Source: Methanomethylovorans hollandica DSM 15978 (lineage in GTDB: Archaea; Halobacteriota; Methanosarcinia; Methanosarcinales; Methanosarcinaceae). Taken from it: DNA of 64,000 nt. Both the position numbers and the translations under genes were made by a program. The notes below the pieces were generated by a model. The model did not search any database, had not been told where the DNA came from, and saw only the letters and a list, made by a program, of their open reading frames with translations. The DNA is taken from contig NC_019977.1 of NCBI RefSeq assembly GCF_000328665.1, positions 806,001 to 870,000 on the forward strand, read 5' to 3'. Below are positions 1 to 64,000 of the stretch, in pieces. Within the stretch, counting starts at the first letter, position 1; every line of letters starts with the position of its first letter.

Positions 1-125
1 GTGTCATGGAGGCCATGAAAATGGAAAATGCTATTCATGCACCACACAGTGGGATTGTTAAAGAGATCTTCTTCGGGGAAGGCGATCCTGTTGCCTCCGG
101 AGATATATTGATGGCAATCGAATGA
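1..125 (+). CDS. pycB: Pyruvate carboxylase subunit B, C-terminal biotin carrier end (partial)
   Basis: Only the last 41 codons are in the window, in frame from base 3. They encode the biotinyl carrier (BCCP) domain. The biotin-accepting lysine lies in the motif EAMKMEN, followed by a typical HAPHSGIV beta-strand turn and the ending GDILMAIE. The stop (TGA) is 9 bases before the pycA start. In two-subunit archaeal pyruvate carboxylases the B subunit carries the carboxyltransferase and biotin domains and makes oxaloacetate from pyruvate with subunit A. It could in principle be the carrier of another biotin-dependent carboxylase, but the adjacent pycA and biotin ligase favour PycB. Confidence 0.85.
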   Translation, partial: VMEAMKMENAIHAPHSGIVKEIFFGEGDPVASGDILMAIE

Positions 126-134
126 GGAGATCCC

Positions 135-1625
135 ATGTTTAACAAAGTGCTCATTGCGAACAGAGGTGAAATAGCCATCCGGGCCATGAGGGCCTGCAGA
201 GAGCTGGGAGTGAAGACCGTTGCCGTATATTCTGAAGCTGATAAGAATGCCCTCTTCGCAAAGTATGCTGACGAAGCATATCTTTTAGGCCCGGCACCTT
301 CAAGCCAGAGCTATCTTAATATGGAGAAGATACTTGATGTAGCTGAGAAGACAGGTTCTGAAGCTATACACCCTGGTTATGGTTTTCTGTCGGAAAATCA
401 TGTATTTGCATCCAAATGTGAAAAAGCCGGAGTAGTTTTCATAGGTCCTCCCGCAAATGTTATCAAGAAAATGGGTAGTAAGATCGAGGCTCGTAAGACC
501 ATGAGCAAGGCAGGGGTCCCTGTAGTTCCAGGTACCGAAAATGCCATCTCTGAGGTCGACGAAGCTGCCGAGATCGCAGAAGATATTGGCTATCCGGTAA
601 TAATAAAAGCGTCTGCAGGTGGTGGCGGTATAGGAATGAAGATAGTCCATTCCAGAGAGGAATTTGCCAACGCTATCGCTTCCATTCAATCTGTTGCAAA
701 ATCTGCTTTTGGGGATCCAACTGTATTCATAGAAAAATACCTGGATGAACCCAGGCACATAGAGTTCCAGTTACTCGCTGACAGGTACGGGAATACGGTC
801 CATTGCAATGAAAGAGAATGCTCTATACAGCGCAGACATCAGAAGCTGATAGAAGAAGCTCCTTCTCCGATCATTACCGAGGAGATGCGTGAACTTATGG
901 GAGAAGCCGCTGTCAAAGGAGCAAAGTCTATAGGCTATGAAAATGCAGGCACCATGGAGTTCCTGTATTCCAAGGGAGAGTTCTATTTCCTTGAAATGAA
1001 CACGCGTCTGCAGGTAGAGCATAGTATTACAGAGCTGATAACTGGTCTTGACCTTGCTAAAAAACAACTATGCATTGCTGCTGGTGAGGAACTTGCATAC
1101 TCGCAGGAGGATATTCCTCTGTGGGGCTGGGCCATAGAATGCAGGATCAACGCTGAAGATCCTTTGAACGATTTCGCTCCTTCTCCAGGAAAGATACGCA
1201 GGTACCGTTCTTCAGGCGGGCCAGGCGTGCGTGTGGACAGCGGTGTACATATGGGATACACTATTTCCCCGTATTATGATTCGATGATCTCAAAGCTCAG
1301 TGTATGGGCGCCTACGCGTATTGAAGCTATACACAGGATGGACAGAGCACTTTATGAATACGTAGTCGTGGGAGTTGCAACTAATATACCGTTCCATAAG
1401 GCAGTGATCAGGCATGAGCAGTTCCTCAAAGGCAATCTTACAACCCATTTCATAGAGGACAATTCCATAATCAAAGATGTGGAAAGAGTTGTAAAGGAAG
1501 ATTCGGAAAAGGGAGCTACACTTGCATCTGCACTTGAGAACAAGTCGACAATGGTCGCTGCCGTCACTGCAGCTGTAGAGTCTTATATGCATGCGGCAAA
1601 GAATCAATCTAGTAATACAGAGTAA
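135..1625 (+). CDS. pycA: Pyruvate carboxylase subunit A (biotin carboxylase)
   Basis: This 496-residue protein has the full biotin carboxylase layout. The N-terminal Rossmann-like part starts [23 protein letters not shown] lies at about 79-88, and the ATP-grasp glycine loop GGGGIGM at about 162-168. The catalytic/metal motif [10 protein letters not shown] is near 287-296. The protein carboxylates biotin on PycB with ATP and bicarbonate, feeding oxaloacetate into the incomplete TCA cycle that methanogens use for biosynthesis. Length matches archaeal PycA. The start ATG is preceded by GAGGAG. It lies between pycB and biotin ligase in one transcriptional unit. The C-terminal ~40 residues are polar and variable. 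Acetyl-CoA carboxylase is an unlikely alternative in an archaeon with isoprenoid lipids. Confidence 0.93.
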
Positions 1626-1660
1626 ATATTCTATAGAGAGATGTTTATTGGTGGGATAAA

Positions 1661-2638
1661 GTGAGCACTAATTTAGCTGAGATCATACGGATATTGAAAG
1701 AAGCTGATGGAAAACCAGTATCAGGGGAGGAACTTGGAGAACGGTTAGGTGTTTCCAGGGCAATGGTCTGGAAGTATATAAGTTCCTTGAAGGAAGGGGG
1801 ATACGAGATCGAATCATCCCCAAAAACGGGCTATATTTTAAAGGTAGTCCCGGATATGCTTTACCCTGAAGAGATCAAAGACGGGCTAAATACCACTTTG
1901 ATAGGTAATAATATCTTTTACTTTGCAGAGTTGGAATCAACTAACAGCTTCGCTAAGGAAATGGCCAAGGAAGCAGAAGAAGGTACAGTGGTCATAGCTG
2001 AGTCCCAGAAGAAAGGACGGGGGCGGTTAGGAAGGAACTGGCAGTCACCTAAAGGAGGAGTCAATCTTTCTGTAATACTCAAACCTAATATCCCTCTTGA
2101 TCATGCAGCAAGGCTTACATTAATGACAGGACTTGCAGCAGCAAATACTATTCGGTCCCTTGGGCTCGATGCCCGTATAAAATGGCCTAATGATGTACTC
2201 ATAAAAGATAAAAAGGTATGTGGCATACTCACAGAAGTAGATGCTGAAATGGAACAGGTCGATTATATTATCATTGGGATTGGTATTAATGCCAATGTCA
2301 ATGTGGACGATTTCCCTCCGGGGATACGTGAGAATGCGACAAGCCTCCAGAAAGAACTTGGTACAGAGGTTAATAGGGTAGAATTCGTCCAAAAATTACT
2401 GTATGAAATTGAGCAACAATATATAAAGTTCAAGACACAGGAATTTTCTGCTATCCTAAGCGAATGGATCAATCTCTCAGATACTATTGGTAAGAACGTC
2501 ACCATAATGACCCCTTCGAAGATGGTTGAAGGCAAAGCTATAGGGATCACTGATACAGGAGCTATCTCTGTCAGAACAAAAGATGGGAAAAGGGTAAACC
2601 TTATTGCTGGTAGATGTGTCTATACACGTACTAGATGA
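1661..2638 (+). CDS. birA: Biotin-protein ligase with N-terminal HTH (BirA type)
   Basis: The 325-residue protein starts at a GTG. Residues 1-60 form a winged helix-turn-helix (SGEELGERLGVSRAMVWKYI), as in bifunctional BirA repressor-ligases. The catalytic domain follows, with substrate motif STN (about 93-95), the biotinyl-AMP loop GRGRLGRNW (119-127) and KWPNDV (about 179-184). The C-terminal SH3-like cap ends in RTKDGKRVNLIAGRC. It attaches biotin to the lysine of PycB just upstream, which explains the gene order pycB-pycA-birA. The HTH suggests biotin-responsive autoregulation, but I see no clear operator upstream of the cut-off pycB. It overlaps the next gene by 4 bases (ATGA). Confidence 0.92.
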   Translation: MSTNLAEIIRILKEADGKPVSGEELGERLGVSRAMVWKYISSLKEGGYEIESSPKTGYILKVVPDMLYPEEIKDGLNTTLIGNNIFYFAELESTNSFAKEMAKEAEEGTVVIAESQKKGRGRLGRNWQSPKGGVNLSVILKPNIPLDHAARLTLMTGLAAANTIRSLGLDARIKWPNDVLIKDKKVCGILTEVDAEMEQVDYIIIGIGINANVNVDDFPPGIRENATSLQKELGTEVNRVEFVQKLLYEIEQQYIKFKTQEFSAILSEWINLSDTIGKNVTIMTPSKMVEGKAIGITDTGAISVRTKDGKRVNLIAGRCVYTRTR

Positions 2639-3213
2639 GAGACTTATCCATGTGGATAGGAAAATATCTATCCGTATTGCTATTGGTTCTGATCATCTGC
2701 ACGCCGACAGGTGCTGTATTACCCGCTAAGGCTGCTCCTGTAGTGGAAGATGTACTTTTAAATGATACAAGCATATATCTTCTTGCAGGCAATACCTGGC
2801 ATTTTTATCAGGGATATAATCTTACTATAAAAAGTGTGAATCAGGAAGCTGACAGTGTATGGCTGGAACTGTCTTTGGGAAATAATATTTTGCAAAGTGT
2901 AATCCTCAGAGAAGGAGATCTTTTTATCTATAAGAAAAATGATCAGACTCTCCTGAACATAACTGTGGATACCATCTATGCTGGCGATGATGAGGAGCTT
3001 GTAGCTTTCTCACCAGTGTTCCAGTACCTGGATAGGAATCTGCCTGAACCTCTAATTCCGGAAGATGAAAATAATCAAGGGCAGAATATCAGTCTCGACG
3101 ATAATATCTCAAATGGGACAAATGGAATTGAGGGATTCAGATTGCATATGGCAGTTCCGGTTATAGTAATCATTGCTGCTTTAATGCTGTTTTTTAGAAA
3201 AAAAGATCCTTAA
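2635..3213 (+). CDS. Small secreted, membrane-anchored S-layer-like domain protein
   Basis: This 192-residue protein starts in the ATGA overlap with birA. Residues 8-33 form a signal peptide (hydrophobic run ending before AKAAP). A beta-rich domain (about 40-135) follows, with YLLAGNTWHFYQGYNLTIKSV and a LFIYKKNDQTLLNITVD strand pair. An acidic, Asn-rich linker (about 138-165) leads to a single C-terminal transmembrane helix (about 168-186) followed by RKKDP. The pattern resembles one copy of the domain duplicated in Methanosarcina S-layer proteins (DUF1608/S-layer type), but that match is by eye. Several NXT/NXS sequons fit an exported glycoprotein. Its co-transcription with biotin genes looks accidental. 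Confidence 0.6.
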   Translation: MRDLSMWIGKYLSVLLLVLIICTPTGAVLPAKAAPVVEDVLLNDTSIYLLAGNTWHFYQGYNLTIKSVNQEADSVWLELSLGNNILQSVILREGDLFIYKKNDQTLLNITVDTIYAGDDEELVAFSPVFQYLDRNLPEPLIPEDENNQGQNISLDDNISNGTNGIEGFRLHMAVPVIVIIAALMLFFRKKDP

Positions 3214-3230
3214 GAGAACAAAGGGACCTT

Positions 3231-4151
3231 TCACAATTCCAGGTCCCCGTTCTCCATAAGCACTTTCAGATCTTGAAGGCTCATCTTTCCTGTCTTTTCC
3301 AGCTTCTCTTTAGCAACTACTCTTTGTTCCTGCTGTTTCTTTTCATCTTTCACAAGCTGGACATCATTTAATTTCTCAAGATAGCTGCTCAGCTCCTCCC
3401 TTAGCTGTGAGGTCCTCTGTTTCAATGGATCAATTCTGGCTCTGAGAGGTTCTGTGACCCCGAATTTTTCCTTTATCTGAGCATGATAGAGATCCGCATC
3501 TTTGCGCATTTCATCAACTTTCTTGTATACGTCTATCATTTCCAGATGGTATTGCTGTGAAATTTGAGCCAGTTCTTTTATAGTAGATCCAATATTTTCT
3601 CCTGATCCAAACTGTTGAGACACGGCCGCATCATAGGTTTCCTGGATTTTCTTATGTACTTCATCTGCTTTCATGGCAGCTTTCAAACGTTCTTCAAGCT
3701 GTACTAACCTGCCCAAGACATCGATCTCATGATGCAGGGGTACATCTGCATTAAGGAATGTATCCAGTTCTGCAGAATATGCTTTAGAAATGATATCTAC
3801 AGTGCCTCTTGAAACCTTATTCAGTGCATCCCTTTCAGCTTTCAGTTTTCCAATTTCATCTGAAACTTGCTGGCTTGCTGATATCCTGGCATTTTTCACA
3901 TCTTTAAGCTCAGAGATCTTTGTATTAACCTCATCTCTTTTTTCTTTTAGCTCCCTGGCCCTTGCGACAATTTCCTTGACCTGGGAGTTCAAACTATCTC
4001 TTTTTTCCTTGAGTTCTCCCATATTAGTTCGGTGAAGCCGTAGTTCATTGAACAGGGACCTTAGTTCTCTCTCATCCCGCGTTATCTGGGTCCTTAGTTC
4101 ATTTACCTTTAATTTTAGATCCTTTTCTGAGATGGATGATGCATCTGTCAT
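3231..4151 (-). CDS. Archaeal coiled-coil protein (COG1340-like), second of a pair
   Basis: The 306-residue protein is almost entirely charged heptad sequence (ELRTQITRDERELRSLFNELR, LKEKRDEVNTKISELK). The coiled coils (about 8-115 and 190-285) are interrupted by a less regular middle (about 115-150, containing NADVPLHHEIDVLGRLVQLEERL). It has no signal peptide or membrane segment. The layout matches a widespread family of uncharacterised archaeal coiled-coil proteins. The start ATG overlaps the stop of the upstream gene by 4 bases and is preceded by GGAGATC, so the two are probably translationally coupled and may form a hetero-coiled-coil. Function is unknown. Confidence 0.75.
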   Translation of the reverse strand: MTDASSISEKDLKLKVNELRTQITRDERELRSLFNELRLHRTNMGELKEKRDSLNSQVKEIVARARELKEKRDEVNTKISELKDVKNARISASQQVSDEIGKLKAERDALNKVSRGTVDIISKAYSAELDTFLNADVPLHHEIDVLGRLVQLEERLKAAMKADEVHKKIQETYDAAVSQQFGSGENIGSTIKELAQISQQYHLEMIDVYKKVDEMRKDADLYHAQIKEKFGVTEPLRARIDPLKQRTSQLREELSSYLEKLNDVQLVKDEKKQQEQRVVAKEKLEKTGKMSLQDLKVLMENGDLEL

Positions 4152-4780
4152 GCTATGATCTCCTCTTCCTTTACATTTTTCAGGTTTTCCCAGTGCTTCA
4201 AAGCCTCTTTATGACTTTGTATCCTATTTTCGAGCCACGAATGCCTTGGTTTTGCTTTGTTTAACTCTTCCTCATGAAGCTTCTTATCTTCAGTCAAAGT
4301 ATTTTCTCGACCAGATATTGATATGAATTCTTCATGTGCTGCAAGTGCTTCTGCTATCTTGGACTCGATGGAAGATTTGATTTCAGAAGTTTCCCCTCCG
4401 GCCAGAAGTGACAGGATCGATGCAACAACAGCTTTTTCTTCGTCTTCAGAAGAAATTGATTTTGCCTTTATTATACTGTCGCGTATAGTGTCAACATCCT
4501 TTTGCTGCATATCCGATCCAATTAACTTTTCGAGCGTGATCTCTGCCTGATGGTAGAGTTGCTGGCGCTTTTCTTTGAGCACATCTATGCGTTCGAGCAG
4601 TTCTTCATGTTCCTTCTTAATGTTGTCGATTTCCCGGGAACAAGACGAAAATCTCGTATCCAGTTCCTCGAATTCAAAATTGTACTTCTCTAACATCCTA
4701 TTGTGTTTAAGGATCACTGCATCGATAAGACCTTCACGGCCAAGTAAAGTAACCCCTACACCATCTCCTTCGGTGGTCAT
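4148..4780 (-). CDS. Coiled-coil protein of unknown function, first of a pair
   Basis: The 210-residue protein starts at an ATG with GGAGAT about 8 bases upstream. After a short N-terminal segment (GVGVTLLGREGLIDAVILKHNRMLE) it is mostly coiled coil: residues about 25-85 and 135-200, with a helical, less charged stretch around 85-135 (SLLAGGETSEIKSSIESKIAEAL). It forms an operon with the downstream COG1340-like coiled-coil gene through an ATGA overlap. No enzymatic motif, signal peptide or membrane helix is visible. A structural or chromosome-associated role is possible but unsupported. Confidence 0.7.
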   Translation of the reverse strand: MTTEGDGVGVTLLGREGLIDAVILKHNRMLEKYNFEFEELDTRFSSCSREIDNIKKEHEELLERIDVLKEKRQQLYHQAEITLEKLIGSDMQQKDVDTIRDSIIKAKSISSEDEEKAVVASILSLLAGGETSEIKSSIESKIAEALAAHEEFISISGRENTLTEDKKLHEEELNKAKPRHSWLENRIQSHKEALKHWENLKNVKEEEIIA

Positions 4781-4851
4781 TTATTTATCTCCAACTAGAC
4801 TGTATCTAACAATATTTATTTACAATGTTATATATGTATAAGCTGGTGGTC

Positions 4852-5142
4852 TCATACTCTGAATACTTGAGCATGTGGCACACCATTTATTATTATCACA
4901 CTTTTCGGGTCTACCACGCCACAGTTGACAGCACACTGAATACACTTTTCCCCAAAAAGGTTAGCTGTGGTTGCTTTTCTGAGAGTTTTCTCAACAGTTT
5001 CTGGTCCAACCGTCTCACCATAGAAAAACTCTTCATTAACTGTTACTGTAATATTTCCCTCTTTTAAGGTCTTTCCAAGGACCTCTTTATCACATATGGC
5101 AACAACTACATTGCTGCTGGAAATATGGACCTTCATATACAT
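4852..5142 (-). CDS. DUF424 family protein
   Basis: This is a small conserved archaeal protein of 96 residues from the chosen start. It begins MYMKVHISSSNVVVAICDKEVLGKTLKEG and ends with GEKCIQCAVNCGVVDPKSVIIINGVPHAQVFRV, which contains three conserved cysteines. The pattern fits DUF424, a small archaeal family of unknown function. The ATG at 5142 was chosen because GAGG lies 8 bases upstream; an in-frame TTG at 5160 would overlap the MCM stop. The gene follows mcm closely (start 13 bases past its stop) and was probably transcribed with it, hinting at a link to DNA or RNA metabolism that is not proven. Confidence 0.75.
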   Translation of the reverse strand: MYMKVHISSSNVVVAICDKEVLGKTLKEGNITVTVNEEFFYGETVGPETVEKTLRKATTANLFGEKCIQCAVNCGVVDPKSVIIINGVPHAQVFRV

Positions 5143-5152
5143 CAATTGTTCC

Positions 5153-7243
5153 TCACACAAGTTTCACACTGTCATGATCTGGTTTCATCAGATCCCCAGA
5201 CCTGCGCATTTTTGATATCATTTCTTCTGCATGAGCTCTGTCAATGCCTTCTACAGCTGCTTCTGCATAGATCTCTTCCAGAGGCGCTTTGCCGGCCGGG
5301 TGCCTGCCACCTACCTGCCTGATGATATCCTTGAGCACTTTTATCTTATCCCTCTGGCTCTTGCTGGTACCAGATGCTATTATATCCACGTCGAAGGCAC
5401 CTGTGGACGGGTCGACACCTACCTGTTTCATGCATGAATATACTATCTTTGTTGTACGCCTTGCATCGTCCATATTAACAATGCTACTCAGACGCACTCT
5501 TGCACTTGCTTCTGCCAGTCTTACAAGCGCTTCCAGCTGTCTGGCTGTCACTGGGACCGGGGAATCCTTACCTTCTCCCATTTTACGCAGGTCCATGTAA
5601 AACTTCACCAGATGATCCCGTGCTTCCTCTTCCATCACAGGGAAAATATTCCTGCGCGAATAGGCCACATATTTTCTCATAAGGTCCGGGTCTATATCGG
5701 GAATGACTATTTCCATCTGTTCATCTACCTGTTCCTGGGTGACCTTGCTTGTAGGCATCTTTTTGCGCTGCTCGGAAAGTTCACCAGCGTAGTGGGATTT
5801 AAGGATATGTCTGGCAATACGTGTATCTTTCTCTTCGTTAGGTGTGTCCAGAAGCACGAAGATCATATCAAATCTGGACATAAGAGCTGGAGGCATATTG
5901 ATCTGCTGAGCTATGCCCTCGTACCTGTCAAAACGTCCATACTTAGGATTGGCAGCTCCAAGAAGTGCACATCGGGATTTCAGAGTGGCAAGAATACCTG
6001 CTTTTGCAATAGATACCGTCTGCTGCTCCATAGCTTCGTGAAGTGCGCTCTTGTCCTCGGAACGCATCTTGTCCATTTCATCCACTGCTGCAATACCCAT
6101 ATCTGCCATAACGAGTGCTCCTGCTTCCAGTGTCCACCGCCCATCTCCCATTTCATCCTTCACAGCAGCTGCAGTAAGGCCGCTGCTAGAGGCACTTTTT
6201 CCTGAAGCGAATACGCCTCTGGGAGCGAGCTTGACCATATAGCGAAGAAGCTGACTTTTTGCCACACCCGGATCACCCACAAACAACATGTGTATGTCGC
6301 CCCTTATTCTTGATCCGTCGGGAAGATGCTTGGGAACGCCGGAAAATAGCTGCAGAGCCAAGGCTTCCTTCACTTCTTCAAGGCCATAGATCGAAGGTGC
6401 AATGGACTGGATTATCTTGTCATATATGTGTGGATCCTGGCTCATTTCCCTTATTAGATCTTCCTCTTCGGGAGTTATCTGGAGTTCATCAAACTCTTTA
6501 TCCACATTCTCAATAGAATTCGCATCCAGTACGAGGTCATAAAAAGGAGATTTCCCTTCGCGTGTGGTACGCTGATGGGAACGCAGCACACCATTGATAA
6601 CTATCCTGTCTCCGGGTTTTACGATACCTGCAAGGTCTTCTTCCACATCCACATCAAGGCTCTGTGGCTGTGTTCCTCCTCTAAGGTTCTCCGGTGACTC
6701 CTGTATCTGCAGTTTCTGGGCATCCACAAACACGGACTGTTCCATGAGTATCTTAAAAGGTCCTCTCTTACCACATGTGTCGTTCTCACATTCCAGAGGC
6801 TCAACGAATTTCATTTCCGTTTGGGGTACAAAAGTGATATTTTCGCATCGCATGCACATAAAAGCAGCATTGATTATCTTGGGACGCACCTCTGTGGCTT
6901 TACGGATCATGCCCTCGATGGCAATAAATTTCATAAGATGCTTACTGCGCAGATCTCTTATGGGGATCTTTGAAGGGACCTTTTCGAACCTGACCTTTGC
7001 CTTATCAAGTGTTTTATCTATAGGCAGATCTATTTCCTGCAAGGCCTTGTCTGCGGATGGCATCACTTCCGAAGGTTGCTCTAAAAGCTCTGCAGCCAGT
7101 TCTCTATCGAATATCTCAAGTTTTGAAAAATCAACTGTAAGACTTCGCTGTTCAGGGTATTCGTTGGCAAGCTGAAGAATGTCGTCCCAATAGTACTGCT
7201 TGAGGAATACCTTGAATTTATCTTCCCATTTTATATCTGTCAT
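5153..7243 (-). CDS. mcm: Replicative minichromosome maintenance helicase MCM
   Basis: The 696-residue protein is the replicative hexameric helicase. The N-terminal OB-fold domain carries a zinc site formed by CMRC and a second pair in CENDTC (about 130-155). The AAA+ core has Walker A GDPGVAKSQ (about 327-335), the MCM signature with Walker B AAVDEMDKM (about 388-396), sensor GAANP and arginine finger LMSRFD (about 460). The C-terminal wHTH region ends near ISKMRRSGDLMKPD. Length is usual for archaeal MCM and there is no intein. The start ATG has only a weak GAG ribosome site. DUF424 follows directly; convergent or unrelated genes flank the pair. Confidence 0.96.
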   Translation of the reverse strand: MTDIKWEDKFKVFLKQYYWDDILQLANEYPEQRSLTVDFSKLEIFDRELAAELLEQPSEVMPSADKALQEIDLPIDKTLDKAKVRFEKVPSKIPIRDLRSKHLMKFIAIEGMIRKATEVRPKIINAAFMCMRCENITFVPQTEMKFVEPLECENDTCGKRGPFKILMEQSVFVDAQKLQIQESPENLRGGTQPQSLDVDVEEDLAGIVKPGDRIVINGVLRSHQRTTREGKSPFYDLVLDANSIENVDKEFDELQITPEEEDLIREMSQDPHIYDKIIQSIAPSIYGLEEVKEALALQLFSGVPKHLPDGSRIRGDIHMLFVGDPGVAKSQLLRYMVKLAPRGVFASGKSASSSGLTAAAVKDEMGDGRWTLEAGALVMADMGIAAVDEMDKMRSEDKSALHEAMEQQTVSIAKAGILATLKSRCALLGAANPKYGRFDRYEGIAQQINMPPALMSRFDMIFVLLDTPNEEKDTRIARHILKSHYAGELSEQRKKMPTSKVTQEQVDEQMEIVIPDIDPDLMRKYVAYSRRNIFPVMEEEARDHLVKFYMDLRKMGEGKDSPVPVTARQLEALVRLAEASARVRLSSIVNMDDARRTTKIVYSCMKQVGVDPSTGAFDVDIIASGTSKSQRDKIKVLKDIIRQVGGRHPAGKAPLEEIYAEAAVEGIDRAHAEEMISKMRRSGDLMKPDHDSVKLV

Positions 7244-7331
7244 ATTTTTCTCAAAGTTTGCTGCGCAGATCTAGTCTTGGCACCAACCCATAGTTTTTAA
7301 TTTATATCAATATTTCGTGTATGGTAGTTGA

Positions 7332-8042
7332 TCATTTTTTCAGGTCTGAAACCAAATTCTTCTGTACCCTGCGCAGGACCCCTCTTAAGGTCTGCACTTC
7401 TCTGGGTATCAGACGTGCTCTGCCGAATATCTTTTTAAGCATAAGTTCTGTCTTTTCTTTTTTATGCTCTGGGTAATCAATGTTGTCCAGGACCTGGGCA
7501 AAATGTTCCATTAAAAGCTTTGTATCAAAAGGATCAGCAAGCGGAGTTTCTCCGGGTTGGATGTCGCTTAGCTCATACAGTACCACCGCAACAGCATGTG
7601 AAAGGTTCATGACCGGGTATATTTCGGATGTGGGTATGGTAAGGATCATGTCCATCATACGCAGTTCATCTTTGGTGAAACCTTTATTTTCTCTGCCAAA
7701 AAGCAGTGCAACAGTGCCGCAAGAGCCTTGAAGATGTTGTTTCAGTTCCCTGGGAACATGCGCCGGGATACGTATGTGCTCGTCGAATTTGCTGCCGGTT
7801 ATGCCTGTGGTACCTATCAGGAGATTGGCATCTGCAACGGCATCTTCTATGCAGCTTGTTATTATTGCACCTTCGAGCACATCACGCGCATGAGAAGACA
7901 TTGCACGTGCCTCTCCTTCAAGGGGGCATGGGTTAACAAGCACAAGATCTGAAAAGCCGAAATTCTTCATTGCCCTTGCGACAGAGCCCACATTTCCCTG
8001 ATACAAAGGCTCAACGAGCACTACTTTGAAATTAAGAGACAT
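7332..8042 (-). CDS. SpoU/TrmH-superfamily RNA 2'-O-methyltransferase (TrmJ-like)
   Basis: The product has 236 residues from the start at 8042. It shows the SPOUT trefoil-knot motifs: VVLVEPLYQGNVGSVARAMKNFG (motif 1, about 7-29), LLFGRENKGFT (motif 2) and IYPVMNLSHAVAVVLYEL (motif 3, containing the conserved NLSHAVAV). This arrangement is typical of TrmJ, which methylates the ribose of tRNA position 32 in archaea. The C-terminal helical tail (KKIFGRARLIPREVQTLRGVLRRVQ) also fits TrmJ. I chose the ATG at 8042, preceded by AAGGA, because a TATA-like TTATATAAT lies at 8086-8094, inside the longer reading frame. Confidence 0.85.
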   Translation of the reverse strand: MSLNFKVVLVEPLYQGNVGSVARAMKNFGFSDLVLVNPCPLEGEARAMSSHARDVLEGAIITSCIEDAVADANLLIGTTGITGSKFDEHIRIPAHVPRELKQHLQGSCGTVALLFGRENKGFTKDELRMMDMILTIPTSEIYPVMNLSHAVAVVLYELSDIQPGETPLADPFDTKLLMEHFAQVLDNIDYPEHKKEKTELMLKKIFGRARLIPREVQTLRGVLRRVQKNLVSDLKK

Positions 8043-8084
8043 GATATATCCTTGATGTTTTTGGAAGCTTATAGGTGTCTGCAG

Positions 8085-8094
8085 ATTATATAAG
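8085..8094 (-). promoter_or_regulatory. TATA-like promoter of the RNA methyltransferase gene
   Basis: Read on the minus strand the element is CTTATATAAT. It lies about 45 bases before the chosen ATG (8042), so transcription would start about 20 bases upstream of the ATG. The placement also argues against the longer open frame reaching 8108. Confidence 0.5.
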
Positions 8095-8326
8095 GCTGAT
8101 TGTGACACGTATTTGTAAATTGTAAATGATACACTCTTTAATGTCAGGAGTTGGTTAATAATTTAAGTGTTTATTCTATCATGGACGATCTCATAAAAGG
8201 ATAAAAAAGAATATATGAATTTGCAAGGGCTGACATTTTTCATTCAGGTGATCTCGGTGCATGGGAAGTGACTTAATATTTAAGGGCGAATGAAAATTGA
8301 ATAATCCTTCCTCTCAGAGGCTTTCC

Positions 8327-9022
8327 ATGAACATTGAACATTTTACACCATCTATTGTTACAGCAGGACAAGTTTCTGACTTGTGGGAAGAAAATGATGT
8401 TGTCATTTTCATTATCGAGATGAAAGACTATCCATTAGCTGATGCAGACCATCTCAGTGAGGCGGAAAAGATGCATCTGAATATGCTTAGAACAGAATAT
8501 TTCAGACACAGATTTATTATATCGAGGCTTGTCTTAAAATCTCTGGCTGCGACTATCAAAGAAAGATCCTGGTCCGATATCGTTACGTGTAAGGATGAAA
8601 ATGGACGGGTCCATGTATGCGGTCATAATGATCTCAACGTCTGTATCTCCTATAGTGAGGATATACTTGCGCTTGCTTTATCTAAAATAGAGGTTGGGAT
8701 CGACATAGAGGTCATAAGGTCACGCTCGGTTGCAAGCATTTCAAAATCAATTGATATTCCAAAGTCAATAGATAGAACGTTGTCTGGCATCATTTCCTCT
8801 GCAAAAGTTCCTGATTTTCTTGTCATGTGGACTTTGAAAGAAGCTTATTGCAAACTCTCAAATGAAACGATGTTCTCCAGTTTAGCCAGGAAACTGGACC
8901 TAGCCGGTCTGTATCACTCAAGTTATTGTATAAAAAATACATACTTGCTTGCTGCCGTTAGCGGATCTCATCCATGCAAGGTTGAGATAGTTTTTCTTCA
9001 AAAGATCGATTTTTTAAGCTGA
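8327..9022 (+). CDS. Sfp-type 4'-phosphopantetheinyl transferase homologue
   Basis: This 231-residue protein has the two-domain Sfp layout. The N-terminal half contains YFRHRFIISRLVLKSL (about 58-72), matching the family's R-x-SR-x-x-L region. A SHS-like motif follows in LNVCISYSEDILALAL (about 103-118), then the Mg-binding VGIDIE (about 123-128) and WTLKEAYCK (about 168-176). GID and WTxKE are 41 residues apart, within the 40-45 expected. The histidine of SHS is Tyr here. Such enzymes load phosphopantetheine onto acyl or peptidyl carrier proteins, but no carrier, NRPS or PKS gene is in the window. The ATG at 8327 was chosen for the AGAGG 7 bases upstream rather than the TTG at 8297. Confidence 0.75.
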   Translation: MNIEHFTPSIVTAGQVSDLWEENDVVIFIIEMKDYPLADADHLSEAEKMHLNMLRTEYFRHRFIISRLVLKSLAATIKERSWSDIVTCKDENGRVHVCGHNDLNVCISYSEDILALALSKIEVGIDIEVIRSRSVASISKSIDIPKSIDRTLSGIISSAKVPDFLVMWTLKEAYCKLSNETMFSSLARKLDLAGLYHSSYCIKNTYLLAAVSGSHPCKVEIVFLQKIDFLS

Positions 9023-9151
9023 GGAATCAATAAACTATTCTCAGTTCCAATATATATACAAATTCCAAATTGAGTAAGCTTTTTCCCGAGGTAAGGTGCG
9101 ATCATCTGTATAAAAATAGTCTTTAAGTAAAATATATCTACTTAATTAAAG

Positions 9152-9622
9152 GATTTGAAGCAACTTTACAATCCGTCCGCAAGCGAAGTATCCATAGTGA
9201 AAGTGCCTCCTAGCCCTATCTTATGATCCATGGCATAGGGGACCTTAATGATGGACAATATGGAATAGTTCATTCCGGAAAATAAGGAGGCCTGGAAATG
9301 GACATCCATGATCATGCAGCCTTCATATGTGACAAGGGTAATGTTTGAACTGGTTTTTGAGCAGGTTCAGAAAAAGAAAGGTTTTGCAGCTCTTTCCAGA
9401 ATACTTTTTGAAACATATGATGAAGGCCTATAGGCTCAGATCATTCATCTAGAGCTTTATGCTGCTGACACTCCTACGATACGCAAACTACACCAGTTCA
9501 TAGAGAATAAAGGATATTCTCTCAGGGGTAAGCACTATGAGATCTATCTCAGCGACCCCCAGAGAACAGCTTCTGAGAAACTGAAGACCATTATCCGTCA
9601 GCCAGTAGCATCAAAGATCTGA
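9152..9622 (+). pseudogene. Decayed GyrI-like small-molecule-binding domain gene
   Basis: Three pieces of one protein can be read. (1) DLKQLYNPSASEVSIVKVPP from 9152, running into a stop at about 9224. (2) In another frame LMIHGIGDLND at about 9220-9252. (3) A long third piece from about 9283 (KEAWKWTSMIMQPSYVT) through KHYEIYLSDPQRTASEKLK to a TGA at 9620-9622, with one in-frame TAG at about 9431. The order and sequence match the stand-alone GyrI-like family (about 200 residues), with a frameshift, an internal deletion of perhaps 40 residues and a nonsense codon. No start codon remains in frame. The gene is clearly dead. Confidence 0.85.
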
Positions 9623-9743
9623 TCCTATCTGAAAGGATCTTATCTGGCTTTTCTATTTTAAGTGATCCAATATAAGGTTTCGGATAACTTTTCATCCTGC
9701 CAACCACAAATCATCTAAACCATCCAGACATATAAAATACAGA

Positions 9744-10631
9744 ATGATAGACGAAGTTATCAAAGTATTTAAACAACTGGATAATAAGGACATACGTATC
9801 CTTACAGGTATAGAGATAGGAATGAAGGATTCTGAGTGGGTGCCTGTTGAGAATGTCATGAAGTACACTCGTATGACTTATGATAACCTTTCTTTCAAGC
9901 TTAAGAAATTGGCAAAATTGAACCTATTATCCTTCACAAATATTCCTTATGAAGGCTATCAGATATATTTTGAAGGATATGATGCCCTTGCTTTGCATAC
10001 GTTCGTGCAGAGAAAGACTATCAGTGCAATTGGCAACGAGATAGGTGTAGGTAAGGAATCCGTGGTACTGGAAGCCATAAAGGAATCTGAACTCGGTATC
10101 GGTGATCCGGAAGGTGTGGTGATCAAGTTCCATAGAGAGGGTCGTACCAGTTTCACCCAGGTAAAACGCAATCGCGGCCATATAGGCGACCGGGAGCACA
10201 TGTCGTGGATATATGCAGCCCGTCTTGCAGCTAAACGTGAAGCAGATGTTATGAATAAGTTATATCCGGAAGTATCAGTACCAAGACTTGTCGATCACAA
10301 TAGGCACGCACTTGTTATGGACATCGCTCAAGGCTCCTTGTTGTACAAAACAAAGCTTGCAGATCCGCAATGGTTCCTGGATGAGATCCTGAGGCAATTG
10401 AAACTAGCCTATGCTAAAGGTTTTATTCATGCTGACATGAGCGAATATAATACTTTCGTGCATGAGGGTGGTGTACAGATAATAGACTGGCCACAGTATG
10501 TGGAACCTTCGCATCCTCACGCTGATGAATTGCTGGAGCGGGACATTTCTAACATACTCTCCTTTTTCAAACGTAAATATGACCTGGAGGCAGAACTTGA
10601 AAGCTCAGTGGCATATGTGAAGAGCCAGTGA
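9744..10631 (+). CDS. rio2: RIO2-type serine/threonine protein kinase
   Basis: The 295-residue protein has the RIO2-specific N-terminal winged helix (residues 1-85, DEVIKVFKQLDNKDIRILTGIE). The RIO kinase fold follows: a nucleotide loop with GVGKESVV (about 95-102), VVIKFHREGRTSF with the ATP-binding lysine, HADMSEYN as catalytic loop (about 232-239) and IDWPQYV as metal-binding motif (about 250). RIO2 acts in late maturation of the small ribosomal subunit in archaea and eukaryotes. Length fits archaeal RIO2. A TATA-like AATATAAGG about 75 bases upstream could drive it. The next gene (DUF460) starts about 40 bases downstream and may be co-transcribed. Confidence 0.93.
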   Translation: MIDEVIKVFKQLDNKDIRILTGIEIGMKDSEWVPVENVMKYTRMTYDNLSFKLKKLAKLNLLSFTNIPYEGYQIYFEGYDALALHTFVQRKTISAIGNEIGVGKESVVLEAIKESELGIGDPEGVVIKFHREGRTSFTQVKRNRGHIGDREHMSWIYAARLAAKREADVMNKLYPEVSVPRLVDHNRHALVMDIAQGSLLYKTKLADPQWFLDEILRQLKLAYAKGFIHADMSEYNTFVHEGGVQIIDWPQYVEPSHPHADELLERDISNILSFFKRKYDLEAELESSVAYVKSQ

Positions 10632-10670
10632 ACAACAATATATCTCAGCAAACCAATACTCATATAATGT

Positions 10671-12641
10671 ATGCATAACGGCATCATTTACGGCATTGAC
10701 ATTGCAAAAGGCTCTCCAAGGGCACAGGCGATCCCCAAGTATGCTGTGGCTATCCTTAAAGAAAACCAGATACAGCGCCACAGCATGGTCAGCAGAAACC
10801 ACATCCTTAAGATGGTGCAGGAGGACAAGCCTGATTATATCGCAGTGGATAACATATTTGAGCTTGCCCCTGATAAGGATGATCTCATCCGTTTTCTTGC
10901 TAAATTGCCGGAATCCACAAGGCTTATTCAGGTAACAGGGGGTCTGCATCAGCAGCCTCTCCTGAAACTGGCCCGGGAGCATGGTATTTCCATGAACCAG
11001 TTCAGCCCAGGTGATGAAGCTGAAGCATGTGCACGCCTTGCAGCTATGAGCGTCGGCTGTGAAGTTTCTTTATTTGAAGATGTCACAAAGATCAAAGTTA
11101 GCCGGGCCAGGTCACTGGGTAGAGGCGGGTGGAGCCAGAACAGATACAGGCGAAAGGTCCACGGTGCTGTCAAGGAGAAAAGCCGTCTGATAGAGCAGAT
11201 ACTGCGTAAGTTCTCGAAAGATAGAGGTACTACCTTCACTTCAAAATCCATAGAAGGTTTCGGTGGCTATGTGCGTACCGAGTTCATGGTCAATAGCAGC
11301 CGCGAGCAGATACCTGTGCATCCTTCCACTAATGCAGATGTACAGGTTACCATCCGTAGTATTGAAAGGGATAAGATCAAGTATATACCTCTTACACCAT
11401 CCAAGCGTAAATACACTATCGTTGGCATTGATCCTGGTACCACTGTAGGAATAGCCATTCTTTCTCTGGACGGTGATCTTCTTTTTTCCAATAGTTTCAG
11501 GGGTATTTCCCATGATCAGGTGGTCAAACTGATCTCAGACCACGGAAAACCTGTAATTGTTGCTACTGATGTATATCCTACGCCTGCAGCTGTGGAAAAG
11601 ATACGCCGTAGCTTTAAGGCAGTACTAGGTACTCCTGGCACTGAGCTGCGTGCAGAGGATAAGATCGCGATGGCAAGATCATTCGGCTATTCCAATGACC
11701 ACGAAAGGGACTCTCTGGCTGCTGCCATCAGTACCTATCGTAATTACAAGAACATATTCAGCAGAGTAGAGAAAAGAGCTCCCCGGTTTGCAGATGTGGG
11801 TCTGATAAAGTACCATGTAATCAATGGCTATTCCATAGAAGAGGCTATAGAGAAAGTAACTGCTGTTCGCGTTCCCGCCAGATCCGAAACCGCGTCTGCA
11901 ACAGGGGAAAGCATTGATGCCGATGAGCAGACAAAAAGGCTTCAGGAGCTTATAAGGCAGAAGAATAGCCTGATAAATGAGCTCAAGGAATATGTGAAGG
12001 ACTTAAAAGAAGCTAATTTGGAAAAGGATCGGCGTATAGCAGAAATGGAAGATCGTGTAAGCAAGCTGAAAAAGTCTGAATCTATGGAGCTGCGTAAACA
12101 AAAAGAGATCCGTATACGCGATACGGAAATCTCAAGGCTCAATACAGAACTCAGCAGGTCAAAGCAGGCTCTTCAGGACTCACGCCAGCACATAAAGAAA
12201 CTTAAGCAGATCCGCAAGAAAGAGATCAAAGGTGAGGGCTTGCCGGTAAAAGTGGTGTACGCATTTACAAAAGAGGCTATCCAGCAGACAATGGACACCT
12301 ATGGTATCAAAAAAGGTGATGTGGTATTGCTTGAAGACTCCAGCGGAGGTGCTGCCGGTACAGCAGCCATATTGGTGGAAGCAGGTATAAGGGCTGTGAT
12401 CATAAAAGATGATATTTCACATGCAGCTAGTGAAGCTTTTTTTCAGGGGAACGTGCCCCTTCTGCAAGATGTAGAAATTCAAAGGTTCGATGATTTTGCT
12501 ACTGTGGACCCTAAAGTTCTGGAACAGGCATTATCCGCATGGCAGGAAGATGCAAAGAAAAAGAGGCGTGAGCAGGAACATCAGCATCTGGCCTCTCTGC
12601 TTGAGGAATATCGTAGTGAACGACGGCGTGGTCTTGCCTGA
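10671..12641 (+). CDS. DUF460 / COG2433 RNase H-fold coiled-coil protein
   Basis: This 656-residue archaeal protein has three parts. The N-terminal domain (about 1-245) begins IIYGIDIAKGSPRAQ and includes an Arg/Lys-rich basic patch (SRARSLGRGGWSQNRYRRK). The second is an RNase H-like fold starting IVGIDPGTTVGIAILSLDGDLL (about 250-272) and ending near RDSLAAAISTYRNYK. A long coiled coil (about 420-525) leads to a C-terminal domain (VVYAFTKEAIQQTMDTYGI...). It matches DUF460 proteins, whose RNase H fold suggests a structure-specific nuclease or resolvase-like role; activity is not established as far as I know. It sits 40 bases after rio2 and converges on the DUF2148 gene 3 bases away. Confidence 0.85.
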   Translation: MHNGIIYGIDIAKGSPRAQAIPKYAVAILKENQIQRHSMVSRNHILKMVQEDKPDYIAVDNIFELAPDKDDLIRFLAKLPESTRLIQVTGGLHQQPLLKLAREHGISMNQFSPGDEAEACARLAAMSVGCEVSLFEDVTKIKVSRARSLGRGGWSQNRYRRKVHGAVKEKSRLIEQILRKFSKDRGTTFTSKSIEGFGGYVRTEFMVNSSREQIPVHPSTNADVQVTIRSIERDKIKYIPLTPSKRKYTIVGIDPGTTVGIAILSLDGDLLFSNSFRGISHDQVVKLISDHGKPVIVATDVYPTPAAVEKIRRSFKAVLGTPGTELRAEDKIAMARSFGYSNDHERDSLAAAISTYRNYKNIFSRVEKRAPRFADVGLIKYHVINGYSIEEAIEKVTAVRVPARSETASATGESIDADEQTKRLQELIRQKNSLINELKEYVKDLKEANLEKDRRIAEMEDRVSKLKKSESMELRKQKEIRIRDTEISRLNTELSRSKQALQDSRQHIKKLKQIRKKEIKGEGLPVKVVYAFTKEAIQQTMDTYGIKKGDVVLLEDSSGGAAGTAAILVEAGIRAVIIKDDISHAASEAFFQGNVPLLQDVEIQRFDDFATVDPKVLEQALSAWQEDAKKKRREQEHQHLASLLEEYRSERRRGLA

Positions 12642-12644
12642 AAC

Positions 12645-13196
12645 TTAAGGCCATTTCCTGTCAAAGAAGATGTTCTTTCCCTTAACACTTAAAGGAATTA
12701 CCATGGCGATATCTGCCTTTATCATCTCTGCTGCAATGGCTGCAGTACCAGCACTGTAAAATATCCTGTTGTCAAGGCATAGATCTTTTGCCTTGGCTGC
12801 AGCACATCCCAGAGCTATTCCGAGGTCCATATATTTGATACTGCATTGAGGACCTTCAAAATCTGTTTTTACCTTCTGTGCTTCAAGCATCAGATCGCAT
12901 TCTTTATAGCCACATGCACCACAGTTGAGTCCCGCAACACCTGCATTCCTGAGACCTATGAGGACCACGGTATCTGCATCTCTTATATTCCTTGCATCCC
13001 TTTTGAAGAATGCGAAGCGTTCTCCTCTTTCATCTGCCATGCCTTCCATGACTCTGGCCAGTATTTCCTGTTCATCGCGCTCAAGTATGCCAGTTATAAG
13101 GTCATCCTTACCTTTGGCTTTTGGGGCTGTACGTGCTGCCACCAGTATCTCTCTGGCAAGGATATCGATGCACTGCAGTTCAGGATTCTCTATCAT
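12645..13196 (-). CDS. DUF2148 ferredoxin-domain protein
   Basis: The 183-residue protein starts IENPELQCIDILAREILVAARTAPKAKGKDDL and carries the cluster NCGACGYKEC (about 98-107). A further cysteine lies in GPQCSIKYMDLGIALGCAAAKAKDLCLDNR. The pattern is that of DUF2148, a predicted iron-sulfur domain linked to nitroreductase-like proteins. The ATG at 13196 is chosen because a TATA-like AAAATATATC (13214-13223 on the minus strand) lies only about 20-27 bases upstream, implying a nearly leaderless transcript. The longer frame to 13307 would run across the promoter and into the divergent mobA. Function is unknown; the mobA neighbour may be coincidental. Confidence 0.78.
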   Translation of the reverse strand: MIENPELQCIDILAREILVAARTAPKAKGKDDLITGILERDEQEILARVMEGMADERGERFAFFKRDARNIRDADTVVLIGLRNAGVAGLNCGACGYKECDLMLEAQKVKTDFEGPQCSIKYMDLGIALGCAAAKAKDLCLDNRIFYSAGTAAIAAEMIKADIAMVIPLSVKGKNIFFDRKWP

Positions 13197-13213
13197 GCCT
13201 TTAAGTAGGTAGA

Positions 13214-13223
13214 GATATATTTT
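13214..13223 (-). promoter_or_regulatory. TATA-like box for the DUF2148 gene (leaderless type)
   Basis: On the minus strand this reads AAAATATATC, about 20-27 bases before the ATG at 13196. No good Shine-Dalgarno precedes that ATG, which fits a leaderless or very short-leader archaeal transcript. Confidence 0.45.
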
Positions 13224-13301
13224 AAGTATTACGAAGCTTAAAATCGATGATGAACAATACTGATTAAAATATCGATGTTGTATGTTGAACAGTGATATGA
13301 A

Positions 13302-13925
13302 ATGCAAAGGTCTGCACTGATACTGGCTGGTGGAAAGGGAACAAGGCTTAGAGAACAGGAGAAAGCTTTGCTTGTCTGTAAGGATAAGACCTTGCTGGAA
13401 AACGCTATATATGTTCTGGATCAGGTAGTAGATGAAGTTATTGTTTCAGTAAGGGATCATAAACAACAGGAAGCTTTCTCTGAATTTGTTCAAGGTATAA
13501 AGTTGCTATGTGACCAATATCAGAGTAAAGGTCCTCTTGCAGGAATGCTGGAAGGCATGAGGGCGGCGGCGGGTAATTATGTATTTGTAGTTGCATGTGA
13601 CATGCCTTTTCTTCAGCCGGATGTCATTGACCTTTTGTTTAAGGAGGCTGCCGGCCATGATGCAGCTATCCCTTTGTGGAAAGATGGCAGAAAAGAGCCT
13701 TTACATGCAGTTTATAATAGAGAACAGCTAATTCCTATTATAGAAAGGTCTATCCTCAAGGATGATCATCGGGTCATGAATGTAGTATCACAATTATATG
13801 ATGCCAGGTTCACAAGTGTGGATAGAATTCAGCTTATTGACAGGGAACTTGTATCCTTTGTCAATATTAATACTCCAGCTGATCTGGTACAGATCACTAA
13901 GAAGGGGGTTTACGATCATGGATAA
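13302..13925 (+). CDS. mobA: Molybdenum cofactor guanylyltransferase (MobA-like)
   Basis: The 207-residue protein has the nucleotidyltransferase A-type Rossmann fold. The GTP-binding loop LILAGGKGTRLREQEKALL (about 6-24) carries the key lysine, GPLAGMLEGM (about 78-87) is the base-binding segment, and VVACDMPFLQPDVI (about 98-111) supplies the Mg-binding aspartate. MobA adds GMP to molybdopterin, giving the bis-MGD cofactor that methanogens need for formylmethanofuran dehydrogenase. A GTGAT Shine-Dalgarno lies 5 bases before the ATG. The 3' end overlaps the next gene by 8 bases. A related sugar or cobalamin nucleotidyltransferase is possible, but the length and motif spacing suit MobA. Confidence 0.82.
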   Translation: MQRSALILAGGKGTRLREQEKALLVCKDKTLLENAIYVLDQVVDEVIVSVRDHKQQEAFSEFVQGIKLLCDQYQSKGPLAGMLEGMRAAAGNYVFVVACDMPFLQPDVIDLLFKEAAGHDAAIPLWKDGRKEPLHAVYNREQLIPIIERSILKDDHRVMNVVSQLYDARFTSVDRIQLIDRELVSFVNINTPADLVQITKKGVYDHG

Positions 13926-14433
13926 ATGTATGGTCATCGATAAGGCAATTAAAAGAATAGCAAATGATTATGATCTCACCACAGATACCGTTATGGACGC
14001 TATTGAAGGCTCCAGGTATCCTCTTGACTTTGATCGGATGGTAGAAGAGGGCAGTTTCTGTTTCAGAGGACCGGATGATGAATCTAAATCTGATAATGCT
14101 TCTATCTGCCTGGCTTCCAAGATACTTTCCAATAAAGGGGTGCAGGAGCATATCCTGCCTATCATATGCAGCAGGATAAGGGCATGGGACCATGAGAACA
14201 TTGAAGATCTGCTGAACTTGCTGAGAAAAGCAGTAAGTATAATGGAACTGAACCCCGAAGATCATCCGGCGATGGAAACTTGTGGTCTTGATATTGGTCA
14301 TCTGCCTTCTGAAGAGATCCCGGGAAACATACTGCCTGGTTACAGGATATGGTCAATGGATAAAAAAGGAATGTGTCTTGTAGGCAGTGATGCGAACCAA
14401 GTTATCACCATCGAACATGTTCCAAGAATATGA
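13918..14433 (+). CDS. Unknown protein translationally coupled to mobA
   Basis: The 171-residue protein starts at the ATG at 13918 (MDKCMVIDKAIKRIANDYDL), with AGGGGG about 10 bases upstream inside mobA. Residues about 5-60 are helical and acidic (TTDTVMDAIEGSRYPLDFDRMVEEGSFCFRGPDDE). A predicted helical middle contains SICLASKILSNKGVQEHILPIICSRIRAW, and the last 50 residues look like a small beta domain (NILPGYRIWSMDKKGMCLVGSDANQVITIEHV). I do not recognise the family. It has no membrane segment and no metal cluster, only scattered cysteines. The 8-base overlap with mobA suggests a linked role, perhaps in molybdenum/tungsten cofactor use, which is inference only. Confidence 0.65.
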   Translation: MDKCMVIDKAIKRIANDYDLTTDTVMDAIEGSRYPLDFDRMVEEGSFCFRGPDDESKSDNASICLASKILSNKGVQEHILPIICSRIRAWDHENIEDLLNLLRKAVSIMELNPEDHPAMETCGLDIGHLPSEEIPGNILPGYRIWSMDKKGMCLVGSDANQVITIEHVPRI

Positions 14434-14455
14434 TCAGGGGATCTTATAAAGTATC

Positions 14456-15295
14456 TTATTTGTATTTACCTTTTATAGCATTTTTTGCATCTGAATAGCA
14501 TCTTTCCACTATCTCGGAAGTTCCAGGCACGGAGGTAATCTCCAGCCCAAATATTTCAGCAAATTTATTCATATTTTGCTCAAAGGAAGGGTCATATTCC
14601 ATATTCCTCTCTATTTTCACAATACGGCTTATATGATGCCGTTTAAATGAATCATGTACAGTTGTCATGTCCTCTTGTTTGTTGCCAGGAGCACCCATAT
14701 CTTTCCAGTTGGATGCCCACATGGGAGTAAAGAACAGTGTGCCTTTTCCTCTGCATGCTTTAAAAGCCTCTTCATATTTCCTGTTACCACCCAGAGCTAT
14801 GCTTATACAGTCATCCACTCTGTTGTTCTGCGCATCTCTCAGCAGATATATGGGGCATAAGATATGTGAAAGATCCTTCTCTATATTTTGCAGAGAATTA
14901 CCGCACAGGCCGTAGAACAGCAGAATACCATCCGAATATGCAGACATTTCTTCCAACGTTGTGTAGACTCCTCTGCGCAACAATGTAAGGTCTCTGTGCA
15001 GTCTAAGTTCAAGGATGTGTACAACTACTACCAGACCTTCTTCTGTTAGTTTTTTTTTACATATCCGTCGGATTATGTCATATTTGCCGGATCCTTTTGT
15101 TTGTCGGATCATATCCGCTATCTTTTCAGAAGGAACAGATGTATAAGGTATATCACCCTTTCTAAGGCGCCGGATAAGACCATGTGCTTCCTTTGTATCT
15201 GTAACGAACAGATAGTCAAAGGCATTTTCAGATGATATGACATGAAATATTTCGTCTTCAAGTATTCTGCAAGCTATTATTGACATAACTGGCAT
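14456..15295 (-). CDS. DUF1638 family protein
   Basis: The 279-residue protein starts MPVMSIIACRILEDEIFHVIS. It contains the features I associate with DUF1638: a Rossmann-like beginning, LLFYGLCGNSLQNIE (about 146-160), and RVDDCISIALGGNRKYEEAF (about 181-200) with the conserved DDC. The family is common in methanogens and anaerobes, and some members lie near corrinoid methyltransferase genes; its biochemical role is not established. The ATG at 15295 has GGAG 8 bases upstream, so it is preferred over the in-frame TTG at 15313. It converges with the mobA-coupled gene and has no operon partner. Confidence 0.75.
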   Translation of the reverse strand: MPVMSIIACRILEDEIFHVISSENAFDYLFVTDTKEAHGLIRRLRKGDIPYTSVPSEKIADMIRQTKGSGKYDIIRRICKKKLTEEGLVVVVHILELRLHRDLTLLRRGVYTTLEEMSAYSDGILLFYGLCGNSLQNIEKDLSHILCPIYLLRDAQNNRVDDCISIALGGNRKYEEAFKACRGKGTLFFTPMWASNWKDMGAPGNKQEDMTTVHDSFKRHHISRIVKIERNMEYDPSFEQNMNKFAEIFGLEITSVPGTSEIVERCYSDAKNAIKGKYK

Positions 15296-15550
15296 GTAAT
15301 GTTCTCCGGACAAAAATTGGATAGTTTAGACATTTAACTCCGTGATAAGGATATATCAATAGTTTATTACTCTCTGATGGATACGAAAGATTGCTTTACT
15401 TATTGCAAACTACTTTAATTAATTTTTTAATATTGCACGCGGAAGATTCTATGAATGTATATATACAATAATTTTTCTGATACAAAGGGCGGTCCTAGAA
15501 GTCATTCGTGTCCTTAATTTATAAAAACACCGATCAAATTCTAATAGAGC
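15296..15550. other. AT-rich gene-free stretch before the TPR pseudogene
   Basis: This spacer lies between the DUF1638 start and the broken TPR gene. It contains several T/A-rich, TATA-like runs (for example around 15455-15470) but no open frame with coding character and no RNA gene that I can recognise. Confidence 0.5.
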
Positions 15551-16053
15551 ATGGATGATTATTGGTTCAAGGAGGGTTTCTTCAGTGAAGACCTGAAGAA
15601 AAGATAGCCTGTTATGACAGGATACTGGAATCAAATTCTCTGAAGCCACCTCTTCAAAACCATGATATGATATATCTTATATGGAGTAATAAGGGGATAG
15701 CTTATTACTATCTTGTTATGCATGACAAAGCCCTTGAGTGTTTTGACCAGGCTTTCCATTATAAGAAACTTGATGTGGATGTATGGTGCAATAAAGGCGC
15801 CGCTCTTTTTAACCCCTGAAGGTATTAAGAAGCCGTATTATGCTATGACAAAGTGCTGGAAACATATATCTCAAATGAGAATGCCGTGTTCAAGAAAGGT
15901 ATCGCCTATGCTACCCTCGGACAATTGGACGCGACTATTAACTGTTTTTTACGCGTTCTTGAAATTGACCCCGAACAGGACGGTGCCATCGAGGGCCTTA
16001 CGAGATCAACACGAAAAAAAAAGATCAGTGAAGGTCGAATTTCTCTCCAATGA
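15551..16053 (+). pseudogene. Broken tetratricopeptide-repeat (TPR) protein gene
   Basis: It starts with ATG (DDYWFKEGFFSEDLKKR) and runs into TAG after 17 codons. A +1 frame change near 15590 restores a TPR protein: PEEKIACYDRILESNS, IWSNKGIAYYYLVMHDKALECFDQAF, VWCNKGAALFNP. Two in-frame stops follow close together at about 15817-15831, then EAVLCYDKVLETY, AVFKKGIAYATLGQLDATINCFLRVLEIDPEQDGA, ending at TGA 16053. At least three TPR units with the W/Y-G-Y-A-P spacing are visible. A frameshift plus two nonsense codons mark it as a pseudogene. Its end overlaps the 3' end of the convergent beta-CASP nuclease gene by about 29 bases. Confidence 0.85.
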
Positions 16054-17266
16054 CCGGTGCATATGCCTGCACACCTATTTCTTCTTCTATCCAGGTAGCA
16101 AAGCCTTCAGTATTATCTCCATGCATGGTAAATACAGCTTTTGTACCCCTGTCACAGAAATCCTTCACAATTGCCTTAAGTTCTTTGTCCCCGGCGTGGG
16201 CTGAGAAATCATATTGTTCAAGCTTAAGCCTGAGCTGTTGCAATACCCCATTGTTCTCGATAATGCCGGTGTCCATGGCCATTCTGCCATTTGTCCCTTC
16301 CACCTGATAGCCCGTGAGCATCATCTTGGATTTCGGGTCATCATACAGTTTGTTCAGATAGTACATGGAAGGTCCTCCGTTAAGCATGCCCGAAGTAGTG
16401 ACAATCACAGAAGATTCCAATGGTACATCGTCCCGCCTGGAACTTTTTACAGATATTGCATTATCAAATGCCCTTTTCAGGTGAGTAGGATTGCGCAGAT
16501 ATGATGGGTGCTTCATCATTATTTCATATGCTTCCTTCCCCATACCATCTACATATGGTCTGATGCCATAAGCATCAAGCAACATCAGCAATTCCTGTGT
16601 CCTCCCAATGGCAAAAGCAGGGATTATCACATTGCCTCCTATATCCAGAGTACTTTTAAGGGATTCGATAAAAGTTTCTTCAGTTTCTTTTCTGGGTATA
16701 TGTTCTTTTGAAAAGTAAGTGCTTTCTATTGCCAGATAATCAGCATTAGGGAATTCCACTGCCCCTGATACAAGACGGGTGTCAGAAGTATTAATATCGC
16801 CTGTATATAGCAGACTTTCTCCACTCTTGGATGTTACATGCGTGCATGCCGCTCCCGGAATATGGCCGGCATCGTAGAACTCTACATTGTAACCATGTGT
16901 CTGGAATTTAATGCGGTAGTCTACAGTTTTTGTTTTGTACATAAATGTGTGGAGGTCACCAGCGTCATAGGGTGCGTTCACACCTGTGGATTCTGCGATC
17001 TTCAGGCTGTCTTTGAGCAGCAGATTTGCAAGGTCAGCCGTAGGTGGGGTCATAAATACTTCAGGTTCAATGTCCATAAGATTAGGTAAAAGTCCACTGT
17101 GGTCTATGTGACAGTGAGATAGTAACACGACCTCTGGTCTGACCCCATTAACGGGATATTCAGGTGGCTCTCCCATTTTGATCCCATAGTCAAGCATGAC
17201 ATTATCGTCAAGAAGTAAAGCTGATCGTCCGACTTCTCTGCAAGCTCCCAAGAACCTAAGTTTCAT
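16025..17266 (-). CDS. Beta-CASP metallo-beta-lactamase ribonuclease (CPSF-like, without KH domains)
   Basis: The 413-residue protein shows metallo-beta-lactamase motif 2 LLSHCHIDHSG (HxHxDH, about 48-58), the motif 3 region DAGHIPGAA and motif 4 LYTGDINTSDTRLV. Beta-CASP motifs follow: A ESTYF, B IIPAFAIGRTQELL, and C with the final histidine in MHGDNTEGF. The length and lack of N-terminal KH domains place it with the shorter archaeal CPSF-like group (aCPSF2 or RNase J-like) rather than FttA/aCPSF1. It would be a zinc-dependent endo- or 5' exoribonuclease. The ATG at 17266 (AAAGGTGTGG upstream) is chosen; it lies 15 bases past the topA stop, suggesting co-transcription. Confidence 0.87.
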   Translation of the reverse strand: MKLRFLGACREVGRSALLLDDNVMLDYGIKMGEPPEYPVNGVRPEVVLLSHCHIDHSGLLPNLMDIEPEVFMTPPTADLANLLLKDSLKIAESTGVNAPYDAGDLHTFMYKTKTVDYRIKFQTHGYNVEFYDAGHIPGAACTHVTSKSGESLLYTGDINTSDTRLVSGAVEFPNADYLAIESTYFSKEHIPRKETEETFIESLKSTLDIGGNVIIPAFAIGRTQELLMLLDAYGIRPYVDGMGKEAYEIMMKHPSYLRNPTHLKRAFDNAISVKSSRRDDVPLESSVIVTTSGMLNGGPSMYYLNKLYDDPKSKMMLTGYQVEGTNGRMAMDTGIIENNGVLQQLRLKLEQYDFSAHAGDKELKAIVKDFCDRGTKAVFTMHGDNTEGFATWIEEEIGVQAYAPVIGEKFDLH

Positions 17267-17280
17267 GATATCCACACCTT

Positions 17281-19542
17281 TCAAACAACGCTTTCCTGCC
17301 ATTCCCTTATTTTATTGATGGATATATTAGTAAGTTTTGCCAGCTCTTCTGCATCCCTACTTACCAGGTCTTCAAGCTTTGAAATACCTATATTGTCAAA
17401 TTTTTCGGCAGTGACTTTACCTATTCCTTTTATATCTGTTATCTTTTTTGTTCTTTTCCCCTGTTCCTCTGAAGGCTTGTCATCGACTGCCTTTTGTTCT
17501 TGTGTACCTTCTTCCTTTTCCTGCTGGGCTCGTTGCCATTCATTGAAGTTACAGTGTGGACATCCCAGATTCCAGGGTCTTTTTCCTTCTGTTATCACGC
17601 GGATGTGGTACAGACCATGCTCCTCGCATAGCTTGTCAGTGACCACTACATGTCCGCTCCTTGGCAAAGGCAGGGAGAAACTGCATTCCGGATAACCTTT
17701 ACAACCTATGAACCTGGACCCTTTCTTTGATCTCATTACCATAAGGACAGATCCACATTTTGAGCAGGTGCCTATCACTTTATCTTCCCTAAGTCCAGCC
17801 CTGAGGGATTCCGTAATGTTGTCTTTGTTTTTCTCAAGGTCATTGAACACAGAATTCAGCATTTCCCTGGACTCTTGAAGGACGTCTTCTTCAGGGATCT
17901 GGCCTTCTGCTATCCTGTCCATATCTGCTTCAAGCCTGCTGGTCATTTCAGGCTTGGATATAGTGGGAGCATACTTCTCCAAAGCTTCAACTACAGCATA
18001 TGCTGTTTTTGTAGGCTGTAAGGGATTTCCATGAACATATGCCCTGGAATATAATTTACTGATTATTTCGTGCCGGGTTGCTTTTGTACCCAGCCCCAAT
18101 TCCTCCATAGTACGGATGAGGCGTCCCTGACCATACCTTCCCGGAGGCTGGGTTTCCTTGTCCTGTACTTCAATTTCCCGGACTGTAAGTTCATCTCCTT
18201 CCTTCATGGCCGGAAGCAGCCTGTCCTCGGGTGCATTATATGGATAATACCATCTCCAGCCGGCTTCTACAAGCCTGGCTCCCGTTGCGCTGAATTCCTC
18301 GGAACTGACATCAAACTTCGCTTTGATGGTTTCCCATATCGCAGGCTCAGCAAACGTTGCAAAGAAACGCCTTACCACCATCTCATATATCTTCCATTCC
18401 TGCTCATTAAGTTCAGACTTCTTAGCAAGAGATGCAGGATATATTGGAGGATGGTCAGTTGTTTCTTTTTTACCCCTTGTGGGTTCCAGTGTTTCTTTTG
18501 CAAGCAGTTTTTCTGCATATTCCTTGAATGTACCTTTGGCAAATATCTCTATCATTTCCCTTAGGTCCAGGGTGGCCGGATATACGGTGTTGTCCGTCCT
18601 GGGGTATGATATGAAACCCTGTATGTACAGTGCTTCTGCAATACGCATGGCGCTGGCAGGAGTAAAGCCCAGGGAACTGGCTGCGGTGATGAACTCAGTG
18701 GTGTTGAATGGAATGGGTGGTTTATCTTTTTTAGTTGATGTAACTACCTCTTTGATGATGGCATTCTTCCCCAAATTTGAAACTAACTTATCTACTTCAT
18801 GCTTTTCCCAAAATCGCCTGTTTACATGCTGTACAGTGAACTCGATATCTTTTCGATCCTTAAGATGCGCGTACAATTCCCAGTATGGCTTGATCTCAAA
18901 GGCTTCTCTTTCTTTTTCCTTGTCAACTATCAGTGCTAATGTAGGGGATTGAACTCTACCCACAGAAAGGAACAATTTACCGAGTCTTCCTGCAGCAAGT
19001 GATATGAAACGTGTCAGGGAAGCTCCCCACACAAGATCGAGGACCTGTCTTGAATGACCTGCATCCGCAAGATTGAAATCAATATTCGATACATTCTCAA
19101 ATGCGTCTATGATCTCTTTAGGGGTAATGGCACTGTAATGTACCCTGTCAAATTGTACGTTTGGATTGATTTCCCTTATTATTTGCAGGGCTTCCACGCC
19201 AATTAGTTCTCCCTCACGATCATAGTCAGTTGCGATCGTAACTCTTGTTGCTTCTTTACCTAATTTCTTTAGTGCAGCTACTATTCGCGCTTCCGTGGAA
19301 ACGGTAATAACATCTGCATCTACCAGTTCCTTTGCTTCGACCTTCTGCCAGTTATTATAGGATCTGGGGAAATCCAGTTTCACGATATGCCCGCTTAAGC
19401 CAATGAATACTTTTTTTCCATCCTCGGCTTCGAACTGATATGTGTCCACTCCGTTAACCCGCACCTGACTGAGCTTCCCTGCAGAAAGGATGTTTGCTAT
19501 TCTCTTTGCTGCGATATGCTTTTCTGCTACGATGAGGTGCAT
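17281..19542 (-). CDS. topA: DNA topoisomerase IA with C-terminal zinc ribbon and helix-hairpin-helix
   Basis: The 753-residue protein begins with a TOPRIM domain (HLIVAEKHIAAKRIANIL; later TIATDYDREGELIG supplies the acidic metal site). The catalytic tyrosine is in FISYPRTDNTVYP. The C-terminus has a C4 zinc ribbon (CSKCGSVLMVMRS...CKGYPEC) and a second partial one (CPHCNFNEWQ). An acidic linker and a helix-hairpin-helix (ITDIKGIGKVTAEKFDNIGISKLEDL) follow. It relaxes negative supercoils and decatenates. The ATG at 19542 has GGAG 8 bases upstream; a TATA box at 19598-19605 rules out the longer frame to 19608. The downstream nuclease gene is probably in the same transcript. Confidence 0.95.
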   Translation of the reverse strand: MHLIVAEKHIAAKRIANILSAGKLSQVRVNGVDTYQFEAEDGKKVFIGLSGHIVKLDFPRSYNNWQKVEAKELVDADVITVSTEARIVAALKKLGKEATRVTIATDYDREGELIGVEALQIIREINPNVQFDRVHYSAITPKEIIDAFENVSNIDFNLADAGHSRQVLDLVWGASLTRFISLAAGRLGKLFLSVGRVQSPTLALIVDKEKEREAFEIKPYWELYAHLKDRKDIEFTVQHVNRRFWEKHEVDKLVSNLGKNAIIKEVVTSTKKDKPPIPFNTTEFITAASSLGFTPASAMRIAEALYIQGFISYPRTDNTVYPATLDLREMIEIFAKGTFKEYAEKLLAKETLEPTRGKKETTDHPPIYPASLAKKSELNEQEWKIYEMVVRRFFATFAEPAIWETIKAKFDVSSEEFSATGARLVEAGWRWYYPYNAPEDRLLPAMKEGDELTVREIEVQDKETQPPGRYGQGRLIRTMEELGLGTKATRHEIISKLYSRAYVHGNPLQPTKTAYAVVEALEKYAPTISKPEMTSRLEADMDRIAEGQIPEEDVLQESREMLNSVFNDLEKNKDNITESLRAGLREDKVIGTCSKCGSVLMVMRSKKGSRFIGCKGYPECSFSLPLPRSGHVVVTDKLCEEHGLYHIRVITEGKRPWNLGCPHCNFNEWQRAQQEKEEGTQEQKAVDDKPSEEQGKRTKKITDIKGIGKVTAEKFDNIGISKLEDLVSRDAEELAKLTNISINKIREWQESVV

Positions 19543-19597
19543 TCTATCTCCATTTTGAATATTTTGTCCCACCCATCTCACCTTTTTATGGAACGAA

Positions 19598-19605
19598 TTT
19601 ATATA
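19598..19605 (-). promoter_or_regulatory. TATA box of topA
   Basis: On the minus strand it reads TATATAAA, close to the archaeal consensus. It lies about 60 bases before the chosen ATG at 19542, giving a predicted leader of 30-35 bases that contains the GGAG ribosome site. Confidence 0.6.
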
Positions 19606-19766
19606 CATTTTAGTTTAAACTAATATTTGGTTATCTTAAAAGCATCCCTGTAAATATATCTATCGCAGACATAAAGTATGGAATGCTTCTTTGATCTCTT
19701 TACTATCAGCTACTTTCTATGCTGCAGAGATCAGAATGAAATGCAGATATCCGGATCATGTTAAAA

Positions 19767-19792
19767 ATCCCCTGTACTTCTGTACAGGGGAT
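19767..19792 (-). terminator. Perfect 11-bp hairpin followed by a T run (minus strand)
   Basis: The arms ATCCCCTGTAC and GTACAGGGGAT are perfect complements around a 4-base loop. On the minus strand the stem is followed by TTTTT (plus-strand A run at 19763-19767), the layout of an intrinsic terminator. It lies about 85 bases beyond the stop of the LVIVD remnant and so probably once served that gene. Confidence 0.6.
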
Positions 19793-19877
19793 CAGATGTC
19801 TCAATTACGTTGCTATAGGCAGTATCGCCTGATCATGTTACATCATATACTATTGAGGTTTTAGTCACCCTTCCCAT

Positions 19878-20051
19878 TTACAGTGGTTTTGTATCATCAG
19901 TGATATCCAGGAAGACAAGGTCTTTTCCCTGTCCGAGATATGCATAATTACCAGCTACAGCAATGTGATAGTTGTTTCCGCCAAGATGGCTTATAAGTTC
20001 CACATTAGCTCCCAGGGCAGGACAGATCCCGACTATGATCGGTGCAATCAT
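19878..20051 (-). pseudogene. Truncated LVIVD-repeat protein gene
   Basis: A 57-codon frame encodes a signal-peptide-like start (MIAPIIVGICPALGA) and then one recognisable LVIVD-type unit: NVELISHLGGNNYHIAVAGNYAYLGQGKDLVFLDITDDTKPL, followed by a stop. Proteins of this surface beta-propeller family normally have six or more such units and several hundred residues, so this is the N-terminal stub of a lost gene. TAGGT lies 11 bases before the ATG. A hairpin terminator sits about 85 bases downstream, consistent with a large internal deletion that joined the gene's beginning to its end. A translated mini-protein cannot be excluded. Confidence 0.65.
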
Positions 20052-20284
20052 CAATATTTTACCTACTTGGATCGCTTCTAACTTGATTCTCGTTTACATC
20101 ACCCGTTCCATAAATCAGATATGCCTGTGAAAAAGGGCATCGGTATGCCTCAAGTAGCTAAACAAATCTAAGGGTTTTGTGGGTTTTTTGTGACAAAAAT
20201 CCTGCCATTCCCATCCTATGGAATGGATTTATCAAGCAGAAGTTACAGATTTGAAGCACTGGTTTCAAATCAAGGATCAATACC

Positions 20285-20950
20285 ATGAAGATAATTGCAA
20301 TAGTATCAAGCCCCAGAGGCAAGAATAGTAATACGTTGAAGCTTTTGAATGCGGCCCTGGAAGGAGTTGCAGCGGCGGGAGCAGAGGCTGAGGTAATCGA
20401 TATTGCTAAATTGAAGATCAAGTATTGTACAGCGTGCGATGTCTGCCATAAAACCGGAGTATGTCCCATCAAAGATGACTTTAACGGCGTACTGGAAAAA
20501 CTGCTGGTTGCAGATGGTATTATCTGGAGCAGTCCTAATTATATAACCAATGTAAGTGCACAGCTTAAAACGTTTTTCGACAGGACTCCTCGCGTCATTC
20601 ATGAGCACCTCTTTGAAGGCAAGTATGCTTTTTCTTTAACAACCGCAGGCAGCCAAGATGTGGATTTTGTACTTGATATCATGAACAACTTCATGAAGAT
20701 GTGCGGGGGTAAGGTGATCGGAGGTGCGGGTTGTATAATGGCTCAGGGTCCCATGGACATGGAAGCTGCTATAAGCAAATCTTATGAGCTGGGCACCCAT
20801 CTGGTTGAAGCTATACGCGAGAAAAGCAAATATCCCGATCAAGAAGCTCTCCATCATGCATGGAAAGATAGTTTCAGGCATGCCATCATTGCCAACAAAG
20901 AGGAGTGGCCGCATAACGTGGACCACTGGATCTCAAAGGGCTGGCTGTAA
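20285..20950 (+). CDS. NADPH-dependent FMN reductase family flavoprotein
   Basis: The 221-residue protein has the flavodoxin-like FMN phosphate loop SSPRGKNSNTLKLL (about 8-21) and a cysteine pair arrangement CTACDVCHKTGVCPIKDDF (about 48-66). That compact cluster is typical of iron-sulfur flavoproteins. SSPNYITNVSAQLKTFFDR (about 82-100) is the second FMN contact. Such proteins shuttle electrons between ferredoxin-like donors and acceptors in methanogens. The last 60 residues (HHAWKDSFRHAIIANKEEWPHNVDHW) resemble those of DUF-type reductases acting on small substrates. It is followed 49 bases later by the DUF169 gene, and the two may function together. The ATG has AAGGATC upstream. Confidence 0.82.
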   Translation: MKIIAIVSSPRGKNSNTLKLLNAALEGVAAAGAEAEVIDIAKLKIKYCTACDVCHKTGVCPIKDDFNGVLEKLLVADGIIWSSPNYITNVSAQLKTFFDRTPRVIHEHLFEGKYAFSLTTAGSQDVDFVLDIMNNFMKMCGGKVIGGAGCIMAQGPMDMEAAISKSYELGTHLVEAIREKSKYPDQEALHHAWKDSFRHAIIANKEEWPHNVDHWISKGWL

Positions 20951-20999
20951 GCATATGTGGATGTAAGCATAATGAGTATAATGTGAGTGGGGTGATCAC

Positions 21000-21815
21000 A
21001 TGAATAAGATGGACATGCTGACTGTCGGAGAAATGGGACAGAAGCTTGTGGAGGCCGGGAGGCTGAAGCTGCGCCCGCTGTGCGTATACTGTACGGACGA
21101 GATACCGCAGGGGGCTGTGGCCTCATATAAAATAGATCGCTGCATAGCTAAAGCTGTCTACACTGCCGCCATATTTCATGAAACGCCCCAGGTCTACATA
21201 GAGGCAGGCCATGAGCAGTACTGCGCCGGGGGACTCTTGTGGATGGGGTTTGTGGAACCGCATCCGAAGCTGAAGTACTTCGTGACTGTGGGCACACCGG
21301 ATTTTCGTGGCGGTGCTGCCGAGCATCTTAAGGCCACACCCGAATTGTTCGACGAGCAGAGAGAGCGTGCCGGAAAAATTACTCCTCCGGGCAGATACGT
21401 CGTCATAGCGCCTTGTACAGACGACATAGCTCCGGAAAGTATCAGATCATTGATCCTTTTTGCAGGCAGCGAGCAGATCAGAAACCTGTGCGGCCTGGCC
21501 CAGTTCAGCAATTCCGATCCTTTCTTCAGGACGCTTATTCCGGCAGGATCCACCTGTGCCATGATGATAACCTTCCCTGCAGGCATGGCCGAGCATGCAC
21601 CAAAGGATTCGGCTTATGTAGGTCCCACCGACCCCACAGGTAACCTCTGGCTTCCTGCGGACCTGCTCATCATGGGCATTCCCGCAGCCATAGCCCGTCA
21701 GATGGGGGCTGATATGGATGCGTCTTTCATCGGAAGGCGGGGGAAAGTAGCGTACCCGGAGAAGCGGGTTGAGGTGGAGCGTAAGGATAATGGTTGCGTA
21801 CATGAATCTATTTAG
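21000..21815 (+). CDS. DUF169 family protein
   Basis: The 271-residue protein has an excellent Shine-Dalgarno (GGGGTGATC) before the ATG. The sequence shows DUF169 features: LRLRPLCV-like start (RLKLRPLCVYCTDEIPQGA), a cysteine in DRCIAKAVYTAA, EQYCAGGLLWMGF, and a conserved late segment STCAMMITFPAGMAEHAPK...GNLWLPADLLIMGIP. No catalytic function is established for the family. The coding sequence is visibly richer in G+C than its neighbours (many CGC, GGC and CTG codons), which may signal horizontal transfer. It follows the flavoprotein gene and probably shares its transcript. The end (VERKDNGCVHESI) precedes an AT-rich spacer. Confidence 0.75.
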   Translation: MNKMDMLTVGEMGQKLVEAGRLKLRPLCVYCTDEIPQGAVASYKIDRCIAKAVYTAAIFHETPQVYIEAGHEQYCAGGLLWMGFVEPHPKLKYFVTVGTPDFRGGAAEHLKATPELFDEQRERAGKITPPGRYVVIAPCTDDIAPESIRSLILFAGSEQIRNLCGLAQFSNSDPFFRTLIPAGSTCAMMITFPAGMAEHAPKDSAYVGPTDPTGNLWLPADLLIMGIPAAIARQMGADMDASFIGRRGKVAYPEKRVEVERKDNGCVHESI

Positions 21816-21900
21816 CGAGTTATCGCATTCAAATGAGAATTAGGGATTATAGCTGCCTACTTTAACCGAGGATACCACTAAGCAGATTTGTATTCTAAAA

Positions 21901-22218
21901 TTACATAAAATTCATTTTATGTAACTTTTTATTCCCTTCCAGCAACAACCTCCACAGCGGCACATACCTCACCCTCCGCCCCTCGATCTTCTCCTCTCCA
22001 AAAGTATCCGCTGTAACAATGGTTCCTTCCTGTATTTTGAAATGTTTCATGCCAGCCAGCAGGCCATTTCTCTCGCGCTCTTTTGTCTGAGGGTCGGACA
22101 GGTCTGAGCAGACCTGTATCAACTCATTTATATAGCCATCGAGTATGGCCGATAAAATCTTGAAATTTTGTTTTGTATAGACGAAAACATTGATCTTAAA
22201 TATCCAGCCACTCGCCAA
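21901..22218 (-). pseudogene. C-terminal remnant of an AAA ATPase of the DUF4143 type
   Basis: The frame encodes NELIQVCSDLSDPQTKERERNGLLAGMKHF, then TIVTADTFGEEKI and VRYVPLWRLLL, the hallmark C-terminus of archaeal/bacterial ATP-binding proteins with a DUF4143 restriction-endonuclease-like domain. Those proteins have about 400-450 residues. Here the upstream part (MASGWIFKINVFVYTKQNFKILSAILDGYI) is only loosely family-like, and the Walker A/B regions are absent from the 200 bases before it. It is therefore the 3' end of a deleted gene, lying in the accessory gap between DUF169 and gltX. Confidence 0.7.
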
Positions 22219-22426
22219 AAACCAGAGCTTATCTTCCTGAGGGCGACCGGAAAGTTCAGTACGTGGATAGAATACGCAGTTATGGAGAGCATTCTATCTG
22301 TATCTGTAAAATATATTGTAGAGTGTCTGCTATAGCATGGAATATACGGGTTTTGAAAAAGGGCCATATGTCAAGGCAACTGAATGGTCATCTGAAAAAA
22401 GAGTGTGAGGAGGTTCTACCCTCCCA

Positions 22427-24136
22427 TCATTTATGTGTAAAGTATGCTAGGATCTCTGAGCCCACAGAGTCGATCCTGCAGAAACCGAACCTTTCGAACT
22501 GCACTATTTTGTCCAGTTCGGTTGAGATCATTTTTTCGCCAATGCCTTTGAACTCCCCGTCAGGAGAGAGCACTTTGACAGGTATACCGTCAACGGGTGC
22601 CCAGTGAATGATCTTCATGCGGTCCTTTTTAAGATTGGCAACCTCATCACCTATGTATCTGGCCTGCAACGGAGCCACGGAAGTGATCTCCACGTTGTAC
22701 AGATCCTTGAGGCGGATATGTGATCCTGCCTGAAGCTGCTCCACGTCATCCTTACAGACGAACACCCTGTCTGTAACATCGATGCTGCGATGGCCCTTGT
22801 TCTCAGTGGGATGCAGAGGAGGTTTGGCTGTGCGGGGTTCTGCACCAGCTATCGGCAGTTCCACGGGGTCCCATACGAAGAAGTATCTGCTCGCGATTGG
22901 ATCAACCATTTTCCTGTTCTCAGCGTACAGCGTGTCCATGCTGATGCTCACATCAGTTTCGCCGACTCCCATCTCTATCATGAACTTGCGGATGGCCTGG
23001 GGCAGTATTCCCCTTCTGCGCATAGCCCTGAGGGTTGGCAGGCGCGGGTCGTCCCAACCGGAGTATTCCCCTTCCTCTATTGCACGGCGCAGAGTGCTGG
23101 TACTGAACTTGCCGAACTCGTGCATCTTCACCCTTCCCCAGTGCAGGGTTTTCGGATATTCCCATCCCAGATACTTGTATATGTATGTCTGGCGTTTCTC
23201 ACTGTCCATGAGGTCCTTGCCCCGGATGATGTGCGTTGTTCCAAGTTCATGATCCTCAATAGCTCCCTCAAAGTCAAGAAGGGGCCACACTACGTACCTG
23301 TCATCGACTTTCGGTCTCGGGTGGGGTTGTTTAACAATGCGGAAGATCCCATAATCCCTCATTGCAGGGTCCTTATGCTTGATATCAGTCTTCAGACGCA
23401 GCACGGCATCCTTTGCTTCATATTCTCCGGCCAGCATCTTGTCCCAGTATACTAGATTCTCCTGAGGGCTTGTATTTCTGTGAGGGCAAGGTTCGCTGGC
23501 ATCCTTTAAGCTTTTGAACTCCTCGCTGGTACAGAAACATACGTATGCATTGCCCTGCTCGATTATCTGGCGAGCATATCTGTAATAAAGAGGTATCCTG
23601 TCAGAAGCAATGACCACCTGGTCAGGCTCAGCTCCAAGCCACCTGCAATCATCCAGGTACCAGTCATAAGCCTCAAGCATAGGCCTTTTGGTCTGGGGAT
23701 CTGTGTCATCGAACCTGATGATAAGCTTGCCTTCGTACATTTTCACATACTCGGAATTCACCACTATGCCACGGGTACTGCCCAGGGTAGGAGGACCATT
23801 GGGGTTGGGTGCAAAACGCATTACAACTTTTCCACATTCAGCGCCTTCAAGTGGCTTCAGGCCCTTTGCAGGCTCCTTTTTTGCACACATGTTCGCTATC
23901 ATTTCCGGAGCAAGCTCTTCGAGTCTTGCCTGCCACTGCTCCGGTTTCTCTTTGGATACTCTCTCCAGTATCTCCTGTATCAGAGGAGATACTTCCTTTG
24001 CACTGGCTCTCAGATGGGTGCACTCTCCCATCACCTTGCTCATAACAGCCGCAAGCTGTGGGGCCTTTCCATACTTCACGGCATTCTGAAGTGCGTATTT
24101 CTCAATGATCTGTTTATCCTCATCAGTTAATGTCAT
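22427..24136 (-). CDS. gltX: Glutamyl-tRNA synthetase, archaeal type
   Basis: The 569-residue protein has an archaeal N-terminal helical extension (residues 1-100, TLTDEDKQIIEKYALQNAVKYGK). The class I catalytic core has the HIGH-equivalent motif FAPNPNGPPTLGSTRG (about 108-123), FDDTDPQTKRP, WPLLDFEGAIEDHELG, and the KMSKS-equivalent FGKFSTSTLRR. The C-terminal anticodon-binding beta barrels follow. It makes Glu-tRNA(Glu), the substrate for both translation and the HemA reaction encoded 10 kb away. In HIGH the second His is replaced by Thr-Leu-Gly-Ser (PTLGS), slightly unusual. The ATG at 24136 was chosen because GGGAGAG lies about 6 bases upstream; the longer frame to 24178 lacks a ribosome site. 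Confidence 0.94.
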   Translation of the reverse strand: MTLTDEDKQIIEKYALQNAVKYGKAPQLAAVMSKVMGECTHLRASAKEVSPLIQEILERVSKEKPEQWQARLEELAPEMIANMCAKKEPAKGLKPLEGAECGKVVMRFAPNPNGPPTLGSTRGIVVNSEYVKMYEGKLIIRFDDTDPQTKRPMLEAYDWYLDDCRWLGAEPDQVVIASDRIPLYYRYARQIIEQGNAYVCFCTSEEFKSLKDASEPCPHRNTSPQENLVYWDKMLAGEYEAKDAVLRLKTDIKHKDPAMRDYGIFRIVKQPHPRPKVDDRYVVWPLLDFEGAIEDHELGTTHIIRGKDLMDSEKRQTYIYKYLGWEYPKTLHWGRVKMHEFGKFSTSTLRRAIEEGEYSGWDDPRLPTLRAMRRRGILPQAIRKFMIEMGVGETDVSISMDTLYAENRKMVDPIASRYFFVWDPVELPIAGAEPRTAKPPLHPTENKGHRSIDVTDRVFVCKDDVEQLQAGSHIRLKDLYNVEITSVAPLQARYIGDEVANLKKDRMKIIHWAPVDGIPVKVLSPDGEFKGIGEKMISTELDKIVQFERFGFCRIDSVGSEILAYFTHK

Positions 24137-24291
24137 CCGGACTCTCCCTGGATATAAAATAAAGTTCCTGTGTCGCATGAAGCGTGTTATTTTGGCTTAG
24201 TTGAGTGGAAACTAGTTAAAGTTGATGTTATGCGAAGTAATACATTAAGCACAAATATATAAAAAAATATACCTTTTTAAATTAACAGATA

Positions 24292-24591
24292 TCAAATAGA
24301 TCTTCCGACCTGAAGTATGATGGCTGTCATTTTCTGAAGTCTGGTCATCTCATTCTCAAAGTCCTTCAGGAATTCATCCACCGCAGGACCTGCTATTGCA
24401 CCCTGTATAGACGGCTTGATCAGTTGTTCCTGCTCCAGCACCCGCAGTGAATAACGGACCTTATGGGTGGCCATTCCAGTCTCTTCGGCAAGTTTAAGTA
24501 TGCCTATCGGTCCCTTTTCAATTACTGTCTTGAGGACCACAAGATGTCTTTCGGAGAGGTCCATTTCCCGTTCTATCTGGTCGAAAAGCAT
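24292..24591 (-). CDS. Winged-helix DNA-binding protein
   Basis: The 99-residue protein starts in a TAATG junction with the upstream FAH gene. Residues about 12-62 form a winged helix (LSERHLVVLKTVIEKGPIGILKLAEETGMATHKVRYSLRVLEQEQLIK). A helical C-terminus (AVDEFLKDFENEMTRLQKMTAIILQVG) could dimerise. The protein resembles small archaeal predicted transcriptional regulators. Its stop-start coupling to the FAH gene suggests it either regulates that operon or is simply co-expressed. No ligand-binding domain is present. Confidence 0.75.
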   Translation of the reverse strand: MLFDQIEREMDLSERHLVVLKTVIEKGPIGILKLAEETGMATHKVRYSLRVLEQEQLIKPSIQGAIAGPAVDEFLKDFENEMTRLQKMTAIILQVGRSI

Positions 24592-25325
24592 TATACCACC
24601 TCGTTTCTCAGAATACCTATGCCTTCGATATCTATCTCTACCACATCTCCGGGGTCAAAAGGACCTACGCCCGAGGGAGTGCCTGTAGCGATGATGTCAC
24701 CAACTTCAAGTGTCATGATGTTGGATATGAATTCAAGCAGATAAGGGACTTCAAAAATATGGTTTGAAGTGCATGAGTCCTGTTTGATCACACCGTTTAC
24801 CCGACTGCGTATGCATACGTTCTCCGGATCTATATTGGCTGCAGGCACTATAAAAGGACCAACAGGTGCAAATGTGTCAAAGCTTTTAGCACGTGTCCAC
24901 TGGTTATCCCTGCGTTGAAGATCCCTTGCAGTGACATCATTAAAACATGTATAACCAGCTATCACATCAACTGCCTTTTCTCTTTTGATGTTCTTGCAGC
25001 GTTTGCCTATGACCACCGCCAGCTCTGCTTCAAAGTCCACCTGCTCGCTAATACGCGGATATACTATCTTATCCATATGGCCAATGACAGCTGAAGGGGG
25101 TTTCAGGAATATAACAGGTTCTTTTGGTACTGGCATATCCACTTCAATGGCGTGGTCATGGTAGTTCAAACCTACACATATGATCTTTGTGGGCACAGAA
25201 GGAGGAAGAATGGTCAGTTCGGAAAGTTCGAATATCTTACCTTCTACATTACCTTTTCCAATTACCTTGTTGCCATCCACATTGCCATAAAAGGTTTCAT
25301 CCCTGTACCTGAAGCGACCCAGCAT
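24591..25325 (-). CDS. Fumarylacetoacetate hydrolase (FAH) family protein
   Basis: The 244-residue protein has the FAH fold signature. KIICVGLNYHDHAIEVDMPVPKEPVIFLKPPSAVIG (about 47-82) contains the active-site H/E region. VDFEAELAVVIGKRCKNI (about 96-113) supplies metal-binding acidic residues. GYTCFNDVTARDLQRRDNQWTRAKSFDTFAPVGPFIV (about 124-160) and IIATGTPSGVGPFDPGDVVEIDIEGIG near the C-terminus complete it. Members hydrolyse or decarboxylate beta-keto acids or act as oxaloacetate decarboxylases/keto-enol tautomerases; the substrate cannot be read from sequence. The ATG follows a poor ribosome site. It is co-transcribed with the HTH gene. Confidence 0.85.
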   Translation of the reverse strand: MLGRFRYRDETFYGNVDGNKVIGKGNVEGKIFELSELTILPPSVPTKIICVGLNYHDHAIEVDMPVPKEPVIFLKPPSAVIGHMDKIVYPRISEQVDFEAELAVVIGKRCKNIKREKAVDVIAGYTCFNDVTARDLQRRDNQWTRAKSFDTFAPVGPFIVPAANIDPENVCIRSRVNGVIKQDSCTSNHIFEVPYLLEFISNIMTLEVGDIIATGTPSGVGPFDPGDVVEIDIEGIGILRNEVV

Positions 25326-25475
25326 ATGGTCATGGATTTGCTTTCATTGTAGATAAGAGTGAGTGTCAGGAACAAGCATAACTGCTAGGATATCTATTAA
25401 ATAGATAAAGAACTTCTCAAATTTGAGGAGATACCTCCGGTAAATTATTTAACCTTACTCTGAGTATTTCCTCCT

Positions 25476-26549
25476 ATGGAATGGTATGTCATAGATGCTG
25501 TAGAGGTAGCTTATGAGCGTACAAAAAAGTGTCTTTTTGAGCCATTTGATATCTGGAAATGGGTAAAGCTTGCGATAATCCTGATACTCGTGGGTGGAGG
25601 TTCGGGTTATGGGGGCAATTCTTTTAACTCTTTCAACTCTTTTTCGGATACAGAGACATATCCCGGACATGGTCCAGACTATGATCCGGGTTATTATTCG
25701 GAATTTAACCCACTTGATCTCATAGAAGATGCAGCTTCTGCAGTGTCTAGTTCAGCCGTTCTGGCAATTTTATCGCTAATATTTCTTTTAGTGATCGTCT
25801 TCATGTATATCTCAAGTGTTATGGAATTCGTGTTAGTGGAATCTCTTGTCAGTAATAATGTAAAGTTCTGGGAATATACCCGTCGTTTCTTGGGTAAGGG
25901 ATTTCATCTATTCCTCATCAGGGTCGCAACACTCATACTGTCTCTGTTAGTACTTGCGGTCATAGTTATCTCTTTCATTTTTATATCTCGCATGTCATCG
26001 GGTGATTATTTCTGGCTGTCATTGATCAGTGGAGTTATGATCGTTTTTTTTCTTTTCATTGTTTTTGCGATCATTACCTCTGTTTTCGGCTCCTTCATAA
26101 GCATGTCCATACCTATAGTATTGTATAGTAATATTGGTGTGCTTTCAGCTATCCTGGAAGTTCTCAGAAAGTTCAGATCTGACTGGCAACAGATAATTGT
26201 TTATTGGGTAGGAAGGGCAGTATTGGGAATAATTGTAGGTATAGCGGCTTTCGTCGTTCTAATGCTTGCACTTCTGGCAACAATAGTGCCTTTTCTGATA
26301 GTGGATGTAGTTATCTACTTCTTGTTGTCGTTGGTTCTATCGGGTTTTGAGTGGATAGTTCTTACACCTTTCATTCTTGTAGAAGTAATAATTTTTATAA
26401 TTGTCATGGCCTTAGTGAGCATGCCTTTCGGTGCCTTCCTCAAATACCACATGCTATCCTTCGTGGAAAAATGGTTTTCTGAAGCAGGTATTCCGTTTGG
26501 AAAGGGAATTGACCGTGTGGCAGAACAAGTAGCAGTACCCATGGCCTGA
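25476..26549 (+). CDS. Multi-pass membrane protein (DUF7544-like)
   Basis: The 357-residue protein begins with a cytoplasmic segment (YVIDAVEVAYERTKKCLFEPFDIWKWVKLAIILILVGGGSGYGGN), typical of an archaeal membrane family seen in methanogens and haloarchaea. After a Gly/Asn/Ser/Tyr-rich outer loop (about 45-80) there are five or six hydrophobic helices: about 93-115, 150-175, 185-212, 245-275, 280-300 and 305-325. The C-terminus (MLSFVEKWFSEAGIPFGKGIDRVAEQ) is cytoplasmic. Function is unknown. It is divergently placed from the FAH gene and precedes the cupredoxin-like gene by 231 bases, with its own transcript likely. Confidence 0.7.
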   Translation: MEWYVIDAVEVAYERTKKCLFEPFDIWKWVKLAIILILVGGGSGYGGNSFNSFNSFSDTETYPGHGPDYDPGYYSEFNPLDLIEDAASAVSSSAVLAILSLIFLLVIVFMYISSVMEFVLVESLVSNNVKFWEYTRRFLGKGFHLFLIRVATLILSLLVLAVIVISFIFISRMSSGDYFWLSLISGVMIVFFLFIVFAIITSVFGSFISMSIPIVLYSNIGVLSAILEVLRKFRSDWQQIIVYWVGRAVLGIIVGIAAFVVLMLALLATIVPFLIVDVVIYFLLSLVLSGFEWIVLTPFILVEVIIFIIVMALVSMPFGAFLKYHMLSFVEKWFSEAGIPFGKGIDRVAEQVAVPMA

Positions 26550-26626
26550 CACCCTGTGTTTCTTTTTTCCAGCTTCTATATTTTACTTAAAATATAATTA
26601 AAAAAAAATTCTACTCAAACGTGTAC

Positions 26627-26635
26627 TATATATAA
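26627..26635 (+). promoter_or_regulatory. TATA box of the triple-cupredoxin gene
   Basis: TATATATAA, with an A-rich stretch just upstream (26598-26609) that could host TFB and activator contacts. Transcription would start near 26655, leaving a long leader of about 125 bases. Confidence 0.55.
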
Positions 26636-26656
26636 CTATACTTATTAATTCTAAAG

Positions 26657-26744
26657 AAGCGGTATAAAATATCTTCCTACCGCTTTAAAACGTTCAGATC
26701 CGATCAAATAATAGGGGAATGATAAGATTGGAAACATCTGAACG
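26657..26744 (+). promoter_or_regulatory. Leader with two inverted repeats
   Basis: The first repeat pairs AAGCGGTA (26657-26664) with TACCGCTT (26678-26685) around 13 bases. The second pairs CGTTCAGAT (26691-26699) with ATCTGAACG (26736-26744) around 36 bases. Both fall within the predicted 5' leader, upstream of GGGGGAA before the ATG at 26781. They could fold in the mRNA or bind a regulator; no known riboswitch fits. Confidence 0.5.
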
Positions 26745-26780
26745 CGGTCACAGGCCGATGTCTAATAGGGGGAATACTAA

Positions 26781-27977
26781 ATGCAATCCTATAATAATTC
26801 TTTTGCAGTACCTCTAATGATCCTTTTTTTTGTCATGGGGATACTTGTTACAGTTGGAAGTGCCATGCCAGTTGATTCTTTTAATTCCCAGTATGGAGGG
26901 TCAGTGAGTATAGTCGACATTGATCATAATGCTTCACAAGCCATATCATCTGCGATGAATGAGTTTGTGGTAATACGTACTCTTACTCCTGAAAGTGTTG
27001 AGGTCGAAGTGGGAGATACGGTCATATGGAACAATCTCCAAAGACCAAAAAAGCCTATAGTGGTGGTGAGTGATGATGGTTTGTGGGAACCTCAGATCAT
27101 CTATTATGGTAAATCTTTCACCTACACTTTCCAGAACACAGGTACATACACCTTTTTGATAGAAGGTACTCAGCTGAAGGGTACTGTATTTGTTTTGGAA
27201 AAGAAGCTAGAAGATTTGGCTGAAGAGGAAAATGAATCAGATACATCTGGTTCGATGCCCATGATGGTCTGGAACGGAACAAAAAATGTTACCCAGAGCA
27301 TGATGGACACAGTGACCGGAACCATTGCAGAACTTACCCGGGGAACAAATGAATTCCTCATGATCAGGACACTACAACCCATATCTATGGAAATACAGGC
27401 TGGGGAAACTGTTGTCTGGCATAATCTCCAGAGGCCAAAGAAGCCAATAGTTGTGGTGAGCGATGATGGCATGTGGGAGCCTCAGACCATTTACTATGGT
27501 AAGGTCTTTAATTATACATTTGATAAGCCGGGGAATTACACTTTCATGCTGGAAGGTACTAATATAACCGGTACTGTAGTTGTTACTGAAGTTTCCACTG
27601 CAAGTGCACCGGAATCTATGGAAGAGGCAGCTGCACCTTCTGTTCCGGCAACAAGTCCGGTGATGGTCCAGGATGGTACTAAGGAGAGGGTGCAGGACAG
27701 AGCTGAAGAAACAGTTCAAACAGCAAGCCGCACAAACGAATTCCTTATGCTAAGGACAATAACGCCCACTTCCATGGAGGTCCAATCCGGTGAAACTGTT
27801 GTCTGGCACAATCTTCACAGGCAAAAGATGCCCATTGTGATCATCAGCAAGGAAGGTCTATGGGAGCCTCAGACTCTATATTATGGGAAGGTATTCACAT
27901 ACACTTTCGATAAAACCGGTACCTACACCTTCACGTTGGAAGGTACTCAGATATCAGGTACTATTGTGGTAAGTTGA
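26781..27977 (+). CDS. Exported protein with three cupredoxin-like repeats lacking copper ligands
   Basis: The 398-residue protein has a signal peptide (hydrophobic 8-27). Three repeats of about 85 residues follow (about 52-137, 190-272, 314-398). Each has (V/L)RTxxPxSxEVxxGxTVxWxNLxRxKxPI and later LWEPQxxYYGKxFxYTF and GxYTFxxEGTxxxGTxxV. The layout is plastocyanin-like, but the C-x-x-H-x-x-M loop of type 1 copper proteins is replaced by GTYTFLIEGT. A His occurs only in VWHNL of repeats 2 and 3, so copper binding is unlikely. Acidic/Ser/Pro-rich linkers separate repeats. It is probably an envelope or secreted structural or ligand-binding protein. A strong hairpin terminator follows it. Confidence 0.75.
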   Translation: MQSYNNSFAVPLMILFFVMGILVTVGSAMPVDSFNSQYGGSVSIVDIDHNASQAISSAMNEFVVIRTLTPESVEVEVGDTVIWNNLQRPKKPIVVVSDDGLWEPQIIYYGKSFTYTFQNTGTYTFLIEGTQLKGTVFVLEKKLEDLAEEENESDTSGSMPMMVWNGTKNVTQSMMDTVTGTIAELTRGTNEFLMIRTLQPISMEIQAGETVVWHNLQRPKKPIVVVSDDGMWEPQTIYYGKVFNYTFDKPGNYTFMLEGTNITGTVVVTEVSTASAPESMEEAAAPSVPATSPVMVQDGTKERVQDRAEETVQTASRTNEFLMLRTITPTSMEVQSGETVVWHNLHRQKMPIVIISKEGLWEPQTLYYGKVFTYTFDKTGTYTFTLEGTQISGTIVVS

Positions 27978-27980
27978 TCA

Positions 27981-28001
27981 TATTCCCCCTTAGGGGGAAT
28001 A
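27981..28001. terminator. Hairpin between convergent genes
   Basis: A perfect 9-bp stem, TATTCCCCC and GGGGGAATA, encloses the 3-base loop TTA. It begins 4 bases after the cupredoxin-like stop and lies 12 bases before the stop of the convergent TPR gene, so it could terminate both transcripts. Confidence 0.65.
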
Positions 28002-28012
28002 GTTATCCATTT

Positions 28013-28951
28013 TCAGTTGGTGAATCTTGTTATCAGGTAAGCCATCATTAGAACAAGCGCCCCTACAATCATCAGTAGAACTACAGCGCCTACAAGCCAG
28101 AACTTTAAGGTTTCAGAAAGGGGGATGTGCAGACTGGCGTTTTTTCCTTCCATTTCAACGTAGGAATGTACTCCCCGTTTTTCCGGATGAATCTGTTTTT
28201 TTTCCGTGTCAATAACTGGTATGTCTCCGGATACATACTTTTTGTCAAAAGCACGCGTATCCTCTTTTACAATTGTAGTATCATTTTTTAGTTCAGAGAC
28301 TGTGTCAGCAATTACAGTTTCATTTGTTGTCTCATATGTATTTTGTTCTGATAAATTGCTATCAGGAACAATTACCTGATCAGGTCTTATAATACTTATA
28401 TCCCCGGAAGATTCTACATATTCAATATCCATCTCACTGGTCTCTTTTACTTCTTCCTCTGTAAAAGTCTCATTTTTATTTATATTACTGAACAGTGATT
28501 CTTCTCCCAGGGGTGGATTGAAGGAAAACTCTTCTTGATTTTCCTCTTCGATCTCAGATCCTGTTCTCTCTTCAGACGTTGCAGGCAGATTGTCTGCTTC
28601 ATTAAAGGTATATTGCGTCTCTTCCACAACATTCTGTTTCTGTTCTCTTACTGTATCCTGTAGATCACTATCATGCTGTGGGAACGAGTTTTCCTCTTTT
28701 AGCCGAATGTCCAGCTCGGGATCAAGAAGTATGGCTCTATCATAGCTTTTTTTAGCCTCGTCGAATCTGCCCCTATCCTCAAGTATCCTTCCCTTTTTTA
28801 ACCATGCACTGATATTATTAGGTTCCAGTTCAAGAGAACGGGTAAAATATTCAAGTTTCTTTTCCGGATCCTGGCTTTTTATTCCCATGCTAAACCAGTT
28901 CTCCGCTTCCTTTTGTTTTTTCTTGGATTTCACATCATCCATCAAGCCCAT
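28013..28951 (-). CDS. Tail-anchored tetratricopeptide-repeat protein
   Basis: The 312-residue protein (ATG at 28951, GAGG 7 bases upstream; a GTG at 28957 is also in frame) has two TPR units at the N-terminus: AENWFSMGIKSQDPEKKLEYFTRSLELEPNNISAW (about 18-53) and KKGRILEDRGRFDEAKKSYDRAILLDPELD. A long acidic, Ser/Thr/Glu-rich, probably disordered stretch (about 85-265) follows. A single C-terminal transmembrane helix (about 285-307, FWLVGAVVLLMIVGALVLMMAYLI) precedes a few last residues. With no signal peptide, the TPRs should face the cytoplasm. Function is unknown; it may tether a partner complex to the membrane. Confidence 0.72.
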   Translation of the reverse strand: MGLMDDVKSKKKQKEAENWFSMGIKSQDPEKKLEYFTRSLELEPNNISAWLKKGRILEDRGRFDEAKKSYDRAILLDPELDIRLKEENSFPQHDSDLQDTVREQKQNVVEETQYTFNEADNLPATSEERTGSEIEEENQEEFSFNPPLGEESLFSNINKNETFTEEEVKETSEMDIEYVESSGDISIIRPDQVIVPDSNLSEQNTYETTNETVIADTVSELKNDTTIVKEDTRAFDKKYVSGDIPVIDTEKKQIHPEKRGVHSYVEMEGKNASLHIPLSETLKFWLVGAVVLLMIVGALVLMMAYLITRFTN

Positions 28952-29079
28952 AAGCACACCTCATTTTTTTATTAGTAAACCAAACATCTTTCATCCTTAC
29001 AACTAATCAGATCCATTGGTATATATAAATACACTGAAAATGTAAGCACCAATGAAGATTGTTCAGCAATGTATCTTTA

Positions 29080-29859
29080 TCAGAACAACTTCTTTTGTCC
29101 TGAAGGACCCCTTGCATATTTTCCAAATTCACTGCCTACTAGCTCTTTTCCGTTGAATACCGGTCCGTCCTTGCACACTCTAGCACCAGCATCGTCTATG
29201 CAGCATGCTCCACATATCCCGATCCCACACTTGAAGTACCTGTGAAGGCTGAACTCCGTGCGTTCAAGTGCCCCTTCCCTTTCAAGGATCCCAAAGACCC
29301 TTTTCATCATCATTTCCGGACCACAGGTATATATTCTGTCATATCCCGAGATATCAAGTTCTTCAAGTACATCTGTCACAAAGCCGCAGCGATGTGCAGA
29401 ACCGTCATCTGTGGTGATGTAGACCTGTCCGCATTGCAGGAACCTATCCATGAACAACAGTTCATTGACATTCCTGGCTCCCAGGATGGTGGTTACCTGA
29501 GAACATGTGGATAATGACTTTTCAGCAAGCGGAGCCAGGGGGGCTGCTCCTACTCCTCCTGCAATGAGCAATATACGTTCTCCGTTTTCTGGAAGCATGA
29601 ATCCTCTTCCAAAAGGTCCTCTCAATCCCGTAGACTCACCTTCCTGTATTTCGAACAAGCGCGATGTGGCATCGCCGACTTTCTGCACGGTGACGGCATT
29701 TTTGTAGGAAAGTGTCATGGGGATCTCATCAATTCCTCTTATCCATACCATAACGAACTGGCCAACAGTAGCATCTTCAAAAGAATGATCAAAAAAGAAG
29801 GTACGGGTGGAGGGTGTTTCATCCACAATTTTTACTATATCAGCATTCAATGGTAACAT
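29080..29859 (-). CDS. pyrK: Dihydroorotate dehydrogenase electron transfer subunit
   Basis: The 259-residue protein has the FAD/NAD(P) reductase layout: [18 protein letters not shown] (FAD-binding), [10 protein letters not shown] and [19 protein letters not shown] (about 92-110). [13 protein letters not shown] binds NAD. The C-terminal cluster [22 protein letters not shown] carries the 2Fe-2S cysteines. PyrK passes electrons from the PyrD FMN to NAD or another acceptor in pyrimidine synthesis. Its ATG overlaps the pyrD stop (TGATG), so the two are translationally coupled. Confidence 0.93.
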
Positions 29860-30758
29860 CAGAACCTCTTGTGCGCAATTCCTGTGATGTCTTCGGTCTT
29901 CGTATAGCCGTGCTCTTTAAGGAACCTGTTAATACCTGCATTTATGTCGGAGAATACATTCAGTCCCTCATAGACCCCGGAGCCTATTTGTACGGCACTG
30001 GCACCTGCCATGATCATTTCCACGGCATGTTGCCAGGTTGATATGCCTCCTACTCCTATTATCGGTATGTCCAGATTCGCATAGAGGTCATAAACACATT
30101 TTACAGCAACAGGGCGCACTGCTTCTCCAGAAAGGCCTCCGAAGCGGTTACCAAGTACAGGATAACCTGAATGTATATCTATTGCCATACCGCGTACGGT
30201 GTTGATGGCCACCACTGCATCTGCCCCTCCTGCCTGTGCTGCCTTACCTATTGTAACTATGTCTGTGACGTTTGGTGTAAGTTTCACCCATACGGGTATA
30301 TCAGTAACTTCACATATAGCTGAAGTAACAGCTTTTACCATTGCCGGATCGGTACCTACCGATGCACCATATCCCATGGCATGAGGACAACTGACATTAA
30401 GTTCAAAAGCGTCAGGTTTCCCAGGTATCAGCCCTTCTGCAACCATGCGGAACTCTTCTGGATTGCCACCAAAAATACTTGCTATCACAGGCACCCCGGC
30501 TTTATTCTTTGCTTTTTCTAGTTCCGGCAAAAAGGCTTCATAGGAGGGATTTGGTAAACCCATGGCGTTCAGGTATCCACAATCAAGCTTTACCATGCTT
30601 GGGTTGCTATGTCCGTCCTTGGCTTGTGGGCCAATAGACTTAGTTACCACTGCACCTGCGCCTTCGCGACCCATACGGATAAGCGAAGCACCTGTAGTAC
30701 CCATGATGCCCGCAGCAAGTATTGTCGGATTCTTTAAGTGCATACCTGTGATGTTCAT
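29859..30758 (-). CDS. pyrD: Dihydroorotate dehydrogenase, class 1B catalytic subunit
   Basis: The 299-residue protein has class 1B features. The start [22 protein letters not shown] leads to the active-site cysteine in [12 protein letters not shown] (about 127-138; class 1B uses Cys as base). FMN contacts are [21 protein letters not shown] and [30 protein letters not shown] (about 238-267). It oxidises dihydroorotate to orotate in the cytoplasm and works with PyrK, encoded immediately downstream. The start ATG has GAGGGG upstream. It lies 30 bases after the hemC stop, so pyrDK probably share a transcript with the heme genes. Confidence 0.94.
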
Positions 30759-30788
30759 CTTGGAAACCCCTCTTCTAATTCCGGATAC

Positions 30789-31709
30789 TCACTTGTTGAT
30801 CCTTAGTTTGGAAACTGCTTCTTTTACAAGGTCTTTGCCGCCCATAGCTACTATCTCCTTGCCAAGTCTTAAGGCATGGTTGCGATAATCTTCAAGAGGA
30901 ATAACCTCTTCGATACGCACCTGCCGGGTCCCATCAAGGGAAAGGACTTCTGCAAGTACTTTTACCTCATCATTGTTAATGAACTGTGCAAAGGAGCCTA
31001 TAGGAGCTGTGCATCCACCTTCTACGTCTTTTATCACTATGCGTTCTATTTCCGTGGCGATACGGGTCTGAGTGTGATTAAGTTGAGCGGTCACAGTTTC
31101 TGCTTCCGAACCAGCAGGTGTCACAACAGCTATGGTTCCCTGGTTGGCAGATGGGCAAAATTTATCTGTATCCAGGCGCTCGACGTCAAGCTCCCATTTC
31201 ATACGCTGTAACCCCGCTTCTGCAAGCAGGATCCCATCGTAATGTCCATCCTCAAGTTTCTTCATGCGGGTGTTGATATTACCCCTAAGGTCTTTTATGT
31301 GCAGATCTGACCTGTATCTTAAAAGCTGAGCTCTTCGGCGCATGGAAGTGGTGCCGATCACCGCACCTTTTGGCAGATCATCCAGCTTTGCTCCATCCCT
31401 TGTCATCAGCACATCACTTGGGGAATCCCTCTCAAGGACAGCAGAAGTTGTAAGTTCTTTTGGTCTGACAGTTGGCAGATCTTTCATGGAATGCACCGCA
31501 ATCTCTATGAATCCTTCCACCATCCGGTCGTCAAGTTCACGCACAAAGGCGCCAACACCTGCTACTTCATGCAATGGCCGGTCTGTGAATCTGTCGCCTG
31601 TAGTCTTTATGATCTTACGGCTTGTTTCAATACCTCTGTCTGCCAGCATCCTGGCAACGATATCCGCCTGTGCAAGAGCAAGGGCACTGCCTCGTGTTCC
31701 TATTCTCAT
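30789..31709 (-). CDS. hemC: Hydroxymethylbilane synthase (porphobilinogen deaminase)
   Basis: The 306-residue protein begins RIGTRGSALALAQADIVA. It contains the active-site aspartate region AVHSMKDLPTV (about 76-86), RRRAQLLRYRSDL and RGNINTRMKKL (about 140-150). The dipyrromethane-binding cysteine lies in VEGGCTAPIGSFA (about 230-242). It joins four porphobilinogens into preuroporphyrinogen. It lies 12 bases after hemL with AAGGTT as ribosome site. Together with hemA, hemB, hemL and the ahb genes it forms the tetrapyrrole operon. hemD and the SUMT methyltransferase are not in this window. Confidence 0.95.
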   Translation of the reverse strand: MRIGTRGSALALAQADIVARMLADRGIETSRKIIKTTGDRFTDRPLHEVAGVGAFVRELDDRMVEGFIEIAVHSMKDLPTVRPKELTTSAVLERDSPSDVLMTRDGAKLDDLPKGAVIGTTSMRRRAQLLRYRSDLHIKDLRGNINTRMKKLEDGHYDGILLAEAGLQRMKWELDVERLDTDKFCPSANQGTIAVVTPAGSEAETVTAQLNHTQTRIATEIERIVIKDVEGGCTAPIGSFAQFINNDEVKVLAEVLSLDGTRQVRIEEVIPLEDYRNHALRLGKEIVAMGGKDLVKEAVSKLRINK

Positions 31710-31721
31710 GTTAGTGCAACC

Positions 31722-32987
31722 TTATTTGAGATTTGCTTGGTATGCAGCCAGCAGCCTTTCCAGGTCCTCTTCCGAATGTGCAGTGCAGAGGAAATTCGTT
31801 TCGAACTGTGATGGAGGCAGGAATATGCTGCTTTCCAGCATCCTGAAGAAGAATTTCAGATAACCTTCCTTGTCACATCTAAGGACTTCCTGATAGTTGC
31901 GGGGTCTGTCCCCAAAGAACACCTTGAACATCGAGGATACACCACACACATTGTAGTTAAGGCCGAGGTCCTCAACAATATCGGTGATGCCCGCACGCAG
32001 TTTGTCTCCTGTGGCATTCAGTTTCTTGTGCACGTTCTCTTCTTCCAGTATATCAAGAACAGTAATTCCTGCAGCTACGGATGTGGGGCTGCCGCTGTAT
32101 GTGCCAGCCTGGTATACGCCACCCGATGGGGCTACCATTTCCATGATCTCTCGTTTTCCTCCGAACACCCCTATGGGCATGCCGCCACCTATGATCTTAC
32201 CTAAGGTGGTCATATCCGGAGTGACCCCGTAGTATTCCTGGGCTCCACCCATGGCCATGCGGAATCCTGTGATAACCTCATCAAAAATGAGCACGACATC
32301 ATTCTCTTCTGTGATCTTGCGCACTTCCTGGAGGTAACCCTCATCCGGAAGTATCGGACCAACGTTGCCCATCACAGGCTCCAGTATAAAAGCTGCAATA
32401 TCTTTTCCGTACTTTTCCATGACCTCTATAAGTGCCTCTATATCGTTGAAAGGCACCTGCAATGTATTCCTTGTGAAGTCCTCAGGTACTCCTAGAGAGT
32501 CTGGTTTTCCCAGAGTGGTGGCACCTGAACCGGCCTTAACGAGCACTGCATCATGGGCTCCATGGAAACCGCCTTCTATCTTGATGAACTTGTTCCTGCC
32601 GGTAAAACCACGTGCAACACGCAGTGCGCTCATAGTAGCCTCAGTACCGGTGGAAACGAACCTTACCATATCTATGCTCGGGTATATCCCTGCTATCCTT
32701 TCCGCAAGCTTGATCTCCAGTTCCGTGGGAGTGCCGTACAGCCAGCCCTTATCAAGCTGTTCGATGATAGTCTGCTTTATTTTTGGGTTGGCATGTCCCA
32801 ATATATTTGGCCCGTATGCAAGGCAGAAATCTATGTACCCATTGCCGTCAGCATCGGTTATCTTTGATCCCGAGGCGGATACTGTATAAAATGGGAAGGG
32901 TTTAATGGCCCTGACAGGACTGCTTACTCCACCTGGTATTAGTTTCCGTGCTTTTTCATATAATTTCTCTGATCTTGTCAATTCCAC
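31722..32987 (-). CDS. hemL: Glutamate-1-semialdehyde 2,1-aminomutase
   Basis: The protein (421 residues from the GTG at 32987) is a class III PLP aminotransferase. [30 protein letters not shown] and [22 protein letters not shown] precede the PLP lysine in [12 protein letters not shown] (about residue 262). [13 protein letters not shown] follows. It converts glutamate semialdehyde made by HemA to 5-aminolevulinate. GTG at 32987 is preferred because GGTGAT, a perfect anti-Shine-Dalgarno match, lies 4 bases upstream; an in-frame ATG at 32999 overlaps that site. Length is standard for HemL. Confidence 0.94.
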
Positions 32988-33003
32988 TAACATCACCATT
33001 CTA

Positions 33004-33978
33004 TTATTTTAACATCCTTGCAAGGTCCTTAGCAAAATAGGTTAGTATCATATCTGCTCCTGCTCTTTTGATGGAAAGCAGGGATTCATACATTACCTTA
33101 TTCTCGTCCAGCCAGCCCAAACGTGCAGCAGCTTTCAGCATTGCGAACTCCCCGCTGACATTGTATGCAGCAGTGGGCATCTTGAACTCTGTCTTGATGC
33201 GATAGAGTACGTCGAGATAAGGAAGGGCGGGTTTTACCATAATAACATCAGCCCCTTCCAATATATCCAGTTCTGCTTCTCTCACTGCTTCATCTGAATT
33301 TGCAGGGTCCATCTGGTAACTGGAACGATCTCCAAACGAATAACCGGAATCAGCTGCTTCCCTGAAAGGTCCGTAAAAAGCAGAAGAGTACTTCGCTGCA
33401 TATGACATTATAGGCACATCACTACAGTTACTTTTGTCAAGTGCGTCTCTTATGGCAGTTATCATTCCGTCCATCATTCCGGAAGGAGCTACCATATCTG
33501 CTCCGGCCAGTGCATGGCTTACTGCAGTTCTGCCAAGCAGAGGAAGTGTGGGATCGTTCAATATCTGTTCATGTTCCATATCAACTACGCCACAATGTCC
33601 ATGACTTGTATATTCGCACAGGCACACATCTGTTATAACATACATGTCCTTTCCAAGCTCGTTCTTTATCTCGCGCACTGCCCGCTGTACTACATCATCC
33701 TCGCCCCATGCGCTGCTTCCTTTATCATCTTTTGTGGAAGGTATCCCAAAGAGTATAACGGCGGGAATTCCCAGTTCTGCTGCTTCTTTAGCATCGTCTG
33801 CTGCCATCTCCACGGGAAGCCTGGAGATCCCCGGCATTGAGGACATTGCTAGTGGTGAATCGATATTTTCATCCACGAACATGGGATAGATAAGGTCATC
33901 CACCGAAAGTGAGGTCTCTCGGATCATATCTCTTATCTTGCCGCTTCTTAGCCTTCTCATCCTAACCTGTGGGAACAT
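33004..33978 (-). CDS. hemB: Porphobilinogen synthase (delta-aminolevulinate dehydratase)
   Basis: The 324-residue protein has the class I layout with the zinc-binding cysteine run [14 protein letters not shown] (about 121-134). Schiff-base lysines sit in [17 protein letters not shown] (about 196-212) and [14 protein letters not shown] (about 248-261). It joins two 5-aminolevulinates into porphobilinogen. The ATG at 33978 is chosen (GTGATC just upstream); the longer frame to 34071 would overlap hemA by 80 bases. The gene lies 13 bases after the hemA stop in the heme operon. Confidence 0.95.
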
Positions 33979-33991
33979 TTGATCACTTCTG

Positions 33992-35263
33992 TTATTTGCA
34001 TTTGTTATTGTTCTTTTCCGGGATCTTATCAATATTGAATAACCTTGAGACCACATCCAGCAGCTCATCATCGCTCATTTCTGCAGCGTTGCGCAGTACT
34101 TTTGTAGGCTCTGCCAAAATTTTATTGACTATTGAATGTGTGAGGTCATCCAGCACTTTGTTCTCTATCTCACCAATGGTGTGATAAGCGCGCAGTTTAG
34201 TAACAGCACGTTCTTTTTCCTGTTTTCTTACATTATACACATTGGCATAAATGGCAGAAACTATATGGTCAGCTTTCTGCTGCTTGTATTGTTTCAGTAG
34301 CAAGCACAGCTCCTCATCAACTATTTTTTCTGCCTTCTTAGCTTCTTCTTTGCGTTGTGCCAGATTCCTTTCGTTTATGATCCTTAGATTATCTATGTTG
34401 TACAGTTTGACATGCTCAATCTCTGCAACACTTGATTCGATATCTCTTGGGTTGGCGATATCGATAAGAAGAAGGTCTCTTTCCCGGCCTTTCATGATCT
34501 CTTCTATCAAAGATATTCTAAGTACATAGTGAGGTGCGGATGTGGCACTGATAACTACATCTGCCTTTCGTACATTTTCGGCCAGGTTCTCAAAATGCAC
34601 TGCATGGCCTCCCATACTATCGGCCAGATCTCTGGCTTTTTCAAAAGTGCGATTTGCTATATATACCAGATCCATTTCTCTATGAGCAAGCGCCCTGGTC
34701 ACCAGAGTTCCCATCTCCCCGGTACCAATAACGAGAATCATTTTTCCTTCCAGGCCTCCAAGTACCATTTCAGCCAGATCGACTGCAGCTGAACCAATAG
34801 ATACTGAACCTCTGTTCACTTCCGTTTCTGTACGGACGCGCTTACCTACCTGTATGGCTTTGCTGAAGGCCGTATCAAGCATTCTTCCGGTAGTGCCTGT
34901 TTTTTTTGCAAGCAGGTACATATCTCTTATCTGCCCAAGGATCTGGTCCTCCCCGACGATCATTGATTCCAGTCCGCAAGCCAGACGTAAGAGGTGTAAG
35001 AGTGACTCATTGTGGTCCAGGAATTCGACCACTTGCAAGGGAAAGGCCATACTTTTTGCAAAATTGAACAACACACTGCTGCCTTTCGGGGAAACCACAT
35101 ATATCTCTATGCGGTTGCAGGTCTTCATCACCACACATTCCTGGACGAACTCATTTGAATAAAGGCTCCTGAGCACTTCTTCAAGGTCACCATTCCATGA
35201 CCTTTCCATTTCTTCTATGCTGGCTTTGGAATGGGTTATCACCATGCTGTTTATCTCAGTCAA
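33992..35263 (-). CDS. hemA: Glutamyl-tRNA reductase
   Basis: The 423-residue protein starts at TTG (giving [19 protein letters not shown]), with the strong site GGAGGT 4 bases before it; upstream ATGs in the longer frame lack one. The catalytic cysteine lies in [16 protein letters not shown] (about 42-57). [17 protein letters not shown] and the NADPH fold [15 protein letters not shown] (about 178-192) follow. A long helical dimerisation domain ([18 protein letters not shown] onward) forms the C-terminus. It reduces Glu-tRNA(Glu) to glutamate semialdehyde, the first committed step of tetrapyrrole synthesis. The preceding MET8-like gene ends 65 bases upstream. Confidence 0.94.
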
Positions 35264-35328
35264 TGTTACCTCCATCGGTACCAATGGCCGGTTCCATGTC
35301 TGAGAGGTGGGAATGTGGTTCCATGATA

Positions 35329-36000
35329 TCAATCTTTCTTATTGATTTGTTTCTGTACTATAACATATGCTCTTTTATACGCTTTTTCGTATGATTCAGA
35401 GATATCTTTCCAGACCATCGGATCCTCCAGTACTTCCCAAAGGATCGTTTTTCGCATCTTTTGTTCTTTAATATGTTCTTTGAGATAAGTTCGGATGTCA
35501 TTCTGCAGTAATATCATCTGCTCATATTCGGGAGTGATGACCTTTTCGATGTTCTGACGGACATATCTTGAAAAAGCCGGGCTTGAACCAGTGGTAGAAA
35601 TACCAATTACCAGATCTCCTCTATGGATCACAGCTGGTATTGTAATTTCTCCTATGGTATCTACCTGATTTGTCAATATTTTCAGGGATCTTGCGATGGT
35701 TGTGATACGATCGTTTATTTGCCTGTTGCTGGTGGCAGGGATCACAAGAAAAGCATCCTCTATAATCTCTTTGATATCATTATCTGAAAGTGTGCCTGCA
35801 TCCGCTCGTATGAGTGTTGCAAGCTTTTGGTCATGGAGTTCACTTAGTCTGTGAGAGAAATTCCTGCTTATAACAACCGTATTGCCATATTCACTGAACA
35901 ATTCTGCTTTTCTTTCCCCTACGGAGCCCCCGCCAAAGATCACCACTGTTCTGCCGTGCAGGTCAATCATTAGTGGAAGGAATCGTTTATTCTCTGGCAT
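35329..36000 (-). CDS. Precorrin-2 dehydrogenase (CysG-N/MET8-like)
   Basis: The 223-residue protein begins LPLMIDLHGRTVVIFGGGSVGERKAELFSEYG (NAD loop GGGSVG, about 22-27). It continues with FLVIPATSNRQIND and VDTIGEITIPAVIHRGDLVIGISTTGSSPAFSRYVRQ, all typical of siroheme synthase N-terminal domains. It oxidises precorrin-2 to sirohydrochlorin; some family members also chelate iron. The product siroheme is the substrate of the AhbA/AhbB pair encoded just upstream. An AGGAGAA ribosome site precedes the ATG. The C-terminal 60 residues form the helical dimer domain. Confidence 0.92.
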   Translation of the reverse strand: MPENKRFLPLMIDLHGRTVVIFGGGSVGERKAELFSEYGNTVVISRNFSHRLSELHDQKLATLIRADAGTLSDNDIKEIIEDAFLVIPATSNRQINDRITTIARSLKILTNQVDTIGEITIPAVIHRGDLVIGISTTGSSPAFSRYVRQNIEKVITPEYEQMILLQNDIRTYLKEHIKEQKMRKTILWEVLEDPMVWKDISESYEKAYKRAYVIVQKQINKKD

Positions 36001-36040
36001 GTTATTCTCCTATTTGGTTCTGGAATTTATGATAATGTTA

Positions 36041-36505
36041 CTATAGTCTTATGCCTATTTTCTTGAATTCCTTTTCACTGAACATGACCTTATAGTCATC
36101 TATCCCTGTAAGTTTCGATATCTCTTCTGCAATAGCCAGACATTCATCACGGGAATAGGAATGGACCATTGTGAAAATATTATACGGCCAGCCGGGATGA
36201 CGGGGGCGGGCATAACAGTGTGTCACATCATCTACGGTTGCCATAAGTTTGCCCACATCTTCTACATTCTCATCAGGGACGTTCCAGACACACATTGCAT
36301 TAGCAGTGATGCCGATATCCCGATGTCCTATGGAGGCGCCGAATCTTCTTATAATACCCAGTTCTTTCATCAAAGTTATCTGCTTAACAACTTCTTCTTC
36401 GGTTATGCTAAGCTGTTGTGAAATATCCTGGTAAGGTGATGAAGTGATGGGTATACCTTCCTGTGTCAGGACAAGTATCTGTTTTTGGATCTCTGTCATT
36501 TCCAT
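36041..36505 (-). CDS. ahbB: Siroheme decarboxylase subunit AhbB
   Basis: The 154-residue protein is Lrp/AsnC-like: an N-terminal winged helix (EIQKQILVLTQEGIPITSSPYQDISQQL...VVKQITLMKELGIIRRFGASIGHRDIG) and an RAM-like C-terminal domain containing CYARPRHPGWPYNIFTMVHSYSRDEC. In the Ahb pathway the AhbA/AhbB complex removes two carboxyls from siroheme to give 12,18-didecarboxysiroheme. The HPGWPYN segment matches AhbB. The ATG at 36505 is chosen (GTGAT with 4-base spacing); GTG at 36514 is also in frame. It starts 6 bases past the ahbA stop. Confidence 0.88.
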   Translation of the reverse strand: MEMTEIQKQILVLTQEGIPITSSPYQDISQQLSITEEEVVKQITLMKELGIIRRFGASIGHRDIGITANAMCVWNVPDENVEDVGKLMATVDDVTHCYARPRHPGWPYNIFTMVHSYSRDECLAIAEEISKLTGIDDYKVMFSEKEFKKIGIRL

Positions 36506-36510
36506 AAGTA

Positions 36511-36966
36511 TCACTTTATCTTGAACTTAACTCCTATTTTGAACAGCTGGGTGGTTGGCAGGTCCATCATTGGGCATTGGATCTCCTGCCTCAGTTCCTC
36601 AAGTATTTCCTGCAGGCGCTGGCTGCTGGGTGCGGAGAGTGTGAACCATATATTATAATCCCCCGGGCGCAGATAGTTATGTGATACTTCCGGATAGGAA
36701 TTTATTAGTTCTGCAATACGCTCTATTTTCTCTTCCGGAGCTTTCAACGCAACAAGAGTACCTACACGCCCGGTTTCTTTGCTGTTAATAATAGGTCCTA
36801 TACGTCTTATAGCTCCTTCATCCAAGAGGTGTTGCATGCGCTTGACCACTTCATCCTCGGGGATCCCTGTCTTATCTGCCAGTATCCTGAAAGGATGTGT
36901 ATCAAGTGGAAAATCCAGTTGTACAAGATTCAGGAGTTTCTTATCTGTTTCATCTATCCGGATCAT
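36511..36966 (-). CDS. ahbA: Siroheme decarboxylase subunit AhbA
   Basis: The 151-residue Lrp-like partner of AhbB starts IRIDETDKKLLNLVQLDFPLDTHPFRILADKTGIPEDEVVKRMQHLLDEGAIRRIGPI. Its ligand domain contains VSHNYLRPGDYNIWFTLSA (about 97-115). Pairs of such proteins adjacent to hem genes are diagnostic of the siroheme-dependent heme pathway. The ATG at 36966 has GAGG 6 bases upstream and overlaps the ahbD 3' end by 17 bases; a longer frame (to 37086) lies entirely inside ahbD and is rejected. Although built like a regulator, its role is enzymatic. Confidence 0.88.
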   Translation of the reverse strand: MIRIDETDKKLLNLVQLDFPLDTHPFRILADKTGIPEDEVVKRMQHLLDEGAIRRIGPIINSKETGRVGTLVALKAPEEKIERIAELINSYPEVSHNYLRPGDYNIWFTLSAPSSQRLQEILEELRQEIQCPMMDLPTTQLFKIGVKFKIK

Positions 36967-38038
36967 GTGAATCCTCGTTTTTAGGTATATATATGCAATA
37001 TGGTTCTTCAGCGAGGTAGTCTCCTGTTGCTGCATAAGCTCTTGCTCTGCATCCGGAGCATACATTTTTGAATTCGCATCTGCCACATTTGCCTTTCAAT
37101 CTGGAAGTGTCTCTCAGGTCTCTGAAGACCCGGGCATCTGTCCAGATATCCCTAAAGGGCTGCTGCCTTATGTTCCCTGCAAGTACCGGCAGGTATCCGC
37201 AGGGGTACACATCACCTGTACTGGAGACAAAGCAAAAACCGGTGCCACCAAGACAACCTTTTGTCATTGCCTCGTATCCGTGCGTTTTGACCGAGACCTC
37301 AATACCCTCTTTCTTGGCACGCTGGCGCATTATTCGGAAATAATGGGGTGCACATGTTGCCTTCAACTGGATAGGTGTTGTTTTTTGCTGGTCATAGAAC
37401 CAGTTAAGGACACGTTCATACTCAACAGGCGGTATCTCTTCATTTTCCAGTTCTTTACCTCGGCCTGTGGGTACAAGCAAAAATATATGTAATGCCTCTG
37501 CACCAATCTCCTCTGCCATTCTTAGGATATGAGGTATTTCATCAACATTCCTTTTTGTAACAGTGGTATTTATCTGGAACTCTATACCTGCTTTTTTAAG
37601 TGCTTCTATGCCTTTCATGGAGCCTTCAAAAGCACCCGGAACACAGCGAAAATCGTCATGGAAATCTGCCGTAGCGCCATCGAGGCTTACACTCACCCTT
37701 TTGATACCTGCTTCAAGAAGCTGTTTTGCAACCTCCTCAGTGACAAGGGTTCCATTTGTGGCAAGCACAACCCTTAGCCCTTTTTCGGTACCGTAATGTG
37801 CTAGTTCGTAGACATCTCTTCTTACAAGAGGTTCACCACCACTAAGGATCAAAATGGGATTGCCCATTTCCACTATCTCGTCTATGAAATGTTTTGCTTC
37901 CTTAGTGTTAAGCTCTCCTTCAGGTATCTGTGAAGTAGAGGCTCCTCTGCAGTGTTTGCAAGAAAGGTTACAGCCCGCGGTAAGTTCCCATGCAATTAAT
38001 CTGGGAGGTTTGAAAGAAGGCTCAATATTTTGTTCCAT
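36950..38038 (-). CDS. ahbD: Radical SAM heme synthase AhbD (Fe-coproporphyrin III decarboxylase)
   Basis: The 362-residue protein has the radical SAM cluster CNLSCKHCRGAS (CxxxCxxC, about 23-34) and the SAM motif LSGGEPLVRRDVYEL. A SPASM-type C-terminus carries CLGGTGFCFVSSTGDVYPCGYLPV and CGRCEFKNVCSGCRARAYAATGDYLAEEPYC. The EFQINTTVTKRN and HIFLLVPTGRG segments match AhbD, which converts the two propionates of Fe-coproporphyrin III to vinyls, making protoheme. The ATG at 38038 is chosen (GAGATC upstream); a GTG at 38107 gives 23 more residues and cannot be excluded. The AhbC partner (deacetylase) is not in the window. Confidence 0.88.
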   Translation of the reverse strand: MEQNIEPSFKPPRLIAWELTAGCNLSCKHCRGASTSQIPEGELNTKEAKHFIDEIVEMGNPILILSGGEPLVRRDVYELAHYGTEKGLRVVLATNGTLVTEEVAKQLLEAGIKRVSVSLDGATADFHDDFRCVPGAFEGSMKGIEALKKAGIEFQINTTVTKRNVDEIPHILRMAEEIGAEALHIFLLVPTGRGKELENEEIPPVEYERVLNWFYDQQKTTPIQLKATCAPHYFRIMRQRAKKEGIEVSVKTHGYEAMTKGCLGGTGFCFVSSTGDVYPCGYLPVLAGNIRQQPFRDIWTDARVFRDLRDTSRLKGKCGRCEFKNVCSGCRARAYAATGDYLAEEPYCIYIPKNEDSHDPDR

Positions 38039-38258
38039 ATTGATCTCAAAGGTTTTAGTTATTTTTTTGTATTCAAGCTCATAAATTTCAGTGCCTATCT
38101 TTGGCACTTCATATCTTATGACAATCGACTTAAATAGGATGTGTCTATACTCACTAACCCATATTAATAATTAGTTGTGTTACTTAAAGATGCGGACATA
38201 TAATTATGATGTATGGGCATTTGTTTACAGATGATCAGTATGCAATAAAGGTGGTAAT

Positions 38259-38387
38259 ATGGAAGCTTTCGTTATTGCCTTCTTTGTAACCTGGATAGTT
38301 ATACTTTTATATATCCTTCGCATGATTAGGACTTATTACTATTTGCAACGTGAGATAAACATACTTAAGAAAGTGGATGGGAATTGA
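38259..38387 (+). CDS. ccmD: CcmD-like small membrane protein
   Basis: A 42-residue protein, MEAFVIAFFVTWIVILLYILR followed by MIRTYYYLQREINILKKVDGN. One transmembrane helix near the N-terminus, then a basic, coiled helix: the exact layout of CcmD, the small subunit that releases holo-CcmE from the CcmABC complex. GGTGG lies about 5 bases before the ATG. Its stop is 8 bases before the chosen ccmE start. The family is too short for reliable homology by eye, so the call rests on size, topology and the ccmE neighbour. Confidence 0.65.
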   Translation: MEAFVIAFFVTWIVILLYILRMIRTYYYLQREINILKKVDGN

Positions 38388-38394
38388 GCTAGGT

Positions 38395-38775
38395 ATGGAA
38401 AAACAGCAAAAAACTATTGCAGTAATCCTGTTCGTAGTATTGGTTGCGGTGATCGGTCTGTGGGGGGTTGATTTTTCCCAGAGTTATTTAATGGTATCCG
38501 ATTTGGCAAACGATCCACAGTCTCATATAGGGAATGAGGTCAATACTATGGGCAATATAAAGAACGGGACTTTACAGGTAGTACCGGGAGTAATTACCTT
38601 TTCACTGGTAGATCTGGAGGATCATGTATCTGAGATCCAGGTGCAATATACTGGAGATCTGCCTGCAAGTTTTGTTGAAGGACAGGGTATCAGTCTGAGC
38701 GGGACCATGGTTTCTGCTCAGAAGATAGAAGCTCACCAGATAGTGATGGGTTGTCCATCTAAATATACTGAATAA
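38395..38775 (+). CDS. ccmE: Cytochrome c maturation heme chaperone CcmE (CX3Y type)
   Basis: The 126-residue protein has an N-terminal membrane anchor (about 7-25). A beta-barrel OB domain follows: YLMVSDLANDPQSHIGNEVNTMGNIKNGTL, TFSLVDLEDHVSEIQVQYTGDLPASFVEGQGISLSGTM. The C-terminal MGCPSKYTE carries Cys-120 and Tyr-124. Standard bacterial CcmE binds heme through HxxxY. The CxxxY form seen here is the variant known from archaea and some sulfate reducers. CcmE carries heme from CcmC to the c-type apocytochrome. The ATG at 38395 is preferred; ATG at 38377 overlaps ccmD. The other ccm genes (A, B, C, F) are not in this window. Confidence 0.85.
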   Translation: MEKQQKTIAVILFVVLVAVIGLWGVDFSQSYLMVSDLANDPQSHIGNEVNTMGNIKNGTLQVVPGVITFSLVDLEDHVSEIQVQYTGDLPASFVEGQGISLSGTMVSAQKIEAHQIVMGCPSKYTE

Positions 38776-38785
38776 TGTCATGTAA

Positions 38786-39685
38786 ATGGCAAATCAAGAT
38801 ATTGGAAATGATGTAATTATGACGAGAGTCGAGGATTTTGAGGAGTACAGGCAGATCAATCTAGCACTTGCTGATCTTGTCCAGAAGATGGATGACTCTT
38901 CTCCGATGAAAAAGTTATTAGATCACGTATGCAGTTCGGGTGGCAAAAAAATAAGGCCTCTTATCCTGATGCTCTCCACAGAAGTGTGTGATGGGGAGAA
39001 GAACAAGGCTATAGATGCTGCACTTGCCATAGAGTTGATACACTCAGCTTCTCTGATCCATGATGATCTTCTTGATGGTGGTATTCTAAGAAGGGGAATC
39101 CCTTCGGTACATGAGAAATATGGAATTGCTGCTGCACTTCTTTGTGGTGATTTTCTCATCTCTAAGGCAATAACGCTGATTTCCCCTTATGGGCATGATG
39201 CCGTCCAGGAGTTCGGAAGTGCAGGAATGCACATGGCGGAAGGGGAAACTATTGACATAAGGAGTATGAACGAGGAATTCAGGCTGAAGCACTATTTTGA
39301 TTGCATAAATAAAAAAACAGCTTCCCTGTTTGCGTCCAGTGCGGCTATAGGTGCATATATTGCAGGTTGTAGCAAGGATGATGCTCTGAGATTCCATGCT
39401 TTCGGAGAGAATGTGGGTATAGCATATCAGATCGTAGATGATCTTCTGGAGTTCCTGGAAGAGCTGGAAGACAAAAAGTCCACACAAGAATCAGTTACAT
39501 TACCTCAAATATACAGTCGTGCCCTGGGACGTGAGCAGGCAGTACAACGAACCATTGCTGAGGTGCACAGATATGTGGGGTTTGCCAAAGCTCTGCTGAG
39601 TTCTTTCAAATCATGTGCTGCAAGGGAAAAATTACTGCTTATCACAGATCATATAACTATCGACCTTCTTCCGAGCAGGGTATGA
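38786..39685 (+). CDS. Polyprenyl diphosphate synthase
   Basis: The 299-residue trans-isoprenyl diphosphate synthase has GGKKIRPLILML (about 53-64) and the first Asp-rich motif HDDLLDGG (about 91-98). RRGIPSVHEKYG, GDFLISKA and a second motif reading VDDLLEFLEE (about 217-226) follow. The last acidic residue of the second motif is Glu instead of Asp. It elongates allylic diphosphates with isopentenyl diphosphate. Its position 11 bases after ccmE and upstream of a radical SAM gene suggests a side chain for a respiratory quinone-like carrier such as methanophenazine rather than lipid GGPP; that is inference. An internal ATG at 38819 is an alternative start. Confidence 0.88.
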   Translation: MANQDIGNDVIMTRVEDFEEYRQINLALADLVQKMDDSSPMKKLLDHVCSSGGKKIRPLILMLSTEVCDGEKNKAIDAALAIELIHSASLIHDDLLDGGILRRGIPSVHEKYGIAAALLCGDFLISKAITLISPYGHDAVQEFGSAGMHMAEGETIDIRSMNEEFRLKHYFDCINKKTASLFASSAAIGAYIAGCSKDDALRFHAFGENVGIAYQIVDDLLEFLEELEDKKSTQESVTLPQIYSRALGREQAVQRTIAEVHRYVGFAKALLSSFKSCAAREKLLLITDHITIDLLPSRV

Positions 39686-39719
39686 GTTCTTCTATTTATT
39701 TCAATTTCAAGGTGAACGG

Positions 39720-40904
39720 ATGCGAGTATACGATAGATCAGTTATCAAAATAGATGCAGGTATAGATAATGGAAAAGTAGTGCTTGAAAGTGAAGGAGCA
39801 TTAAGTCCTATTGCCAAACCTATCATTAGCAAGATAAATGATATCTTCCGGGAAGAGAAGCCCATATATGTCGATGATGAAAACATTGTTTTTTCAACGT
39901 GGGTACCTCCTGTACCTGGTGAGGTGTTCAACAGGCTCATAAGTGCAGAAATAAGCTCTATACTCAGAAAAAGGGTTCCAGATCAGCTTTCCATTGGGAT
40001 CACCTCAAGATGTCCTAACAATTGCATTCATTGTGGGGCAGCTGATATCATTGCAAAGACAGAGCTTACCGTTGAGCAGATCAACGGTGCAGTTTCACAG
40101 TCTATTGAACTTGGCTCTTACTATATTTCCTTTGATGGAGGCGAGACCATGATGCGCAATGATCTCACTGAAATGGTAAAGGCGGTTGACAAGAGCAAAG
40201 CAATTGCTGCCTGTTTTACTTCCGGGTTCAGGCTCACCGAAGAAAGGGCGAAGGATCTGAAGGCTGCAGGTCTTTATGCAACGCATATAAGTATTGATAG
40301 TCCCCGGGAAGAGGAACATGACCGGGTCAGAGGGCGTGAGGGGGCTTTCAAGGACAGTTTGCAGGGGATCAAAAGTACTTTGGAGGCAGGCATATTAGCT
40401 GACATGTTCGTAGTTGTTTCACCTCACAACATCGATGATCTTGAGGACTTCTACGGGCTTGCCGAAAACTTAGGTATGCATGAATTATCCATCTATGAGA
40501 TCGTTGCAGTTGGGCGTTGGCTGGAACATGAGGATGAGGTAATTTCGGATTCAGATGTGAAGATGCTGGGCCGATTCCAAAAAGAAAAGAACAGGAAATC
40601 AGAAGGTCCCAGGGTAACAGCTCTTCCGTATTTCATGGGTCCTGACCAGTTCGGTTGTTTCGCCGGCAGAAGATGGATGCATGTCACACCCGCTGGAGAT
40701 GTTCTTCCTTGTGCTTATACTCCACTTTCTTTTGGAAATTTAGTTGAGGAAGAATTAAATGTAATCTGGAAGCGCATGGGGCAACATGATGCATACAGAA
40801 AGAATGCAGATTTTTGCAGGATGCGGGACCAGAGATTCAGGCAAAAATACATTCATGTTATTCCCAAAGAAGCTGCTTTGCCATTAAGGCTTGACAGACT
40901 TTAA
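39720..40904 (+). CDS. Radical SAM/SPASM enzyme of unknown function
   Basis: The 394-residue protein has an N-terminal domain (about 1-90, RVYDRSVIKIDAGIDNGKVVLESEGALSPIAKPIISKINDIF). The radical SAM cluster is ITSRCPNNCIHCGAAD (CxxxCxxC, about 98-105), and the SAM-binding motif SFDGGETMMRNDL follows. The C-terminal SPASM region includes GCFAGRRWMHVTPAGDVLPCAYTPLSFGNL and FCRMRDQRF. It follows the prenyl synthase by 34 bases. The Cys motif context (NNCIHCGA) is unlike AhbC and unlike AhbD. A role in prenyl-phenazine or cytochrome maturation is possible from context only. Confidence 0.75.
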   Translation: MRVYDRSVIKIDAGIDNGKVVLESEGALSPIAKPIISKINDIFREEKPIYVDDENIVFSTWVPPVPGEVFNRLISAEISSILRKRVPDQLSIGITSRCPNNCIHCGAADIIAKTELTVEQINGAVSQSIELGSYYISFDGGETMMRNDLTEMVKAVDKSKAIAACFTSGFRLTEERAKDLKAAGLYATHISIDSPREEEHDRVRGREGAFKDSLQGIKSTLEAGILADMFVVVSPHNIDDLEDFYGLAENLGMHELSIYEIVAVGRWLEHEDEVISDSDVKMLGRFQKEKNRKSEGPRVTALPYFMGPDQFGCFAGRRWMHVTPAGDVLPCAYTPLSFGNLVEEELNVIWKRMGQHDAYRKNADFCRMRDQRFRQKYIHVIPKEAALPLRLDRL

Positions 40905-41029
40905 CAGAGAATATGTATTTCTATTTCGTGGAATGATCAAGTTGATAACGTTTTGCTCTTTATATGGTGTAAAATTTATACTTGCTCTCATATAATAATC
41001 AAGTTTGGTAGGGTTCATGAAACCGAATA

Positions 41030-41038
41030 CTTTATATT
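41030..41038 (+). promoter_or_regulatory. Candidate TATA box of the ATP synthase operon
   Basis: CTTTATATT, 73-80 bases before the ahaH ATG, would give a leader of about 45 bases ending in GAGGATTATGC-like sequence with the ribosome site GAGG. A second candidate, CTTTATATGG, lies at about 40958-40967. Confidence 0.45.
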
Positions 41039-41110
41039 CAAGGTTACAATTACAGTTGGTATCTTATCACATCAAGCGAATTATTAATCACCTTTGCATG
41101 AGGATTATGC

Positions 41111-41437
41111 ATGGCCAAAGATAAAATCTTATCAGAAATCAAACAAGCAGAAACCAATGCGCGGATTATGGTGGACAACGCCGCCAAGGAAAAGAACGAT
41201 CGCATTTCCAAAGCCCGCGTAGAGGCCAGAGAGATTATAAAACAGGCTGAGGTGGATGCTCATAAATCGTCTCAGAGCACTCTCCGGTCTGCAGAACATG
41301 AGCTTGCTTCCCAAAAGCAAAAAATTATTGAAGAGGGTATAAAGGAAGCAGACATTGTTGCTAAGAATGCAAAGGCAAAAGTCGATCAGGCAGCAGAGAA
41401 CCTTATTAGTGAGTTTGAGAGGGCGATCCATGCTTAA
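41111..41437 (+). CDS. ahaH: A1AO ATP synthase subunit H
   Basis: The 108-residue protein is one long amphipathic alpha helix rich in Lys, Glu and Ala (IKQAETNARIMVDNAAKEKNDRISKARVEAREI), typical of the peripheral-stalk H subunit, which pairs with subunit E. It is the first gene of the operon, in the standard order for Methanosarcina. GAGG precedes the ATG. Its end overlaps the start of ahaI by 8 bases, indicating translational coupling. Confidence 0.9.
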   Translation: MAKDKILSEIKQAETNARIMVDNAAKEKNDRISKARVEAREIIKQAEVDAHKSSQSTLRSAEHELASQKQKIIEEGIKEADIVAKNAKAKVDQAAENLISEFERAIHA

Positions 41438-43376
41438 TCCAAGGCAAATGAGCCGTGCTTTAATAGTTGGTCACAAAGATCTTCTCGAAAAAACAGTTGA
41501 AGTCCTTCACCAAACAAATTTATTTCAGATAGAGGACTATATTGAAGACGATTCGGGTCTTAAGATCGGCAAGCCCTTTGATAACGGGGATTCTATTTCA
41601 AAAGCATTAATCAAGATACGATCTATAGCCAGTTTTCTTGAAGTTAAGAACGAACCTGCTAAAAAACAAAAAGTTTCAACTCTTTTGCGTGATTTAGATT
41701 CAACTCTTAAAGTTCTGGACACGGAGGTTTCCACAAAAACAGAAACAAAGAGTGGACTGGAGACCAGGGTCAAGGAAATAGAATCTCTTAAGAAGGATTT
41801 ATTACCGTTTGCGGATATTCCGCTTGATCTTGATCTATATCGAGGTTATGATAATCTGGCAATATTCCCTGGTATTGTAAAGGGAAATATTGAGAATGAG
41901 ATCTCCGGCATAACAGGATCCTATGAGTTGTTCACAGATCATAAATCAGGGACTATTGTGCTATTTGTGCCAAAGAGGCATAAAGAAGATGTTTCTAAAG
42001 CTCTTTCTGATTATGAGTACCGGGAACTTAAAGTCCCTGATCAGAAGGGTATGCCTGCAGAAATCATTTCAAGGATCGATTCAGAAAGAACTGATCTTCT
42101 CAGGCAGATTGACGGCATAGATTCAGATATCAGATTGCTTAAGGATAAATATAAGGACTTTATCATGGCAAGCAATGAGGTGCTTTCTATAGAGGTTGAT
42201 AAATCTGAAGCTCCTCTGCACATTGCCACATCTGAAAGTACTTTCGTAATTGAGGGTTGGGTTCCTTCAGACAGTTATAACAAGCTAGAAAGGGCAGTTT
42301 CCAGAGCGACCCAGGATCGTGTGTTCGTAACACAGCAGGAAATAGAGCATGAACAGGAACCAATTGTCCCTGTAGAGTATGATAATCCCAAGGTTGTCAG
42401 ACCTTTGCAGGAGATTATGAACCTGTATGCACGTCCCAGATACAAGGAGTTAGATCCTACAAGCCTTATATTCATCACTTTCCCATTGTTCTACGGCATG
42501 ATCCTTGGTGACATTGGCTATGCCCTTATCCTGATGGCACTTGCTTTAGTTATCAAGAAAACAGTGAAATCTGATGCAGTCAAGCCTCTTATGAATATAC
42601 TTATCTATTGTCAGATATCAACTTTCATATTTGGTATCCTTTATGGTGAGTTCTTAGGATTCCCTCTTGCAGGTCTCGTCTCTCACGGGGAGATTCAGGC
42701 TGGTCTGATCCCTGGTTTTAATACCATTGACTTATTTGCTTCTCCTGTAGGCGGAGAGATGATAACTTATCCCATACACCGGACTCATCTCGTAATGACA
42801 ATGATAGTATTTACAGCATTGATCGGTGTGATCCACATTAACATTGGATACATCCTGGGATTCATAAACGAGAACAGAAAGCATGGATTCTCTGCAGCTC
42901 TTCTTGAGAAGGGCAGCTGGATAATTATTCAGCTCGGAATACTTCTTGTAGTTCTTGGTTACTTCGGGATATTACCATCGGCATTACTATATGCTGGTAT
43001 AATAGTATTCCTGGCAGGTTTTGTGATGCTGCTTAAAGGTGAAGGTATCAAAGGACCTGTGGAATTACCTTCCTTATTAAGCAACTCTTTATCCTACACT
43101 CGTTTGATAGCTGTAGGATTATCTTCCATTTATATTGCGTCTACTGTCAACATGATCGCATTCGAGATGATATGGCCTGATAAATTTGGACCTATGACAG
43201 TATTTGCAATACTTGTATTCATATTCGGGCATGCTTTAAACACTGTCCTGAGTATTATTGCCCCCGGACTGCACGCTTTGAGGTTGCAGTACGTAGAGTT
43301 CTTCGGAAAGTTCTACGAGGGAGGCGGACGTAAATATGATCCATTTGGATATATCAGAAAATACACGGAGGAATAA
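41430..43376 (+). CDS. ahaI: A1AO ATP synthase subunit I (a-type, membrane)
   Basis: The 648-residue protein starts LNPRQMSRALIVGHKDLLEKTVEVLHQTNLF. The N-terminal cytoplasmic half (about 1-330) is largely coiled coil. The C-terminal half contains seven or eight helices, including PLFYGMILGDIGYALILMAL and the conserved YTRLIAVGLSSIYIASTVN segment, whose arginine is part of the ion path, then FGHALNTVLSIIAPGLHALRLQYVEFFGKFYEGGGRKYDPF. It forms the stator a-subunit facing the c-ring. The ATG at 41430 overlaps ahaH; a longer frame from 41355 lies inside ahaH and is rejected. Confidence 0.94.
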   Translation: MLNPRQMSRALIVGHKDLLEKTVEVLHQTNLFQIEDYIEDDSGLKIGKPFDNGDSISKALIKIRSIASFLEVKNEPAKKQKVSTLLRDLDSTLKVLDTEVSTKTETKSGLETRVKEIESLKKDLLPFADIPLDLDLYRGYDNLAIFPGIVKGNIENEISGITGSYELFTDHKSGTIVLFVPKRHKEDVSKALSDYEYRELKVPDQKGMPAEIISRIDSERTDLLRQIDGIDSDIRLLKDKYKDFIMASNEVLSIEVDKSEAPLHIATSESTFVIEGWVPSDSYNKLERAVSRATQDRVFVTQQEIEHEQEPIVPVEYDNPKVVRPLQEIMNLYARPRYKELDPTSLIFITFPLFYGMILGDIGYALILMALALVIKKTVKSDAVKPLMNILIYCQISTFIFGILYGEFLGFPLAGLVSHGEIQAGLIPGFNTIDLFASPVGGEMITYPIHRTHLVMTMIVFTALIGVIHINIGYILGFINENRKHGFSAALLEKGSWIIIQLGILLVVLGYFGILPSALLYAGIIVFLAGFVMLLKGEGIKGPVELPSLLSNSLSYTRLIAVGLSSIYIASTVNMIAFEMIWPDKFGPMTVFAILVFIFGHALNTVLSIIAPGLHALRLQYVEFFGKFYEGGGRKYDPFGYIRKYTEE

Positions 43377-43380
43377 TTAA

Positions 43381-43617
<237 letters not shown>

Positions 43618-43665
43618 GTTGATTTAAGAGCATATTTGCTCTTAAATTCTTTAAAGGTGTTGAGC

Positions 43666-44217
43666 ATGGGACTTGAAACTGTTGTTAAAGATATCATGGA
43701 TGCTGCTAATGCTGAGGTATCCAGAATTAAAGCACAGACCGATGCTGAAGTTTTAGAGATCATCGAGGAAGCTAAAGACGAATCTAAACGCATAATGGGC
43801 GAAAGTCTTGCAAAAGCTGAAGACGATATCAAAAGAATGAAGCAGCAAGAAATATCCAGTGCAAATCTTGAAGTAAAACGCACTTTGCTCAATGCACGCA
43901 AGGGAACACTTGAAGAAGTGTATGACCGTTCATTTGAAATCATTTCTTCATTACCGGAATCTAAGGATAAGGAATTGTTGAATATTATCATTATGAACAA
44001 TGAATCCAAAGGTAAGAGGATATACTCCAATGCGAAATCAGAAAAACTCGTAAGGGAACTATCTTCACTGGAATATGCCGGTAACATTAATTGTGCAGGT
44101 GGTGTGGTCATAGAAAACGAGGATGGAACTATCCGTCTAGATTATACTTATGATGTGATCCTGAAAGGCGTGAATGAGCAGTTTTTGAAACAGACATCTG
44201 ACATTTTATTCGGGTGA
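43666..44217 (+). CDS. ahaE: A1AO ATP synthase subunit E
   Basis: The 183-residue protein starts MGLETVVKDIMDAANAEVSRIKAQTDAEVLEIIEEAKDESKRIMGES: a long charged helix (about 1-100) followed by a globular domain (about 105-183, NINCAGGVVIENEDGTIRLDYTYDVIL). This is the typical peripheral stalk E subunit that partners with H and binds the A/B head. The ATG at 43666 is preceded by AAAGGTGT; the longer frame from 43636 runs into the ahaK spacer and lacks a ribosome site. Confidence 0.92.
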   Translation: MGLETVVKDIMDAANAEVSRIKAQTDAEVLEIIEEAKDESKRIMGESLAKAEDDIKRMKQQEISSANLEVKRTLLNARKGTLEEVYDRSFEIISSLPESKDKELLNIIIMNNESKGKRIYSNAKSEKLVRELSSLEYAGNINCAGGVVIENEDGTIRLDYTYDVILKGVNEQFLKQTSDILFG

Positions 44218-44224
44218 TTCTTAT

Positions 44225-45304
44225 ATGCGGCTGTTGCAGAGATTGAAGCATGGGCTGAATTCCCAGAAATCACGGCCTCAAGGGCATTCCAACTATGCAT
44301 ATACTACGGCACGTGTACGTGCAATGAAAAGCAAGTTACTTCCTCAGGAAACATACCCCAGGCTAATGAACATGCAGATCGCTGAGATCACAAGGTTCAT
44401 TCAAGAGGTTGAATACAAAGAGGATGTTGATCAACTTGCAAGATTATATGAAGGTGTCGACCTTATTGAGCATGCACTTAACAGGAACCTGGCGGTTACC
44501 TTCACTAAGTTAATCAGTATTTCAGAAGGCGAACTGAATTTTCTTATATCTGAATATTTAAAGAAATATGATATTTGGAACATCAAGACCATCCTTCGTG
44601 GAAAACGTTGTGGTGCATCAACGGATGAGATCCTTGAAGCAGTTGTTACAGCAGGCCGCCTAAGTTATACTTTCACTTCGGAATTGGCTGCGAAATCCAC
44701 ATATGAGGATGTCATTGCGGCGCTGTCTACAAGTGAATACTACTTGATTTTGAAGGATTATAATGGGGAAAATCTGTCGGAGATCGAGAACCTCCTTGAT
44801 AAGAAATATTATTATGACTTGTTCCAGTCCATAGGGAATCCAAAATCCAAAGACCGGAAACTTTTCAATAAATTCATCAGGACAGATATCGACTTAAAGA
44901 ACCTGGTTACAATATTCAGACTTAAGAAATATGGGATCTCAGATCCATCGGCAGCAGACCTTCTAATAGAAGGTGGGCTCAAACTAAAGATAAGGGATAT
45001 TGAGAGAATGCTTTCTTTATCATTTGAAGATTTCCTTTCCGAACTGGAGAAAACTCCTTACTGGGAAGAAATATCTAGTTGCTGCAGCGTAAAAATGGAT
45101 TCTTTGATAGATCTTGAAACAAGGATTAAGAAACTTAGGTTAAAATCTGCAGAAAGTTTCTCTCATGTCTATCCACTTTCTATTGTACCTATAATGGACT
45201 ATATACTCAGCAAAGAAAATGAGGTAGGCAATCTGCGTATGATCATTCGTGGGAAGGCAGTTGGTCTTAGTGATGAAGAAATTAAAAATCAGTTGGTGAT
45301 CTGA
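44225..45304 (+). CDS. ahaC: A1AO ATP synthase subunit C
   Basis: The 359-residue, mainly helical V-ATPase d/C-like subunit contains [47 protein letters not shown] (about 20-68) and the repeated [10 protein letters not shown]...[13 protein letters not shown]...[13 protein letters not shown] segments typical of the family (three similar helical units). It links the central stalk (D, F) to the c-ring. The ATG at 44225 has a poor ribosome site; it follows ahaE by 7 bases and its stop overlaps the ahaF start by 1 base. Confidence 0.93.
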
Positions 45305-45606
45305 TGGAGCTTGCAGTTGTAGGTAGCAGCGAGTTTGTCACTGGATTCAGGCTGGCTGGAATTAAGAAGATCTTTGAAGTTAATAATCATATAGAACTTG
45401 AACCTACTGTAAAAAAAGTGCTTGAGGATAGGGATATTGGAATACTTGTGTTACATGGGGATGACCTGTCCAAACTACCGGAGATGTTGAGGAACACGAT
45501 CAATGAATCTGTTGAACCGACTGTTGTTACTCTGGGAGGTAGTGGTCAAAGTTCGAACTTAAGGCAAAAGATAAAACAATCGGTAGGTGTAGATCTGTGG
45601 AAATAA
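45304..45606 (+). CDS. ahaF: A1AO ATP synthase subunit F
   Basis: The 100-residue protein begins [26 protein letters not shown] and continues with [16 protein letters not shown], a Rossmann-like fold typical of the small central-stalk subunit F. Its start is coupled to ahaC by TGATGG, and its last codons overlap the GTG start of ahaA by 10 bases. Confidence 0.93.
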
Positions 45607-47333
45607 AAGGTGAAATTTATCGTGTGGCTGGACCAGTCGTTACTATTCAAGGTATCAAACCAAAGATGTATGATGTGGTCAAGGTTGGTCACGAAGGATT
45701 GATGGGCGAGGTCATTAGGATCGAAGGTGACAAGGCCACAGTTCAGGTATACGAGGACACATCTGGTATCAAGCCAGGTGAGCCTGTGGAGAATACAGGT
45801 ACGTCCCTTTCAGTGGAACTAGGTCCGGGTCTGCTGGAAAGTATTTATGACGGCATTCAGAGACCGTTGAAGGTTCTCCAAGAACAAATGGGGGATTTCA
45901 TTCAGAGAGGTGTATCTGCTAACGGACTTGACAGGGACAAGAAATGGGATTTCAAACCCGTTGTCAATATAGGGGATAAGGTAAAAGGTGGAGAAGTTAT
46001 CGGTCTTGTACAGGAAACCGAGAATATAGAGCACAAGATCATGGTCCCTCCAAAAGTATCAGGTACAGTATCTGAAATAAAAAGCGGTAAGTTCACTGTT
46101 GATGAAACTGTTTGTGTTCTTGCAGACGGCACTGAACTGCAGATGATGCAGAAGTGGCCTGTCAGAGCACCAAGGCCAGTAAGCAAGAAGCTCTTACCTA
46201 AGACCCCTCTTATTACCGGTCAAAGAATTCTGGATGGCCTTTTCCCGGTTGCAAAAGGAGGAACTGCTGCTATTCCAGGACCATTTGGTTCAGGAAAGAC
46301 AGTTACTCAGCAGCAGCTTGCCAAGTGGAGTGATACGGATATTGTGGTCTACATAGGTTGCGGAGAGCGTGGGAACGAGATGGCTGATGTGCTGAATGAA
46401 TTCCCTGAACTGCAGGACCCTAAGACCGGCCGTCCGCTGATGGAACGTACTGTGCTCATAGCAAATACTTCAAACATGCCTGTGGCTGCCCGTGAAGCAT
46501 CGGTGTATACTGGTATCACTATCGCCGAATATTATCGTGATATGGGATATGATGTGTCTCTCATGGCAGACTCTTCTTCCAGATGGGCAGAAGCTATGAG
46601 AGAAATTTCTTCAAGGCTTGAAGAGATGCCTGGTGAAGAAGGTTATCCAGCTTATTTGTCAGCAAGACTATCAGAGTTCTATGAGAGAGCAGGTTATGTG
46701 AAATCCCTGGCAGGGGTGGAAGGTTCCATAACAGTTATCGGTGCAGTTTCTCCGCCAGGTGGTGACTTCTCCGAACCGGTCACACAGAACACTTTACGTA
46801 TTGTGAAGGTTTTCTGGGCTCTTGATGCAAAACTTGCGCAAAGAAGGCACTTCCCGTCCATTAACTGGCTTACCAGTTACAGTCTTTATAACAACTCGCT
46901 TTCAGGATGGTTTAGTGAGAACGTAGCTCCGGATTGGAACGATCTCAGAGATAATGCAATTGACTTACTCCAGCGTGAATCCGAACTCCAGGAGATTGTG
47001 CAGCTCGTAGGTTCGGATGCTCTTCCAGAGGACCAGCAGCTGATCTTGGAAATATGCCGTATGATCCGTGAATATTTCCTGCAGCAGAATGCATACCATC
47101 CTGTGGACACTTACTGTTCATTCGACAAGCAGTACAAATTGCTAAAAGCCATCTTCAAGTACAGTGACATGGCGACAACTGCTCTTACATCAGGTGTCCC
47201 AATGACAGATATTCTGTCCCTTCAATCCAAGGATGAACTTGCAAAGGTCAAGTTCGAAGAAAACTTCGGGAAAGCACTTGATGAGGTCCTGATAAAGATG
47301 GATTCTGAGTTCGCAAAGCTGGGAGGCAATTAA
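45597..47333 (+). CDS. ahaA: A1AO ATP synthase catalytic subunit A
   Basis: The 578-residue protein has the P-loop [11 protein letters not shown] (about 223-233) and the A-subunit-specific insertion between strands near 115-190. [17 protein letters not shown] (about 322-338), the catalytic glutamate in GCGERGNEM, and the C-terminal helical domain are all present. It hydrolyses or makes ATP at the A/B interface. The GTG start lies inside the end of ahaF, and no intein is present. Length is standard for archaeal AtpA. Confidence 0.96.
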
Positions 47334-47334
47334 A

Positions 47335-48717
47335 ATGACCAAGGAATATAAGACTATAGTAGAGGTATCAGGCCCTCTAATATTCATTGCGAAGACCGAA
47401 CCAGTGGGTTACAATGAACTTGTGAATATCAAACTGCCTGATGGCAGTACTAAAAGAGGTCAGGTACTTGACACATCAGCTGACATCGTAGTTGTGCAGG
47501 TATTCGAAGGCACAGGCGGACTCAACGAAGAATCGGGGGTTGTATTTACCGGTGAGACCGTTAAGCTGCCTGTTTCAAAGGACATGCTGGGTCGTATCCT
47601 TTCAGGCTCTGGTGAGCCTCTTGATGGTGGACCCCGTATAGTTCCTGAAGACAGGCTCGATGTGAATGGTGCATCAATGAACCCATATTCAAGGATGCCC
47701 CCTGAGGAGTTCATCCAAACGGGTATCTCCACGATCGATGGAACTAATACGCTCGTAAGAGGCCAGAAACTGCCTATCTTCTCTGGTTCCGGTCTTCCGC
47801 ACAACGAGATAGCTCTGCAGATCGCACGACAGGCAAAGGTGCCAGGTTCAGAAGAACCTTTTGCAGTAGTGTTTGCCGCAATGGGCATTACCAATGAGGA
47901 AGCACAGTACTTCATGGAGGATTTCGAAAAGACCGGTGCTCTGGAAAGAGCAGTGGTGTTCCTGAACCTTGCTGATGACCCTGCTGTCGAGCGTATTATC
48001 ACTCCAAGGCTGGCTCTTACAGCAGCTGAATATCTTGCATATCAACATGATATGCACGTGCTTGTTATCCTTACGGACATCACCAACTATTGTGAGGCAT
48101 TGCGTCAAATGGGTGCAGCCCGTGAAGAAGTGCCTGGACGTAGAGGTTACCCTGGTTACATGTACACTGATCTGGCCTCCCTCTATGAGCGTGCAGGTGT
48201 CATAAAAGGTACGAAAGGATCTGTTACACAGTTCTCCATTCTTACAATGCCAGGTGACGATATAACTCACCCCATTCCGGACCTTTCCGGTTACATTACC
48301 GAAGGTCAGATCGTGGTTTCAAGAGAACTGCATAGAAAAGGTATCTATCCTCCTATCAACGTGCTACCATCTTTGTCCCGTCTTATGAACTCCGGTATCG
48401 GTGCAGGTAGGACCAGGGATGATCACAAGGCAGTTTCAGACCAGATGTATGCAGCATACGCAGAAGGCCGTGACCTCAGAGGACTAGTGGCTATCGTGGG
48501 CAAGGACGCATTGTCTGAGAGAGACCAGAGGATCCTGGAATTTGCAGATCTGTTCGAGGACAGGTTCGTGCGTCAGGGAAGGGAAGAGGACAGATCCATT
48601 GAGGATACACTGAACGTTGCATGGTCTATTCTTTCAGAGCTTCCGGAAGCTCTGCTCACAAGGGTAGACAACAAGTTCATAGAGAAATACCACCCTGCTC
48701 ACAAGAAGAGCAACTAA
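47335..48717 (+). CDS. ahaB: A1AO ATP synthase regulatory subunit B
   Basis: The 460-residue protein is the non-catalytic nucleotide-binding subunit. Its P-loop position is degenerate ([19 protein letters not shown], about 142-160), as expected for [23 protein letters not shown] and [30 protein letters not shown] are hallmark segments. It alternates with A in the catalytic head. The start is 4 bases past the ahaA stop region (TTAAAATG). Confidence 0.96.
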
Positions 48718-48737
48718 AGGGAACCTGGTGAACGAAC

Positions 48738-49355
48738 ATGGGCGCAAAGGATGTTAAACCAACCCGTTCAGAGCTTATAGAGCTCAAGAAGAAGATCCAG
48801 CTCTCTCAGAGTGGCCACAAGTTACTTAAAATGAAGAGGGATGGACTGATCCTTGAGTTCTTCGAGATCCTAAGTAAAGCAAAGGATGTCAGGTCTGAGC
48901 TGGACCAGGCCTATGAAGTGGCAAATAAGAAAATAGGTATTGCAAACGCTGTTGACGGTATCTTTACCGTCAAATCCACAGCTTTCGCCCTGCAGAACAT
49001 TCCCCAGATAGAACTTGAAAGCCGTAACATAATGGGTGTTGTGGTCCCGAAGATTGAGTCCTCCAGTGTACGTAAATCCATAGAGGAACGTGGTTATGGT
49101 ATACTGGGAACCAGTTCCTATACCGATGAGGCTGCAGACGCCTATGAGGTGCTGGTGGAGAACATCATTGTTGCAGCAGAGATAGAAACTACTATGAAGA
49201 AACTGCTCGATGATATCGAAAAGACCAAACGCCGTGTAAATGCTCTTGAGTTCAAGGTAATTCCTGAACTGCAGGAATCTATGGACTTCATAAAACTTCG
49301 TCTTGAAGAGATGGAAAGAGAGAACACTTTCAGGCTCAAGAAGATCAAAGGATAA
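48738..49355 (+). CDS. ahaD: A1AO ATP synthase subunit D
   Basis: The 205-residue central rotor subunit starts DVKPTRSELIELKKKIQLSQSGHKLLKMKRDGLILEF and ends RRVNALEFKVIPELQESMDFIKLRLEEMERENTFRLKKIKG. The two long antiparallel helices and the conserved N-terminal KxLLKxKRD are diagnostic. GGGAACCTGGTG sits before the ATG. It is followed 11 bases later by ahaG. Confidence 0.94.
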   Translation: MGAKDVKPTRSELIELKKKIQLSQSGHKLLKMKRDGLILEFFEILSKAKDVRSELDQAYEVANKKIGIANAVDGIFTVKSTAFALQNIPQIELESRNIMGVVVPKIESSSVRKSIEERGYGILGTSSYTDEAADAYEVLVENIIVAAEIETTMKKLLDDIEKTKRRVNALEFKVIPELQESMDFIKLRLEEMERENTFRLKKIKG

Positions 49356-49366
49356 GATTCTCGTAT

Positions 49367-49546
49367 ATGGGATCTGAAAAACCTGAAGAAGATCGGCCCA
49401 ATTTGGCCGACCGTCTCTTCATAGAACTTGGAAAGCCTCATAATCTGGCACGGATTTTAAGGTGGGCCTGGCTCATCTCACTAATCATACTGGTTTTGGG
49501 CTATTTCCTTATATTTTTACATCTTTCAGGCAAATTAGATATTTGA
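49367..49546 (+). CDS. ahaG: Small membrane protein AhaG
   Basis: A 59-residue protein, short and easily missed. It starts MGSEKPEEDRPNLADRLFIELGKPH and has one transmembrane helix (about 34-53, AWLISLIILVLGYFLIFLH), ending SGKLDI. The position right after ahaD at the end of the operon and the single-span topology match ahaG of Methanosarcina, whose role is unclear. The ATG is 11 bases past the ahaD stop. It converges with the bcp gene, whose stop is 12 bases away. Confidence 0.78.
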   Translation: MGSEKPEEDRPNLADRLFIELGKPHNLARILRWAWLISLIILVLGYFLIFLHLSGKLDI

Positions 49547-49558
49547 TTATTTCATTTT

Positions 49559-50038
49559 TTATTTCTTTGTTGACCTTAAACTGTTCAGCACAGCTTGTGC
49601 ATGGTCTTTTGTTTTCACATTGTCCCATATCTCTGCAATGTTACCTTCCGGGTCGATCAGAAATGTTGTTCTGACAGTGCCCATTGATTCCTTTCCCATG
49701 AATTTTTTCAGGCGCCATACATCGTATAGCTTATGCACAGCGATCTCTGTATCAGAAAGCAGTGTTATTCCTATTTCCTTTTTCTCCATGAATTTCTGAT
49801 GCGAGGTTATACTGTCCCGGCTCACGCCCAGGATCATTGCTCCTTCATCTTCAAAAGCGTCTTTAAGTGAAGTGAAGTCCTGAGCCTCCTTTGTGCATCC
49901 TGTTGTATTATCCCTGGGATAAAAATAAAGTACGACCCATTTCCCTTTAAGGTCTTTGAGGCATTTTTCGTTTCCATTCTGGTCTGGCAGGCAGAATAAA
50001 GGTGCTTTCAAGCCTTGAGATAGTGAATTTTTTGACAT
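49559..50038 (-). CDS. bcp: Peroxiredoxin of the Bcp/PrxQ type
   Basis: The 159-residue thioredoxin-fold protein starts LKAPLFCLPDQNGNEKCLKDLKGKWVVLYFYPRDNTTGCTKEAQDF (about 10-55). The peroxidatic cysteine is in TTGCTKEA (about 48). The usual PrxQ resolving Cys five residues later is replaced (GCTKEAQD), so it likely uses a 1-Cys mechanism. LLSDTEIAVHKLYDVW and TTFLIDPEGNIAEIW complete the fold. It reduces peroxides in the cytoplasm. It is a monocistronic unit converging on the ATP synthase operon. Confidence 0.9.
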   Translation of the reverse strand: MSKNSLSQGLKAPLFCLPDQNGNEKCLKDLKGKWVVLYFYPRDNTTGCTKEAQDFTSLKDAFEDEGAMILGVSRDSITSHQKFMEKKEIGITLLSDTEIAVHKLYDVWRLKKFMGKESMGTVRTTFLIDPEGNIAEIWDNVKTKDHAQAVLNSLRSTKK

Positions 50039-50187
50039 TATATTTTCCTTTGTATATTATCTTGTTTTGTTTGTAATTAGAATTTGATCATGGATTTTCC
50101 AATTAGTATTTATCCAAGCAGGTATAGTTTATTCCATTTATCATATAATGACGATATATACAGCCTTTTTGGCTTAGAGGGTAGAAA

Positions 50188-51450
50188 ATGGTATCAAAAG
50201 CACTCCCTTTCACAAAAGAAAAGATCTCTGAGATAATTGCACAATATCCCACACCTTTCCATCTGTATGATGAGAACGGTATCAGGGAAAATGCCCGCAG
50301 GCTCAAGGAAGCTTTCAGCATACTGGAAGGTTTCCAGGAGTTCTTTGCTGTGAAAGCTCTTCCAAACCCCTATATTATAAAGATCCTCAAGGAAGAGGGG
50401 TTTGGAGCAGATTGCAGTTCTCTGCCTGAGTTATTGCTTGCAGAGAATACCGGCATCGTGGGAGAATCTATTATGTTCAGTTCAAATGACACTCCGGCAG
50501 ATGAGTTCAGGAAGGCCAAAGAACTGGGTGCTATAATAAATCTCGATGATGTAAGCCATATCAAATTCCTGGAAGATGAGGCCGGCCTGCCGGAACTTGT
50601 ATGCTGCAGGTATAACCCGGGCCCTCTGAAGGAAGGCAATGCAATAATCGGCCGACCTGAGGAAGCCAAGTATGGCTTTACCCGTGAGCAGCTCTTTGAG
50701 GGATACAGGTACATGAGGGATAAAGGTGTGAAGAGATTTGGCCTACACACCATGGTAGCATCCAATGAGTTAAACCCACGGTATTTTGTAGAAACGGCAA
50801 AGCTCCTTTTCGAGCTTATAGCTGATATTTCCGGTGAGCTTGGTATAAAGTTCGAGTTCGTGAACCTTGGGGGAGGCATTGGTATACCTTATCATCCGAA
50901 GCAAGAGCCTGTGCCTTATGATGTCATTGCCAGGGGCGTCAGGGAGGAGTATGCAAAGATCATTGAATCGAACGGTTTGGCTCCTCTTAAGATCTATCTG
51001 GAATGCGGACGTGTGATAACAGGTCCTTATGGATATCTTGTTACAACAGTACGTCACATGAAACATATCTATAAGGACTACGTCGGCACTGACGCATGTA
51101 TGGCCAACCTCATGAGGCCCGGTCTATATGGTGCATATCACCACATTACCGTTCTTGGCAAGGAGGACGAGCAGCCGTGTTTCAAGTACGATGTCACTGG
51201 TTCTCTATGTGAGAATAATGACAAGTTTGCCATTGATAGGATGCTTCCGCAAGTGCAGCGTGGAGATATTCTGGTCATCCATGACACTGGAGCTCATGGC
51301 TATGCTATGGGTTTCAACTACAATGGTAAACTCCGATCTGCAGAGATCCTGCTAAGACAAGATGGCAGCTTTGCACAGATCCGCAGGGCTGAGACTGTGG
51401 ATGACTATTTTGTGACGCTGGATATGGCTGGTCTTAACAGTTTCAGTTAA
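50188..51450 (+). CDS. lysA: PLP-dependent decarboxylase of the diaminopimelate decarboxylase family
   Basis: The 420-residue fold-type III (alanine racemase-like barrel) decarboxylase has the PLP lysine in FFAVKALPNPYI (about 53-64), CSSLPELLLAE, HTMVASNELNP, the glycine loop FVNLGGGIGIPYHP (about 230-243) and ECGRVITGPYGYLV. The C-terminal active-site cysteine is in TGSLCENNDKFA (about 340-351) and the substrate/PLP tyrosine in GAHGYAMGFNYNG. This matches archaeal LysA, which makes lysine from meso-diaminopimelate. An ornithine/arginine-type decarboxylase is an alternative. TATA-like GATATATAC lies just upstream. A hairpin terminator follows. Confidence 0.75.
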   Translation: MVSKALPFTKEKISEIIAQYPTPFHLYDENGIRENARRLKEAFSILEGFQEFFAVKALPNPYIIKILKEEGFGADCSSLPELLLAENTGIVGESIMFSSNDTPADEFRKAKELGAIINLDDVSHIKFLEDEAGLPELVCCRYNPGPLKEGNAIIGRPEEAKYGFTREQLFEGYRYMRDKGVKRFGLHTMVASNELNPRYFVETAKLLFELIADISGELGIKFEFVNLGGGIGIPYHPKQEPVPYDVIARGVREEYAKIIESNGLAPLKIYLECGRVITGPYGYLVTTVRHMKHIYKDYVGTDACMANLMRPGLYGAYHHITVLGKEDEQPCFKYDVTGSLCENNDKFAIDRMLPQVQRGDILVIHDTGAHGYAMGFNYNGKLRSAEILLRQDGSFAQIRRAETVDDYFVTLDMAGLNSFS

Positions 51451-51462
51451 AACACAATTTTT

Positions 51463-51487
51463 ATGATGGATATAAATTTTCCATCAT
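51463..51487 (+). terminator. Hairpin after lysA
   Basis: ATGATGGA (51463-51470) pairs perfectly with TCCATCAT (51480-51487) around a 9-base AT-rich loop and is followed by TTT. It begins 13 bases after the lysA stop. Confidence 0.55.
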
Positions 51488-51518
51488 TTTTATATATCTA
51501 ACTATTTATATATATATT

Positions 51519-51734
51519 ATGAAGCCTGCCCTTATCTTTGATATGGATGGGGTGCTTGTAGATTCCATGCATCTGCATGTAGCTGCTTGTGAGATGGCAT
51601 TTTCAGAAGCATGTATCCATATATCTCCTGAATTAATTTATGAGCCTGCGGGGTCAAATGATAGGGGTATTATGGAAAAGATGCTGTCTTATTTCAGCTC
51701 TCCTGATGAAATACTGTTGTATATCAAAAAGTAA
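51519..51734 (+). pseudogene. N-terminal fragment of a HAD-family phosphatase
   Basis: The 71-codon frame starts KPALIFDMDGVLVDSMHLHVAACEMAF, with HAD motif I (DxDGxLxDS), then EPAGSNDRGIMEKMLSY and stops at KK. It lacks motifs II (Ser/Thr), III (Lys) and IV (acidic pair), so it cannot be an active phosphatase. Beta-phosphoglucomutase-like relatives have 210-230 residues. The next 130 bases contain no continuation in any frame that I can see, so this is a truncated gene, not just a frameshift. Confidence 0.75.
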
Positions 51735-51881
51735 CTGACTTTTTATCTTCACAGAACATTTAATCACCAGGTGACGAAAAGAATATAGAGCTTGAAACTG
51801 ATATAAATTTGATATTGCACAGATCAAAGAATACTTTGGAATTTATAATCTATATGTGTGTAGATGGTCGAGGTGAATAAT

Positions 51882-52214
51882 ATGAGGATGCTGGAGGAGT
51901 TTTTCCCGGAATTCGCACAGAAGCTGGATGAGGTCGATGAGATATACAGGGACAAAAGAACAATTGATGAAAAGACATATCAATTCATCTGTTTTGCTCT
52001 TTCAATTAAAGCCCGCTCAAAACCCTGTGTACTTAAACATTTCAAAGGTGCTCTTGAAGCAGGCGCAACTGTGAAAGAATTGACCTATATCCTGGCTTTG
52101 ACAATGCGTGAGGCCGCAGGTGCGGATGACTGCTGGACCCATGATGTCATAGGCGAGTGGAAAGAAATCCTTAAAGGCAACATATCCTGCTGTTGTGCAG
52201 GAGACAAAGATTAA
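51882..52214 (+). CDS. AhpD-like carboxymuconolactone decarboxylase family protein with altered CxxC
   Basis: The 110-residue all-helical protein contains IDEKTYQFICFALSIKARSKPCVLKHFKGALEAGATVKELTYILALTMREAAGADDCW. The family's redox motif E..CxxC..H appears here as SKPCVLKH: the first cysteine is Ser, leaving one reactive Cys and the His. The C-terminus has three more cysteines (NISCCCAG). A disulfide mechanism like AhpD would need a substitute partner. The ATG at 51882 is chosen because GAGGTGA lies 6 bases upstream; ATG at 51864 has none. Confidence 0.75.
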   Translation: MRMLEEFFPEFAQKLDEVDEIYRDKRTIDEKTYQFICFALSIKARSKPCVLKHFKGALEAGATVKELTYILALTMREAAGADDCWTHDVIGEWKEILKGNISCCCAGDKD

Positions 52215-52493
52215 GTCTACGGCTTTTTTCCTGCTTTTTACTTTTTTATAACCTTTCATTTTCTGATGACTATTTTTTCCAGTATCCAGCATCTTTTTTG
52301 CTGTATGATCAAGGACATTTCGCTTTCGTCATACACGGAACAGAATTTGAACTTATTTTAGTGTCTAAAATGCAAAAAATGGAACATTGGCTTGAAACAC
52401 ATATAATAATATTATAAGAATAGTGGTGAAAAATACTATCCCTTCAATACTTAAAAAGGAAAGAGGGGATAATACTTTTCTTTTTGAGATGTA
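52215..52493. other. Gene-free, AT-rich spacer
   Basis: The stretch between the AhpD-like gene and the phasin-like gene contains a T-rich run after the stop (52221-52250) that may end transcription. I see no coding frame of quality and no RNA gene. Confidence 0.45.
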
Positions 52494-52841
52494 TTAGTCT
52501 TTATTTTCAGTTTTCCGGAGGTTTTTCATTCTTTCAAGTTCAGCTTCAAGTTCCTGTATCTTAGTCTCATCGATCCTTGCCTCCAGGTTCGAGAGCTGCT
52601 TGTCGGCTTTCAGGACCGCAGCACGGATCTTTTCTACAATGTTCTTCTCCAGATCAAGCTTCTGTTTTTTAGTTTCGCTAACCAGGTCCTCCACCAGTGT
52701 CTTGCCCTCTTCTTTGCTCAGAGCGCCGGTATCAATCTTTTCCTTAACGAACTCTCTTATTCTCTCTTCAGACAATGCTGCTAATCCTGCACCTATAAGA
52801 GCAGCTGCACCAAGAATACCTACTTTTTTCATTTTATCCAT
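52494..52841 (-). CDS. Small phasin-like coiled-coil protein
   Basis: The 115-residue protein starts MDKMKKVGILGAAALIGAGLAALSEERI, with a short Ala/Gly-rich hydrophobic stretch (about 7-23) that could be a membrane anchor or buried helix. It continues as a charged coiled coil (REFVKEKIDTGALSKEEGKTLVEDLVSETKKQKLDLEKNIVEKIRAAVLKADKQLSNLE...ELEAELERMKNL). The layout resembles the phasin superfamily/PhaF-like small proteins. GGGGG about 10 bases before the ATG supports translation. Function is unknown; monocistronic. Confidence 0.68.
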   Translation of the reverse strand: MDKMKKVGILGAAALIGAGLAALSEERIREFVKEKIDTGALSKEEGKTLVEDLVSETKKQKLDLEKNIVEKIRAAVLKADKQLSNLEARIDETKIQELEAELERMKNLRKTENKD

Positions 52842-53179
52842 GTACTGAACCCCCTTGTATATTTCAGGATCATTATGATTACAGTTCAGGTCTCCTGCCA
52901 GAACTTAAATGCCATAAATGGAAAAATATCCATATAGGACAAATCTGTGATCCTTTTGATAAGCCAGGTTAAAATTTCCTATAAAAGATATGCACAATTG
53001 TAATATAAATATAGTGGGTTATATCGAAGAAGAATACTTATCAATGATTATTATACCTCAATCTCGCATATTGCTCTATCAAGAGTTATCTAAAAATATG
53101 AAAATCTAATCAACAGATAGAACTCTATATTATATGTTAAGTTTGTTTATTTAAACTCTTTTAGAAACATTCAATTACT
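52842..53179. other. Gene-free, AT-rich stretch with divergent promoters
   Basis: This spacer lies between the phasin-like gene (minus) and the DUF1616 gene (plus). It is rich in TATA-like runs (for example near 53130) but holds no coding frame or RNA structure that I can support. Confidence 0.45.
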
Positions 53180-53203
53180 ATGAATTACATCACAGGGATA
53201 GCC

Positions 53204-54091
53204 ATGCCACATAAAAGGAATAATTCTATTGATCTTCCTATTGTTGCCGTTCTAGTATTGCTTACTGACTTATTCGTGTTAATACCGGAGCTGGCTTCCA
53301 CACCTATTAGGACTATACTCGGTTTGCCTATGGTACTTTTCCTTCCGGGCTATGCTTTGATAGCCGCTCTTTTTCCGGCAAAGGATGACCTGGATGGAAT
53401 TGAGCGTCTTGCATTGGGTTTTGGTCTGAGTATCGCCGTAGTGCCACTGATAGGTCTCGGGCTTAACTACACTTCTTGGGGTATAAGGCTCGTTCCAATA
53501 TTGGTCTCTTTATCAGTCTTCACTCTCTTGATGTGTGTAATTGCATTTTACAGAAGAGCTCAGCTTCCTTCTGAAAAGGCATTCTCGGTGTCCTCAGGTG
53601 ATGTATATGCAGCCATTAAAGAGCCAGTCAGCGGGCAATCAGAAAACAAGCTGGACCGCATTCTGACTATTATTCTTGTGATCTCGGTACTGTTATCTGT
53701 GGTGGCACTTGTTTATGTTGTGGTAACTCCAAAACAAGGTGAAAAGTTCACAGAATTCTATATTCTTGGTATGGATGGCAAGGCCGAAAATTATACTACT
53801 CTCTACACTCTGGGGGACAGTGGTGAAGTGATCGTTGGTGTGGTCAATCACGAATATGAGCTTGTTAAATATACAATGGACATTAGACTCGACAATGAAT
53901 CGCTTCCGGTTCCAGCCAATGCCAAGAGTTTCAGTTTGGAACATAATGCTACCTGGGAGGAGCCTGTAGAGTTCACGCCAAATTCTGTTGGCGATAACAT
54001 GAAATTAGAGTTCCTGCTCTACAAGAACGATAATTTGACTGTTCCTTACAGAGATCTCCATCTCTGGGTCAATGTAACAGGAGGGGTCTAA
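53204..54091 (+). CDS. DUF1616 membrane protein
   Basis: The 295-residue protein starts PHKRNNSIDLPIVAVLVLLTDLFVLIPELA. It has four N-terminal transmembrane helices (about 10-30, 40-58, 70-90, 95-115) including GLPMVLFLPGYALIAALFP, a family hallmark, a cytoplasmic loop, a fifth helix (about 153-178) and an outward beta-rich domain (about 185-295) with several NXT/NXS sequons (NYTTLY, NESLP, NATWEE, NLTVP). The external part resembles the DUF1616 module linked to surface glycoprotein handling in methanogens. ATG at 53204 (AGGGAT upstream) is preferred over 53180. It abuts the CPBP gene with no spacing. Confidence 0.75.
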   Translation: MPHKRNNSIDLPIVAVLVLLTDLFVLIPELASTPIRTILGLPMVLFLPGYALIAALFPAKDDLDGIERLALGFGLSIAVVPLIGLGLNYTSWGIRLVPILVSLSVFTLLMCVIAFYRRAQLPSEKAFSVSSGDVYAAIKEPVSGQSENKLDRILTIILVISVLLSVVALVYVVVTPKQGEKFTEFYILGMDGKAENYTTLYTLGDSGEVIVGVVNHEYELVKYTMDIRLDNESLPVPANAKSFSLEHNATWEEPVEFTPNSVGDNMKLEFLLYKNDNLTVPYRDLHLWVNVTGGV

Positions 54092-54925
54092 ATGCAGGAT
54101 AGTGAAAAATATGATCATGGAAAATGGCAGGAGCATGACTTCTCCCGTTTGACTACAAGGTCTGCACTTCTTGTTTTACTTACTATCTTACTCATAGTGT
54201 TTGCGGAAATCTTAATGTTCTCTGGAATCCTGGGAGCCGCTATCCTACTACATACTCTTCTTCTTATAGTTGTGTCCATAGGCACTGTCAGCATCAAAGA
54301 TAAATATGTAGCATGGGCACTGCAGGCTCTTATGCTCTTGCCTCTGTTAAGGCTGATCAATTTCTCTATGCCTGTGTTCTCTGAAATGGTCTTGTATCGG
54401 TATTTCTATATATATGTACCACTGTTTATACCTATATTCCTTATAATAAGGCATCAAAGCTTTTCCTCGGTACAGCTTGGACTGTCCTTCAAGAAATTTC
54501 TTCTTTACTTGCCTCTCTCATTAGTGATCGGTTTGCTGATTGCAGAATTAGAGTACTTTATTTACCCTGCTGTTCCTCTTGTACCAGATACATCTTTCTA
54601 TAATATGATGGACGTTTTCTTGATTATGATCTTTTGCGTAGGTTTGGTGGAGGAGCTTGTATTCAGGTCTATTCTTCAAACTAGACTCGAAGGTGTGTTT
54701 GGTCCTGCGATAGGGCTCATTGCTACTAGTTTGCTTTTTGGTATTATGAGTTCCACTCATGGAATAGGTCCAGGGATCATCTTTGCATCGCTGGTAGGTC
54801 TTATACTTGGTTACATGTTCATCAAAACCCGAAGCCTTCCATTTGTTGCTCTTACCCACGGTATTGTCAATGTTTTCCTTTTCAGCATTATACCCTTGTT
54901 AGGACCAGGGCTAGGGATATTCTAA
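54092..54925 (+). CDS. CPBP-family intramembrane metalloprotease homologue
   Basis: The 277-residue protein has about eight hydrophobic helices and the Abi/CPBP motifs: EELVFRSILQTRLE (EExxxR, about 187-200), a second motif in SSTHGIGPGIIF (about 221-232) and the third in LTHGIVNVFLF (about 257-267). These glutamates and histidines form the metal site in Rce1-like enzymes. Its stop-start contact with the DUF1616 gene suggests a joint role in processing exported proteins. The substrate is unknown. Confidence 0.82.
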   Translation: MQDSEKYDHGKWQEHDFSRLTTRSALLVLLTILLIVFAEILMFSGILGAAILLHTLLLIVVSIGTVSIKDKYVAWALQALMLLPLLRLINFSMPVFSEMVLYRYFYIYVPLFIPIFLIIRHQSFSSVQLGLSFKKFLLYLPLSLVIGLLIAELEYFIYPAVPLVPDTSFYNMMDVFLIMIFCVGLVEELVFRSILQTRLEGVFGPAIGLIATSLLFGIMSSTHGIGPGIIFASLVGLILGYMFIKTRSLPFVALTHGIVNVFLFSIIPLLGPGLGIF

Positions 54926-55214
54926 TAAACGCATATTCCTTGAATTTTCAAGGATAATATTTAATTAAAGCAAAATAAAATCTTATTTTTTTATAAGAGT
55001 CAAAAATTTCATTTAATAATTATTTATCTAAAATTATCTAATATTTATAAACATCTCTACATATAGCTGAAGTCAATAAATAGTCTTATTTAAATATGAA
55101 CAAAAGTAGAAAGTTTAGAAGAATATTATACTCAAAATTTATTTATTTATTTGTTAGAGTTCTTTATATAAGACAATCATCAACTACAATGATCGACTTT
55201 CTTGGTTATACCAC
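54926..55214. other. Gene-free AT-rich spacer
   Basis: Very AT-rich sequence between the CPBP gene and the convergent small membrane protein gene. It contains T runs that may end transcription. No coding frame or RNA gene is visible. Confidence 0.45.
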
Positions 55215-55487
55215 TTAGATTATAATAATGATCTTATAAACCACTATGGCAGCGAAAGATATCAACAGTGGTATGATGCTCATATCCAGTGAGCATTTGA
55301 TGGCATTGTTCCATTTTGTGGATGCTGCCAGCATAAGTTTTGCACAGAGTAATATCACCAATGCAAAGACAGCAAAAAATCCATATTCAGGCAGTCCCAT
55401 AGCTGTGGTCATAGATGCGGTTGCACCTTTTGTACTGACAGATGCCATTGCACTTACTAACGCTGCAGATGCTATAGAGAGTAACAT
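55215..55487 (-). CDS. Small conserved membrane protein
   Basis: A 90-residue protein: MLLSIASAALVSAMASVSTKGATASM, then AMGLPEYGFFAVFALVILLCAKLMLAASTKWNNAIKCSLDMSIIPLLISFAAIVVYKIIII. It has three hydrophobic segments (about 2-16, 35-55, 70-90) with an Ala/Ser/Thr-rich first loop. Codon use and topology look real, and similar small membrane proteins occur next to surface-protein genes in methanogens, but the family has no known role. No clear ribosome site precedes the ATG. Confidence 0.55.
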   Translation of the reverse strand: MLLSIASAALVSAMASVSTKGATASMTTAMGLPEYGFFAVFALVILLCAKLMLAASTKWNNAIKCSLDMSIIPLLISFAAIVVYKIIIII

Positions 55488-55630
55488 ATTGTTCTGTCCA
55501 TATTCCTTATCTCTATATATATCTTTTCTACTATCCGGAGCATTGCTATCAATTGTTGTAATTGTTTTTCGTATATTAGTAATGTGTTTCCCTTAGTTAT
55601 TACCTTCTTCCTCTAAAATGAATAGCTTAT

Positions 55631-55679
55631 TTATTGTTGTTGTTGTTGTTATTATTATTATTATTATTATTTATTAATA
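55631..55679 (+). repeat. Trinucleotide microsatellite (TTG)n(TTA)n
   Basis: About five TTG units followed by seven or more TTA/ATT units, ending ATTAATAA. If read in the frame of the next open frame it would encode a run of leucines starting at a TTG codon. Confidence 0.8.
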
Positions 55680-55680
55680 A

Positions 55681-56038
55681 TATGCCCGATATTCAGGATA
55701 AGAGCAAACCAAATCTATATGGGATCAAAGGTTTACATAATGTTTATTCATGGCATGGACTTGCTGTGCACTTCAAGCACATTTCCAGAGTTCAAAGATG
55801 TGAATTATATAGTTCATGTACATCTTCACGTAGATCAAATTCCTGTAATTTTTCCATCAAAAGGCAGGATGCAATTTTTATGCTTGAATCAGATTTCAAT
55901 GTAACACTTAATCTGGTCGAAAAACTTATAGACACTTTGCTTGATATGGGTAATACACGTATTCTGCGATGCAGTAAGGACGATACTGATCCTTTTGATG
56001 AAGGTACAAGTATGATACTATTCGATGAGGAATTGTAA
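55681..56038 (+). CDS. Doubtful hypothetical protein, possibly decayed
   Basis: A 118-codon frame from the ATG at 55681 (MPDIQDKSKPNLYGIKG) ends with a plausible acidic C-terminus (FNVTLNLVEKLIDTLLDMGNTRIL, DPFDEGTSMILFDEEL). The first half looks less protein-like, and a second frame in the same strand (starting near 55719, FIHGMDLLCTSSTFPEFKDVNYIVHVHLHVD) seems better there, so a frameshifted gene is possible. No family is recognised and no ribosome site is evident. Treat as low-confidence. Confidence 0.3.
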
Positions 56039-56096
56039 TTCTGCATCATAAAATTGCATCACAAAATTATTATGCATCTACGTTCATCTGCATCCT

Positions 56097-57368
56097 ATGT
56101 TTACGATCATTACAGGTGCTCAGTTCGGTGACGAAGGAAAAGGGAAGATAGTTGACCTGATATCTGATAAATACGACCTTGTGGTAAGATTCCAGGGAGG
56201 GGATAATGCTGGCCACACTGTCAAAGTCGGTGATGCTGTCTATAAACTACATCTCATACCTTCAGGTTTTCTGCTAGACTCTAGGGTGCTCATAGGTCCC
56301 GGTACAGTTCTCAACCCTCAATCTCTGGCACAGGAACTGGAAATACTTTCTCGAGGAGGGATACATATTGGTCCCGATAAGCTTGGTATCGACGCTAAGA
56401 CCAGCATAATAATGCCATACCATATTGAACTTGATGGTCTTAAAGAATCAAGTCGTTCTGAGAAGATAGGAACAACTAAAAAAGGTATAGGTTTTGCATA
56501 TATTGACAAGGTTGCAAGAGATGAAATACGCTTAGCTGATCTCATAGACAAAAAGAGATTACTTGCAAGGCTTGGGGAACTTGCTTCCCAGAAGGAGAAT
56601 TCCATCCGGGAGCTAGACGGTAACCCATCTGTTGTCATGGATAATGAGTTCATTGATCTCTATGTTTCACTGGGTAAACAATTTGCACCTTATATGACGG
56701 ATGTATCTCTGGAGATAAATAAAGCATTGGAAGAGGGTAAAAATGTCCTGGCTGAAGGTGCGCAGGGGACGCATCTTGATGTGATCCATGGGACACAGAA
56801 ATTTGTTACTTCATCTTGTACTATTGCGGGTTCTGCATGTGCCAACTTGGGGGTAGGCCCCACCAAAGTCGACAATGTGTTGGGCATAGTCAAAGCATAT
56901 ATTACTCGTGTAGGTGAAGGTCCCTTGCCTACCGAACTGAAGGATGATGTGGGAGAGCATCTTCAGCAGGTTGGGGGGGAGTTTGGCACCACTACTGGTA
57001 GGGCAAGGCGCTGTGGATGGTTTGATCTGCCTTTGGTAAAGAAAGCTGTTTTCCTCAATGGTTATACTGAGCTTGCCTTGACAAAGCTTGATGTGCTTTC
57101 TGACATCAACCCGTTAAAAGTATGTGTAGGTTATGAACTCGATGGTATGTCCATCAAATACCCTCCGGAGCTTACTGCCGACCTTGCAAGGTGTGTTCCT
57201 ATTTATGACGAATTAGAGGGATGGTCAGATGATCTTACACATGTACGCCAGTTCTCCGATCTGCCGGAAGCTGCCTGCAGATATGTATCATATCTGGAGG
57301 AAAAGATAGGTGTACCTATAGAATATGTCTCAGTGGGTCCGGGAAGAGAACAGACCTTCAAAAAATAA
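56097..57368 (+). CDS. purA: Adenylosuccinate synthetase
   Basis: The 423-residue protein begins FTIITGAQFGDEGKGKIVDLIS, with the GTP loop QFGDEGKGK (about 9-17), GGDNAGHTV (about 35-43), KIGTTKKGIGFAY (substrate binding), LAEGAQGTHLDVIHGT (about 218-233) and TTTGRARRCGWFDLP. It makes adenylosuccinate from IMP, aspartate and GTP in AMP synthesis. Length matches the family. No ribosome site precedes the ATG, which follows an AT-rich spacer; a short-leader transcript is possible. Monocistronic. Confidence 0.96.
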   Translation: MFTIITGAQFGDEGKGKIVDLISDKYDLVVRFQGGDNAGHTVKVGDAVYKLHLIPSGFLLDSRVLIGPGTVLNPQSLAQELEILSRGGIHIGPDKLGIDAKTSIIMPYHIELDGLKESSRSEKIGTTKKGIGFAYIDKVARDEIRLADLIDKKRLLARLGELASQKENSIRELDGNPSVVMDNEFIDLYVSLGKQFAPYMTDVSLEINKALEEGKNVLAEGAQGTHLDVIHGTQKFVTSSCTIAGSACANLGVGPTKVDNVLGIVKAYITRVGEGPLPTELKDDVGEHLQQVGGEFGTTTGRARRCGWFDLPLVKKAVFLNGYTELALTKLDVLSDINPLKVCVGYELDGMSIKYPPELTADLARCVPIYDELEGWSDDLTHVRQFSDLPEAACRYVSYLEEKIGVPIEYVSVGPGREQTFKK

Positions 57369-57496
57369 TTCACCTCTTTCTGCCGAAAAGCGTATATACT
57401 AACTGAGAGTTTAAAAGCAGTACTCCACCGTATCCAAGTTTCCAGATGCTGAGTCCAATTATCTGTAAATTTATTATCGAATCCAGGGAGAATAGA

Positions 57497-57946
57497 ATGA
57501 CTACGTTATATGATGTTCCTGCAAGTGACCTGATCTCCAAGGTAGCAGAAAAGTTAAAGGAGAATGAGCATGTACAGCCTCCAGAATGGGCAGCCTATGT
57601 TAAGACCGGTGCCCACAAGGAGCTTGCCCCTATGAATAATAACTGGTGGTACATTCGTTGTGCCGCTGTGTTAAGAACTATTTATACTGATGGTCCCATC
57701 GGCGTAGAAAGACTACGGTCTGTCTACGGAGGTAAAAAAGATATGGGTTCACAACCCCACAGAAAGGCCAAAGGAAGCGGTTCCATTGCTAGAGAGGCTG
57801 CACAGCAGCTCGAAGCAGCGGGTTTCGTTCGATCATTGAAGAGCGGACGTGTTGTGTCTCCTGCTGGTCAATCCATGCTGGACAATACCGCATACGAGGT
57901 CAAGCAGGCACTCTTAGAGAAGATACCGGGACTTGCAAAATACTAA
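57497..57946 (+). CDS. rps19e: Small-subunit ribosomal protein S19e
   Basis: The 149-residue protein contains [77 protein letters not shown], a textbook S19e. The RNA-binding WWYIRCA is at about 53-60. It is the first gene of the archaeal translation cluster here. The ATG at 57497 has GGGAG about 6 bases upstream; the longer frame to 57446 is leader sequence. Confidence 0.96.
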
Positions 57947-58012
57947 ATTTGCATTTAACCGCAGATAAACTTCCATATTCCTGTAAGTCAACAGTATATC
58001 ACAGGTGATTCC

Positions 58013-58363
58013 ATGGCAGGTGAACTTGAGGATATCCGCAGAAAGAGGCTTGAACAATTACAGCACCAACAGGCTGCTCAAATGCATCCTGATATTCAGG
58101 CTGCTTATCAGCAGGAACAGATGCAGGCTGAAATGGAAGCCAAAAAGCAATCCATTCTTCGGCAGATTCTTACTCCTGAAGCAAGAGAGCGCATGACAAC
58201 GCTGAAAATGTCCAGGCCCGAGTTGGTAGATCAGCTGGAATCCCAGCTGATAATGCTTGCACAGAATGGGCGCCTGCAGTCACAAATAACAGACGAGAAA
58301 TTAAAGGCGCTGTTGGCTCAGATGCAACCCAAGAAGCGCAAGACTAGTATAACAAGGGTATGA
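58013..58363 (+). CDS. PDCD5/TFAR19-family DNA-binding protein
   Basis: The 116-residue, highly charged helical protein starts AGELEDIRRKRLEQLQHQQ, contains QMQAEMEAKKQSILRQILTPEARERMTTLKMSRPELVDQLESQLIMLAQNGRLQSQITDEKLKALLAQM and ends with a basic tail (KKRKTSITRV). The core is the PDCD5 triple-helix bundle. Archaeal members bind DNA and always travel with S19e. AGGTGATTCC precedes the ATG. Confidence 0.93.
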   Translation: MAGELEDIRRKRLEQLQHQQAAQMHPDIQAAYQQEQMQAEMEAKKQSILRQILTPEARERMTTLKMSRPELVDQLESQLIMLAQNGRLQSQITDEKLKALLAQMQPKKRKTSITRV

Positions 58364-58372
58364 TCAAGGGTC

Positions 58373-58969
58373 ATGAAGGCATCAGTTCTTTTCAGTGGTG
58401 GAAAGGACAGTTCTCTGTCGGCTATATTGCTTGAGCCGTTCTTTGAGATCGAATTGGTGACATGCACTTTCGGTGTGTTACAGGTGGGCGAAGTTGCCAG
58501 CCAGGCAGCTGAAAAACTTGGCTTTCCTCATCGGATCCTTGAACTTGACAGGCAGGTGCTGGAAGACGCCTATGGTCTTCTCATAAAGGATGGTTTCCCT
58601 CGAAGCTCCATTAACCATATCCATTATGCTGCTGTGGAACAGCTTGCTTCCGAAAAGGGTGTTTCAGCAGTTGTCGATGGAGTACGCCGGGATGACCGTG
58701 TTCCTGTATTGACCATTGGCCAGTCCCGCAGCATAGAGGACAGGTTAGGTATAAAATACATATGTCCGCTAAAGGGATATGGCAGATCTGCTGTTGATTA
58801 TCTGGTAAATAAATATCTGATAATAGACGAAGGACAAAGTTCAGAGATGATCAAGGCAGATTATGAAACAGAATTGCGTGAGATCACACGTCAAAGACAA
58901 GATGAAAACATTATGAGGAAGCTTTTTCCTTCGCATGTTCAGTCCCATGTCATTGGCCGTAAGAAATAA
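58373..58969 (+). CDS. PP-loop ATPase family protein
   Basis: The 198-residue protein carries the N-type pyrophosphatase loop SVLFSGGKDSSLSAI (about 4-18). A conserved VVDGVRRDDRVPVLTIGQSRSIEDRLGIKYICPLKGYGR (about 100-138) follows, and the C-terminus is helical. It resembles archaeal asparagine-synthetase/tRNA-modifying PP-loop proteins found in this ribosomal cluster; the reaction is unknown but should involve adenylation. ATG is 9 bases past the PDCD5 stop with AAGGGT upstream. Confidence 0.85.
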   Translation: MKASVLFSGGKDSSLSAILLEPFFEIELVTCTFGVLQVGEVASQAAEKLGFPHRILELDRQVLEDAYGLLIKDGFPRSSINHIHYAAVEQLASEKGVSAVVDGVRRDDRVPVLTIGQSRSIEDRLGIKYICPLKGYGRSAVDYLVNKYLIIDEGQSSEMIKADYETELREITRQRQDENIMRKLFPSHVQSHVIGRKK

Positions 58970-59108
58970 TATATGTAATAAATAATATGTTACAATAAAT
59001 GGTATGTAGATATCCTTAATTGACATTGATAAAAAGCAATATGCTCAATAGAGCCAAACCTTGATATACATCTTATTCAATTTATGATTCCATAGATAGG
59101 TGAGACAA

Positions 59109-59264
59109 GTGAGCCAGAATACTAAAGGACAAAAACTTAGGCTTGCAAAAGCACACAGGCAGAATCACAGGGTTCCAACTTGGGTGATAATCAAGACCTC
59201 CAGAAAGGTTGTAGGTCACCCCAAGAGAAGAAGCTGGAGAAGAAGCGATCTGGATGCGAAGTAA
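59109..59264 (+). CDS. rpl39e: Large-subunit ribosomal protein L39e
   Basis: A 51-residue very basic protein from a GTG start (preceded by AGGTGAGAC): [25 protein letters not shown], then [25 protein letters not shown]. Length and the WVIIKT-RRSWRR pattern are those of L39e, which lines the exit tunnel. It is too short for many gene finders and lies 16 bases before the L31e start. Confidence 0.94.
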
Positions 59265-59279
59265 GTAGGTGTGATGATA

Positions 59280-59546
59280 ATGGCAGAAGATGCAGTTAAA
59301 GAGCAGATATATACGATCCCCCTGCGTTCAATAAAAGAACTACCCAGGTATAGAAGGGCGGATAAGGCTATGACGCTCATAAGGAATTACCTTACAAAAC
59401 ATATGAAGGTAGAATCTAAACAGGTAAAGTTGCACACGACCATAAATGAGAAGGTATGGGAAAGGGGTATGCAGAAGCCTCCATCCTTTATAAGGGTACG
59501 TGCTGCGAAGTTTGAAGATGGAGTAGTAGAGGCAGAACTTGCCTGA
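59280..59546 (+). CDS. rpl31e: Large-subunit ribosomal protein L31e
   Basis: The 88-residue protein contains EQIYTIPLRSIKELPRYRRADKAMTLIRNYLTKHMKVESKQVKLHTTINEKVWERGMQKPPSFIRVRAAKFEDGVVEAELA, typical L31e. The ATG at 59280 (MAEDAVKEQ) is preferred: AGGTGTGAT lies 4 bases upstream. GTG at 59271 and ATG at 59274 are in frame but overlap that site. Confidence 0.95.
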   Translation: MAEDAVKEQIYTIPLRSIKELPRYRRADKAMTLIRNYLTKHMKVESKQVKLHTTINEKVWERGMQKPPSFIRVRAAKFEDGVVEAELA

Positions 59547-59588
59547 GGATACTACCCTCTCCTATTTCAGAAAGCGAAGTATGTTGAA

Positions 59589-60254
59589 ATGACAATTCCT
59601 ACTCTGGATATAATGGATACTCCTATCATAGGAGTTTTCGCTACTTGTACAGAAGACTTTGCTTTGGTGCCTTGTGGTACAAAGGCAAGTGCTAAGGACA
59701 TCATAGCTGACAATTTGCATGTCCAGGTAATAGAGGTCATAATGAGTCAGAACAGTGTCATTGGCTCTATGATCAGGGGTAACTCCGCTGGCTTTATTGT
59801 TCCCAGAGGCAGCTCTCTTGAGAGCTTGCAGGTTACCGGCCTTCCGATCTCTAGTCTTCCAGATAAGTTAAATGCGCTTGGAAATATTGTCCTTGCTAAC
59901 GATTCGGCTGCTCTGGTCCACCCAGAGTTGTCTGACCGCTCTATTGAAGTCATTTCACAGACTTTGAAAGTGGACGTCTACAGGGGTACTATCGCAGGTC
60001 TGAAAACAGTAGGTATGGCTGGGGCAGCAACAAATAGAGGATTGCTTGTGCATCCCAGGACCACTACACAGGAACTGGCATTCCTTGAAGAGATATTTGA
60101 ACTGCCTGTGGATGTAGGAACTACCAATTTCGGTACTCCCATGGTAGGTTCAGGTCTGCTCGCAAATTCCAAAGGTTATGTGGCAGGTTCCAAGACCACT
60201 GGCTATGAGCTGGGCAGGATAGAGGGCGCTCTGGGCTTTATTGCGAAAGAGTAA
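59589..60254 (+). CDS. eif6: Translation initiation factor aIF6
   Basis: The 221-residue protein has five quasi-repeats of the pentein fold, seen in [90 protein letters not shown]. aIF6 binds the large ribosomal subunit and blocks subunit joining. It follows L31e in the standard archaeal order. The ATG has no strong ribosome site. Confidence 0.95.
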
Positions 60255-60285
60255 GAATATTTTAATTTATATATGGGTGATCAAT

Positions 60286-60462
60286 ATGAAGGACTTTGTT
60301 GTTAAAGGGAAGTTCAAAGCCGGATGTGAATGGGAAAAATTCACCAAGCAAGTTGTTAGCCAGAATGAAAAGAATGCAGAAGACAAGGTATATTCTATTT
60401 TTGGCAGCAAGCATGGCATTAAAAGAATGTTCATAAAAATAGAAAGCATCGCTGAGGCATGA
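60286..60462 (+). CDS. rpl18a: Large-subunit ribosomal protein L18a/LX
   Basis: A 58-residue protein: [23 protein letters not shown], then [31 protein letters not shown], the archaeal short form of L18Ae (also called LX or L20a). GGGTGATC lies 3 bases before the ATG at 60286; the longer frame from 60241 overlaps aIF6. It precedes prefoldin alpha by 3 bases. Confidence 0.93.
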
Positions 60463-60465
60463 TCC

Positions 60466-60900
60466 ATGGCAGAGATGAACGACACGGATCCACGCAGCCT
60501 CTTGATGCAACACCGTGAGTATCAGCGCAGAGCAGAGTCTTTACAGCAGCAGCTAAATATGGTGAGCCTGTCTGCACAGGACTGCCAGCGGGCCATCACT
60601 ACTATTGAGGAGCTGGAAAAAGAAAAAGAAGGCGCCCATACCATGGTCCCAATTGGATCCGGTTCATTCGTCTATGCTAAGCTCGATATGATCGATAAAG
60701 TAGTGGTAAATGTTGGAGCTGGCATCAGTATCGAGAAATCCGTTCCTGAAGCAAAGGAAATCCTTCAGAGACGTAAGAGCGAGCTTGATAAGATATTGGA
60801 AAAGATGAATACTACCCTGGGGCAATTGGCTCAGGGCATGCAGGCCATCGAAACTCATGTAGCTGCACTGCAGCAGGGTGCTCAGTCAGGCACCCAGTAA
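60466..60900 (+). CDS. pfdA: Prefoldin alpha subunit
   Basis: The 144-residue protein has two long coiled-coil helices (about 12-52 and 98-140) separated by the beta-hairpin region MVPIGSGSFVYAKLDMIDKVVVNVGAGISIEKS (about 60-92), the signature of the alpha-type prefoldin subunit. The hexamer delivers nascent proteins to the thermosome. It is the second-to-last gene of the cluster, 33 bases before ftsY. Confidence 0.94.
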   Translation: MAEMNDTDPRSLLMQHREYQRRAESLQQQLNMVSLSAQDCQRAITTIEELEKEKEGAHTMVPIGSGSFVYAKLDMIDKVVVNVGAGISIEKSVPEAKEILQRRKSELDKILEKMNTTLGQLAQGMQAIETHVAALQQGAQSGTQ

Positions 60901-60933
60901 TTTTTTTTCTGTCATTTCCGCAGAGTTGATCGT

Positions 60934-62097
60934 ATGTTCAATAAACTGAAAGAAAAGCTCAGCGGCTTTACAAAAAGTCTCGGCAAGCAGATCGATGAAA
61001 AGGCCATTCCTGTGGAGCCTGCTCAGGAAGAAGAATCTGAAATCGATTTCATTTCTCCCTCCACACCAGAAACAGAGGAGCAGCTTCTGTCTGGTGTTGC
61101 AACCGAAATTGTGAACGATGAGGTAGAACCTCAGAAGACTATTGTATCCGATCAGACTACAGATACAAAAGATATAGACGCTAAAGCTTCCAAATCCCCT
61201 GAGCAGAAGAAGACAGGTCTTGTAAGCAAGGCAAAGGCCCTGGTCTTTGAGCGTGAGTTCATTCTCGATGAGAAGGATCTTGAAGAACCTCTATGGGATC
61301 TCCAGATCGCCTTGCTTGAGAGCGATATTGCTCTTACTGTTGCAGAAGCCATTACAGAAGAAGTGAAATCCGAGCTTGTAGGTTCCCGCAGGAAGATAGG
61401 TAAGGATACTACTGATATTGTTGAACAGGCTTTGCGTAATGCTTTGTACAATGTGATGAGCGCAAACATTTTTGACCTGGATGATTATGTCAGAAATGCC
61501 CGTAAACCCGTACACATGGTCTTTGTTGGCATCAATGGCACTGGAAAGACCACCAGTATCGCCAAGACAGCGAAACGTTTCAAGGACATGGGATATTCCG
61601 TAGTCCTTGCAGCTGGTGACACTTTCAGGGCAGGAGCCATAGATCAGTTGCAGATACACGGCGACAGGGTCGGTGTAAAGGTTATCCGACATCAGGAAGG
61701 TGGTGACCCAGCAGCGGTTGTTTACGATGCGATACAATATGCTAAGGCTCATAGGGCAGACATAGTGCTTTCAGATACTGCAGGCCGTATGCACACCAAC
61801 CTCAATCTCATGGAGCAGCTAAAGAAAGTTTGTAGAGTAAGTACTCCAGATCTTATTATTTTCGTGGACGAGGCCGTAGCAGGCAACGATGCCGTAGAGA
61901 GGGCTGCCCAGTTCAATGAAGCGGTGCCCATTAATGGCTCCATTTTAACCAAAACAGACGCAGACGCCAAAGGAGGCGCTGCTATATCCATTGCGTATAT
62001 CACGGGCAAACCCATTCTGTTCCTGGGCATGGGCCAGGGGTACGACGACCTGCAAAAGTTCGATCCCAAGTGGTTCGTGGATCAGATATTTGAGTAA
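60934..62097 (+). CDS. ftsY: Signal recognition particle receptor FtsY
   Basis: The 387-residue protein has an acidic N-terminal extension (about 15-85), then the N domain and the SRP GTPase G domain. FVGINGTGKTTSIAKTAKRF (G1, about 196-215), DTFRAGAIDQLQ, LSDTAGRMHTN (G3), TKTDADAKGGAAISIAYITGKPILFLGMGQGYDDLQKFDPKWFVDQIF at the end. It docks the SRP-ribosome complex at the membrane. It closes the translation cluster, followed by a T-rich terminator (62098-62112). Confidence 0.96.
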   Translation: MFNKLKEKLSGFTKSLGKQIDEKAIPVEPAQEEESEIDFISPSTPETEEQLLSGVATEIVNDEVEPQKTIVSDQTTDTKDIDAKASKSPEQKKTGLVSKAKALVFEREFILDEKDLEEPLWDLQIALLESDIALTVAEAITEEVKSELVGSRRKIGKDTTDIVEQALRNALYNVMSANIFDLDDYVRNARKPVHMVFVGINGTGKTTSIAKTAKRFKDMGYSVVLAAGDTFRAGAIDQLQIHGDRVGVKVIRHQEGGDPAAVVYDAIQYAKAHRADIVLSDTAGRMHTNLNLMEQLKKVCRVSTPDLIIFVDEAVAGNDAVERAAQFNEAVPINGSILTKTDADAKGGAAISIAYITGKPILFLGMGQGYDDLQKFDPKWFVDQIFE

Positions 62098-62140
62098 AAA
62101 ATTTTATTTTTTATGGTCTTGTAAACGTATGCATTCGCCT

Positions 62141-62920
62141 TTATTGGCCACTGCATCCGGCCTTCAGTTCCCGGGCCAATTGTTCTAATCTTTCTTCCAC
62201 GTTGTTCTTAGAAGCGATTATATTCACGAAGGCCGATCCCACTATTACGGCATCGGCACCGGCTGCTATGACCTCTGCAGCCTGCTTGCCATCGGAGATG
62301 CCAAAGCCTACTGCTCTGGGAAGTTTTGTGCTCACTTTCTCCAGGATCTCTTTTGTGGACTTTGCCACATCAACACGGGTTCCTGTGACTCCCAGACGGG
62401 ATACTATATAAATGAATCCCGAACCTTTGCTGAATATCTTTTGCATCCTGTCCTTGTCCGTTACAGGGGTTACCATGAATATCATGTCAACGTCATATGT
62501 TTTACAGGCTTTGAGGATGTCATCGGCTTCCTCTATGGGCAGGTCAGGCACTATTATGCCGGTGATGCCTGATGCAGCACAGTCCTTCACGAATTTTTCC
62601 ACCCCTCTTCTGAAGATGAGGTTATAGTATGTCATACATACTAGTGGAATGTGTTCTTTAATAGATGCTGCAAGAGAGAAATACACATCTGTGTTCATAC
62701 CGGCTTCCAGGGCCCTGTCAGATGCTGCCTGTATAGTCGGTCCGTCTGCCACAGGGTCCGAGAAAGGCAAGCCCAGTTCCACTATGTCAGCTCCACCCTT
62801 TACAAGTGCATGCACATATTCTCTCGTGGCATCTGTACTTGGGTCACCTGCACATAAGTAAGCAATGAGGGCTTTCTCATTCTTTGCTTTCAGTTCCCGG
62901 AACTTATCTGCTATCCTCAT
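62141..62920 (-). CDS. trpA: Tryptophan synthase alpha subunit
   Basis: The 259-residue TIM barrel begins [27 protein letters not shown] and contains the catalytic glutamate in [26 protein letters not shown] (about 46-72), [12 protein letters not shown] and [28 protein letters not shown]. It releases indole from indole-glycerol phosphate. Its ATG overlaps the trpB stop (ATGA), indicating coupling with trpB. Confidence 0.96.
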
Positions 62921-64000
62921 AATTTCTCATCACCTGCAGTTGCTTTTACCTTTAATACAGTTTCAAGGTCTTTATCCCCTCTTCCTGAAAGGCTCACTAC
63001 CACCAGGTCCCCAAGTTCACCTGTGTCTGCCATTTTCTTTATGTATGCCAGTGCATGAGATGATTCCAGCGCCGGGATTATACCTTCAAGCCTGCAAAGT
63101 TCATGGAATGCATCCAGAGCTTCCTGATCATTCACACTGCCTGGCTGAATTCTGCCTGTCTCTGCCAGGTGCGCAAGTTCAGGTCCCACTCCTGAATAAT
63201 CCAGTCCGGCAGACACAGATGTAGATTCAAGGATCTGTCCGTACTTGTCCTGCAGGATAAGCGTTCTTGCACCCTGCAAGATCCCCTCCTCACCCGCTCC
63301 AAGGGAAGCAGAATGCATTGCAGTCTTCCCCTGCACCTGCATACCGCAACCTCCCGCCTCCACCGGTAAGAGCTTCACATCAGTATCTTCTACAAAGGGG
63401 TGGAATATACCCATGGCATTGCTTCCCCCACCTGCGCAGGCAACAATGGAGTCAGGAAGCCTTCCCTCTTTTTCCATGATCTGCTGTTTGACTTCCGTGC
63501 CAATCACACTCTGGAAGTCCCTCACGATCATAGGATAAGGATGCGGTCCCACTACAGAGCCTATAAGATAGTGTGTATTTTCCACATTGGTTACCCAATC
63601 TCTCAGAGCCTCATTTATCGCATCTTTCAGGGTCATTGATCCGGACCTCACAGGATGCACCTTTGTACCCATAAGTTCCATGCGATACACATTCATTCTC
63701 TGCCTTTCCACATCCTTGGCACCCATATATACAACAGTCTCAAATCCCATGTTAGCTCCGGCCATAGCGGTTGCAGTGCCATGCTGCCCGGCTCCCGTCT
63801 CAGCAATAAGTCTTTTCTTACCCATGTATTTTGCAAGCAATGCCTGTCCTATCGTATTGTTAAGTTTGTGAGCACCACCGTGTACCAGATCCTCACGTTT
63901 GAGATATATCTTTGTACCATATTTTTTACTTAGGTTCCTTGCATGGTACAGAGGTGTGCTTCGACCGGCGAACTCTGTGAGATAGTAGTTAAGCTCCCTG
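62917..64000 (-). CDS. trpB: Tryptophan synthase beta subunit (5' end outside window)
   Basis: Reading frame is open from the window edge: [26 protein letters not shown], the PLP lysine in [15 protein letters not shown], then [28 protein letters not shown] (phosphate loop) and [15 protein letters not shown] near the C-terminus. About 361 codons are present; about 30-45 N-terminal residues are missing. An internal TTG at 63840 is not the real start. TrpB joins indole and serine to make tryptophan with TrpA. Confidence 0.95.

Follow-up and report, generated by a model that had tools for sequence, protein, structure and literature searches.

The adjacent genes for a prenyl diphosphate synthase and a radical SAM protein (P1) in Methanomethylovorans hollandica DSM 15978 are likely to belong to an anaerobic pathway of methanophenazine biosynthesis, with P1, its paralogues P2 and P3, a UbiA prenyltransferase and a geranylgeranyl-reductase-like flavoprotein as the other components identified. 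In cytochrome-containing methanogens methanophenazine carries electrons in the membrane, and it is thought to do so in several methane-oxidising archaea as well. The type of the synthase and its role in methanophenazine are already known, and this half of the proposal is not new; the new part is the radical SAM family P1–P3, which was previously unassigned. Six gene types (synthase, P1, P2, P3, UbiA and reductase), most of them common to the tested families, narrow the pathway question to a short list of genes, and the set can be used as a genomic marker for methanophenazine versus menaquinone in uncultured archaea. Excerpts of PMC7327174, PMC6315138 and PMC8546582 state that the biosynthetic genes of methanophenazine are not known apart from the chain synthase.

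The gene pair and its neighbourhood

The window is a stretch of 64,000 nucleotides of the M. hollandica genome (positions 806,001 to 870,000 of NC_019977.1), and coordinates are those of the window unless another locus is named. The genes discussed are the following.

38259..38387, + strand: CcmD-family ORF of 42 amino acids, overlapping the start of ccmE, outside the pathway
38377..38775, + strand: ccmE of the CXXXY type, a conserved neighbour, not counted in the pathway
38786..39685, + strand: synthase ORF of 299 amino acids, (all-E) prenyl diphosphate synthase, geranylfarnesyl (C25) diphosphate synthase group
39720..40904, + strand: radical SAM P1 ORF of 394 amino acids, member of a three-paralogue family

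Ten bases separate ccmE from the synthase and 34 bases separate the synthase from P1, all on the + strand; the ORF coordinates thus bear out the arrangement given in a preliminary description made from the sequence. Upstream, on the opposite strand, are AhbD and other haem genes, and 206 bases 3' of P1 is the gene for an ATP-synthase-type coiled-coil subunit, followed by the A-type ATP synthase operon. The synthase is found directly 5' of P1 in 117 of the 125 genomes having both listed, an adjacency too regular to be chance; all eight exceptions are genomes of family f4. A similar setting is described in a passage of PMC3017947 for Mmah_1452 of Methanohalophilus mahii, close to haem genes and to the ATP synthase operon.

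The small ORF that overlaps ccmE scores 29.1 bits against the CcmD family TIGR04391 (cut-off 24). Of 12 loci examined, 10, the Methanosarcina-type locus L040 among them, have a CcmD-like ORF directly 5' of ccmE, and all 10 ORFs pass the cut-off, at 27.6 to 48.0 bits. According to a passage of eLife 76970, archaeal genomes have no ccmD.

The synthase

The synthase is a PF00348 protein (179.5 bits). Its best match among 16 NCBIfam families is NF040627 (GFPS_Meth) at 362.9 bits, which leads the next family by 199 bits; GGPP_syn reaches 163.6 bits. As the curated cut-off of 600 bits is missed, the protein is named here a putative member of the C25 synthase group, not an equivalog. Among solved chains 3ipi is the nearest, identical at 145 of 283 aligned positions. 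The true start may be the ATG at codon 12. Two motifs can be located.

39062..39076, + strand: first Asp-rich motif DDLLD, with Ala at residue -5
39437..39451, + strand: second motif DDLLE, DDxxE across the group

The preliminary description had singled out DDLLE as a departure from DDxxD. The motif is indeed there, but it is not odd: DDxxE is normal for the group, being found in 14 of 14 sampled synthase relatives and in 3ipi. A small residue at -5 of the first motif goes with a longer chain as a rule, and the Ala found there would fit a longer chain. The window synthase carries Ala-Ser at -5/-4, versus Phe-Thr in the second PF00348 gene of the genome, which is of the GGPP type. The position beside ccmE and P1, together with a separate GGPP-type synthase in the same genome, is also that of the GFPS group. 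In M. mazei, MM_0789 is the geranylfarnesyl (C25) synthase for methanophenazine (Ogawa 2010, as cited in excerpts of PMC3017947, PMC9478090 and PMC8546582).

The other possibility, that the synthase is a lipid enzyme with only C20 GGPP as its product and that the pair is unrelated to methanophenazine, deserves next to no credence. PF00348 membership alone leaves product length unfixed and the NF040627 cut-off is missed, yet the C25 family outscores GGPP_syn by the figures above, the Phe-Thr arrangement belongs to the other synthase of the genome, and C25 is the product of the M. mazei enzyme (Ogawa 2010, as cited in the relevant passage of PMC3017947). The preliminary description had listed such a C20 enzyme as the contrary case; the genome holds a separate GGPP-type gene.

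The radical SAM protein P1

P1 belongs to the radical SAM superfamily by its Pfam profile (PF04055, 75.9 bits, cut-off 29.5) together with its CX3CX2C motif, and it also passes the SPASM profile (PF13186, 36.4 bits, cut-off 21.5). Its parts are listed below.

39720..39980, + strand: N-terminal domain, about residues 1-87, three strands and two helices, common to P1, P2 and P3
40011..40034, + strand: CPNNCIHC, the radical SAM [4Fe-4S] motif CX3CX2C
40656..40817, + strand: C-terminal auxiliary cluster site, C313, C331 and C366, CX12GX4C plus one

A full SPASM domain has a seven-cysteine motif that binds two clusters, and in a twitch domain three protein ligands bind an auxiliary cluster. An alignment of 54 family members, from which 8 cysteine-less P3 sequences were left out, has the radical SAM cysteines, C313 and C366 in all 54 and C331 in 52; the seven-cysteine motif is not found in it. 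The pattern suggests that the family binds one auxiliary cluster with three protein ligands, probably twitch-like and not a full SPASM. The earlier label of radical SAM/SPASM enzyme holds as far as the two profiles go, but the SPASM part is reduced to three conserved cysteines, not seven, and the cluster context named in the preliminary description is present and is an ordinary CX3CX2C.

A structure model of P1, made with 53 relatives, has a mean pLDDT of 91.6 and a pTM of 0.91. The nearest solved folds are SkfB (Z 25.9), SuiB (Z 24.8) and PqqE (Z 23.5), and most of the matches align over residues 61-380 only. By sequence, SkfB is again the best solved relative (85.9 bits), and the GDGT-MAS radical SAM enzyme is also among the relatives. 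The N-terminal domain had been called unusual; eight segments searched gave no convincing Pfam match, and the domain modelled alone (pLDDT 82.8) gave no convincing solved fold, with a best Foldseek E of 1.3 and a best VIA Z of 3.8. An RRE-like domain was considered here, given the three-strand start and the SkfB and SuiB matches; Pfam, Foldseek and VIA gave it no support.

These solved relatives are what speaks for P1 as a peptide maturase of the RiPP type whose conserved neighbourhood is incidental. We give this reading very little credence: no precursor-peptide gene was recognised in the neighbourhoods (ORFs of at least 60 amino acids, with smaller ones considered only around ccmE), and the N-terminal domain has neither an RRE-like Pfam match nor a convincing fold match.

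A role for P1 in haem or cytochrome c maturation is very unlikely, although the neighbourhood invites it. In 12 of 21 compared loci ccmE, with its CcmD-family ORF, is directly 5' of the synthase or of P1; ahb haem genes are nearby; and the best NCBIfam family for P1 is AhbD (TIGR04545). However, P1 reaches no NCBIfam equivalog, its 129 bits fall far short of the 500 required for AhbD, and a separate gene at 36950-38107 is the true AhbD (623.6 bits). In the two f4 genomes examined, ccmE is beside the synthase and P1 is on a different contig. The MqnC-bearing Methanoperedenaceae, cytochrome-rich according to a passage of PMC7327174 and tentatively assigned to their family here, are without a close member of the P1 family.

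Three paralogues and the P2 operon

P1 is one of three paralogues. In the Methanosarcinia genomes with a match in the phylum-wide sample (392 genomes, searched with a P1-orthologue profile at E<=1e-60), 78 of 79 carry three copies and one carries two. P1, P2 and P3 separate in the tree, where P1 and P2 are sisters, P3 is joined to an outside group A (100/98 support) and outside groups B and C are sisters. The P2 gene of M. hollandica (C2:236351-237478) lies in an operon, downstream of genes that encode a UbiA prenyltransferase (PF01040, 148.1 bits) and a geranylgeranyl-reductase-like flavoprotein, and the UbiA–reductase–P2 operon is also found in G150. P3 lies apart from P1 and P2, among housekeeping genes.

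The CX3CX2C motif is missing from 10 of 96 family members examined; the 10 are P3 proteins and include those of all six Methanosarcina P3 loci. Examples are L077:9747-10961 (- strand) and 10 of the loci L084-L163, P3 genes of Methanosarcina and near relatives whose products lack both the radical SAM and the auxiliary cysteines. The rest of the protein is kept, making it a pseudo-radical-SAM protein. With its cysteines lost, P3 of the Methanosarcina type can do no radical chemistry there, which leaves only a role as partner.

Genes of the PF00881 nitroreductase family were seen near P2 in an f4 genome (L082:4279-5079) and near a paralogue in G250 (L065:4448-5236); both may be coincidental.

Distribution in Methanosarcinia and the contrast with menaquinone

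A survey of the class found a family member in 197 of 237 genomes (E<=2.3e-59). The other 40 comprise 6 genomes of f2, 33 of f5 (g25 and g26, best E 2.3e-32 to 4.0e-14) and one genome, 57% complete, with no match. The synthase was found at E<=1e-40 in 170 of 237 genomes, a survey whose listing leaves the 47 genomes with no match unnamed: it is frequent in f1 (108/111), f4 (11/17), f6 (2/2) and f7 (48/50), and rare or missing in f5 (1/34), f3 (0/17) and f2 (0/6).

P2-type UbiA, scored in 54 genomes, is sharply bimodal, at 444 bits or more in 32 of them (12/12 f1, 5/5 f3, 5/5 f4, 2/2 f6, 7/7 f7 and the f5 genome G076) and at 75 bits or less in the remaining 22. The reductase reaches at least 357 bits in 12/12 f1, 5/5 f3, 4/5 f4 (G027 excepted), 2/2 f6, 7/7 f7 and G076, as well as in 6/6 genomes of outside lineages; it stays at or below 209 bits in f2, f5 g25/26, G307 and G361.

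The menaquinone enzyme MqnC (TIGR03699) shows the reverse pattern. It scores over the cut-off in 33 of 80 genomes, namely 27/31 f5 g25/26, 4/6 f2 and 2/2 f21, and in none of the 41 family-bearing genomes apart from G307, with M. hollandica also below. Families f5 and f2 are inferred to be the Methanoperedenaceae and GoM-Arc1 groups. Excerpts of PMC7327174 state that Methanoperedenaceae and GoM-Arc1 carry the futalosine pathway, basal ASW-3 excepted, that ASW-3 is inferred to use methanophenazine, and that Methanoperedenaceae have several multihaem cytochromes and cytochrome c oxidoreductases. Of the 80 genomes, G076 alone (f5, 67% complete) gave no MqnC match of any kind; there the synthase is adjacent to P1, and UbiA to the reductase. 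The gene set is present in lineages thought to use methanophenazine and missing from MqnC-bearing ones, with one doubtful genome in conflict. That genome, G307 (f21), has MqnC together with one P2-like copy, which groups with an f4 genome in the tree (100/100) and perhaps comes from a contaminating contig. The genomes are not independent, and the pattern within the class may reflect one or two loss events.

In f3 (G009-G025), P1, the P2-type UbiA and the reductase are present and the C25-type synthase is found in 0 of 17 genomes; each of the 5 genomes tested has a single PF00348 gene. This family is described as ANME-2-like, and a C20-tailed carrier is predicted for it from gene content.

An action of P1–P3 on membrane lipids or another isoprenoid, with the UbiA–reductase–P2 operon modifying ether lipids, is unlikely. 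The UbiA and geranylgeranyl-reductase families serve archaeal lipids too, as their NCBIfam matches indicate, and the GDGT-MAS enzyme is one of the solved relatives of P1. However, ether lipids are needed also by organisms that lack the set, and these keep other reductase paralogues; M. hollandica has a second, weak UbiA match elsewhere in its genome (62 bits) besides the separate GGPP-type synthase. The exclusion of MqnC is not something that a lipid role predicts.

Relatives outside the class

At E<=1e-60, 94 of the 392 phylum genomes have a family member. The marker mcrA was found in 218 of them, 137 outside Methanosarcinia. The preliminary description had expected the pair to be missing from methanogens without cytochromes; in keeping with this, the family is missing from 135 of the 137 mcrA-bearing genomes outside the class. 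The two carriers are G307 and G254, the latter assigned to Candidatus Methanohalarchaeum thermophilum HMET1, which has mcrA. PF02665 was tried as a marker for HdrE and proved weak: with E<=0.001 as the limit it matched in 29 of 57 genomes, M. hollandica not among them, and it has no match in 10 mcrA-bearing genomes of f8, f9, f17, f20, f26, f27 and f28.

Families f12, f18 and f22 (with relatives Methanocellales archaeon Yes46, UBA148 and Met33H) also have three paralogues; mcrA is missing from their sampled genomes and PF02665 from those tested. These mcrA-less lineages need not make methanophenazine. Single PF00348 genes occur in G241, G254 and G259, and two in G250.

The outside cluster of UBA148-type archaea and Methanohalarchaeum (L065, L066, L067, L068, L070 and L071) holds the three radical SAM paralogues and a PTO1314-like radical SAM protein, and further a reductase, a divergent UbiA and a protein with an NMT1-like binding-protein fold; it was seen in the four outside genomes examined. 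In HMET1 a cluster of this type is split in two. The NMT1-like protein scores over 560 bits in 6/6 outside genomes; none of the other 48 exceeds 83.2 bits, and the protein was dropped as a candidate member of the Methanosarcinia set. G361 has a single distant family member (L072:9708-12295) beside a B12-binding radical SAM protein, and has neither reductase nor UbiA.

A proposed route to methanophenazine

The first isoprene unit of methanophenazine is saturated. A passage of PMC3017947 describes the carrier as a C25 chain ether-linked to phenazine. From the observed anatomy, synteny, operon structure and distribution we infer the chemical steps, their order and the substrate as follows. The synthase would make the C25 all-trans chain, as is known for its M. 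mazei counterpart. P1–P3 would most likely make or oxidise the phenazine nucleus through 5'-deoxyadenosyl-radical steps, with the substrate perhaps held at the three-cysteine auxiliary cluster. UbiA would join the chain to a ring oxygen, and the geranylgeranyl-reductase-like flavoprotein would saturate the ring-proximal isoprene.

The ring role of P1–P3 is reached by elimination, since synthase, UbiA and reductase cover the tail side and leave the ring over. P1 is also kept in f3, where the C25 synthase is lacking, and has relatives in outside genomes with a single PF00348 gene, which argues against the chain itself being what it acts on. The preliminary description had proposed that the pair makes or attaches the polyprenyl chain. 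Its link to methanophenazine is supported, but the radical SAM protein is probably not the maker or attacher of the chain, for which the UbiA protein of the P2 operon would be the natural candidate.

A fuller version can be put forward tentatively, and about it we are slightly more doubtful than convinced. P1–P3, with their private N-terminal domain, would form an archaeal route to the phenazine ring independent of phz, in which P3 of Methanosarcina would be a partner subunit that has lost its cysteines. The route would also have a second version, using the binding-protein-like enzyme, the extra radical SAM protein and the divergent UbiA; its genes would form one compact cluster in UBA148-type archaea and stand at two separate loci in Methanohalarchaeum. 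Family f3 would make a C20-tailed methanophenazine.

Several results count against the methanophenazine reading: the cysteine-less P3, the synthase-less f3, the mcrA-less outside lineages, G307, and the synthase score below the NF040627 cut-off.

Searches in a collection of PMC papers found none that links a radical SAM enzyme to methanophenazine or that assigns the P1 paralogues or the UbiA–reductase–P2 operon to it. The nearest is a passage of PMC6315138 that lists UbiA-type transcripts as likely methanophenazine genes and names no radical SAM protein; a term search in PMC9012536 gave no mention of radical SAM.

Comparison with known systems

One of the closest known systems is that of MM_0789. 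The window synthase shares with it NF040627 as best family and, at the Methanosarcina-type locus L040, the same neighbours (ccmE, P1 and the ATP synthase operon). As its second motif this group has DDxxE, as does the solved relative 3ipi. A difference lies in the score of the window synthase, 362.9 bits against a cut-off of 600, and its C25 product is predicted.

P1 resembles SkfB, SuiB, PqqE, MoaA and AhbD in having a radical SAM core followed by a C-terminal auxiliary-cluster domain. It differs from this group in its three conserved auxiliary cysteines in place of seven, in an N-terminal domain of its own and in matching no equivalog.

Like the bacterial phz pathway, the proposed route would end in a product with a phenazine ring; in contrast, PhzF is reported in only some methanophenazine users, according to passages of PMC5244752 and PMC8470020.

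In outline, the route would work like the futalosine (mqn) pathway, in which an anaerobic membrane electron carrier is likewise made with radical SAM enzymes and a UbiA prenyltransferase. MqnA and MqnD have a binding-protein-like fold, of which the NMT1-like protein of the outside clusters is reminiscent. Unlike the futalosine pathway, however, the P1–P3 set consists of different enzymes, and its distribution and that of MqnC are mutually exclusive.
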